A stretch of DNA of 36,820 bases from a virus, in IMG/VR virus record IMGVR_UViG_3300025889_000369, positions 1-36,820 of that record; one strand, 5' to 3'. The notes below the pieces were generated by a model. That model had not been told where the DNA came from, did not search any database, and saw only the letters and a list, made by a program, of their open reading frames with translations. The number at the start of each line of letters is the position of its first letter. Positions within the stretch are counted from its first letter, which is position 1. Shown one piece after another: positions 1-36,820 of the stretch. Position numbers and translations under genes: made by a program.

Positions 1-76
1 TAGTGTTGTCGTATGGAAATTCTACTTTGATTTGTTTGATAATTTCTGTTATTGAAGTTTCTAGTTTGTAATTCAT
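1..76 (-). CDS. Partial leftward gene, hypothetical (N-terminal 25 aa)
   Basis: The complement strand opens with ATG at 76-74 and stays open to the window edge, giving a natural-looking protein start, MNYKLETSITEIIKQ, then IKVEFPYDNT. There is no Shine-Dalgarno sequence; the leader is A/T-rich like those of the rightward genes. If real, it is divergently transcribed from the fibre genes, and the region 77-608 is a two-way regulatory region. Only 25 codons are visible, so no function can be given and a chance open frame is possible. Confidence 0.5.
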   Translation of the reverse strand, partial: MNYKLETSITEIIKQIKVEFPYDNT

Positions 77-608
77 AAGAGTGTATATTTATTTATTTAG
101 TTAAATGAGTTGAGTGGTATACCACACTGTCTCAATTGATATAAGTAATTTTACTTAATCACTTACATATATATTATCCATATAGTGTCGTATTTACTTT
201 GTAAATAGTAAACATTAGTAGTATGTAGAAAAAACATAAACATGTATACAAATTTAAACAAAAACGTAAAACATTTTTACAATTGTGAAAAAAAGTGGGG
301 CCGCCCCGCCAAACCAAAACGATTTTGCGTAACACGTTGATAACCAGAGGGATAGGGGTAACACCATACTTCTATATATCTAACAGCTTTATAGTGACAT
401 AAGCCTATTATAGTTATAGAGTAAACAGCTATTGTCACACTATCGTTATATCTAGTTCTATATAAGAGTAAACCTAGCGAAAAACGTGTAATATTACTAA
501 TTATAGAAAATACAAGTGCGCTTTAACAAAAGTCCGCTTTCACAAATAATCACATGTTTAGATTAACTTCAGTTGATTTGCAGTACAAACAGATAAAAAA
601 GAAAAAAA
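77..608. promoter_or_regulatory. Divergent intergenic region rich in palindromes and direct repeats
   Basis: This is the only gap above 300 bases. I see no RNA gene or convincing small gene in it. It holds a perfect 12-bp palindrome GTGGTATACCAC (114-125). It also holds inverted repeats AAGTAA/TTACTT (143-156), TATTTAC/GTAAATA (191-207) and GTAAAA/TTTTAC (266-280), a GC-rich block (295-310), a 10-bp palindrome GTAATATTAC (488-497), and a 15-base near-direct repeat (516-530 and 532-546, two mismatches). AGAGTAAAC occurs at 418-426 and 465-473, and AACAGCT at 382-388 and 424-430. The divergent layout makes it the natural place for promoters and operators. That role is inferred. Confidence 0.55.
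573..580 (+). promoter_or_regulatory. Possible Bacteroidetes-type -7 element before the fibre operon
   Basis: TTGATTTG matches the Bacteroidetes -7 consensus TANNTTTG at all fixed positions but one and lies about 29 bases before the first fibre start at 609. No clear -33 TTG is present at the expected distance, so this is a weak call. Confidence 0.22.
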
Positions 609-1256
609 ATGGCACAAATCTCTTCATACCCAACACTCACACCAAACCTAGGTGATAAGATACTTGGGTCTAACAACGTAGATGCATCTGGTCAACCAGT
701 TATAGGCAATCCTACGGTACAATATTCCTTAACAGACATAAAAACCTTAGTTGATCAACAGTTCATTCAACAACTCACATCGTCTAGTAACGATAGTGGC
801 GTTGCGGGTATACCAGCATCACAAGGTCCTACAAGCACAAACACAGTTCATCAAATTATATTTGGTCAAGCAGACTCATCTTCATCTACTAGTGTAACTA
901 TAGATGCAACAGGTAAAGTAACTTGGTTAAAAACTGGAACATATTACGTGACTCAAGAATACTATTTACAGGGAACTAACTCAGCAAACATATTACATAC
1001 TTTGTTTAGAACATTTGATGGTTCTAGTCAAGTTGGACCTACACACGCGGAGATATTCCATGTAGAAAACACATCGAATACAAAAAGAATTGTAATAAAC
1101 CAAATGGTTCATATTACATCTGCTAATAGCTACCACGTTTACCAAATGTTAAGAGATTCAAACGGTGCTAACGATGGTACGTTATATCAAAAGCTTAATA
1201 ACAACGGTTGGACAACTACACCAAACGCACAAATAACAATTTCAAAACTAATATAA
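609..1256 (+). CDS. Short tail-fibre / receptor-binding-like protein (215 aa)
   Basis: First of five consecutive fibre-type genes. The N-terminus (residues 5-50: SSYP, a GDKILGS segment, then a V-Q-Y-S-L-T-D-I-K-T-L-V stretch) matches in pattern the N-terminus of the next gene, so both probably share a virion-attachment anchor. From about residue 68 the protein has the alternating beta pattern of a small C1q/TNF-like jelly roll: TGTYYV, a Leu-Phe-Arg strand, an ML-RDSNG segment, then NGWTT and a terminal AQITISKL strand. Such heads often end trimeric phage fibres and bind receptors. The fold is inferred from pattern. The start follows an A-rich leader, and the stop lies 1 base before the next ATG, implying co-translation. 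Confidence 0.7.
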   Translation: MAQISSYPTLTPNLGDKILGSNNVDASGQPVIGNPTVQYSLTDIKTLVDQQFIQQLTSSSNDSGVAGIPASQGPTSTNTVHQIIFGQADSSSSTSVTIDATGKVTWLKTGTYYVTQEYYLQGTNSANILHTLFRTFDGSSQVGPTHAEIFHVENTSNTKRIVINQMVHITSANSYHVYQMLRDSNGANDGTLYQKLNNNGWTTTPNAQITISKLI

Positions 1257-1257
1257 C

Positions 1258-4200
1258 ATGGCAATAATATATTCATATCCTGTAGTTCAACCTACAACTG
1301 ATGATTTAGTTTTAGGGACAGATGCAACAGACGCGTCGAAGCCAACTAAGAATTTTACAGTACAAAGTATTATTGACCTTGTAACTGTTTCTGGTAACGA
1401 TTTACAAGCGGTATTAAATAACGGTAACGTTGCTACAGGTAGAGACATTAATTTAACAAACAATAACTTTAGAGGTGGAAGTTTCATTACAACAGGTAAT
1501 GCAACTATAACAGGTACTATAGGTACTGGGTTTACACAAATAACAGCAGATGATTTCGTTGGTGATTTAACAGGTATAGTAAAAGCAGGGTCAAGCATTG
1601 AAAGCACGGTGACTGGTGTTACACAATCTCAAGGTGATAACAGTACTAAGTTAGCAACAACTGCTTATGTTGATGGTAAAGTTGATCCATCTGTGTTACA
1701 ATACTTAGGTGATTCAACTGGTCCTTTTGATCTAAACCTAATAAGTGATGATTTTAAAATAGCAGGTACAGCTAATGAAATAGAAACTACAGCAACTACA
1801 GTGGCTGGTAATGTAGGTACAGTGACTTTATCTTTCCCTACAGCTGGTGTAACACTACCTGACGGCTCAGTGGCTACAACCCAAGCATTAACCGATAATT
1901 CAACAAAAGTTGCAACAACCGCTTTTGTTCACGGTAAAAACGATGCTCAAACGTTAAATTTCAGTAACGGCTCTAACGCTAGTACAGTATTATTAAATAG
2001 TCAAACTTTCGTTGTTTCAGGAACAACTAATCAAATAGCGACAGCGACAACACCTCAAACAATAACTATTGGTTTAACAACTGATGTTACTATAGCAGGT
2101 ACATATACAGGTGCTACGTTTTCTGGAGATTTAAACGGTACGGTAAATACGGCCACAACAGGTACAACTCAGTCAGCTGGTGATAATTCAACTAAAATAG
2201 CTACAACAGCTTATGTAGATAATGCCGCTGGTGCTAAAATATTACAATACAAAGATAGTACGTCTACGGTACATGACTTAAATTTATCTGATGATGATCT
2301 TCAATTTAACGGGGATTCAAACATAACAGTTACAGCTGACGCTGTTTCAAGTAATGTGGGTGCAGTAACAGTTGATTTAAACAATGATGTTACTATATCA
2401 GGTACAATGCAAGCTGGTACACTTTCAGATGGAACTTTCTCTGGAACAGGTGGTACATATACAGGTGGTGTAAGCATTACATCTACAGATTTTGTAGGTG
2501 CTTTAACTGGTAATGCAGATACAGCTACGGCTTTAGCTTCTTCTGGAGCTATAGCACTTACAGGTGATACAACATCAACTGGTGGTCCATACACTTATAC
2601 TTCAGGTGGTGCGCTTAGTATAGCTACTACAATAGCTGATACCACAGTAACCGGTAAAGTATTAACTAATTTACCAACTGCAACATCTCAAGTTATAGCA
2701 GATTCAGATACTATATTAGAGGCTTTATCTTATTTACAAGGTCAAATCACTGGTATACCACAAGGTCTTGTATATAAAGGAACATGGAATGCTAGCACTA
2801 ACACACCAACACTTGCTAGTGGTACTGGTGTTACAGGTGAATTTTATATTGTAAGCGTTGCTGGTACTACGAACTTAGATGGTATTACAGATTGGCAAGT
2901 TGGTGACTGGGCTATATTTGTAGAAGTCGGGGCAACTGATACTTGGCAAAAAATAGATAACACTTCTGCTATACTTGGAAGTGGATCAGCTAATAAAATA
3001 GCTAAATGGACTGGATCTAATACTTTAGCAACTGGTCTTATATCAGATGATGGTGCAGATGTTACTATTGGTAACTCTGGTAATTTAATTGTTGAAGGTA
3101 ACACAACTCTTGGTAATGCCGATACAGATACTACAACAGTTAAAGGTCCAGGTGTTTTTGAAGAAACAACTCAATTTAACGTTGGTATTGGTTTAAGCTC
3201 CACACCTGACTATGGTACAGCTGGGCAAGTGTTAACATCTGGTGGTGGTTCTGCTACAGCAAACACATGGACAACACCTACTACAGGTACAGTTACAAGT
3301 GTAGGTGCTTCAATTGATGGTGATTCTTTAAGTATAGCAGGAAGCCCAGTAACAAGCTCAGGTACATTAGCATTTACTTTTCAAGGTGATAATACTCAAT
3401 ATATAGATGGTGCTGGTGATTTAACAACTTTTCCAACTGTAGATAATTATCAATACTGGATATTATCTGATGGTACAAATACAACTAATATAGCTTCAAC
3501 TGATACAGCTACGTTTTCTGGAGGTACATATATAACAGCCAGTGAATCAGCTGGTACTTTAACTATAGATCACGATGCTACGACTAGAGCAGATACAACA
3601 TCTACAGATGCACCTGCTTTTGGTGGAACTTTTGATGCGGTAACAAGTGTAACAAGTAATGCAACAGGACACGTTACAGCAATAGATGTTTCTACTGTAA
3701 CAATACCGGCTAACCCGGTTTTTGTTGGTCCTGCTGATGCAAGTACTGATGGGGTTGCTGGTATAGTTCCAGCTCCGGGTCAAGCTACTTATAATGGTGG
3801 ATATTTCTTAAGACAAGATGCAACGTGGGCTATTCCACCAAATGATGATGGTGTAACAGCAGTAACGGCAACAGCTCCAATATCTTCTTCAGGTGGTGAT
3901 ACACCAAACATAACTCATGATAATTCTGGTGTAACAGCTGGAACTTACGATAGTGTAACCGTTGATGCTAAAGGCCACGTAACAGGTGGTAGTAATCCTG
4001 GCGGTGACGGTGGTGGTATATTTTCTGGGGATCAAGCTGTTATTACAGCTTCAGCTTCTCTAGCATTTACTTTAAATAGAGCTACTACAGGAGCGTTAAT
4101 ATTTGATGTATGGTTAACTTCAGAAACAAGTACAGGAACTTCTGTAACTAAAAAATACACTGTTGCTCATGCTAATAATGCTACTCCAGTTTATAATAAA

Positions 4201-4377
4201 ATAATAGACACAGGACCAGTTGGATCAAATGATTTTCTAGTTACTTTCTTAAATGCAGGTTCTGGATTATCCGTTACATGTAATATACAAGCTGTTGGTA
4301 TTGCTCAAAATATAGGTTACACAGTTCAAGTCGGGCACGATAGTACAAATGCTCTTACATTCACTGCAGCATCATAA
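1258..4377 (+). CDS. Large modular tail-fibre protein (1039 aa)
   Basis: Extended fibre of low-complexity Thr/Gly/Ser/Asn-rich beta modules. Residues 1-45 repeat the SYP...LGT anchor of the preceding gene. The classic phage-fibre repeat NSTK-ATTA-V occurs three times, near residues 126-139, 213-225 and 308-321, each followed by a related beta stretch. Residues about 502-570 form the YKGTWNAST...WQVGDW...W-KID module seen in many phage and Bacteroidetes surface proteins. A VTVDAKGHVTGG motif at about 900-912 is also typical of tail fibres. The C-terminal ~120 residues look like a compact beta head, probably the receptor-contacting tip. It has no S74 chaperone domain, unlike two of the fibres that follow. 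Fibre role is well supported; receptor is unknown. Confidence 0.85.
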   Translation: MAIIYSYPVVQPTTDDLVLGTDATDASKPTKNFTVQSIIDLVTVSGNDLQAVLNNGNVATGRDINLTNNNFRGGSFITTGNATITGTIGTGFTQITADDFVGDLTGIVKAGSSIESTVTGVTQSQGDNSTKLATTAYVDGKVDPSVLQYLGDSTGPFDLNLISDDFKIAGTANEIETTATTVAGNVGTVTLSFPTAGVTLPDGSVATTQALTDNSTKVATTAFVHGKNDAQTLNFSNGSNASTVLLNSQTFVVSGTTNQIATATTPQTITIGLTTDVTIAGTYTGATFSGDLNGTVNTATTGTTQSAGDNSTKIATTAYVDNAAGAKILQYKDSTSTVHDLNLSDDDLQFNGDSNITVTADAVSSNVGAVTVDLNNDVTISGTMQAGTLSDGTFSGTGGTYTGGVSITSTDFVGALTGNADTATALASSGAIALTGDTTSTGGPYTYTSGGALSIATTIADTTVTGKVLTNLPTATSQVIADSDTILEALSYLQGQITGIPQGLVYKGTWNASTNTPTLASGTGVTGEFYIVSVAGTTNLDGITDWQVGDWAIFVEVGATDTWQKIDNTSAILGSGSANKIAKWTGSNTLATGLISDDGADVTIGNSGNLIVEGNTTLGNADTDTTTVKGPGVFEETTQFNVGIGLSSTPDYGTAGQVLTSGGGSATANTWTTPTTGTVTSVGASIDGDSLSIAGSPVTSSGTLAFTFQGDNTQYIDGAGDLTTFPTVDNYQYWILSDGTNTTNIASTDTATFSGGTYITASESAGTLTIDHDATTRADTTSTDAPAFGGTFDAVTSVTSNATGHVTAIDVSTVTIPANPVFVGPADASTDGVAGIVPAPGQATYNGGYFLRQDATWAIPPNDDGVTAVTATAPISSSGGDTPNITHDNSGVTAGTYDSVTVDAKGHVTGGSNPGGDGGGIFSGDQAVITASASLAFTLNRATTGALIFDVWLTSETSTGTSVTKKYTVAHANNATPVYNKIIDTGPVGSNDFLVTFLNAGSGLSVTCNIQAVGIAQNIGYTVQVGHDSTNALTFTAAS

Positions 4378-4385
4378 AACAAAAT

Positions 4386-7088
4386 ATGGCTAATTTATCT
4401 AATATAAATAATAAGTTCCTAGTAACAACTGGAGGTAATGTGTTAATAGGTAAAACAGCTGCAAATAATGCAACTGTTGGTAATCAATTTATGACCGATG
4501 GAAGTGCTAACTCAACTGTAAATGGAGATACTGTTGCTAGATTTAATAGATTGACAAGTAATGGGGAAATTATAAGATTACAAAAAGATACAAGCACAGT
4601 TGGAAGTATTGGCTCAACAACTAGTTACCTTTTAGGAGATTTAGGAATTGGAACGACTTCGCCTGTTGATAGATTAACTCTTTATGAAGGGACGAATAAT
4701 AATGTAGGTATTTATTTTCAAACTGCTACAAGTGGCACTACAGGTGCAGATGGATTTAGAGTAGGACAAAATGCTTTTAATGCTTTTTGTTGGAATTACG
4801 AAGCAACTCCTTTAACTTTTGCTACATCTGGCATAGAAAGAATGCGTATAGCTTCTGGAGGGAATGTAGGAATAAATGAAACAGACCCATCTTCAATTTC
4901 ATCTGGTGCTACAACTTTACATATAAAAGGTACAGTCACTTCAAAAGCAGGGGGAATAAGATTAAGAAGTTCAGATAATTCTGTCGATGCTTATATTTAT
5001 CCTGATTCGACTAATGGAATGACTAATGGTACTTTATCTAATCATCCTTATAGAATAGTAACAAATGGTTCAGAAAGAATGCGTATAGACAGTTCTGGAA
5101 ATGCTTTAATAGGAATTGATACTATATCAGCGACTTTAAGTTCTTTTGCTCAATTAGAAGTAAGTGATAGTACAAAAGGTGGTATAATAATTAATACCCA
5201 AACAGCAGATGCAAGTAATTATAGTAGATTAATGTTTTCTATAAATAATAATATTAATGGACACGAGGGTTTAATTAGATATAATACAAGTGATTATCAT
5301 ATGGCGTTTTGGACTGATAGTTCAGAAAGAATGCGTATAACATCTGCAGGCAACGTAGGAATAGGAACTGATTCGCCTGATGCTTCCTTAGACATTGAGC
5401 CTTCTTCTGGTGATGCTGATATACTTTTAACGGCTGGTTCACAAACATTAAGATTAGACCAAAATAGTATAAGAACTAACACTAATAACAATCTCACAAT
5501 ATTTACTAATGGAAATACAAATCAATTAGTTTTAAAACAATCTAATGGAAACGTAGGAATTGGAACGATTTCGCCTAGTGAAATATTACACTTAAACGCT
5601 CCTGGAACTGGATGTTTTATACGTTTTCAAAATACGGGTGGTTCAGGCGTGTATATTGGTGGAAGATCAGAGGTAATGGAAATGTATACTAATGGCTCTG
5701 AAAAAATGCGTATAACATCTACTGGAAACGTAGGGATCGGGACGAGTTCGCCAAGACCAGTAGGAAGTGGGTATACAGCTTTAGAAGTAAGTAATCCATC
5801 ATCAGGTTCAAGTATATGGCTTTCAGGTTTTACAGATTCTACTAAAGGGTATTTGGCAATGGATACTGGAGGATTAAATTTAACTGCAATATCAAACCAT
5901 CCATTAACTTTTGGTACTAATAATGCACCAAGAATGCGTATAGACAGTTCAGGGGATGTAGGTATAGGAGTTACAGACGGAGATATATTTGGTAGATTTT
6001 ATGGTAGAAGTGTTGGTATAGGAGGAACTGGTATTGCTAAGTTACAGATAAATGGAACTTCTTATTCTGGAATTGATTTAGGTCAAAATGGAACAAGATA
6101 CGGAGAATTAAATGCAAGTGCTACCATAGTTCAACTTCAAACACTTGCAGACATTCCATTAACTTTTGGTACAGGCACAGGTGCTACAGAAAGAATGCGT
6201 ATACACTCAAACGGAAGGGTTTCAATAGGTTCAACTACAGCATCAGCTAATACATTAACATTGTCAGGAATTGCTACCGAAATGGATATGACTAATACAT
6301 CAACAAATGGTAGGTCATACAGGTTAGAGTCAGATTCAGCAGGTTTATTTGTAATAAAAGATAGAACAGCAAATGTAGATAGAATTGTTTTAGACAGTTC
6401 AGGTTTAACAAGATTTACAGTTGATTCTGGTACTGCATCAGCAATAGATATAGGTTATATTTCAAGTGCAAGAACAATTAGAGCAGTAGAAACAGGGGGA
6501 GGAAATGCAAGACCTTTAACTTTATTAGCTCAAAATTTTACATTTAAAGATGATTCTGCAACAAGAATGACTATAGACAGTTCTGGAAATGTAGATATTT
6601 CTGATGCTACAATAGGAAATGCAGGAACAAGAATATGGGGAGGTTCTGATGGGGGTATTATATATATGTATAGACCTATAAATCAAGGAACTCAAGTAAT
6701 GAGGTTTTATGTGGGTAGTACAAGTGTTGGTTATATAGGTACTAGTAATTCTGGAGCTGCTTTTACATCAAATTCTGATTACAGATTAAAAGAAAATGTT
6801 GTAGAATTAACTGGTGCATTAGACAGAATCTCAGAACTTAAACCTAGTAGATTTAATTTTATTGTAGAGCCAAATAAAACAGTAGATGGATTCTTAGCAC
6901 ACGAAGTGCAAGATATAGTTCCAGAAGCTGTGTTTGGTGAAAAAGATGCTGTAGATGAAGAGGGTAACCCAGATTATCAAACGATGGAACAATCAAAATT
7001 AGTACCATTACTAGTTGCAGCAATACAAGAATTAAAAGCAGATAACGATAGCTTAAAAGCTAGAATAGAAACATTAGAAAATAATTAA
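4386..7088 (+). CDS. Tail fibre/spike with C-terminal S74 intramolecular chaperone (900 aa)
   Basis: Begins with a second anchor type, MANLSNINNKF, shared with the next two genes. The shaft is built of repeated ERMRIDSSGNVGIGTxSP units, with MRI motifs at roughly 70-100 residue intervals. The C-terminus is a Peptidase_S74 (endosialidase chaperone) domain: SDYRLKE with Ser797 and Lys802 in the S+5=K spacing of the known catalytic dyad, the conserved AHE (His839-Glu840), and a terminal coiled coil IQELKADNDSLKARIETLE. In this family the domain drives trimer folding and then cuts itself off before the Ser, which would release about 104 residues. The stop overlaps the next start (TAATG). The receptor is unknown, and no enzymatic depolymerase domain is recognised. 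Confidence 0.9.
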   Translation: MANLSNINNKFLVTTGGNVLIGKTAANNATVGNQFMTDGSANSTVNGDTVARFNRLTSNGEIIRLQKDTSTVGSIGSTTSYLLGDLGIGTTSPVDRLTLYEGTNNNVGIYFQTATSGTTGADGFRVGQNAFNAFCWNYEATPLTFATSGIERMRIASGGNVGINETDPSSISSGATTLHIKGTVTSKAGGIRLRSSDNSVDAYIYPDSTNGMTNGTLSNHPYRIVTNGSERMRIDSSGNALIGIDTISATLSSFAQLEVSDSTKGGIIINTQTADASNYSRLMFSINNNINGHEGLIRYNTSDYHMAFWTDSSERMRITSAGNVGIGTDSPDASLDIEPSSGDADILLTAGSQTLRLDQNSIRTNTNNNLTIFTNGNTNQLVLKQSNGNVGIGTISPSEILHLNAPGTGCFIRFQNTGGSGVYIGGRSEVMEMYTNGSEKMRITSTGNVGIGTSSPRPVGSGYTALEVSNPSSGSSIWLSGFTDSTKGYLAMDTGGLNLTAISNHPLTFGTNNAPRMRIDSSGDVGIGVTDGDIFGRFYGRSVGIGGTGIAKLQINGTSYSGIDLGQNGTRYGELNASATIVQLQTLADIPLTFGTGTGATERMRIHSNGRVSIGSTTASANTLTLSGIATEMDMTNTSTNGRSYRLESDSAGLFVIKDRTANVDRIVLDSSGLTRFTVDSGTASAIDIGYISSARTIRAVETGGGNARPLTLLAQNFTFKDDSATRMTIDSSGNVDISDATIGNAGTRIWGGSDGGIIYMYRPINQGTQVMRFYVGSTSVGYIGTSNSGAAFTSNSDYRLKENVVELTGALDRISELKPSRFNFIVEPNKTVDGFLAHEVQDIVPEAVFGEKDAVDEEGNPDYQTMEQSKLVPLLVAAIQELKADNDSLKARIETLENN

Positions 7089-9340
7089 TGGCGATATTAT
7101 CTAATATTAACGATAAATTTGCGGTTGACTCCACTGGAGCTATTCAGTTTAATGGTCAAGCAGGTACATCAGGTTATGTATTAAAATCAAACGGTAATGC
7201 AGCCCCAACTTGGGTTGACGCTTCAACTGTTATTGGTGGACCGTATTTACCTTTATCTGGAGGTACACTTACTGGTGCTACAGCTACGGCTTCTGGAATA
7301 TCATTTACTGTTGGTGGAGTTTTAAATGGTACTAGTGCAACTTTTTCAGGAAATGTAAGAATATCTAAAACTGATGCAACATTAGAAATTAATAATTCAA
7401 CAGGAAGTTTAACAAATGCTGATTTATATATTTCAGTTGAAGATACTGGACAAGCAGATGTTAGACAATATGGTGCATATCCTTTAGCTTTCTGGACTAA
7501 TAACGCAGAAAGAATGCGTATAGACAGTTCTGGAAATTTGTCTTTAGCCACTGCAACATCTTTAGATTTTAATGTAGCTGATTTTGCACAAATTAAATTT
7601 AAAGAATCAGGAGCAATTACAATAGATTCTGACAACAATCAATCTTCAAGAAACTTCCAATTTAAAGATGGAGACGGCTCAAGTTTAATGTTTATTGGAG
7701 ATAATGGAAACGTCGGAATTGGAGAAACAAGCCCAAACGCTAAACTTGATGTTCCAGGAAATGTAAAGCTTGGTTCAGCCGCTCATTCATCTTGGACTGA
7801 CGCAAAACAAGACGTAGGAGGATTAGATGTTTTTGTTGGGTCAGGAAGTAATGCTTTTCAAGTATGGGATGATAACCAACAGACTTATCCAAGATTTAAG
7901 GTTGAACGAGCAGGCAACGTCGGGATCGGAACGACTGGTCCTCAATCTAAATTACAAGTTGGCACAAGAGGAACTGCCAGTGCTTTATCACTTGCACTTA
8001 CTGATGGTATATTGTTTGATTTTTACAATGAATCATCCCCTTATAAAAGACACGGAGTAATAATATCTCAAGCAGCAGACGCAAGTGAATCAGTTTTAGA
8101 TTTTAATACAAAAGCGGCTAGTGGAACAAATAGTACTAAAATGACTATTTTAGGAAATGGTAACGTAGGAATTGGAACGACTGACCCTGATGAAAAATTA
8201 GTTTTATATAAACCCATAGGTTATTCTTCAGATAGTGCTTTGTATAGTGCTTATGCAGTAAACAGTACAGCAGTAGATAATAATAACGTTTTTAAATGGA
8301 GAACAGGTATAACAGGCAATCAAAGTGGACATAATTTAACATTTTCAACTTTAGCAAGAACAGAATCAAGTTATGTAGAAAGAATGCGTATAGATAATTC
8401 GGGAAATGTAGGGATTGGAAATGAAGGGACAAGTATTGTTGTTACAGGAAAAGGCTTGGGAATACAAAATATTGGTCAAGATACAATTGCTTCAATGAGG
8501 TTAACAGGTCATAATGCTACTGGTAATCCTGGTGTAGCTACTTATACGGAATTAAAACATTATGGAGCAGATTTAAAGTTTGGAATAAATCACAATGGTG
8601 GAACTGATGTTATAACTATTAATCCTTCCAAAAATGTCGGAATTGGGACTATTTCACCAAAAACAAATCTTGAGGTAATTGGTGGTTTAAATATAAGTAC
8701 TAACACAACCAGTGCAACAACAACAACTATGCGTATTGGTTCTTATGGTGAAAGTTCTCAAACATACTATGGAGCAAAACTTGTAGCTCATACAAATTTT
8801 ACTTCAACAGCAAATACTGATTTATCTTTTGATTTAGGTTCACTTGGTGAGGTTATGCGACTTCATTGTAGTGGTTCTGAAAAAAGAGTAGGAATCGGAA
8901 CGACTTCGCCTAGTGGACCATTTCACGTTAAAGTTGGTACAAGTACTCCACTTATTGTAGCAAGTAATAGTTATTGTAATAATGTAGGTATAAGAACCAC
9001 AACACCAACCGCAAGTCTTCAGGTTAAAGGTAACGTTTCTTATAGTTATAATAATTACACTAATGTAGCAAATACTTGGATTAATGTTATAAACTTTAGT
9101 GGTTACCCAGCTGGTTTATATCAAATTAGTATAATCAAAAAAACAAACGCTTCAACATATATAACAGCTATAGTAAAATGGAGCGCAACCGCTGGAACTG
9201 TTATTAGCACTATAGCTTCAAATCAATTAGGTATTACATTTAGTGGCACTCAATTACAAGCTATTTCAGGAATTGCAACTGGAACTCTTATGTCAGCAAA
9301 CTTACAATGTTTAGTAACAAATGAAGATTTTTGTAGTTAG
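7088..9340 (+). CDS. Tail fibre with GNVGIG repeats, S74 domain lost (750 aa)
   Basis: Starts MAILSNINDKF, the same anchor as the genes before and after, then carries the same ERMRIDSSGN / GNVGIGTTSP repeats (about seven GIG-type units). It has no SDYRLK or AHE, so there is no S74 chaperone. Instead the last ~110 residues, after the final repeat (TASLQVKGN), form a different beta-type tip ending in NEDFCS. Just after the stop, bases 9337-9394 can be read, with one frame change at an A7 run, as the end of an S74 coiled coil (see that feature). This suggests the chaperone was replaced by a new tip. The start overlaps the previous stop by one base. Confidence 0.88.
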   Translation: MAILSNINDKFAVDSTGAIQFNGQAGTSGYVLKSNGNAAPTWVDASTVIGGPYLPLSGGTLTGATATASGISFTVGGVLNGTSATFSGNVRISKTDATLEINNSTGSLTNADLYISVEDTGQADVRQYGAYPLAFWTNNAERMRIDSSGNLSLATATSLDFNVADFAQIKFKESGAITIDSDNNQSSRNFQFKDGDGSSLMFIGDNGNVGIGETSPNAKLDVPGNVKLGSAAHSSWTDAKQDVGGLDVFVGSGSNAFQVWDDNQQTYPRFKVERAGNVGIGTTGPQSKLQVGTRGTASALSLALTDGILFDFYNESSPYKRHGVIISQAADASESVLDFNTKAASGTNSTKMTILGNGNVGIGTTDPDEKLVLYKPIGYSSDSALYSAYAVNSTAVDNNNVFKWRTGITGNQSGHNLTFSTLARTESSYVERMRIDNSGNVGIGNEGTSIVVTGKGLGIQNIGQDTIASMRLTGHNATGNPGVATYTELKHYGADLKFGINHNGGTDVITINPSKNVGIGTISPKTNLEVIGGLNISTNTTSATTTTMRIGSYGESSQTYYGAKLVAHTNFTSTANTDLSFDLGSLGEVMRLHCSGSEKRVGIGTTSPSGPFHVKVGTSTPLIVASNSYCNNVGIRTTTPTASLQVKGNVSYSYNNYTNVANTWINVINFSGYPAGLYQISIIKKTNASTYITAIVKWSATAGTVISTIASNQLGITFSGTQLQAISGIATGTLMSANLQCLVTNEDFCS

Positions 9341-9394
9341 CAGGTTCTATACAAGAATTACAAAAAAAGAATAGAAATATTAGAAAATAAATAA
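9337..9394 (+). pseudogene. Frameshifted remnant of an S74 C-terminal coiled coil
   Basis: Read from 9337 the frame gives LAGSIQELQ. After the run of seven A (9362-9368), a one-base shift gives RIEILENK and TAA (9392-9394). This closely matches the ends of the flanking S74 fibres (IQELK...RIETLENN and IQEQQ...RIEQLEN). Its stop sits 1 base before the ATG of the next gene, much as in intact neighbours. No start or upstream S74 body remains. I infer the decayed end of an S74 domain that once belonged to the 750-aa fibre gene. Removing one A would restore the frame, so a sequencing or assembly slip in the A7 run is possible, but the missing S74 body is not explained by that. Confidence 0.7.
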
Positions 9395-9395
9395 T

Positions 9396-12302
9396 ATGGC
9401 AAACCTTTCAAATATAAATGGAAAATTCGTTGTAGAGCAAACAACAGGATATGTGGGTGTAGGAACAACAGATCCTAATTTTTTAATTGAAGCTGCTGGA
9501 ACAAATTCTGAAATAGCTTTAAATTCTACAAGCGGTTCTATTTATAGAGTCAGAAGCACAAGTAGTAATGCGTTTATTATTACAAAAAATGGTGTAGGAG
9601 ATAGATTGGTTATAGATGGTGCTGGAAACTCAACTTTTGCAGGAGCTGTACAAACAACTCAAATTACAGCCACAAATGGATTAAATTATTTAAAAAGAAA
9701 CACAGATGCTTCTTTGCAATTAAGGTCAGAAAATACAAGGTCAGGTTTATTTATTACAAAACCAGCAACCGATACTGTAATGGGTTCTGCTTTAGTTTTA
9801 GCTGATGAATCATATAGATTAGGTACTGCTAATTACTATCATATGGTAATGCTGCAAAATGGTAATACTTATTTTAATCAAAACGTAGGAATAGGAACTG
9901 ATTCGCCTGATAATATATTACATATAAGAAAGGGAGATACTACTTATGCTTCACAAGTGGGTGCAGATACAATGTTGTTTTTAGAAACCACTAATATTAG
10001 TAATGCTTTACAATTTACATCAGCTAATACTGGACAACAATATATAATGTTTGGAGATGATGACCCAAATGCAGGATGGATTTCTTATAACCATAGTGAT
10101 AATAATTTGAATTTCAGAGTAAATGGCTCAGAAAGAATGCGTATAGACAGTTCTGGAAAGGTTAAAATAGGTCAGGATGTAGGAGGAAGTGCTTTTAATG
10201 GAGCAACTGTTTTACAACTATCTCCTTATACTTCTGGGCAACCTGTTTATATAGGACTAAAATCTGACACTTCTAATAACTGTGGTATTTTAATGGGAGA
10301 TAGTGATGATAGTTATGTAGGTGGTTTTATATATAATAACTCAAATAATTATCTTGTTATAAACACTAATAACGCAGAAAGAATGCGTATAGATAGTTCA
10401 GGTAAAGTGGGAATTGGGACGAGTTCGCCTGGAACTAAGTTACAAGTTGGAGATGGCACAGCAAATGATACTATAAGAACTGTTTTTTCAGATGGAAGTT
10501 ATACGGACATTCACGGGTATGGTTTAGAGATGAGCAGAGGTTTTTCTTATATAAGACCTACTACTAGCAACACCCAAACTCTGTACATAGGGGAGCAAAC
10601 AACTGGCAATAATTGGTATGTTATAAGTAATAATGCATCAACCCATATTTGGAGAAATGGCAGTAGTGAAAGAATGCGTATAGGCAGTTCAGGAAATGTA
10701 GGAATAGGAACTACTGCTACTTCTTTAGCAAGATTAAATGTTTACGATACAACAGCAGGTCAAGGAACATCAAGAGTTATAGATATTTCTAATAGTGTTG
10801 ATGCAAATATTAATATTTGGTTAAGCCAATCAGGTGCAGCAACAAAATACGCAGAAATTGCTTCTTTTAGCACAATACCTTTAGTTTTAAATAATGTAAG
10901 TGGCGGCAACGTCGGGATCGGGACGACTGGACCAAGTAATAAGTTATCTGTAAATGGAATAGTTGGAATTGGCTCATCTGATCAGACAACGTTAAATCAA
11001 ACATCTACTCATTTCTTTATGGATATGACTTCGTCAACGTCTTATTTTAGAAATACATCAACAGCTGGTGGTGGTTTTATATTTAGAAATAGTAATATAG
11101 GTGATTTTGAATTCGATAATGAGTTTGCTGGAAATATAAAATTTAATACCAGTAATATTGAAAGAATGCGTATAGACAGTTCAGGCAACGTAGGAATTGG
11201 GACTACATCAATTGATTCATCAGACGGAAGATTAAAATTGTCAGCACCAAGCGGAGCAAGTAATGTAGCAGGTATTGCTTTATATGGTAATAATAGCGGA
11301 GGTTTTGGCGGAAGTAATGTAGTAAGGTCAAAAATTGAAAGTCAAACAGACGGAACTGCTTTTGGTGCTATAATGAAATTTTATACAAATGACACTTCAA
11401 ATGTTTACCAAGAAAGAATGCGTATAGATAGTTCAGGAAATATCAAAACTGGAGATAATAAAAAAATTATGGGGGCTACTTTTAGTGATAGCTTTTTATC
11501 ATTTTCATCAAATGGCAATACTATATTAAAAGCAAATGATGATGTTGTAATTGGATATTCTAGTAATTTTTATGTAAAACAAGGAGGAAACGTAGGAATA
11601 GGAACTACTTTGCCTAGCGGTAAATTAAACGTATTTGGTGCTACAGGATTACCTGCAACATCAGGAACAACTTTTACTGGAACAATGCGTTTGCAAGTTG
11701 CTGGATATGGTACCACATTAGATTTTGGGGCAGAGGGCCCATCAACAGGAAAACAATGGTTACAAGCTACTGATGCGGGTGATTTATCAGTAACATATCC
11801 ATTATTACTAAATCCAAATGGTGGAAACGTAGGAATCGGAACAGATTCGCCTACATATAAATTACATATTAAAAGCTCTAATAACGTATCTATATTTGAA
11901 GACACATCTAATGCTAGTGGTGCAGCTTTTATAGTTTTTAATAGACCAAGTGTTTTTTCAATGGGTTCTATTACAAGAAATGGTTCGGCTAACTCTGTTT
12001 CTTATAATACAGGATCAGACTACAGGCTAAAAGAAGATTTAAAAGATTTTAACGCTTTAGACTTAGTAAACAATATAACAGCATACGACTACAAGTGGAA
12101 AGATGTCGAACAAAGAGATTATGGCTTTATAGCACATGAATTAAAACAAACGTTACCAAACGTAGTTACAGGGGAAAAAGATGGTGAAAAAATGCAAGGC
12201 GTTGATTATTCTAAATTAACTCCTGTTTTATTAAAAGCAATACAAGAACAACAAGAAATAATAAATGATTTAAAATCAAGAATAGAACAATTAGAAAATT
12301 AA
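9396..12302 (+). CDS. Tail fibre/spike with C-terminal S74 intramolecular chaperone (968 aa)
   Basis: Third fibre with the LSNIN-KF anchor (MANLSNINGKF), followed by the most repeat units of the set, including five near-identical copies of the ERMRI-S-SG-DNA. The C-terminal S74 domain is intact: SDYRLKED with Ser874 and Lys879, AHEL with His914-Glu915, a DYSKLTPVLLKAIQE segment and a final coiled coil. Self-cleavage before Ser874 would release about 95 residues. The S74 domain is clearly different from that of the 900-aa fibre (for example LDLVNNITAYDYKW versus LDRISELKPSRFNF), so it is not a simple recent copy, although the shaft repeats are very similar at the DNA level. Stop lies 4 bases before the next gene. 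Confidence 0.9.
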   Translation: MANLSNINGKFVVEQTTGYVGVGTTDPNFLIEAAGTNSEIALNSTSGSIYRVRSTSSNAFIITKNGVGDRLVIDGAGNSTFAGAVQTTQITATNGLNYLKRNTDASLQLRSENTRSGLFITKPATDTVMGSALVLADESYRLGTANYYHMVMLQNGNTYFNQNVGIGTDSPDNILHIRKGDTTYASQVGADTMLFLETTNISNALQFTSANTGQQYIMFGDDDPNAGWISYNHSDNNLNFRVNGSERMRIDSSGKVKIGQDVGGSAFNGATVLQLSPYTSGQPVYIGLKSDTSNNCGILMGDSDDSYVGGFIYNNSNNYLVINTNNAERMRIDSSGKVGIGTSSPGTKLQVGDGTANDTIRTVFSDGSYTDIHGYGLEMSRGFSYIRPTTSNTQTLYIGEQTTGNNWYVISNNASTHIWRNGSSERMRIGSSGNVGIGTTATSLARLNVYDTTAGQGTSRVIDISNSVDANINIWLSQSGAATKYAEIASFSTIPLVLNNVSGGNVGIGTTGPSNKLSVNGIVGIGSSDQTTLNQTSTHFFMDMTSSTSYFRNTSTAGGGFIFRNSNIGDFEFDNEFAGNIKFNTSNIERMRIDSSGNVGIGTTSIDSSDGRLKLSAPSGASNVAGIALYGNNSGGFGGSNVVRSKIESQTDGTAFGAIMKFYTNDTSNVYQERMRIDSSGNIKTGDNKKIMGATFSDSFLSFSSNGNTILKANDDVVIGYSSNFYVKQGGNVGIGTTLPSGKLNVFGATGLPATSGTTFTGTMRLQVAGYGTTLDFGAEGPSTGKQWLQATDAGDLSVTYPLLLNPNGGNVGIGTDSPTYKLHIKSSNNVSIFEDTSNASGAAFIVFNRPSVFSMGSITRNGSANSVSYNTGSDYRLKEDLKDFNALDLVNNITAYDYKWKDVEQRDYGFIAHELKQTLPNVVTGEKDGEKMQGVDYSKLTPVLLKAIQEQQEIINDLKSRIEQLEN

Positions 12303-12306
12303 AATT

Positions 12307-12666
12307 ATGGCAATTACTTACAAATGGACAATTAACCAAATGAATGCACATATTCAAGCTGAAGGCGAGGATAATGTTATATACACAGTGCATTGGACTT
12401 ACTCAGGTTCTGAAGAATCTGGAGGGCAACAATATTACGCAAGCCAAATAGGTGCTCAAAGCTTTACTTATGTGGCTGGTGAACCTTTTATACCTTATGA
12501 AAATACTGAAGCTTTTGAAAATGTAGTGATAGGATGGCTTGAAGATGCTTTAGATGTAGCTAGAATGGCTAAATCTATTGAAGATAATATTAAGCTTCAA
12601 ATTACACCTGTAAATGAAGATTTATACTTTACATGGCAAAACCCACCTATACCACCAGTTGAATAG
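12307..12666 (+). CDS. Conserved small phage protein, function unknown (119 aa)
   Basis: The sequence begins MAITYKWTINQMNAHIQ, then NVIYTVHWTYSG, a beta-rich middle and a predicted helix (IGWLEDALDVARMAKSIEDNI). The pattern 'W-T-I ... V-hydrophobic-V-H-W' followed by a WLE helix is one I associate with small proteins next to tail-fibre genes in marine phages, probably the family named DUF7936. That name is from memory. It lies 4 bases after the last fibre gene and likely shares its transcript, so a fibre-assembly or virion role is plausible but unproven. It ends in a Pro-rich tail, NPPIPPVE. Confidence 0.75.
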   Translation: MAITYKWTINQMNAHIQAEGEDNVIYTVHWTYSGSEESGGQQYYASQIGAQSFTYVAGEPFIPYENTEAFENVVIGWLEDALDVARMAKSIEDNIKLQITPVNEDLYFTWQNPPIPPVE

Positions 12667-12694
12667 TGTAAGTTTTGTAAAAAACAAGTGATAG

Positions 12695-12700
12695 TATAAT
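12695..12700 (+). promoter_or_regulatory. Possible -10 element (TATAAT)
   Basis: A perfect TATAAT lies in the 101-base gap between the fibre and chaperonin gene groups, with TTTTGT 16 bases upstream as a poor -35. In an AT-rich genome, and with a Bacteroidetes-type host likely, this is weak evidence. Confidence 0.2.
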
Positions 12701-12706
12701 TAAACC

Positions 12707-12729
12707 TATATCACTGTGGTAGTGATATA
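12707..12729 (+). other. 9-bp stem hairpin between fibre and chaperonin gene groups
   Basis: TATATCACT (12707-12715) and AGTGATATA (12721-12729) are exact complements around a 5-base loop GTGGT. There is no T-run after it, so it is not a standard intrinsic terminator. It could be an operator, an RNA-processing site or a weak terminator. Confidence 0.5.
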
Positions 12730-12767
12730 AACCAAAATAATGTTTAACCAATTAAAACCAAAAAACG

Positions 12768-13088
12768 ATGACTTATTTTTATTCGTTGACCTCTTCAATG
12801 GGTCAACCCAAAACACCACAAATTTCCGAAGAAACTATTAAAGCTTGGAAGCACTTAGCTGAAAAGAAAAACTGGAGAATAGTTCAGTTACCTAATGGTT
12901 ATTTTCAAACCGAGTACAAAGACCCCAGCTGTGACTGTAACGAAGACGAATGTTGCGACAGATGGTTCGATGTAACTAGACGTGAAACTTTAGAATCTGC
13001 TGAAGCTGCTATCGATGGTAGTGTTGATCACTATAAAAAGAAAGTGGACTTTATTAAAGGACCTAAAGTTGTCAAAACATTCAAATAA
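12768..13088 (+). CDS. Small Cys-cluster protein, function unknown (106 aa)
   Basis: Acidic/basic mixed small protein with a tight cysteine group, CDCNEDECC (Cys55, 57, 62, 63), between LPNGYFQTEYKDP and a DVTRRETLE-AE-AIDG helix, ending GPKVVKTFK. Four cysteines within nine residues could bind a metal or form disulfides. The rest resembles small conserved proteins of marine phages without known role. The chosen start follows an A-rich leader (AAAACCAAAAAACG); an alternative ATG at 12798 (MGQPKTP) would remove ten residues. It precedes groEL by 29 bases and may be co-expressed with it. Confidence 0.75.
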   Translation: MTYFYSLTSSMGQPKTPQISEETIKAWKHLAEKKNWRIVQLPNGYFQTEYKDPSCDCNEDECCDRWFDVTRRETLESAEAAIDGSVDHYKKKVDFIKGPKVVKTFK

Positions 13089-13117
13089 TACTTAATCAAA
13101 TTAAATTAAATTAAATT

Positions 13118-14674
13118 ATGTCAAATGCAATTGTAAAGAATCTGAACTTTGGTTTGGACGCTAAAAACAATGTGTTTGCTGGTATTACGAAACTTACACA
13201 AGCTGTTAGCTCCACATTAGGAGCTAGCGGTAAGTGTGTTATTCTAGAGGATACAACTGGCAAACCAATTATTACCAAAGATGGTGTAACCGTAGCTGAA
13301 TCAATAACGCTGCTAGATCCAGTGGAAAACATGGGTGCAACATTATTAAAAGAAGCTGCTAAAAAAACAGTGAGTGAAGCTGGTGACGGTACAACAACAG
13401 CAACGGTTTTAGCTCACGCTATATTAGAAGAAGCTTACAAGGTTTTAGATAAAGAAAACTCAAGGCAAATAAAAGAAGGTATTAATAAAGCTGTTAATGA
13501 TGTTGTTGATTATTTAAATAATATAGCAACACCGGTTAAAAATGATATGATCGATCAAGTGGCTACAATATCTACAAACAATGATCCTGTTCTTGGTAAA
13601 ATTATAGCTGATGCATTTAGATCAGTTAATCAAACAGGTGTTGTAATGATGGAGGTTTCAGATTTACCAGAAACAAGATTTGAAACAATAGATGGTATAC
13701 AATACAATAGAGGATTAAAAAACATACATTTTGTCACTGATCAAGCTACTAAAACAGCTGAGCTAGATAATCCATTAGTTTTATTAGTAGAGTCTGAAAT
13801 TGAAAATATAAGAAAAATACAAAACGTACTTGAATACGTTATAAAAAATAATAAATCATTACTTATTATAGCTGATGTAGATCAACAAGTTATGTCTGCT
13901 TTAGCTATGAATAAAATAAAAGGTAATATAAAGGTTAATGTTATTGATGCACCTATATACGGTGTTAACAAAAAAGAAACATTAAATGATTTAGCTTTAT
14001 TAACTGGAGCGACTATTATAAATGAAGACTTAGGTGATGACATAGATTTAATAGGCCCAGAACAATTAGGGCAATGTATTAAAAGTGTTAGTAATCAACA
14101 AGAGACTATAATTCATGTTGGTGAAGTATCTGAAGAAGTTAAAGGTTTAATAGAAGAAATAAAAAAGAAATTATTATCTACTAAAAATCCAAATGAAATA
14201 ATTCAATTAGAAACTAGATTAGCTAGATTATCAGGTAAAGTTGCTGTTGTAAAAGTTGGTGCTAATTCTGAAGTTGAATTACAAGAATTAAAAGATAGGG
14301 TGGAAGATGCTATATGTGCAACTAAAGCTGCTATTAAAGAAGGTATAGTTCCAGGTGGTGGAATTGCTTTATTAAACGCTTCGCAAAAAATTAAAACAAC
14401 TAATAAAGGTGAAAACATATTGTTGAAAGCTATACAGGCTCCATTTAAAACAATATTAAACAACGCTGGTATAGTTGATTATAGTTCATCTAAAACTGAA
14501 GGTAAAGGTTTAGATGTTGTTACAGGAAATATGGTAAATATGATTGAGTCAGGGATTATTGATCCTTTGCTTGTAACTAAAAGTGCTTTAAAAAATGCAG
14601 CTTCTGTTGCTACCACTATTTTATCAACCGATTGTGTAATTAATAATCTTAGAATTAATGAAAGCAATAGGTAA
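13118..14674 (+). CDS. groEL: Phage chaperonin GroEL (Cpn60), 518 aa
   Basis: Full-length group I chaperonin subunit that would form an ATP-driven folding ring. Equatorial motifs are present: TLGASGK, IITKDGVTVA (Asp55, equivalent of E. coli Asp52), EAGDGTTTATVLA (Asp90, equivalent of Asp87), RVEDAICATKAAIKEG (Asp397, equivalent of Asp398) followed by PGGGIALL. The apical region (RGLKNIHFVTD ... LLIIADVDQQ ... KVNVIDAP) is divergent. It is about 30 residues shorter than bacterial GroEL and lacks the Gly-Gly-Met tail. DPVENMGA resembles Bacteroidetes GroEL, fitting acquisition from such a host. The last 17 bases overlap groES, so the order is groEL-groES, reverse of the bacterial operon. All three ATPase aspartates are kept, so it is probably active. 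Confidence 0.95.
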   Translation: MSNAIVKNLNFGLDAKNNVFAGITKLTQAVSSTLGASGKCVILEDTTGKPIITKDGVTVAESITLLDPVENMGATLLKEAAKKTVSEAGDGTTTATVLAHAILEEAYKVLDKENSRQIKEGINKAVNDVVDYLNNIATPVKNDMIDQVATISTNNDPVLGKIIADAFRSVNQTGVVMMEVSDLPETRFETIDGIQYNRGLKNIHFVTDQATKTAELDNPLVLLVESEIENIRKIQNVLEYVIKNNKSLLIIADVDQQVMSALAMNKIKGNIKVNVIDAPIYGVNKKETLNDLALLTGATIINEDLGDDIDLIGPEQLGQCIKSVSNQQETIIHVGEVSEEVKGLIEEIKKKLLSTKNPNEIIQLETRLARLSGKVAVVKVGANSEVELQELKDRVEDAICATKAAIKEGIVPGGGIALLNASQKIKTTNKGENILLKAIQAPFKTILNNAGIVDYSSSKTEGKGLDVVTGNMVNMIESGIIDPLLVTKSALKNAASVATTILSTDCVINNLRINESNR

Positions 14675-14918
14675 AAATTTAATAGTAAAAATAAATAAAC
14701 AAGGTATATCTGAAACAAAAGGTGGACTTTTTTTAGCTGAAAAACAACGTGAAGATATAAGGTATACTGAAGGTGTTATAGTTTCAGCTGGTAGTGATGT
14801 AACTGGAATAAAGCAAAATGATGTTATTTATTTTGATAAAAATAATTCTCATCAAATAGAAATAAAAAAAGAAATCTACACTGTGGTTCACATCAACCAT
14901 GTTGTAGTTGTATTATGA
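14658..14918 (+). CDS. groES: Phage co-chaperonin GroES (Cpn10), 86 aa
   Basis: Cpn10 fold features in order: N-terminal strand MKAIGKNLIVK, a mobile-loop segment at about residues 16-33 (GISETKGGLFLAEKQ), the EGVIVSAGSDV turn, the GD-like INQNDVIYFDK region (here IKQNDVIYFDK), and the terminal strand HVVVVL. The protein would cap the GroEL ring. It starts inside the 3' end of groEL and its stop overlaps the next gene by 4 bases (ATGA), so all three are translationally coupled. Bacterial GroES is usually ~95 aa, so this is a compact version. The mobile loop lacks the usual Ile-Val-Leu tripeptide in plain form (it has Gly-Leu-Phe-Leu), which may mark pairing with the phage GroEL. Confidence 0.88.
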   Translation: MKAIGKNLIVKINKQGISETKGGLFLAEKQREDIRYTEGVIVSAGSDVTGIKQNDVIYFDKNNSHQIEIKKEIYTVVHINHVVVVL

Positions 14919-15358
14919 GACTAGAAGCTTCTGATATTAGAGATTTAAATCTTTTAAAACATTATAGAATAATCAGGAAGTGGGCTTGTAAAAATAACAA
15001 CTTAAATGATGCAGATTTAGAATTACTTATATATTTCGATTGCATGGGTCTTTTTACTAAAGAAGATTTTAAAATCGGTACTTATTCTTATAGCTGGGAT
15101 AATAGACGCTGGAACAGATTGTTAAAAGAGGGTTGGATAATCGTATGGAGAAAACATAATCGTACAACTCAAAAATACAACATATACAAAGTTTCTTTCA
15201 AGTGTAAACAGCTTATAAGTAGAATGTACCGAATTATGCTTGGAATAGAGGATATACCAACCTCATTACATAGAAATAAAATAATGAAAGGTAAAACCTA
15301 TATAGACAAAGTAATGATCACGTCTATAAATAATGTTAACAAAGATAAAAACAGATAA
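14915..15358 (+). CDS. Winged-helix-like protein, function unknown (147 aa)
   Basis: The order of predicted elements suits a winged helix-turn-helix: helix at about 31-45 (LNDADLELLIYFDCMGL), helix 48-55, a third helix 61-73 (WDNRRWNRLLKEG), then a beta wing WIIVWRKHNRTTQKYNIYKVS (residues 74-94), then a helix (CKQLISRMYRIMLG) and a basic tail. Basic overall, consistent with DNA binding. Similar proteins occur in marine phage virion or late regions without a known role. It overlaps groES by 4 bases. It could be a regulator of late genes, but nothing in the sequence shows the target. Confidence 0.72.
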   Translation: MRLEASDIRDLNLLKHYRIIRKWACKNNNLNDADLELLIYFDCMGLFTKEDFKIGTYSYSWDNRRWNRLLKEGWIIVWRKHNRTTQKYNIYKVSFKCKQLISRMYRIMLGIEDIPTSLHRNKIMKGKTYIDKVMITSINNVNKDKNR

Positions 15359-15360
15359 TC

Positions 15361-15471
15361 ATGGGAAAAAAAGAAAAAAAGGTTGAAGAAGTAAAAAAAG
15401 AATATTCTTCAATAGACAAAAAGATTAAAAAGCTTGAAGATAAAATCAAAGTTTTAAAGTCTAAAAAATAA
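15361..15471 (+). CDS. Tiny Lys/Glu-rich coiled-coil protein (36 aa)
   Basis: An open frame from ATG at 15361 to TAA 15469-15471, lying 2 bases after the previous gene and sharing its last base with the next ATG (TAATG). The product starts MGKKEKKVEEVKKEYSS and continues with the heptad-like IDKKIKKLEDKIKVLKS, so one amphipathic helix is likely. The tight stop/start arrangement on both sides is the main evidence that it is a gene. Function unknown. Confidence 0.65.
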   Translation: MGKKEKKVEEVKKEYSSIDKKIKKLEDKIKVLKSKK

Positions 15472-15749
15472 TGAAAGATATAAACGAAAGGATTAAAGAG
15501 TCTATATTAGATCCTATGAGTATGGATAAGGCTGATGATATGTTTAGACCTTTTGAAATAAAGAATAAGTTTATTTCTCCAAAAGATCAAGAATCTATGA
15601 GTATGAAGTTTGATACTAAAAACATAGACAGATCTGGTAAACCTATAGTTTCAAATCCTGATGTTCAAACCGCTGGTTCGTTTCCTACATTAGGAACTCC
15701 AGATATAACACCTAGAGAAGAACTAGACAATAATCAGTTTAAAATATAA
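15471..15749 (+). CDS. Hypothetical protein (92 aa)
   Basis: Charged and mostly disordered-looking, with Met-rich stretches (DPMSMDKADDMF, ESMSMKFD), a SGKPIVSNPDVQT segment, and PTLGTPDITPREEL near the end. No family recognised. It starts on the last base of the 36-aa gene and is followed 3 bases later by another small gene, so it belongs to the same dense operon, which leads to the endolysin candidate. It could be a small virion or assembly factor; the sequence gives no more. Confidence 0.7.
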   Translation: MKDINERIKESILDPMSMDKADDMFRPFEIKNKFISPKDQESMSMKFDTKNIDRSGKPIVSNPDVQTAGSFPTLGTPDITPREELDNNQFKI

Positions 15750-15752
15750 GAT

Positions 15753-15908
15753 ATGAGTAAAAAAGGACAAGTTGGTGCTGATGCAACGTGGGGTGGACCT
15801 CACACTGCAACAAATTTAGCAAAAGGTAATGCAAGAAATAATATGCAAGTTTCAAAGTATCCTTGTGATTATAAAGCTGGGCCAATAAGTAGTATTGCTA
15901 AAAGATAG
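15753..15908 (+). CDS. Small protein, function unknown (51 aa)
   Basis: ATG at 15753 to TAG at 15906-15908. The product begins MSKKGQVGADATWGGPHTAT and ends YKAGPISSIAKR, Gly/Ala/Asn-rich and basic. It fills the gap between the 92-aa gene and the M15 peptidase with 3- and 15-base spacers and has normal codon use. No family recognised. Confidence 0.6.
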   Translation: MSKKGQVGADATWGGPHTATNLAKGNARNNMQVSKYPCDYKAGPISSIAKR

Positions 15909-15923
15909 TAAAATTTCACTAAA

Positions 15924-16388
15924 ATGAGTGATAGAATAAGTGAACACATATCGCTTAAAGAAGGGATTAAATCTCACACAGCTACTAGGTTAAATATTGA
16001 TAATACACCTAGGGAATTAGATTTGGTTAATATGAAAACTATTGCAGAAAAAGTGTTTGAACCTCTACGTAAATGGGTAGGTGGTCCAATCGCTATTAAT
16101 AGTTTCTATCGCTCGCCTAAATTAAATTCTGCTATTGGTGGAAGTACAACGTCTCAACACTGTATTGGTTGCGCTCTTGATTTAGATGATAATTATGGTT
16201 ATAAAACTAATGCAGAAATGTACGAGTATATAAAAAATAATTTAGATTTCGATCAAATGATTTGGGAATTTGGTACTGATCAAAATCCTGACTGGGTGCA
16301 TGTAAGCTATGTATCTGAAGATGCTAATAGAAGAAGATGTCTACTTGCTTATAAAGATAATGGTAAAACTAAATACAAAGTAATATAA
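15924..16388 (+). CDS. Peptidase M15-like peptidoglycan peptidase, probable endolysin (154 aa)
   Basis: Zinc peptidase of the M15 (D-Ala-D-Ala carboxypeptidase / VanY / L-Ala-D-Glu endopeptidase) type, acting on cell-wall peptides. The signature is clear: SFYRSPKLNSAIGG at 60-73, then S-x-H-x-x-G-x-A-x-D as SQHCIGCALD with zinc ligands His79 and Asp86, and the third ligand in DWVHVSY (His126). Single-domain, with no signal peptide or membrane segment, so it would need a holin; a 3TM-type holin gene lies about 3 kb downstream. It could alternatively be a virion-borne wall-degrading enzyme. The stop overlaps the next start (TAATG). Confidence 0.88.
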   Translation: MSDRISEHISLKEGIKSHTATRLNIDNTPRELDLVNMKTIAEKVFEPLRKWVGGPIAINSFYRSPKLNSAIGGSTTSQHCIGCALDLDDNYGYKTNAEMYEYIKNNLDFDQMIWEFGTDQNPDWVHVSYVSEDANRRRCLLAYKDNGKTKYKVI

Positions 16389-16705
16389 TGGCTTACACAC
16401 AATACAATTCTCCTTTTGCTAAAAAATGCAATGGACCTGCTATAACAGAAAAGTCTTACGAAAAACAAAATCGTAAAATGAGATCTGAATACACTAAAGA
16501 AACTGGTAAAAAACTAGGTACTAGACAAACATCTGGTACTGGTAAACGTAGAGTTTCTTTTGCTTGTAGATTTGGAGGTATGGCTGGTTCTTTAAAAAAT
16601 AAAAAAGGTGAGCCAACTAAATTAAAAATGGCTCTTAAAAAATGGGGTTTTGGTAGTAAAGAAGCTGCTAGAAACTTTTGTAATAAAAATAAAGAAAAAA
16701 AATAA
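16388..16705 (+). CDS. Basic DUF6321-like protein (105 aa)
   Basis: Strongly basic (many Lys/Arg) with the block GKRRVSFACRFGGMAG, then PTKLKMALKKWGFGSKEAA near the C-terminus. This 'KRR-SF..R..GM.G ... L-ALKKW' layout is what I know from small phage proteins grouped as DUF6321, of unknown function. The charge suggests nucleic-acid contact, perhaps DNA in the virion, but this is inference. Co-translated with the M15 peptidase through a 1-base overlap. Confidence 0.72.
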   Translation: MAYTQYNSPFAKKCNGPAITEKSYEKQNRKMRSEYTKETGKKLGTRQTSGTGKRRVSFACRFGGMAGSLKNKKGEPTKLKMALKKWGFGSKEAARNFCNKNKEKK

Positions 16706-16711
16706 AAAAAA

Positions 16712-17230
16712 ATGATTAGAAATTATTACACCGACTCGTACAAATCAGCTATACCAGTCACTCCAAGTGATACGTTACTTATAGATGGTAGAGCAAAAGC
16801 TTCAACTCCAATAGGGGCTTGGAAGCAATACAATTTATATATAGGTAACTCACCAAGTACTTTACCTGTTACAACAACTTCAAATAACAATGTTGTTAAC
16901 AACTCAGTTAATGTAGGTTTAAAATCTCCAAATCCGTTGATTAAAGTTGGTATGAGAGTTACAGGCACTGGATTACCAGATGCAGGTTTACTAGTAGCAA
17001 CAGTGGTTGATGCTAGTAACTATACTTTATCTCAAGCAGATAGTATAGCTGCTGATGCTACTTTAACGTATAGTTATGATAGTGAATCTAAAATAAAAGT
17101 ACATACAATAAACAATGAAGCAATAGAATTTGTTAATCCTACTCAAGGATCAATATTACCCGTAAGTGTAGTTCAAGTTTACTCTACAGGAACAGATGGT
17201 GGTGTATTAAATTTAGTAGCTTTAAGTTAA
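16712..17230 (+). CDS. Probable virion protein with 'VTGTGLP' beta module (172 aa)
   Basis: Residues 62-120 form a small beta module: NNSVNVGLKSPNPLIKVGM, then RVTGTGLPDAGLLVATVVD, then YTLSQADSIAADATLTY. The same pattern recurs in three downstream virion-region proteins. The C-terminus (IEFVNPTQGSILPVSVVQVY, then STGTDGGVLNLVAL) resembles small capsid- or tail-associated proteins that end in an 'ILPV-V--V-.TGT' strand pair. A structural role is likely; which virion part is unknown. It follows the previous gene by 6 bases. Confidence 0.68.
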   Translation: MIRNYYTDSYKSAIPVTPSDTLLIDGRAKASTPIGAWKQYNLYIGNSPSTLPVTTTSNNNVVNNSVNVGLKSPNPLIKVGMRVTGTGLPDAGLLVATVVDASNYTLSQADSIAADATLTYSYDSESKIKVHTINNEAIEFVNPTQGSILPVSVVQVYSTGTDGGVLNLVALS

Positions 17231-17247
17231 AATAAATAAAAAAAACA

Positions 17248-17466
17248 ATGGATACAAAAATTACTAAAGGCAATGTAAAATCTGCTATCAAAGATGACAA
17301 AGCTCACATCGATTATTTAAAAAGAGATGTTTTAGATGATCAAAAAAAAGGAGGTAAGTACAAAAATATTAACCAAACAGCTGATGAAAAACACATATCA
17401 AAATTAGCTGGAGACATTAAACGTGATCATACTTTTTTGTCTAAACATATGAAAAACAATAAATAA
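17248..17466 (+). CDS. Small charged helical protein, function unknown (72 aa)
   Basis: MDTKITKGNVKSAIKDD, then two Lys/Asp/His-rich probable helices (AHIDYLKRDVLDDQKKGG; EKHISKLAGDIKRDHTFLSK). No cysteine, signal or membrane segment. Located 2 bases before the Ser-rich gene. Not recognised. Confidence 0.65.
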   Translation: MDTKITKGNVKSAIKDDKAHIDYLKRDVLDDQKKGGKYKNINQTADEKHISKLAGDIKRDHTFLSKHMKNNK

Positions 17467-17468
17467 TC

Positions 17469-18623
17469 ATGGGTACAAAAGGAAAAACAATAGGTGGTGG
17501 AATACCAGGATCAGGGAAAGACATAATCTCTGGAGGTCATGGTGCCGGTAGATACGGGCAACCACATAAATTTTATGGAGAAGGTGCAGCTAGATACAAA
17601 GGGCCACACAAACAGTTAGAAGATCTTTCAGGTGATGGTAAAATTACACAAAAAGATGTTTTAATAGGAAGAGGTGTATTAGAAGGTGATAAAGGACCTA
17701 AAAAAATGTCAGGAGAATCATATGGGGCAAATAAAATTGATGATCCAGAAACAGATCCAAAAACCAAAAAGCCTAGTAAACCAAAAAATTCAACAACAGG
17801 AAATGTTACTTTTAAAATAGATGACAGTGGGGCTACTTTAAGTAAAAGCAAAACGACAACTTCAAGCACGCCTTCTAGTTCTAGCTCAAAAAGCTCAACA
17901 CCAATTGTAGATAAGGGGGAGGATGTTTTTTATAACAATCTTACATCTTCTGCAAAAGATATGAGTGCTATGGCTGCAGCTGGAATTGATGTAAACGATA
18001 GAAAAGCTGTTTTAAATTATGGAAATACTAAGGCAAAAAACATGAAATCTAGTTCTAGATCGTCTACAAGTAGCTCTTCAAGTTCTGAAAATAATCCAGT
18101 TACAATTAAATCTATTAATAGTGCTAGTAATTACGCAATGCAATCGATGTTAGGCGATAGAAATAGAGATGTTTACGCAGGGGAAATGCAGTCTAAAAAA
18201 GACTCTGCTTCAGCTTATCAAAAAACATTTAAAAATTTAGTACAAAATAATTCAAGTGCAGGTTTAGGACAAAAGGTTTTAAAAGATTTTCATGATATTT
18301 CTGGAAGATATGGTAACAAAGCTGGTAATGCAAGAAGGAGAAAAAATAATATACCTGAAGTAAAATCTAAAACGGATTTAAAAGGTAGAACTTATGGCAA
18401 TATTGGTGGTGGTCGAACAGGCGATACTACACCTTCATATAAAAATCCAGACGCTCCTGGTGGTAGAAGTAGAATCGCAAACTCTCCTACTACATACTCT
18501 AGATCAACTCCTATATATGCTGATTTTAAACAGCTTTATGGGACAACGAATGATGGACCAAATAAAGGTATTCACAGCTCTAAAAGCAAAGGTATAAATA
18601 AAATTTTAAAACAATATAAATAA
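17469..18623 (+). CDS. Gly/Ser-rich protein with EF-hand-like calcium loop (384 aa)
   Basis: Low-complexity protein. The N-terminus is Gly-rich (GGGIPGSGKDIISGGHGAGR). Residues 52-63, DLSGDGKITQKD, fit the 12-residue EF-hand/dockerin calcium loop: Asp1, Ser3, Asp5, Gly6, Ile8, Asp12. It is followed by VLIGRGV. There are Ser/Thr-rich linkers at about 124-147 and 195-208, and a basic C-terminal third rich in Gly, Arg, Asn and Tyr (GRSRIANSPTTYSRSTP). The ordering suggests a flexible structural or virion-attached protein stabilised by calcium. It is not a motor despite the GIPGSGK stretch, which lacks a Walker B partner. The EF loop is seen; calcium binding is inferred. Confidence 0.72.
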   Translation: MGTKGKTIGGGIPGSGKDIISGGHGAGRYGQPHKFYGEGAARYKGPHKQLEDLSGDGKITQKDVLIGRGVLEGDKGPKKMSGESYGANKIDDPETDPKTKKPSKPKNSTTGNVTFKIDDSGATLSKSKTTTSSTPSSSSSKSSTPIVDKGEDVFYNNLTSSAKDMSAMAAAGIDVNDRKAVLNYGNTKAKNMKSSSRSSTSSSSSSENNPVTIKSINSASNYAMQSMLGDRNRDVYAGEMQSKKDSASAYQKTFKNLVQNNSSAGLGQKVLKDFHDISGRYGNKAGNARRRKNNIPEVKSKTDLKGRTYGNIGGGRTGDTTPSYKNPDAPGGRSRIANSPTTYSRSTPIYADFKQLYGTTNDGPNKGIHSSKSKGINKILKQYK

Positions 18624-18668
18624 TCAACAACAATCAACAATCATTAACAACAAACAAAATTAAAAATT
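18624..18668 (+). promoter_or_regulatory. C/A-rich repeated leader before the 95-aa gene
   Basis: The 45-base gap holds three imperfect copies of an AATCAACAA-type unit and almost no G, so it should be unstructured RNA. Such leaders suit efficient translation initiation in hosts that do not use Shine-Dalgarno pairing. The expression effect is inferred. Confidence 0.35.
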
Positions 18669-18956
18669 ATGGCAAAATTTATCTCAATTTATTCATCGGG
18701 AGCTGGACTTGACGGTGGAGACATTTTAATCGGAGTAGATAGTATTGTAGGAGTAGACGCTGCTTCAGCAACAACTACAGTAATCAAGTTTAACGGTGGT
18801 GTTCTTGACGAAGCTACTATTACTCATGCTTCAGTAGGAACAACTCCTTCAGTAAGAGATGCAATTAACTATGCATTAACAGCTAATCCAGGTGGTGTAA
18901 AAGCTAAAGTTGCTTTACCATCAGGTATTACAGTTAGTAACATAGTATTCTCTTAA
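18669..18956 (+). CDS. Small beta-rich, probably abundant structural protein (95 aa)
   Basis: MAKFISIYSSGAGLDGGDIL, a segment IGVDSIVGVDAASATTTVIK, then GTTPSVRDAINYALTANPGG, ending in a beta hairpin (KVALPSGITVSNIVFS). This pattern (MAKFISI ... VRDAI--AL-ANPGG) is familiar to me from small proteins in marine phage structural regions. Codon use is more C-ending (AAC, ATC) than in neighbours, as also seen in the major capsid gene. It has its own leader and is followed by the hairpin terminator at 18973. These suggest high expression, for instance as a minor capsid or decoration protein; this is inference. Confidence 0.7.
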   Translation: MAKFISIYSSGAGLDGGDILIGVDSIVGVDAASATTTVIKFNGGVLDEATITHASVGTTPSVRDAINYALTANPGGVKAKVALPSGITVSNIVFS

Positions 18957-18972
18957 TAATTAATTATGATAT

Positions 18973-18999
18973 GCCACAGGGTTTAGGCCTTGTGGCTTT
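18973..18999 (+). terminator. Intrinsic terminator after the 95-aa gene
   Basis: GCCACAGGG (18973-18981) pairs with CCTTGTGGC (18988-18996) as a 9-bp stem with one G-T wobble and loop TTTAGG, followed by TTTCATTGTTT. It is strongly GC-rich against an AT-rich background. Confidence 0.75.
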
Positions 19000-19011
19000 C
19001 ATTGTTTAGAT

Positions 19012-19323
19012 ATGGCTTTTAAACTTAAACCACCTTTTAGTAAATTTCCTACACCAATAGTAAATGTAGAGTTTGAAGAAGGTGATGTTATAGGTAGAGC
19101 TGATAAGCGTGGAAATATTTTAATTAATAAAAACGTAACCGATCCAGATTTAATAACTGAAACCATTAATCACGAAAATGTTCACATACATCAAATGGCT
19201 CGTGGAGATTTAGATTATGATGAAAAAGCAATGTACTGGAAGGGTAAAAAATATTTAAGATCATCTTTTGATGAAGGTGATAAAACTTTACCGTGGGAGG
19301 TAGAAGCTTATAAAGCAGAATAA
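19012..19323 (+). CDS. Mini HExxH metallopeptidase-like protein (103 aa)
   Basis: Contains TINHENVHIHQMARGDLDYD, giving the zinc-binding motif H54-E55-N-V-H58 in a helix, a WKGKKY segment, and LPWEVEAYKAE at the end, where Glu96 or Glu98 could be the third ligand as in gluzincin-type peptidases. At 103 residues it is a near-minimal metallopeptidase core. No signal peptide. It starts 13 bases after the terminator and ends 2 bases before the holin gene, so it may be expressed with lysis functions, or it may be a maturation protease (no other prohead protease is visible here). The HExxH motif is seen; activity is inferred. Confidence 0.65.
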   Translation: MAFKLKPPFSKFPTPIVNVEFEEGDVIGRADKRGNILINKNVTDPDLITETINHENVHIHQMARGDLDYDEKAMYWKGKKYLRSSFDEGDKTLPWEVEAYKAE

Positions 19324-19325
19324 TT

Positions 19326-19778
19326 ATGTCACAACCAAAAAAGAAATTTAAAGATACTAAAGTAGGAAAATTTCTACTAGGTAAATCAGGTATTATAAAT
19401 GTGATAGGAGATATACTGCCTGATCAAGGTGCGTTAAGTATGGTTAAAAACCTTATAGACAAGGATCCAGACCTACCACCACAAGACAAAGAAACAGCTC
19501 TTAAATTATTAGAGCAAGACACTATAGAATTACAAGAGGTATCAAAACGCTGGGACAGCGATATGAAATCAGATTCATGGCTTTCAAAAAATACACGACC
19601 AATAACATTAATATTTTTAACAATATCTCTTGTTATTTTTATTTTGTTAGATGGTTTTAATATACCCTTTGCTATAGATACAGGATGGGTTGACTTATTA
19701 AAATCACTTCTTATAACCGTTTATGTTGCCTATTTCGGTTCACGAGGTGCAGAGAAATTTAAATCAATAGGCAAGTAA
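19326..19778 (+). CDS. Holin of the 3TM type (150 aa)
   Basis: A basic N-terminus and an acidic helix (LEQDTIELQEVSKRWDSDMKS) precede SWLSKNTRPITLIFLTISLV, which begins a hydrophobic stretch at about 92-115. A second membrane segment follows at about 121-139 (WVDLLKSLLITVYVAYFGS), then RGAEKFKSIGK. The 'D-qE---rW-sDm-SDSWLSKN-RP' signature followed by membrane helices matches the GTA_holin_3TM family. It would permeabilise the inner membrane so the endolysin can reach peptidoglycan. Only two clear membrane helices are visible; a third would have to be the weaker segment at about 106-120. Confidence 0.82.
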   Translation: MSQPKKKFKDTKVGKFLLGKSGIINVIGDILPDQGALSMVKNLIDKDPDLPPQDKETALKLLEQDTIELQEVSKRWDSDMKSDSWLSKNTRPITLIFLTISLVIFILLDGFNIPFAIDTGWVDLLKSLLITVYVAYFGSRGAEKFKSIGK

Positions 19779-19793
19779 TCAAATTTAATTAAA

Positions 19794-20036
19794 ATGAATA
19801 TCAAAAAAGACCAACTAGAAAAAATTCAAAACTTTCAAAAAGACTTAAACAAGTTATTAAATGAAGTAGGATTTTTAGAAGCCCAAAAAACCGCGGTATT
19901 ATCTAAGTTCCATGAAGTTAACAAACAAACTGAAGACTTTAAAAAAGAACTAGAAGAAGAATACGGATCGATTAACATTAATCTTGAAGACGGTTCTTAC
20001 ACTCCTATCGAAAAAGAAGAAGAAGTTAAGGAGTAA
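19794..20036 (+). CDS. Small coiled-coil protein (80 aa)
   Basis: Residues 1-56 form a long heptad-like helix (IKKDQLEKIQNFQKDLNKLL ... VNKQTEDFKKELEEEYG), followed by a short strand INLEDGSYTPIE and an acidic tail. Small proteins with the same 'helix, then YG-ININLEDG' layout occur near lysis and packaging genes in marine phages; their role is unknown. Its stop overlaps the next start (TAATG). Could be a spanin-like or assembly factor, but no signal or lipobox is present to support a spanin. Confidence 0.7.
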   Translation: MNIKKDQLEKIQNFQKDLNKLLNEVGFLEAQKTAVLSKFHEVNKQTEDFKKELEEEYGSININLEDGSYTPIEKEEEVKE

Positions 20037-20263
20037 TGTCATCTGTTATTAGAAAAATCAGTATCGGATCTGATTATAAAACTGATGCGATGCATTATTC
20101 TTTGTCTCAATCTGTATATGGAGGTCACACTATTTCCAATATAATCTTTGATACAAAAGATAATTCTTATAACATTTACATTAAAAAAAACAACGAGGTA
20201 TTGCCATGGAAGAAATTTAATTCTAACATGGCTATATCTGTTGAGTATGATTTAGAATATTAA
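20036..20263 (+). CDS. Small conserved phage protein, function unknown (75 aa)
   Basis: MSSVIRKISIGSDYKTDAMH, then beta strands (HTISNIIFDTKDNSYNIYI), then LPWKKFNSNMAISVEYDLEY. The 'VIRKISIG-DYK--AMHY' start and 'WK-FN-NM--S-EY' end are a combination I recognise from marine phage genomes, without known function. It overlaps both neighbours by one base (TAATG), so it is translated with them just upstream of packaging genes. Confidence 0.72.
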   Translation: MSSVIRKISIGSDYKTDAMHYSLSQSVYGGHTISNIIFDTKDNSYNIYIKKNNEVLPWKKFNSNMAISVEYDLEY

Positions 20264-20868
20264 TGAAAAGCATTTATGATTTTATCGTTAAACCATTAGG
20301 TCAGCGATATAATAATGAAGTTAAGATAGGTGACAAAAGCCTTATAATTAACACTAAGCTTGAAAGTTTTAAATCTGTAAATAATATAGCAAAAGTTATT
20401 GAAGTTCCTTTAGCATACAAAACATCAATTAAAAAAGGTGATAAAATAATGATACATCATAATGTTTTTAGAAGATTTTATGATATTAGAGGTAACGAAA
20501 AAAATAGCAAGTCGTTTTTCAAAGATAATTTATATTTTGTTCAACCAGATCAAATATATCTTTACAAAAATAAAAACAAATGGATATCATTTGGTGATAG
20601 ATGTTTTGTAAATCCTCTTAGAAATAATGATGATATAAACGCTAATATAGAAGAAAGCCTTATTGGTATATTAAAATATAGTAATAATTCATTAGAAGCG
20701 CTAGGAATAAACGAGGGAGACGTTGTAGGTTACAAACCGTTTGGTGAGTTTGATTTTTTAGTTGACGGCAAGCGTTTATACTGTATGAAATCAAATGATA
20801 TTGTAATTAAATATGAACGTCAAGGAAACGAAAAAGAATATAATCCAAGCTGGGCACAAAGCAGTTGA
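20263..20868 (+). CDS. Double GroES-like beta-barrel protein (201 aa)
   Basis: Two consecutive segments each follow the Cpn10 pattern. First, residues 4-102: IYDFIVKPLG, a loop-like stretch (NNEVKIGDKSLIINTKLE), NIAKVIEVP ... IKKGDKIMIH, ending NLYFVQPDQIYLY. Second, residues 107-186: WISFGDRCFVNPLR, a loop, SLIGILKYS ... INEGDVVGYKPFG, then DGKRLYCMKSNDIVIKYE. The tail is EYNPSWAQSS. The 'FVxPL ... G-V ... GD-V ... DI' order recalls bacterial GroES ('DRV-VKP ... GEVVAVG ... VGDKVLF ... DDI'). It could be a specialised co-chaperonin (compare T4 gp31) or an unrelated barrel used in packaging, as it lies next to the terminase genes. Fold assignment is inference from pattern. Its 3' end overlaps the next gene by 56 bases. 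Confidence 0.6.
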   Translation: MKSIYDFIVKPLGQRYNNEVKIGDKSLIINTKLESFKSVNNIAKVIEVPLAYKTSIKKGDKIMIHHNVFRRFYDIRGNEKNSKSFFKDNLYFVQPDQIYLYKNKNKWISFGDRCFVNPLRNNDDINANIEESLIGILKYSNNSLEALGINEGDVVGYKPFGEFDFLVDGKRLYCMKSNDIVIKYERQGNEKEYNPSWAQSS

Positions 20869-21088
20869 AGAACTTATAAAAGTAGCTAAAGAAGCTATTG
20901 TTGATTCTGATGATGATATATCAGCTGATAGATTAAAAAATGCTGCTGCTACTAAAAAACTAGCTATATTTGATGCTTTTGAAATACTTAACCGTATTAA
21001 AGAAGAAGAAGATATGTTAAACAATAAACCTAAAGAAGAAGCTAAAGCTAAACCTTTTGGAGGTTTTGCCGAAAGAAGATCTAAGTAA
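20813..21088 (+). CDS. Candidate small terminase subunit (91 aa)
   Basis: Mostly helical: KKNIIQAGHKAVEELIKVAK, then DDDISADRLKNAAATKKLAI and FDAFEILNRIKEEEDML, then a basic disordered tail (KAKPFGGFAERRSK). It sits immediately upstream of the large terminase, sharing one base with it (TAATG), the usual place of the small subunit that selects DNA for packaging. There is no clear helix-turn-helix. The 'ISADRLKNAAATKK-AIFDAFEIL-RI' block is conserved before terL in related marine phages in my memory. Alternative: a terminase-associated accessory factor. The start lies inside the previous gene, as an A-rich context is available there. Confidence 0.6.
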   Translation: MNVKETKKNIIQAGHKAVEELIKVAKEAIVDSDDDISADRLKNAAATKKLAIFDAFEILNRIKEEEDMLNNKPKEEAKAKPFGGFAERRSK

Positions 21089-23292
21089 TGTACGAACAAA
21101 CTTTATACAAGGTAATAAATCCTATAAAGCCTCACGTAGTTAAAAAAATAAATAGATCAAAAAAGTGGGAGTACGGTTACAATAAAGAATACGATGTTAT
21201 TGTAATTAGTAGAACAGGTCAGATTGGTGAAATATACGAAATACAAAATTTAAAAATAGCTTTACCAAAAGAAAAAGATGTTTTTAATAAAACTGATAAA
21301 TGGCAAGCTCAAGAATACCCTAAAGAGTTAAAAAGAATAAAAACAGTATTTGATTGGAAACAATATCCAGAAGAGTTTAAAGAAAAATGGTATGCGTATA
21401 TTGATAAAGAATTTACCAAACGCCACGAAGGTTATTGGTTCACTAATAAAGGTAAAGCTACTTATATTACTGGTACTCATTATATGTACTTGCAGTGGTC
21501 CAAAATTGATGTTGGGCAACCAGATTTTAGGGAAGCAAACAGATTATTCTTTATATTCTGGGAAGCTTGCAAAGCCGATAGAAGATGTTATGGAATGTGC
21601 TACCTCAAAAACAGACGGTCTGGTTTTTCATTCATGGCATCAGGCGAAGCTGTCAACCTTGCCACTATCTCTAGTGATGCTAGATACGGTGTCTTATCAA
21701 AGTCTGGGGCTGATGCAAAGAAAATGTTTACCGATAAAATTGTACCAATTTCCGTCAACTACCCTTTTTTCTTCAAGCCGATTCAAGACGGTATGGATCG
21801 ACCAAAAACAGAACTTGCTTATAGAGTTCCCGCTAGTAGGTTTACAAGAAGAAAACTAGATACTAACGAACAGTTAGAAGAATTAGAAGGTTTAGATACA
21901 ACTATTGACTGGAAAAACACTGGAGATAATAGTTACGATGGTGAAAAATTAAAACTACTTGTACACGATGAATCTGGTAAGTGGGAAAGACCTGACAATA
22001 TATTAAATAACTGGAGGGTTACAAAAACTTGTTTACGTTTGGGTTCTAGAATTATTGGTAAGTGTATGATGGGTTCAACATCAAACGCTTTAGATAAAGG
22101 AGGTAGAAATTATAAAAAAATATACGATGATTCAGACGTTACCAGAAGAAACCGCAATGGGCAGACTAGCTCGGGATTATATAGCTTGTTCATACCTATG
22201 GAGTGGAATTACGAAGGATACATCGATTCTTATGGATTACCTGTCTTCGAGACACCCAAGAAAGAAACGAAGGGAATTGATGGCTACCCTATAGATATAG
22301 GCGTAATAGAACATTGGGAAAACGAAGTTGAAGGTCTTAAAAATGATCCAGATGCTTTAAATGAATTTTATAGACAATTTCCACGTACTGAAAAACATGC
22401 TTTTAGAGATGAAACAAAACAATCTTTATTTAATCTAAGTAAAATATATGAACAAATAGATTATAATGAAGATTTAAGAAACTCAAATGTAATCACACAG
22501 GGTAATTTTCAGTGGATAGATGGGATAAAAGATACAAACGTGCGCTTTACACCTAATAAACAAGGAAGGTTTTATGTATCATGGGTTCCAGAACCAAATC
22601 AGCAAAATAGAGTTGTTATTAAAAACGGTATTAAGTATCCTGGTAATGAACACATGGGTGCTTTTGGATGTGATAGTTATGATATATCTGGAACTGTTGA
22701 TGGAAGAGGATCAAAAGGATCGCTTCACGGATTAACTAAATTTAGTATGGAAAGCGCTCCACCTAATTTGTTTTTCTTAGAATATATATCAAGACCTCAA
22801 ACAGCAGAAACATTTTTTGAAGATGTATTAATGGCTTTAGTTTTTTACGGTATGCCATTGCTTGCTGAAAATAATAAACCAAGATTATTATACCATTTAA
22901 AAAGAAGAGGTTACAGAGGTTTTTCTATGAATAGACCTGATAAAACAATGCATAAGTTGTCTGTAACTGAAAAAGAAATAGGTGGTATACCAAATTCAAG
23001 TGAAGATGTAAAACAAGCCCATGCTGCAGCAATAGAATCTTATATTGAAATGTTTGTAGGCTATAACAACGAACAATATGGTTCTATGTATTTTCAAAGA
23101 ACATTAGAAGATTGGGCAGCGTTTGATATAAATAATAGAACTAAACATGATGCATCAATAAGTTCTGGTTTAGCTATTATGGCTTGCAATAAAAATAAAT
23201 ATAGACCTGTACCTGAAGTTATTAAACAAAAAGTTTCTTTAAGCTTTGCTAAATATGACAACAAAGGTTTTAAATCAAAAATAATTAATTAA
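21088..23292 (+). CDS. terL: Large terminase subunit, TerL (734 aa)
   Basis: DNA-packaging motor with ATPase and nuclease parts. The ATPase has a Walker A-like NRRSGFS at 175-181 and Walker B LKLLVHDE with Asp294-Glu295. The C-terminal RNase-H-type nuclease part has a first acidic residue in FGCDSYD (Asp529) and a second in PLLAENN (Glu594), followed by LLYHLKRRGYRG, with a possible third in the HDASIS region. At 734 residues it is longer than typical (~450-600), with an N-terminal extension of about 110 residues that contains a degenerate beta segment. It would dock on the portal encoded directly downstream with no gap. Confidence 0.92.
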   Translation: MYEQTLYKVINPIKPHVVKKINRSKKWEYGYNKEYDVIVISRTGQIGEIYEIQNLKIALPKEKDVFNKTDKWQAQEYPKELKRIKTVFDWKQYPEEFKEKWYAYIDKEFTKRHEGYWFTNKGKATYITGTHYMYLQWSKIDVGQPDFREANRLFFIFWEACKADRRCYGMCYLKNRRSGFSFMASGEAVNLATISSDARYGVLSKSGADAKKMFTDKIVPISVNYPFFFKPIQDGMDRPKTELAYRVPASRFTRRKLDTNEQLEELEGLDTTIDWKNTGDNSYDGEKLKLLVHDESGKWERPDNILNNWRVTKTCLRLGSRIIGKCMMGSTSNALDKGGRNYKKIYDDSDVTRRNRNGQTSSGLYSLFIPMEWNYEGYIDSYGLPVFETPKKETKGIDGYPIDIGVIEHWENEVEGLKNDPDALNEFYRQFPRTEKHAFRDETKQSLFNLSKIYEQIDYNEDLRNSNVITQGNFQWIDGIKDTNVRFTPNKQGRFYVSWVPEPNQQNRVVIKNGIKYPGNEHMGAFGCDSYDISGTVDGRGSKGSLHGLTKFSMESAPPNLFFLEYISRPQTAETFFEDVLMALVFYGMPLLAENNKPRLLYHLKRRGYRGFSMNRPDKTMHKLSVTEKEIGGIPNSSEDVKQAHAAAIESYIEMFVGYNNEQYGSMYFQRTLEDWAAFDINNRTKHDASISSGLAIMACNKNKYRPVPEVIKQKVSLSFAKYDNKGFKSKIIN

Positions 23293-25695
23293 ATGATTAA
23301 TACAAGTGTTAACAGCGCGTTTCCAAGTCAGATGGTATCTGAAGAGGAAAAGAAAAGTTTAGAGTATGGATTGCTGGTAGGGCAAGCTATTGAGTATGAG
23401 TGGTTTAGAGGTGGAAGAGTTAATAGTAACAAATGGGTGACAGGTTATCAAAATTATAATAGACTAAGATTATACGCTAGAGGTGAACAATCTGTTCAAA
23501 AATATAAAGATGAATTATCTATAAATGGTGATTTATCTTATTTAAATTTAGACTGGAAACCAGTGCCTATTATACCTAAATTTGTTGATTTAGTTGTAAA
23601 CGGTATAGCATCTAAAGAATATGAATTAAAAGCATATGCTCAAGATCCTTTTTCACAAAAACAAAGAACTAATTATGCCTCAAGCATAATGCGAGACATG
23701 ACAGCAAAACCTTTGCTTCAAGAAATTAAAGGTAAATTAGGTGCAGATTTATTTTCAACTTCAAATCCAGAAAAGCTACCTGGATCTAAAGAAGAATTAG
23801 AAATTCATATGCAATTAAACTACAAGCAATCTGTAGAAATTGCTGAAGAAGAAGCAATAAACAACACTTTAGCTTTTAACAAATATCAATTAATAAACAA
23901 AAGAGTAATAGATGATATAGTTATAATAGGTATAGGAGCTGTTAAAACATCTTTTAATAAATCTGAAGGTGTAGTTGTAGATTATGTAGATCCAGCTAAT
24001 TTAGTTTATTCATATACTAATGATCCTAATTTTGAAGATATATATTATGTTGGTGAAATTAAATCTTTAACATTAGCTGAAATTAAAAAACAATTTCCTT
24101 ATTTAACTAAAGATGAATTAGAAAGACTAGCTAAATATCCAGGTCGTCAAGGGTATGTTGCTCAACCTAATTATGATAATGATTTAATACAGGTTTTATA
24201 CTTTGAATATAAAACATTTATAGACCAAGTATTTAAAATAAAAAAGACTGATCAAGGTTTAGAAAAAGCTTTAGTAAAATCAGACACGTTTAATCCACCA
24301 ACTAGTGATAATTTTGATAGAGTTTCAAGATCTATTGAAGTTTTATTTAGTGGTGTAAAAGTTATGGGTGTTCCACAAATGCTAGAATGGAAGCTTTCTG
24401 AAAACATGACAAGACCTAAAAGTGATTTAACTAAAGTAAACATGAATTACGCTATATGCGCACCTCATATATATCAAGGACGTATTGAATCACTAGTTAG
24501 CCGTATAACAGGTTATGCTGATATGATACAATTAACATCGTTAAAACTACAACAAGTAATTGCTAGAATGGTTCCAGATGGTGTTTTTGTAGATGTTGAT
24601 GGTTTAGCAGAGGTTGATTTAGGTAATGGTACTAATTATAATCCACAAGAAGCATTAAATATGTATTTTCAAACTGGTAGTATAGTTGGTAGATCATTAA
24701 CACAAGATGGTGATCCTAATAGAGGTAAAGTACCTATTCAAGAACTTCAATCATCTAGCGCAAATGGAAAAATAGCATCACTTGTAAATACATATCAATA
24801 TTATTTACAAATGATAAGAGACGTAACGGGTCTCAATGAAGCACGAGATGGCAGTTTACCAGACAAGGACGCTTTAGTCGGATTGCAAAAAATGGCTGCC
24901 AATGCTTCTAATATAGCTACTAAACATATTGTTAATGCCAGTTTGTATTTAACATTGAGAACTTGTGAAAACATATCGTTAAGATTAGCTGATGCTTTAG
25001 AGTTTGATTTAACTAAACAAGCTTTAATGCAAAGTATATCATTAACTAACACGAGAAATATTGAAGAATTAAAAAATCTTCATTTATATGATTTTGGTAT
25101 TTATTTAGAACTAGAACCTGATGATGAAGAAAAAGCTAAATTAGAGCAAAATATACAAGTTGCTTTACAATCTGGTCAAATATATTTAGAAGATGCTATT
25201 GATATTAGAGAAGTTAAAAATATACAATTAGCAAATCAAATATTAAAATATAGAAGAATACAAAAACAAAAAGCAGATCAGCAGGCTCAACAAGCTCAAA
25301 TACAAGCACAAGCTCAAGCAAACATGCAACAATCTGAGCAAGCCGCTATGAATGAAGTTCAAAAACAAGAGGCATTAGCTCAAACAGAAATACAAATAGA
25401 GCAAGCTAAATCTCAATTTGAAATACAAAGGATGGAGCAAGAAGCATTAATTAAAAAACAATTAATGGCTGAAGAATTTAATTATCAATTACAATTAGCT
25501 CAAGCTAAAATAAAAACTGATAGAGAAAAAGAACAATTTATAGAAGATCGTAAAGATAAAAGAACTAAAATACAAGCAACGCAACAATCTAAAATGATTG
25601 AGCAACGTCAAAATGACTTGTTACCTACAGATTTTGAATCAGCAGGTATGGATAATTTAGGCGGATTTGGTTTAGAGCAATTTGAACCGCAATAA
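23293..25695 (+). CDS. Portal protein (800 aa)
   Basis: Dodecameric channel through which DNA enters the head. Early residues (SLEYGLLVGQAIEYEWFRGG, then YNRLRLYARGEQ) lead into WKPVPIIPKFVDLVVNGIA followed by a 'K-YAQDPFS-KQR' segment, the common portal entry pattern. A region with alternating strands and helices (IVIIGIGAVKTSF ... VDYVDPANLVYSYT) and the MIRDVTGLNEARDGS block are also portal-like. From about residue 657 the protein becomes a long Gln/Ala/Glu-rich helix (QAQQAQIQAQAQAN and on to ~780), an unusually long C-terminal coiled-coil extension, perhaps a barrel. Gene order terL-portal-scaffold-capsid supports the call. Confidence 0.9.
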   Translation: MINTSVNSAFPSQMVSEEEKKSLEYGLLVGQAIEYEWFRGGRVNSNKWVTGYQNYNRLRLYARGEQSVQKYKDELSINGDLSYLNLDWKPVPIIPKFVDLVVNGIASKEYELKAYAQDPFSQKQRTNYASSIMRDMTAKPLLQEIKGKLGADLFSTSNPEKLPGSKEELEIHMQLNYKQSVEIAEEEAINNTLAFNKYQLINKRVIDDIVIIGIGAVKTSFNKSEGVVVDYVDPANLVYSYTNDPNFEDIYYVGEIKSLTLAEIKKQFPYLTKDELERLAKYPGRQGYVAQPNYDNDLIQVLYFEYKTFIDQVFKIKKTDQGLEKALVKSDTFNPPTSDNFDRVSRSIEVLFSGVKVMGVPQMLEWKLSENMTRPKSDLTKVNMNYAICAPHIYQGRIESLVSRITGYADMIQLTSLKLQQVIARMVPDGVFVDVDGLAEVDLGNGTNYNPQEALNMYFQTGSIVGRSLTQDGDPNRGKVPIQELQSSSANGKIASLVNTYQYYLQMIRDVTGLNEARDGSLPDKDALVGLQKMAANASNIATKHIVNASLYLTLRTCENISLRLADALEFDLTKQALMQSISLTNTRNIEELKNLHLYDFGIYLELEPDDEEKAKLEQNIQVALQSGQIYLEDAIDIREVKNIQLANQILKYRRIQKQKADQQAQQAQIQAQAQANMQQSEQAAMNEVQKQEALAQTEIQIEQAKSQFEIQRMEQEALIKKQLMAEEFNYQLQLAQAKIKTDREKEQFIEDRKDKRTKIQATQQSKMIEQRQNDLLPTDFESAGMDNLGGFGLEQFEPQ

Positions 25696-25700
25696 ACTAT

Positions 25701-25725
25701 TTATTAATTTTTATTATATTATATT
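25701..25725 (+). promoter_or_regulatory. A/T leader shared with the post-capsid gene
   Basis: TTATTAATTTTTATTATATT followed by ATATT and ATGTC. Nearly the same leader (with a longer T-run) precedes the gene at 28448. Likely a translation-initiation or promoter context; see the finding on the duplicated leader. Confidence 0.35.
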
Positions 25726-26916
25726 ATGTCTGAAAAAGTAAAAGAAGAGGGTACGTTTAAAATTAAACGTAAACCTAAAAAATTAACACAAAAAGATGAA
25801 CCTATTAAATTAGATTTGTCTAAACCTAAAACAGAAGAAACAGATGCCATTCAAGTCGGAGAAACAAAGAAGGTGGATGTGGGCGAACAAACCGGAGTTA
25901 GCTCTGGAGTGGACAAACAAGTACCAGAGCCCAAAGAAATTCCTGAAAATAAAGAAGAAGAGCAAGTAATACAAGAAATTGTAGAAGAAGAAAAACCTAT
26001 TGAACAAAAGGTTGAAGAAGAAATACAGGAAATAGGTGAAAAAATTGAAGAAAGAGTTACTGCTCCAACACCTGAAGAGGCAAGAGAAATAGCTAAACTA
26101 CCAGAAAACATCGAAAAAGTTGTAGACTTTATGAAGGAAACTGGTGGAACATTAGAAGATTATGTTAGATTAAACGCTGACTATTCTAATGTAGATAATG
26201 ATACTTTATTAAGAGAGTATTATAAACAAGAAAAATCACACTTAAATTCAGAAGAAATTAACTTCATGATGGAAGATAATTTTTCTTTTGATGAAGAAGT
26301 AGACGAGGAGCGAGAGATCCGAAAGAAAAAACTCGCATATAAAGAAGAGGTTGCAAAAGCCCGCAAGCATTTAGAAGGTTTAAAAAGTAAATATTACGAG
26401 GAGATCAAGTTGAGACCCGGCGTTACTCAAGGCCAACAAAAAGCTATGGACTTTTTTAATCGATATAACCAAGAGCAGGAAACTGCCCAAGAGCAACACG
26501 AAAGATTTAAATCTAATACTAAAGATTATTTTTCTAAAGAATTCAAAGGTTTTGATTTCAACGTAGGGGAAAAGAAATTTAGATATGGTGTTAAAAATCC
26601 AGACGCGGTTGCAGAAAAACAATCTAATATTACTAATGTAATTAAGAAGTTCTTAAATGATAAAGGTGATGTAACAGATGTTAAAGGTTATCATAAAGCT
26701 ATGTATGCTGCTGAAAATGTAGATACTATTGCGCAACATTTTTATGAGCAAGGTAAAGCTGATGCTATAAGAGATGTTGCTGCAAAATCTAAAAACGTAC
26801 AAACTGAAGTAAGAGAAAGTCCTGCTGGAGATGTATTTGTTAATGGATTAAAAGTAAAAGCGGTCAGTGGTTTAGATAGTTCAAAATTGAAAATTAAAAC
26901 ACGAAAATTTAACTAA
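25726..26916 (+). CDS. Scaffold-like capsid assembly protein (396 aa)
   Basis: Highly charged protein between portal and major capsid protein, the usual site of the scaffold. The N-terminus is basic (FKIKRKPKKLTQ), residues about 65-120 are very acidic (EEEQVIQEIVEEEKPIEQK...), then helical segments (LAYKEEVAKARKHLEGLKSK) and a C-terminal basic end (LKIKTRKFN) that echoes the N-terminal KIKRKPKK. Many scaffolds bind capsid subunits by a basic C-terminal hook, which fits. No protease motif is visible, so removal after assembly would need another enzyme or exit through portals. Identification rests on position and composition. Confidence 0.72.
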   Translation: MSEKVKEEGTFKIKRKPKKLTQKDEPIKLDLSKPKTEETDAIQVGETKKVDVGEQTGVSSGVDKQVPEPKEIPENKEEEQVIQEIVEEEKPIEQKVEEEIQEIGEKIEERVTAPTPEEAREIAKLPENIEKVVDFMKETGGTLEDYVRLNADYSNVDNDTLLREYYKQEKSHLNSEEINFMMEDNFSFDEEVDEEREIRKKKLAYKEEVAKARKHLEGLKSKYYEEIKLRPGVTQGQQKAMDFFNRYNQEQETAQEQHERFKSNTKDYFSKEFKGFDFNVGEKKFRYGVKNPDAVAEKQSNITNVIKKFLNDKGDVTDVKGYHKAMYAAENVDTIAQHFYEQGKADAIRDVAAKSKNVQTEVRESPAGDVFVNGLKVKAVSGLDSSKLKIKTRKFN

Positions 26917-26931
26917 AAAACTCAATTACAA

Positions 26932-28371
26932 ATGGCTACATTAAATCCGGCGTTCGGAAGTTTAGTACCTTCTCAAGCGCCACAAACATTAGCTAGTAAC
27001 TACCTGGCATTTAACGGTGGAGCAAATGACTTTGCTCAACAATATTTACCAGAAGTATACGAAGCTGAAGTAGAAAGATACGGAAACAGAACTTTAAATG
27101 GTTTCCTAAGAATGGTTGGCGCTGAAATGCCAATGACATCTGATCAGGTTATCTGGTCTGAACAAAATAGATTACATATTGCATATACAGGTTGTCAGTT
27201 AACTGCAAACGGAGCTGCTACTATTACTATTCCTGCTAACGCTGGTACAATTCAAAATGCAATTTTCCCTAACGATACTATCGTAGTAATGAACCCAGCT
27301 ACTGGAGTTACTATTAAAGGTATTGTAGGTGCAACAGCTGCAGGTCAAATCACTTGTTATCCTTTGTCTCAAGCTAACTGGAATGCTTTAGGATTAGTTG
27401 CAAACTTAAAAATATTTGTTTACGGTTCGATCTTTGCAAAAGGAACGACTTCAGGAAGCAAATCAATTGAACCACAATTTACTCAGTATTCTAACCAACC
27501 AATTATCATAAAAGATAGATATGAAATTAATGGTTCTGACACTGCACAGATTGGATGGGTAGAAGTTGCTACAGAAGATGGTACATCAGGATACTTATGG
27601 TATTTAAAATCTGAGTCTGAAACAAGATTAAGATTTGATGACTATTTAGAAATGTCAATGGTTGAATCAGAATTAGCTGCAGGTGCTGCTGGTATTAACT
27701 TTGCTGCTAGCTCAGCTAACGTACCAGGATTTACTGCTGCTGGTGGTGCTGCTGTTGCTCATGGTTCTGAAGGTTTATTTGCTGCTATCACAGCAAGAGG
27801 TAACGTTATGACTGGATTCTCTGGTGGTACTGGTATCTCTGACTTTGATCAAGTGCTTAAAAATCTTGATACTCAAGGAGCTATTGAAGAAAACATGCTT
27901 TTCTTAAACAGATCTATGGATTTAGATTTTGATGATATGCTAGGACAAATCTCTGGTGGTTTTGCTGGAGGAGTTGCTTATGGTTTATTTGAAAACTCTG
28001 AGGATATGGCTCTTAACTTAGGATTCTCTGGATTTAGAAGAGGTTCTTATGACTTTTACAAAACTAGCTGGAAATACTTAAATGACGCTTCTACAAGAGG
28101 TGCTGTTGCAGTTAGCAATATCGAAGGTGTATTAATTCCTGCGGGAACTTCTACAGTGTATGACCAAATTTTAGGTACAAACATTAGAAGACCATTCTTA
28201 CACGTAAGATATAGATCATCACAAGGAGATGACAGAAGATACAAAAACTGGATCACTGGATCTGTTGGAGGTGTTTACACTTCTGAATTAGATGCAATGC
28301 AAGTTAACTGGTTATCTGAAAGATGTCTTGTGACTCAAGCTGCGAATAACTTCGTATTATTCCAAAGCTAA
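26932..28371 (+). CDS. Major capsid protein (479 aa)
   Basis: Encoded after the scaffold-like gene. The N-terminus (NPAFGSLVPSQAPQTLASNY, then FAQQYLPEVYEAEVERYGNR) and the mid-part (MDLDFDDMLGQISGG; SGFRRGSYDFYKTSWKYLND) match the capsid proteins of marine phages I know, expected to adopt the HK97 fold. An inserted, Ala/Thr/Gly-rich stretch at about 85-145 (TGCQLTANGAATITIPANAG) could be a surface domain. No N-terminal delta-type coiled region is evident, consistent with a separate scaffold. The codon use is more C-ending than elsewhere and a strong terminator follows, fitting high expression. Confidence 0.85.
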   Translation: MATLNPAFGSLVPSQAPQTLASNYLAFNGGANDFAQQYLPEVYEAEVERYGNRTLNGFLRMVGAEMPMTSDQVIWSEQNRLHIAYTGCQLTANGAATITIPANAGTIQNAIFPNDTIVVMNPATGVTIKGIVGATAAGQITCYPLSQANWNALGLVANLKIFVYGSIFAKGTTSGSKSIEPQFTQYSNQPIIIKDRYEINGSDTAQIGWVEVATEDGTSGYLWYLKSESETRLRFDDYLEMSMVESELAAGAAGINFAASSANVPGFTAAGGAAVAHGSEGLFAAITARGNVMTGFSGGTGISDFDQVLKNLDTQGAIEENMLFLNRSMDLDFDDMLGQISGGFAGGVAYGLFENSEDMALNLGFSGFRRGSYDFYKTSWKYLNDASTRGAVAVSNIEGVLIPAGTSTVYDQILGTNIRRPFLHVRYRSSQGDDRRYKNWITGSVGGVYTSELDAMQVNWLSERCLVTQAANNFVLFQS

Positions 28372-28386
28372 TATTGCTTTAAAGTT

Positions 28387-28434
28387 TATCTCCGTCTTCG
28401 GGCGGAGATATTCTTTATTTTATTAATTTTTTTT
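28387..28434 (+). terminator. Strong intrinsic terminator after the capsid gene
   Basis: TATCTCCGTC (28387-28396) and GGCGGAGATA (28401-28410) form a 10-bp stem with one T-G wobble, capped by a TTCG loop in C(TTCG)G context, an extra-stable tetraloop. A T-rich run follows to 28434. It lies 16 bases after the capsid stop. Confidence 0.85.
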
Positions 28435-28447
28435 ATTATATTATATT

Positions 28448-29206
28448 ATGTCAAAACAAAAAAACACAGTCCCTTCTTGGGAAATAAAAGATAGAACATA
28501 TTATCTTTTACAGGACTTAAGTCCTTTAACATATACTTTAGGAGCTAGAAATTCACGTAGATACCCTTTAATGTGGTTTGATGAATCAACTGGAACGCAA
28601 AGAGAAATAAGATATGCAACCAATCAAAACTCACCATTTGTTGATGAACAAAAAGGAGAGGTTATATTAGGTCATATTATTTTTGAAGAAGGAGCTTTAG
28701 TTGTTCCTAAAGAAAAACAAAATTTACAAAAATTACTTTCATTATATCACCCTAAAAAAGGTATTATTTATAATGAATTAGAGCCAATGAAAGTAGCTCA
28801 AAATGAACTAGATGATATTAATTTTGAAATAGACGCTTTAAATTTAGCTAAAGATATCGATGTTGATCATGCTGAAGCTATTTTAAGAGTTGAAAAAGGA
28901 TCGTCTGTTTCTCAAATGAGTTCTAAAGAAATAAAAAGAGATTTACTTTTAATGGCTAAGAAAAACCCTCAAGCGTTTTTAGCTATTGCAAATGATGAAA
29001 ACGTGGGGCTTAGAAATACAGCTATTAAAGCTGTGGAACTAGGAATAATTAAACTATCACAAGACCAACGAACATTTCATTGGGGCTCTAATGATAGAAA
29101 ATTAATGACTGTTCCATTTGATGAAAATCCATATTCAGCTATGGCTGCTTTCTTTAAAACTGATGAAGGTGTAGAAATCTTCAAAACAATAGAGAAAAAG
29201 TTATAA
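28448..29206 (+). CDS. Capsid-proximal conserved protein, function unknown (252 aa)
   Basis: Located just after the capsid terminator. The N-terminal half (WEIKDRTYYLL, SPLTYTLGARNSRRYPLMWFD, REIRYATNQNSPFVDEQ) is beta-rich, followed by GHIIFEEGALVV and a 'LLSLYHP' segment. The C-terminal half is helical (DHAEAILRVEKGSSVSQMSS; KKNPQAFLAIANDENVGLRN) and includes FHWGSNDRKLMTVPFDENP. The layout is one I recognise as conserved after capsid genes in marine phages; its role is unknown, perhaps head completion or a cap-binding protein. It is isolated between two stable hairpins (28387 and 29224), so its expression may be set separately. Confidence 0.72.
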   Translation: MSKQKNTVPSWEIKDRTYYLLQDLSPLTYTLGARNSRRYPLMWFDESTGTQREIRYATNQNSPFVDEQKGEVILGHIIFEEGALVVPKEKQNLQKLLSLYHPKKGIIYNELEPMKVAQNELDDINFEIDALNLAKDIDVDHAEAILRVEKGSSVSQMSSKEIKRDLLLMAKKNPQAFLAIANDENVGLRNTAIKAVELGIIKLSQDQRTFHWGSNDRKLMTVPFDENPYSAMAAFFKTDEGVEIFKTIEKKL

Positions 29207-29223
29207 TAATATGTAACTATAAT

Positions 29224-29259
29224 ATAGTGAAGGGTCACTTCGGTGGCCCAAATCACTAT
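29224..29259 (+). other. Two-tier hairpin with TTCG tetraloop before the connector gene
   Basis: An inner stem GGGTCAC (29232-29238) / GTGGCCC (29243-29249), 7 bp with one T-G wobble and a TTCG loop, is enclosed by a second exact 7-bp stem ATAGTGA (29224-29230) / TCACTAT (29253-29259). No T-run follows, and the next ATG is 16 bases downstream. It may be a terminator variant, an RNA-stability element or a regulator of the next gene. Confidence 0.6.
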
Positions 29260-29275
29260 TAAATAAAAAATTAAA

Positions 29276-30193
29276 ATGGCAATAAACGTAAATACTGTAT
29301 ATCAAACCGTTTTATTAATACTAAACAAAGAACAGAGAGGTTATATGACACCTGTTGAGTTTAATAAAATAGGTACTCAAGTTCAATTAGAAATATTTGA
29401 AAGATATTTTGAGGATCTTAATCAGCAAATACGTATTCCACAAACAGATACAGATTACGCAGATAGAGTCGTAAATCTTGATGAAAAAATCTCTATATTT
29501 AAAACTATTGGCAACACTACTTATGCTAATGGTGCTTTTAGCTTACCTGCAGAATCAGGATCTTCACAAGCTACTTTTACGACTGTAACTATATTAAATC
29601 AACAAGCGTATACAATATCAACTATTACAGCTAATCAACTAGCTAGCGGAACTACAATTGTTTATTTAGATGGAATTGCTAGCACAGCTTATAGCATAAA
29701 TGGAACTACATTAACTTTAAATTCTGCACCAGCGGCTGGTATAGATATTTTTGTAGTCACAACACAAGATGATTTTTATAGACTAGGAACAGTTATTTAT
29801 AGCGCTGGAGCTTTACCAACTCAAGAGCTTGAAAGAGTTGATAGAGGGGATTTATATCATTTATTAAGTTCTAAATTAACAGCACCAACAACTACTTATC
29901 CTGTATATGTTTACGAAAGACAAAAACTTTTTGTATATCCTCAAACAATTCAATCAGGTGTTGAAGCTACTTATATACGAAAACCTATGGATCCAGTTTG
30001 GAATTTTACTCTTTCTGGAAATGCTTATGTTTATAATCCAGATACATCTATAAATTTTGAACTTCATGATGCTGAACAAACTGAAATAGTTTTAAAAGTT
30101 TTATTATATGCTGGAGTAGTGGTAAAAGATCCTACAATAATACAAGTTGCAGCTCAACAAGTAGCACAAGAACAACAAAATCAAAAAAGCTAA
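29276..30193 (+). CDS. Head-tail connector-like protein with inserted beta domain (305 aa)
   Basis: The N-terminal helical part (NTVYQTVLLILNKEQRGYMT, PVEFNKIGTQVQLEIFERYF) and the C-terminal helix (LHDAEQTEIVLKVLLYAGVV) suit the adaptor/ring proteins between portal and tail; related proteins in crAss-like and marine phages are called ring or connector proteins. Between SLPAESG and DDFYRLGTVIY (about residues 92-163) lies a beta module (TTIVYLDGIASTAYSINGTT, LTLNSAPAAG) of the 'LNG--L---Y---GTTLTL--AP--GD' type seen in tail fibres; the flanks look contiguous in a shorter form. Role inferred from position and pattern. Confidence 0.65.
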   Translation: MAINVNTVYQTVLLILNKEQRGYMTPVEFNKIGTQVQLEIFERYFEDLNQQIRIPQTDTDYADRVVNLDEKISIFKTIGNTTYANGAFSLPAESGSSQATFTTVTILNQQAYTISTITANQLASGTTIVYLDGIASTAYSINGTTLTLNSAPAAGIDIFVVTTQDDFYRLGTVIYSAGALPTQELERVDRGDLYHLLSSKLTAPTTTYPVYVYERQKLFVYPQTIQSGVEATYIRKPMDPVWNFTLSGNAYVYNPDTSINFELHDAEQTEIVLKVLLYAGVVVKDPTIIQVAAQQVAQEQQNQKS

Positions 30194-30196
30194 ACT

Positions 30197-31618
30197 ATGC
30201 CTATACCTAATGGTGGTTTAATAACCGAAACTAATAGACAATACTACGCTGGAGCTCAGCAGTTTTATATAACTTCAGCAGGAGTAGGTCAAACTTTTAC
30301 ATCAACTTTTGATACAAATTTAGTTTTTGATAATTCAGATCCAGCTTCAAATGGTTATAATTTAAACAATTTTAAAATTTTTACAAGTCCAGATGCAAAT
30401 GTTTGGGCTGAATTAACACCAACTTCACCAACAGCATCGACAACAGGAACTACTGATAATAATGCTTATGGACCTGGAGCAGCTGTAACTGTAACTATAA
30501 CAGCAAACAACACTAATGTTTTAGCTGGCATGAGCTTAGTTGATGTTTCTACTGGAGCTGTTTATGGTACTGTAACATCTATAACGGGACCAACTCAATT
30601 TGTGTGTAACTTAACAGTTCAAATACCTGTATCAACTAATTTAAGATTTCAATTTTCTAGCCCTTGGGCTATGCTGTCTCCAAATATAATAACAGTTAAT
30701 GCTAGTTTAAGTATTGGTACGTATTTAAAAATACAGTTAAATGAAAATACTTTGGGTGAAAGCTTAGGTAACTATTCTTACACGAGACTTAACGATGTTA
30801 TAGATAATTTTCTTATAGCATACGTAGGCGCTGGTAAACTTATACCTAGTGTTAAAAGAACTGATGTTATATTTCACGCAAGACGTGGTTTACAAGAATT
30901 TAGTTATGATACATTAAAAAGTATTAAATCTGCAGAATTAGGTATACCAGTTAGCTTAAGCTTACAAATACCTCAAGATTATGTTAACTACGTAAGGTTA
31001 GCTTGGGTTGATAAACAAGGTGTTTTACACACTATTCAACCAGCTGAAAAACTAACTTCAAGACCTTATTATACACCAGCTCAAGATGACGCGGGTATAC
31101 CAACTCAAGATAGTAATAGTAATAATTTAGAGGTTACCTCTAAAGTAAACGCTGCGTGGGATGCTAATGATCCGAGAAATATAAGTGGTGCTTACACAGA
31201 ACAATATAGTGAAGCTAATATATATTGGCAAGGATATTACAATGGTGCTTTAGGCCAAAGATATGGTTTACAACCTCAAACAAGTCAAAAAAATGGTTGG
31301 TTTGAAATAGATGAAAGAAAAGGTACGTTTAATTTTACTAGTGAACTAGCTAATAAAGTTATAGTACTTGAATATATATCTGATGGTAATTCTTATGATT
31401 TAGATTTAAGAATACCTAAATTAGCTGAAGAAGCTTTGTATGCTCATATTATACATGCAATATTGTCTACGTCTGCTAATGTACAAGAGTATGTTGTTAG
31501 AAGATTTAAACAAGAGAGAAGTGCTAAATTAAGAAACGCTAAAATAAGATTATCTAACCTTAAGCTTGATCAAATGATTCAAACTATGAGAGGTAAATCT
31601 AAATGGCTTAAATATTAA
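30197..31618 (+). CDS. Head-tail connector / adaptor-like virion protein (473 aa)
   Basis: The core block is IFHARRGLQEFSYDTLKSIK, then SLSLQIPQDYVNYVRLAWVD with a LHTIQPAEKL segment, followed by WFEIDERKGTFNFTSELANK, a VLEYISDG element and a C-terminal basic helical end (RRFKQERSAKLRNAKIRLSN). This combination recurs in marine phage connector-region proteins. The N-terminal part has an extra beta module at about 92-152 (VTVTITANNTNVLAGMSLVD ... GTVTSITGPTQFV). It begins 3 bases after the previous gene. It could alternatively be called a tail-tubular-type protein; which level of the neck it occupies is not visible. Confidence 0.65.
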   Translation: MPIPNGGLITETNRQYYAGAQQFYITSAGVGQTFTSTFDTNLVFDNSDPASNGYNLNNFKIFTSPDANVWAELTPTSPTASTTGTTDNNAYGPGAAVTVTITANNTNVLAGMSLVDVSTGAVYGTVTSITGPTQFVCNLTVQIPVSTNLRFQFSSPWAMLSPNIITVNASLSIGTYLKIQLNENTLGESLGNYSYTRLNDVIDNFLIAYVGAGKLIPSVKRTDVIFHARRGLQEFSYDTLKSIKSAELGIPVSLSLQIPQDYVNYVRLAWVDKQGVLHTIQPAEKLTSRPYYTPAQDDAGIPTQDSNSNNLEVTSKVNAAWDANDPRNISGAYTEQYSEANIYWQGYYNGALGQRYGLQPQTSQKNGWFEIDERKGTFNFTSELANKVIVLEYISDGNSYDLDLRIPKLAEEALYAHIIHAILSTSANVQEYVVRRFKQERSAKLRNAKIRLSNLKLDQMIQTMRGKSKWLKY

Positions 31619-31620
31619 AC

Positions 31621-34600
31621 ATGGCTGAAATTAAAAATAGTTTTCTAAGATCCAAGATGAATAAAGACTTGGATGATAGATTAATACCTAATGGTGAATA
31701 TAGAGATGCGCAGAACATATCTGTAGGAAAGTCAGAAGATGACGATATAGGTGCTTTAGAAACTATTTTAGGTAATACTGAAAAAACTTTTACTATAACA
31801 CCAGCCTTACCTAGTGATATACAGACTATAGGTTATTTAACTGATGAATACACTCAGACTATATTTGTTTTTGCAACTAACTATACAGATTCAAATCCTA
31901 ATGTTACACCTACGTATGCACCATCTGGTAAAAGATGTATAATATATTCTTGGTCACCTAAAAATCCCGCTACAGCTCAAGTTATAGCTGACGGTGTATT
32001 TTTAAATTTTTCTACAACAAATCCAGTTCAGGCTAGTTTAATTGAAAATTTATTATTTTTTACTGATAATAGAAATCAACCTAGAAAAGTTAATATAAAC
32101 CAACCTTCTGGTTATTATACAGACGAAGTTCAATTGTCTGTAGCAAAATATAATCCTTATTTACCTATTTCTTTACTTAAAAAAACCACTGGAATAGTAG
32201 AGGCTAGTCCTGCTCCAACAACAACAACTTTTGTGGTTAATGAAAACACAGGTATTTTAACAGGCATGACGGCTGTTAGCACAAGTTCATCTGGCGTTGT
32301 TAAAGTAGCTCCAGCTGATTTTGTTACAGTAATAACAGCTACAACTGCGGCTGGAAAAACAACAGTTACATTGTCAAAAGCTATTACAATTCCTTTGGCT
32401 GGAGATATTTTTACGTTTTTAATATCAACTATGACAAATAAATCTAGTGATCCTAATTGGCCTGGTGATCCTGATTATTTAGAGGGTAGATATGTTAGAT
32501 TTAGCTATAGATATAGATTTGATGACGGTGAATACTCTATATTTGCACCATTTACACAAATAGCTTATATACCTAAGCAAAAAGGTTATTTTAAAAACGA
32601 AGATGAAGATAATGCTTTTAGAAGCACTATTGTCGCTTGGATGGAAAACAGTGTTAACAATATTGAACTTCTTGTAACGCTACCTTGTAAAGGATCTAAA
32701 CTTTTTTCTGATTTTAAAATAAAATCATTAGACATACTATATAAAGAATCAGATCAAACAAGCGTTAAAGTTTTAGAAACTGTCCCTGTTAGTGATATAA
32801 GCAATGATTCTGTAAACAATATATATACTTACGAATACCAATCTAGAAAACCTTATAAAACGCTACCATCCGACCAAACTATAAGAGTTTATGATAAAGT
32901 TCCTGTTAGAGCTTTAGCACAAGAAACTGCAGGTAACAGAATAATGTATGGTAATTTTAGAGACACGCATTCTGCTCCTGACGTTATAAATTATGATGTT
33001 AAAGTGATAGACAAAGGTTCTATTTCTAATGGAACAAGTTGGATAGAATATCCCAATAATTCTTTAAAACAAAATAGAAATTACCAAGTTGGTTTCATAC
33101 TTTCAGATAAGTATGGTAGACAATCGCCAGTAATACTTTCGCCGGTTAGCTCTAACGCTGCTAATAATTTTTTAGGATCTACTATATTTAATTCATATAA
33201 CACAAGCACTTCTAATATGAAAGCTTGGTTTGGTAATACTTTACAACTTAGTGTTACGCAAGGTATATTGTCTGGAACAAATAGTTTACCTAATTTTAGC
33301 ACAGGTGAACCAGGTCTTTACGCTATAGCAACAAGTGATAACGGTTTTGCAGTAAAACAAACACCTGTTGCAACAATAACAGATACTTTATATACGTTTA
33401 CTTTAGATAGCACAGCATATCCACAGAACATAACTATTCCGGTTGAAGGTGATTATTTAAGAGGAGAATACATAGATTATGTAAAAGTTACAAACGTAAA
33501 TAGCACTAGCGCGCCTGATTATATAATAACAACTAACGGAAGAGTAAATTCTAGTTATTTAAATGACACAACTTTATCAGGAACATCAGCTGATTTAAAC
33601 TTTGCTTACACGTTAAATCCAGTTGGTTGGTATTCTTATAAAATAGTTGTAAAACAAACAGAGCAAGAGTATTATAACGCGTATCTTCCTGGTATAGTAA
33701 ATGGTTACTTTGGTCATACTGAATATTTTGGTGATGAAGTTAATCAAACGGCTTTTTCTACGTTATTTGGAGACAATATAAATAAAATACCTAGAGATTT
33801 ATCAGAGGTTGGACCAAATCAAAAACAATACAGAAGTAGTGTTTTACTTTCGGGTAGAGTTACTAATGTTGATTTTGCAACCACACCTTTCAATGCTCAA
33901 TACTTTCCTGGAACAAGTAATCCTTACCACAGTGTGGATGCTGTAGGAGAAGAATCTGTTTTAGCTGGTGGTGGAACATTGAGTCAACATCCTAGTATAT
34001 ATCAAAACGAAACAGATCCTTCTTTAATAAGAATTTCTACAAATAGACAAGCAATAGGTCAACAAGATACTCAAGCTGGTAACGCAGACTTTCCTGTGTT
34101 AGCTATATATGAAACAGATCCACAAGAATCTTTATTAGATATATTCTGGGAAACTGGAACTGTTGGTTTAATATCAGATTTAAACGCAGATGTTTTAACT
34201 GGTTATGATGGGCCAAGCGCTTTCACAGCTTTAAATTATTCACAACCTGAAAGCAAAGCTTCAGGGGATCCAATAACAGATTGGTTTTATCCAATATCAA
34301 ATGAAGGAACACAGTTTGACGCAGCTTATCCTACAACAGCAACAATGAGTGTTATATCGGTTAGAGAAGATGCTGTTGCAAATAATTACTTTACATTAGA
34401 ACAAGATACTAACGCGGCTAGCCCAACATATAAAGCGTATAGATTGAAAACTGTTGGTAATTTTGTTTATTTAGATGATAGTATAACACAAGATGTATAT
34501 CAATTTAGTATTACAGTTACTGTAGACTCGTCGTCTTCATTGGCACCTGGCGAAGTTAATACAATAATAGTAAATGGAGCTTTAAGTAACGCAGCACCTT

Positions 34601-35973
34601 CTTTTGTAAATAGCCCATTACCTAATATAATAGCAACTGTAGACGAAACTGTTTTGCCAAATCAAGATATTAGCGCTGTTAATGGTTCTTCTTATGTTGG
34701 AACTGAAAGAGTTGAACAATTAAAATGGTCTATTTTATCTGGAAATCCAACTGGATTAGATGGTCAACCTTCTTTTGAAATATTAGATCCTACAATCGGT
34801 CAGTTAACACAAAGAGCTAATAACACACCTAATGGACAACACGCTATAGTGTTAAAAATAGAAGATGCTAATGGAGATGTTGCAGACGGTTCTTTATCAG
34901 CCACCGCAACTCAAAACATATTTATAGGACCTGAGCCTGCAAATAACGAAATAAAGTCTACACCCTGTGTAACTGGTCCAATAGACACAGGTCAACCAGT
35001 AGGTTCTCAAGCAGCGCTTATTACAGATTACAATGGCGGAACAGTTACAGGTGTTTGGTATCTTTCTGCTGCAGCTTTACAACCTGGATATACTAGTGGC
35101 ACTGTTAATTCAGATATACCAATAACACCTAGCGCTGCTACTTCTATTACTAACACATTATTTAGATTAGGTTCAGGTGCGTTAACACAAGGTCAAATAG
35201 TATTCTCATTAAATTCTGGAATGGTGTGGGCTAACAATCCTCCACAAGCCGGATTACAAGGTGCTGTTTCTTGGAAAGTTTGGCATAGATCAAGTAGTAG
35301 CTCAGCTTGGGCTCATATTACGGATTTAAACAATGAAAGCATAAATCCATCCGGCGCACCAATATCAGTTGCTCTTGATACTTCTAATACCGGTAGTTTT
35401 GATAATTTTTATAATCAAATAATATTAGGTTTTGGACAAACGGGTGAATATTGTATTGCAGCTATAAATGCAAAAAGTAGTACAGCTAATCAGCAAAGCC
35501 AAGCTTTAACATGTTGGGTTAACTCTAACGATTTAAATTATAGTACTTGTGTTATAGAAGATGGCACAAACATAACTGGTGGTGTAGCCAGAACAAGTTA
35601 CGAGTATGGTATGAGTACAAGTCCTGGGTCAGATTATAATTGTTCTTATGGAACTTCACCAGCTTGGTCAAACGTACCCTATGGTCAATATGTTCCTCAG
35701 TTTTTTAATTCATCTACATTATCAACGCCATATGCTTTTGCTGATGCTGGTAATGGAATAAGTGGTTATTTAGCTTTTAAAACACAAGGTAGTTCTCCAT
35801 TTGATGATCCTTCTAGTTATAGATATAGTTTTTCAACTAGATTTACCACAGCAGACGGTAAAGTTTATAAACCAAACCCTTGGTCTCAGTGTTATATTAG
35901 AAACTGTGGAAACACAGCATCTCCACCCCTTAGTGGTACCTGTACACCTTTACAAATGGAATTCCCTTACTAG
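31621..35973 (+). CDS. Large tail hub / stabilisation-like protein (1450 aa)
   Basis: The N-terminus FLRSKMNKDLDDRLIPNGEY, then RDAQNISVGKSEDDDIGALE and GN, has the 'MNKDLD-RL-PNGEYRDA-NI' pattern at the start of large tail proteins with propeller-like beta structure (compare P22 gp10-type stabilisation proteins); this points to a neck or tail hub. Residues about 198-270 hold the same small beta module as other virion proteins here. Around 990-1110 there are cadherin-like strands (QDISAVNGSSYVGTERVEQL ... LKIEDANGDVADGS). The last 350 residues are Cys-bearing and Ser/Asn-rich (YNCSYGTSPAWSNVPYGQY), perhaps exposed. It ends with CTPLQMEFPY. Function class is moderately supported; the exact position in the tail is unknown. 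Confidence 0.68.
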   Translation: MAEIKNSFLRSKMNKDLDDRLIPNGEYRDAQNISVGKSEDDDIGALETILGNTEKTFTITPALPSDIQTIGYLTDEYTQTIFVFATNYTDSNPNVTPTYAPSGKRCIIYSWSPKNPATAQVIADGVFLNFSTTNPVQASLIENLLFFTDNRNQPRKVNINQPSGYYTDEVQLSVAKYNPYLPISLLKKTTGIVEASPAPTTTTFVVNENTGILTGMTAVSTSSSGVVKVAPADFVTVITATTAAGKTTVTLSKAITIPLAGDIFTFLISTMTNKSSDPNWPGDPDYLEGRYVRFSYRYRFDDGEYSIFAPFTQIAYIPKQKGYFKNEDEDNAFRSTIVAWMENSVNNIELLVTLPCKGSKLFSDFKIKSLDILYKESDQTSVKVLETVPVSDISNDSVNNIYTYEYQSRKPYKTLPSDQTIRVYDKVPVRALAQETAGNRIMYGNFRDTHSAPDVINYDVKVIDKGSISNGTSWIEYPNNSLKQNRNYQVGFILSDKYGRQSPVILSPVSSNAANNFLGSTIFNSYNTSTSNMKAWFGNTLQLSVTQGILSGTNSLPNFSTGEPGLYAIATSDNGFAVKQTPVATITDTLYTFTLDSTAYPQNITIPVEGDYLRGEYIDYVKVTNVNSTSAPDYIITTNGRVNSSYLNDTTLSGTSADLNFAYTLNPVGWYSYKIVVKQTEQEYYNAYLPGIVNGYFGHTEYFGDEVNQTAFSTLFGDNINKIPRDLSEVGPNQKQYRSSVLLSGRVTNVDFATTPFNAQYFPGTSNPYHSVDAVGEESVLAGGGTLSQHPSIYQNETDPSLIRISTNRQAIGQQDTQAGNADFPVLAIYETDPQESLLDIFWETGTVGLISDLNADVLTGYDGPSAFTALNYSQPESKASGDPITDWFYPISNEGTQFDAAYPTTATMSVISVREDAVANNYFTLEQDTNAASPTYKAYRLKTVGNFVYLDDSITQDVYQFSITVTVDSSSSLAPGEVNTIIVNGALSNAAPSFVNSPLPNIIATVDETVLPNQDISAVNGSSYVGTERVEQLKWSILSGNPTGLDGQPSFEILDPTIGQLTQRANNTPNGQHAIVLKIEDANGDVADGSLSATATQNIFIGPEPANNEIKSTPCVTGPIDTGQPVGSQAALITDYNGGTVTGVWYLSAAALQPGYTSGTVNSDIPITPSAATSITNTLFRLGSGALTQGQIVFSLNSGMVWANNPPQAGLQGAVSWKVWHRSSSSSAWAHITDLNNESINPSGAPISVALDTSNTGSFDNFYNQIILGFGQTGEYCIAAINAKSSTANQQSQALTCWVNSNDLNYSTCVIEDGTNITGGVARTSYEYGMSTSPGSDYNCSYGTSPAWSNVPYGQYVPQFFNSSTLSTPYAFADAGNGISGYLAFKTQGSSPFDDPSSYRYSFSTRFTTADGKVYKPNPWSQCYIRNCGNTASPPLSGTCTPLQMEFPY

Positions 35974-36005
35974 TAATAATATTAAAAAATGAGTGATAAT
36001 AAATT

Positions 36006-36820
36006 ATGGCAGCTACATTAGAAGTAAATTATTTTAGCACATTCTGGTTGAAAAAAATCAACAGTATTGTAGAGGTTAAAGACACTACTGGCACTGCTGA
36101 TGCTAGTACTGGTACTACTATTACTTTGAAAGCGCCTAATATAAACGTAGGTGCTGGTCAAATAGTTACTGACACAACATCGCCGTTTCCAGGAAATCCT
36201 GTTGTAACCGTGTTATCTGTAGCTGCTAATAATCAAGATATAACAATTGATTCAGCACAGCCGGTGGCTAATAATAATGTTATAGCTTTCACAGGAAGAG
36301 CTGCTGACGCTTACATACCTGAAGCTTTCGAAGCTGTAGATGCTAATGACTGGTATATAGAAGAAGCTAGAATACGAGGTGGTTATAACAACACATCTGT
36401 TGACTTTGGTGTTAAAGCCTACATAGTAGAAGATACATTTAAACAACAACATAGAATTAGTTCGTTAATATACTCTGGTGTATTTAACTCTAGAACTGGT
36501 GTAAACAATACAAATCAATTTTCTGTTGGTGAAGACATAACTAAATCCGCAGATCCTGTTAATGGTTCTATACAAAAACTATACGCAGAAGACACAAACT
36601 TAATTATATTTCAAGAAGATAAAGTTAGTAGAGCTTTAATAGATAAGGATGCTATATATTCAGCAGAAGGTGGTGGTAGTGTAACATCTAGTAGTTTAGT
36701 TATAGGTCAAATAGTAGCTTATGCAGGTGAATATGGTATAAGCACAGATCCAGAGTCATTTGCTGTGTATGGTTATAGAAAATACTTTACAGATAAAAAA
36801 CGAGGTTGTGTACTAAGGTT
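36006..36820 (+). CDS. Partial tail/virion protein (N-terminal 271 aa, continues past the edge)
   Basis: ATG at 36006 in an AT-rich context, open to the right edge with no stop. After MAATLEVNYFSTFWLKKINS, residues 34-97 form the recurrent beta module (INVGAGQIVTD ... VVTVLSVAANNQDITIDSA ... IAFTG). Then come AYIPEAFEAVDANDWYIEEA and a domain with SLIYSGVFNSRTGVNNTNQF, NGSIQKLYAEDTNLIIFQED, KVSRALIDKDAIYSAEGGGS and PESFAVYGYRKYFTDKKRGC. The 'LYAEDTNLIIFQE-KVSRALIDKDAIYSAEGGG' block is highly distinctive of large virion structural proteins in marine phages. Likely a tail protein; the total length and domain list cannot be seen. Confidence 0.8.
   Translation, partial: MAATLEVNYFSTFWLKKINSIVEVKDTTGTADASTGTTITLKAPNINVGAGQIVTDTTSPFPGNPVVTVLSVAANNQDITIDSAQPVANNNVIAFTGRAADAYIPEAFEAVDANDWYIEEARIRGGYNNTSVDFGVKAYIVEDTFKQQHRISSLIYSGVFNSRTGVNNTNQFSVGEDITKSADPVNGSIQKLYAEDTNLIIFQEDKVSRALIDKDAIYSAEGGGSVTSSSLVIGQIVAYAGEYGISTDPESFAVYGYRKYFTDKKRGCVLR

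Follow-up and report, generated by a model that had tools for sequence, protein, structure and literature searches.

The window analysed here is the whole of a 36,820-base virus record of IMG/VR (IMGVR_UViG_3300025889_000369), and its plus strand carries two chaperonin genes in direct succession. The first is groEL (13118-14674), encoding a group I chaperonin of 518 aa with ATPase aspartates 55, 90 and 397 and without a GGM tail, as recognized by Pfam, PHROGs and NCBIfam; the second is groES (14658-14918), encoding a Cpn10 co-chaperonin of 86 aa, as recognized by Pfam, PHROGs and a predicted model with its fold match. The two genes share 17 nt (14658-14674, the groEL stop codon counted in), which are read in two frames as NESNR followed by the stop and as MKAIGK. 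Coordinates, strand, order and overlap in the first-pass annotation were all exact when rechecked. That annotation overlooked a third gene on the same strand, which encodes 147 aa (14915-15358) and overlaps groES by 4 nt. None of 126 related loci lacks it, and its product is better kept than GroES (median identity 79% vs 55%); in the elemo phages, Panino, MW202828 and phi38:1 the homologous gene is found at another place or on the opposite strand. Further downstream, again on the plus strand, are the genes for the terminase large subunit (21088-23292) and the portal protein (23293-25695). The virus very probably infects flavobacteria in a marine setting; relatives of its terminase occur in phages of Flavobacterium, Cellulophaga, Tenacibaculum and Maribacter, which makes a marine flavobacterium the most likely host.

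How close is the phage GroEL to the bacterial protein? Pfam Cpn60_TCP1 (PF00118) covers residues 26-509 with an E-value of 4e-62 and 210.9 bits against a cut-off of 34.3, PHROGs assigns chaperonin GroEL with an E-value of 9e-139, and two GroEL subfamily cut-offs of NCBIfam are exceeded (for example PRK00013, 477 vs 397 bits), while that of the GroEL equivalog TIGR02348 is missed (463.6 vs 582.1 bits). The protein is thus best classed as a divergent group I chaperonin, for which we do not claim equivalence to bacterial GroEL. Its anatomy was judged from alignment, and structure models cover the two co-chaperonins. The three aspartates said to be kept correspond to D52, D87 and D398 of Escherichia coli GroEL and do not vary in any of 29 viral relatives; the nucleotide-site residues K51, D52, D87, T89-91, D398, G415 and D495 (E. 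coli numbering) are likewise conserved in all 29 family members, and the ATPase site is intact. The apical surface, which holds substrates and the GroES loop, is on the other hand altered to residues fixed in the family: in E. coli numbering, Y199 is replaced by Leu and Y203 by His in 28 of 29 members each, and L234 by Gln, V263 by Ala and V264 by Met in all 29, at positions that are nearly uniform in the sampled bacteria. Among the ring-contact positions, A109 is mostly Asp, Thr or Asn, E434 is deleted in every member, and S463 and V464 are mostly replaced. Judged by these positions, ring-ring contacts of the E. coli type are largely lost, and the cycle may therefore not be the one known for GroEL; by analogy with phage chaperonins that have single-ring states (reviewed in PMC5934643), the contact between rings may be weak. 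In comparison with E. coli GroEL there is no apical insertion that could be a built-in lid, and a separate groES adjoins. The Gly-Gly-Met tail, present in 74 of 80 sampled bacterial GroELs, is lacking in the phage protein as had been noted.

The phage GroES matches Pfam Cpn10 over residues 2-84 (E-value 4e-10; 40 bits vs a cut-off of 21.1) and the PHROGs family of co-chaperonin GroES (E-value 1e-10), and reaches none of the NCBIfam GroES equivalog cut-offs, the best score being 25.9 vs 122 bits; it can be regarded as a divergent member of Cpn10. Its AlphaFold2 model, with a pLDDT of 83.5, matches Cpn10/GroES chains and T4 gp31. The mobile loop (residues 19-32, 14712-14753), the low-confidence part of the model, contains Gly-Gly-Leu-Phe-Leu with the hydrophobic triplet at residues 24-26. 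Across 49 relatives L24 and L26 are invariant, and the triplet is LLL in 35 and LFL in 14. The first-pass annotation noted that a plain Ile-Val-Leu is missing, which is correct to the letter, although Gly-Gly is still followed by a hydrophobic triplet. Bacterial triplets themselves vary (III in 27 and IVL in 15 of 78, besides others), and flavobacteria carry LYI or IFI. The phage triplet is within this range and makes a weak argument, and we rejected the idea that a change in the mobile loop signifies altered specificity. The roof loop (residues 44-54, 14787-14819) is shortened to 11 residues; Bacteroidota have 15 here and most other bacteria 20. It is known that gp31 has no roof loops, which is believed to help accommodate the larger capsid protein gp23 (PMC6318259). 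A phage-specific, gp31-like loss was considered and also rejected, since the roof of Bacteroidota is already 15 rather than 20 residues long; part of the shortening is common to the phage and its likely hosts. An 11-residue roof loop like that of the phage is found in four bacterial sequences too, mostly from Campylobacterota.

The arrangement of the two genes is a property of the lineage. A scan of viral contigs yielded 80 loci with a GroEL 70-100% identical to that of the window, and in all 80 groES comes after groEL with an overlap of 17 or 20 nt. When these loci were combined with those fetched via the second co-chaperonin described below and with reference phages, so that some contigs are counted twice, the order groEL-groES was found in all 133 entries in which both genes were recognized. 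Of these, 106 entries have an overlap of 17 nt, 15 of 20 nt, nine of 1 nt and one of 4 nt; in the remaining two the genes are separated by a gap. The 17- or 20-nt overlap, shared by 121 of the 133 entries with a nearly identical sequence, is not a matter of chance. Where the residue is the same, the fraction of codons that differ drops from 0.40 on average to 0.12 over the final ten columns of groEL, as double coding requires. A conserved RNA element 5′ of groES was also considered; the signal, low synonymous change just upstream of the overlap, is weak and may be explained by AT-rich codon use. With median dN/dS values of 0.19 for groEL and 0.27 for groES, both genes are genuine and under purifying selection. 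As a control, one genome per bacterial and archaeal species was scanned: among the matches listed, groES comes first in 77 of 78 bacterial loci with both genes, and the order in the window is indeed the opposite of that in bacteria. The reversed order is therefore real, but it is weak as an argument, being a marker of the lineage already annotated in Flavobacterium elemo phages. Only one sampled bacterial locus, on the Planctomycetia contig CALMPF010000033.1, has a Cpn10-like ORF after groEL.

It is to be added that the window encodes a second co-chaperonin-like protein, also overlooked in the first reading. This protein of 201 aa (20263-20868, plus strand), with probable tandem GroES-like domains, matches PHROGs phrog_13932, co-chaperonin GroES (E-value 4.7e-27), and its gene lies directly upstream of the DNA-packaging genes. 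Homologues are located just 5′ of the terminase gene in elemo, Panino, phi38:1 and MW202828. All 43 related loci long enough to include this region have the gene, groEL is found upstream in 42 of 43 loci having both the gene and at least 7.5 kb of upstream sequence, and the median dN/dS of the protein is 0.23. The predicted model consists of two GroES-like halves, with a pLDDT of only 72 and a pTM of 0.71. When this model was compared with solved structures by Foldseek, the best match was to Cpn20, a two-domain protein, in 7ekq; it spans the full length with an E-value of 4e-5 and is to be read with the low pLDDT in mind. Pfam Cpn10 stays below its cut-off and touches the C-terminal half only, and a profile search against sequences of solved structures gave nothing but chance hits, leaving the fold comparison as the informative one. 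The model thus makes a tandem co-chaperonin probable, not proven. Chloroplast Cpn20 is a known precedent with two domains (PMC5780408); the phage protein resembles it in its probable tandem of two GroES-like domains, and differs from it in that the identity is 13% and the loop of its second domain has no hydrophobic triplet. In some homologues (L094, L096, L116 and L119) the protein ends three codons early, with SWA and a stop where the window has Gln. Within the 3′ end of the gene starts an ORF of 91 aa (20813-21088), which overlaps it by 56 nt. This ORF is kept in 42 of 42 loci with a median identity of 78%, and the overlap shows a strong reduction of synonymous change, so that it probably is real coding in two frames.

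What would such genes do for the virus? It is very likely that groEL and groES form a chaperonin pair owned by the phage, kept by selection and specific to its lineage. We consider it probable, with good though not full confidence, that they constitute the phage's own group I chaperonin, which folds phage proteins largely independently of host GroES. GroEL subunits would assemble into an ATP-driven ring, and GroES would be translated right after GroEL from the same message through coupling across the 17-nt overlap. The short GroES would form a heptameric lid docking via the Gly-Gly-Leu-Phe-Leu mobile loop, presumably with specificity for its cognate ring, and the pair would fold phage proteins in infection, most likely large head or tail proteins. 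The two-domain protein encoded before the terminase might then serve as an alternative lid. Two proteins of the window are possible large clients: one of 1450 aa (31621-35973), which has no Pfam match, and one of 1039 aa (1258-4377), which has no PHROGs match. The family matches, the invariant ATPase residues, the fixed apical changes, the GroES fold with its mobile loop, the low dN/dS values (0.19 and 0.27), the kept order and overlap, the separate viral clade and the detection of phi38:1 GroEL (see below for both) all speak for this interpretation, while the lost ring-ring contact positions and the divergence of GroES speak against it. The first-pass annotation had proposed a self-contained machine tuned to phage proteins. 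A self-contained machine is no more than plausible, and the phage has a second co-chaperonin-like gene; the tuning is putative, and its one basis is the family-fixed apical residues at positions where bacteria are nearly uniform.

It might be possible instead that phage and host parts work together: host GroEL would be capped by the phage GroES or the 201-aa protein in the manner of T4 gp31, or the phage GroEL would use host GroES, or both. The mobile-loop triplet resembles that of flavobacterial GroES, and gp31 demonstrates that phages do so (PMC6318259), but where GroEL touches the GroES loop, the phage and bacterial proteins have different apical residues, which are fixed in the phage family, and groEL and groES are always kept together; we regard such hybrid use as unlikely. 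Somewhat less likely still is that the chaperonin mainly serves something other than the folding of virion proteins, for example that it protects enzymes of the host or the phage under stress, or has some other, moonlighting function. In Cellulophaga baltica infected with phi38:1, the phage GroEL was detected by mass spectrometry with methylated lysines, in infected cells as well as in the free-virion sample (PMC13288928). Its presence in cells means that a related phage chaperonin is made during infection, and its presence in the virion sample would fit a role of this kind, as would the position of groEL near tail and lysis genes and not beside capsid genes. The complete ATPase site and the paired co-chaperonin, however, point to folding.

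One may go further and imagine a large lineage of marine flavobacterial phages with a private chaperonin and two lids, the small GroES and a Cpn20-like tandem lid encoded with the packaging genes, in which the chamber takes on a different size or symmetry for certain virion proteins according to the lid chosen, with a GroEL that may be single-ring. This extension is tentative, and we hold it to be possible rather than probable. Of the leads from this analysis, the probable tandem co-chaperonin encoded in these genomes is of most interest: if it caps GroEL, it would be a viral counterpart of chloroplast Cpn20. Throughout a marine phage lineage, a private GroEL/GroES cassette that looks functional has been retained, with residues at the lid and substrate contacts that are specific to the family. 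Why do some phages carry a full chaperonin and others borrow that of the host? This old question becomes testable.

Where, then, did the phage genes come from? In a maximum-likelihood tree, a branch (98/96) separates the GroELs of groEL-first viruses (23 of 23) from those of all 29 bacteria, whereas the GroELs of Bacteroides phage DAC19, Acinetobacter phage MD-2021a and the Vibrio phages are placed among the bacterial ones. Branches are long among the reference phages, which makes the joins of elemo, Panino and MW202828 unsure. From this clade and the fixed order it follows that the GroEL of groEL-first viruses forms a viral lineage that is old and has a gene order of its own; gene order reportedly tracks the phylogeny of viral GroELs. 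The best bacterial GroEL among the matches listed is 43% identical to the phage protein. The statement that the pair is not a host remnant is therefore well supported, by the separate clade, this low identity, purifying selection and the fixed context. A groE operon recently captured from the host, or decaying, deserves hardly any credence, because the nearest neighbours among the matches listed and the gene order, when checked, showed neither a host operon nor the usual order, the frames are open with low dN/dS, and we found no point in favour of it. Ancient capture of groE is likely.

Phage GroEL/GroES pairs are already on record. Some phages encode both proteins (PMC7185714), and GroEL was found in environmental genomes, 36 in number, that probably belong to phages of marine Flavobacteriaceae (PMC5332604). 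Close in arrangement are the Flavobacterium elemo phages (MT497078 and relatives, Elemovirus), annotated in GenBank with groEL directly followed by groES and with a "chaperonin cpn10" gene just 5′ of the terminase gene; they differ in that their GroEL is 40-41% identical, the overlap is 1 nt instead of 17, and the pair is encoded on the other strand than the adjoining genes. Podoviridae ctfjg026 (MW202828; Manatee Spring podovirus) shares the order, a terminase 63% identical and a homologue of the tandem co-chaperonin, but has a 4-nt gap in place of the overlap and a GroEL 36% identical. In Maribacter phage Panino, a groES homologue annotated as a hypothetical protein (3982-4248) follows groEL after about 120 nt. 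Cellulophaga phage phi38:1 (Pervagoviridae, Callevirus) has GroEL, Cpn10 and a long co-chaperonin-like gene before the terminase gene as in the window; its groES comes first with a gene in between, and its GroEL stands outside the groEL-first clade. Flavobacterium immuto phages also carry both genes, and their GroEL is the most similar among phage records (44%), whereas they have the usual bacterial order, groES first, and a GroEL placed beside bacteria in the tree. T4 gp31 resembles the phage GroES in its GroES-like fold and in having no long roof loop; unlike the latter it has no phage GroEL as a partner and caps that of the host. Thus, the pair in the window adds a further member to a known kind of viral gene pair, here kept by a whole virus lineage.
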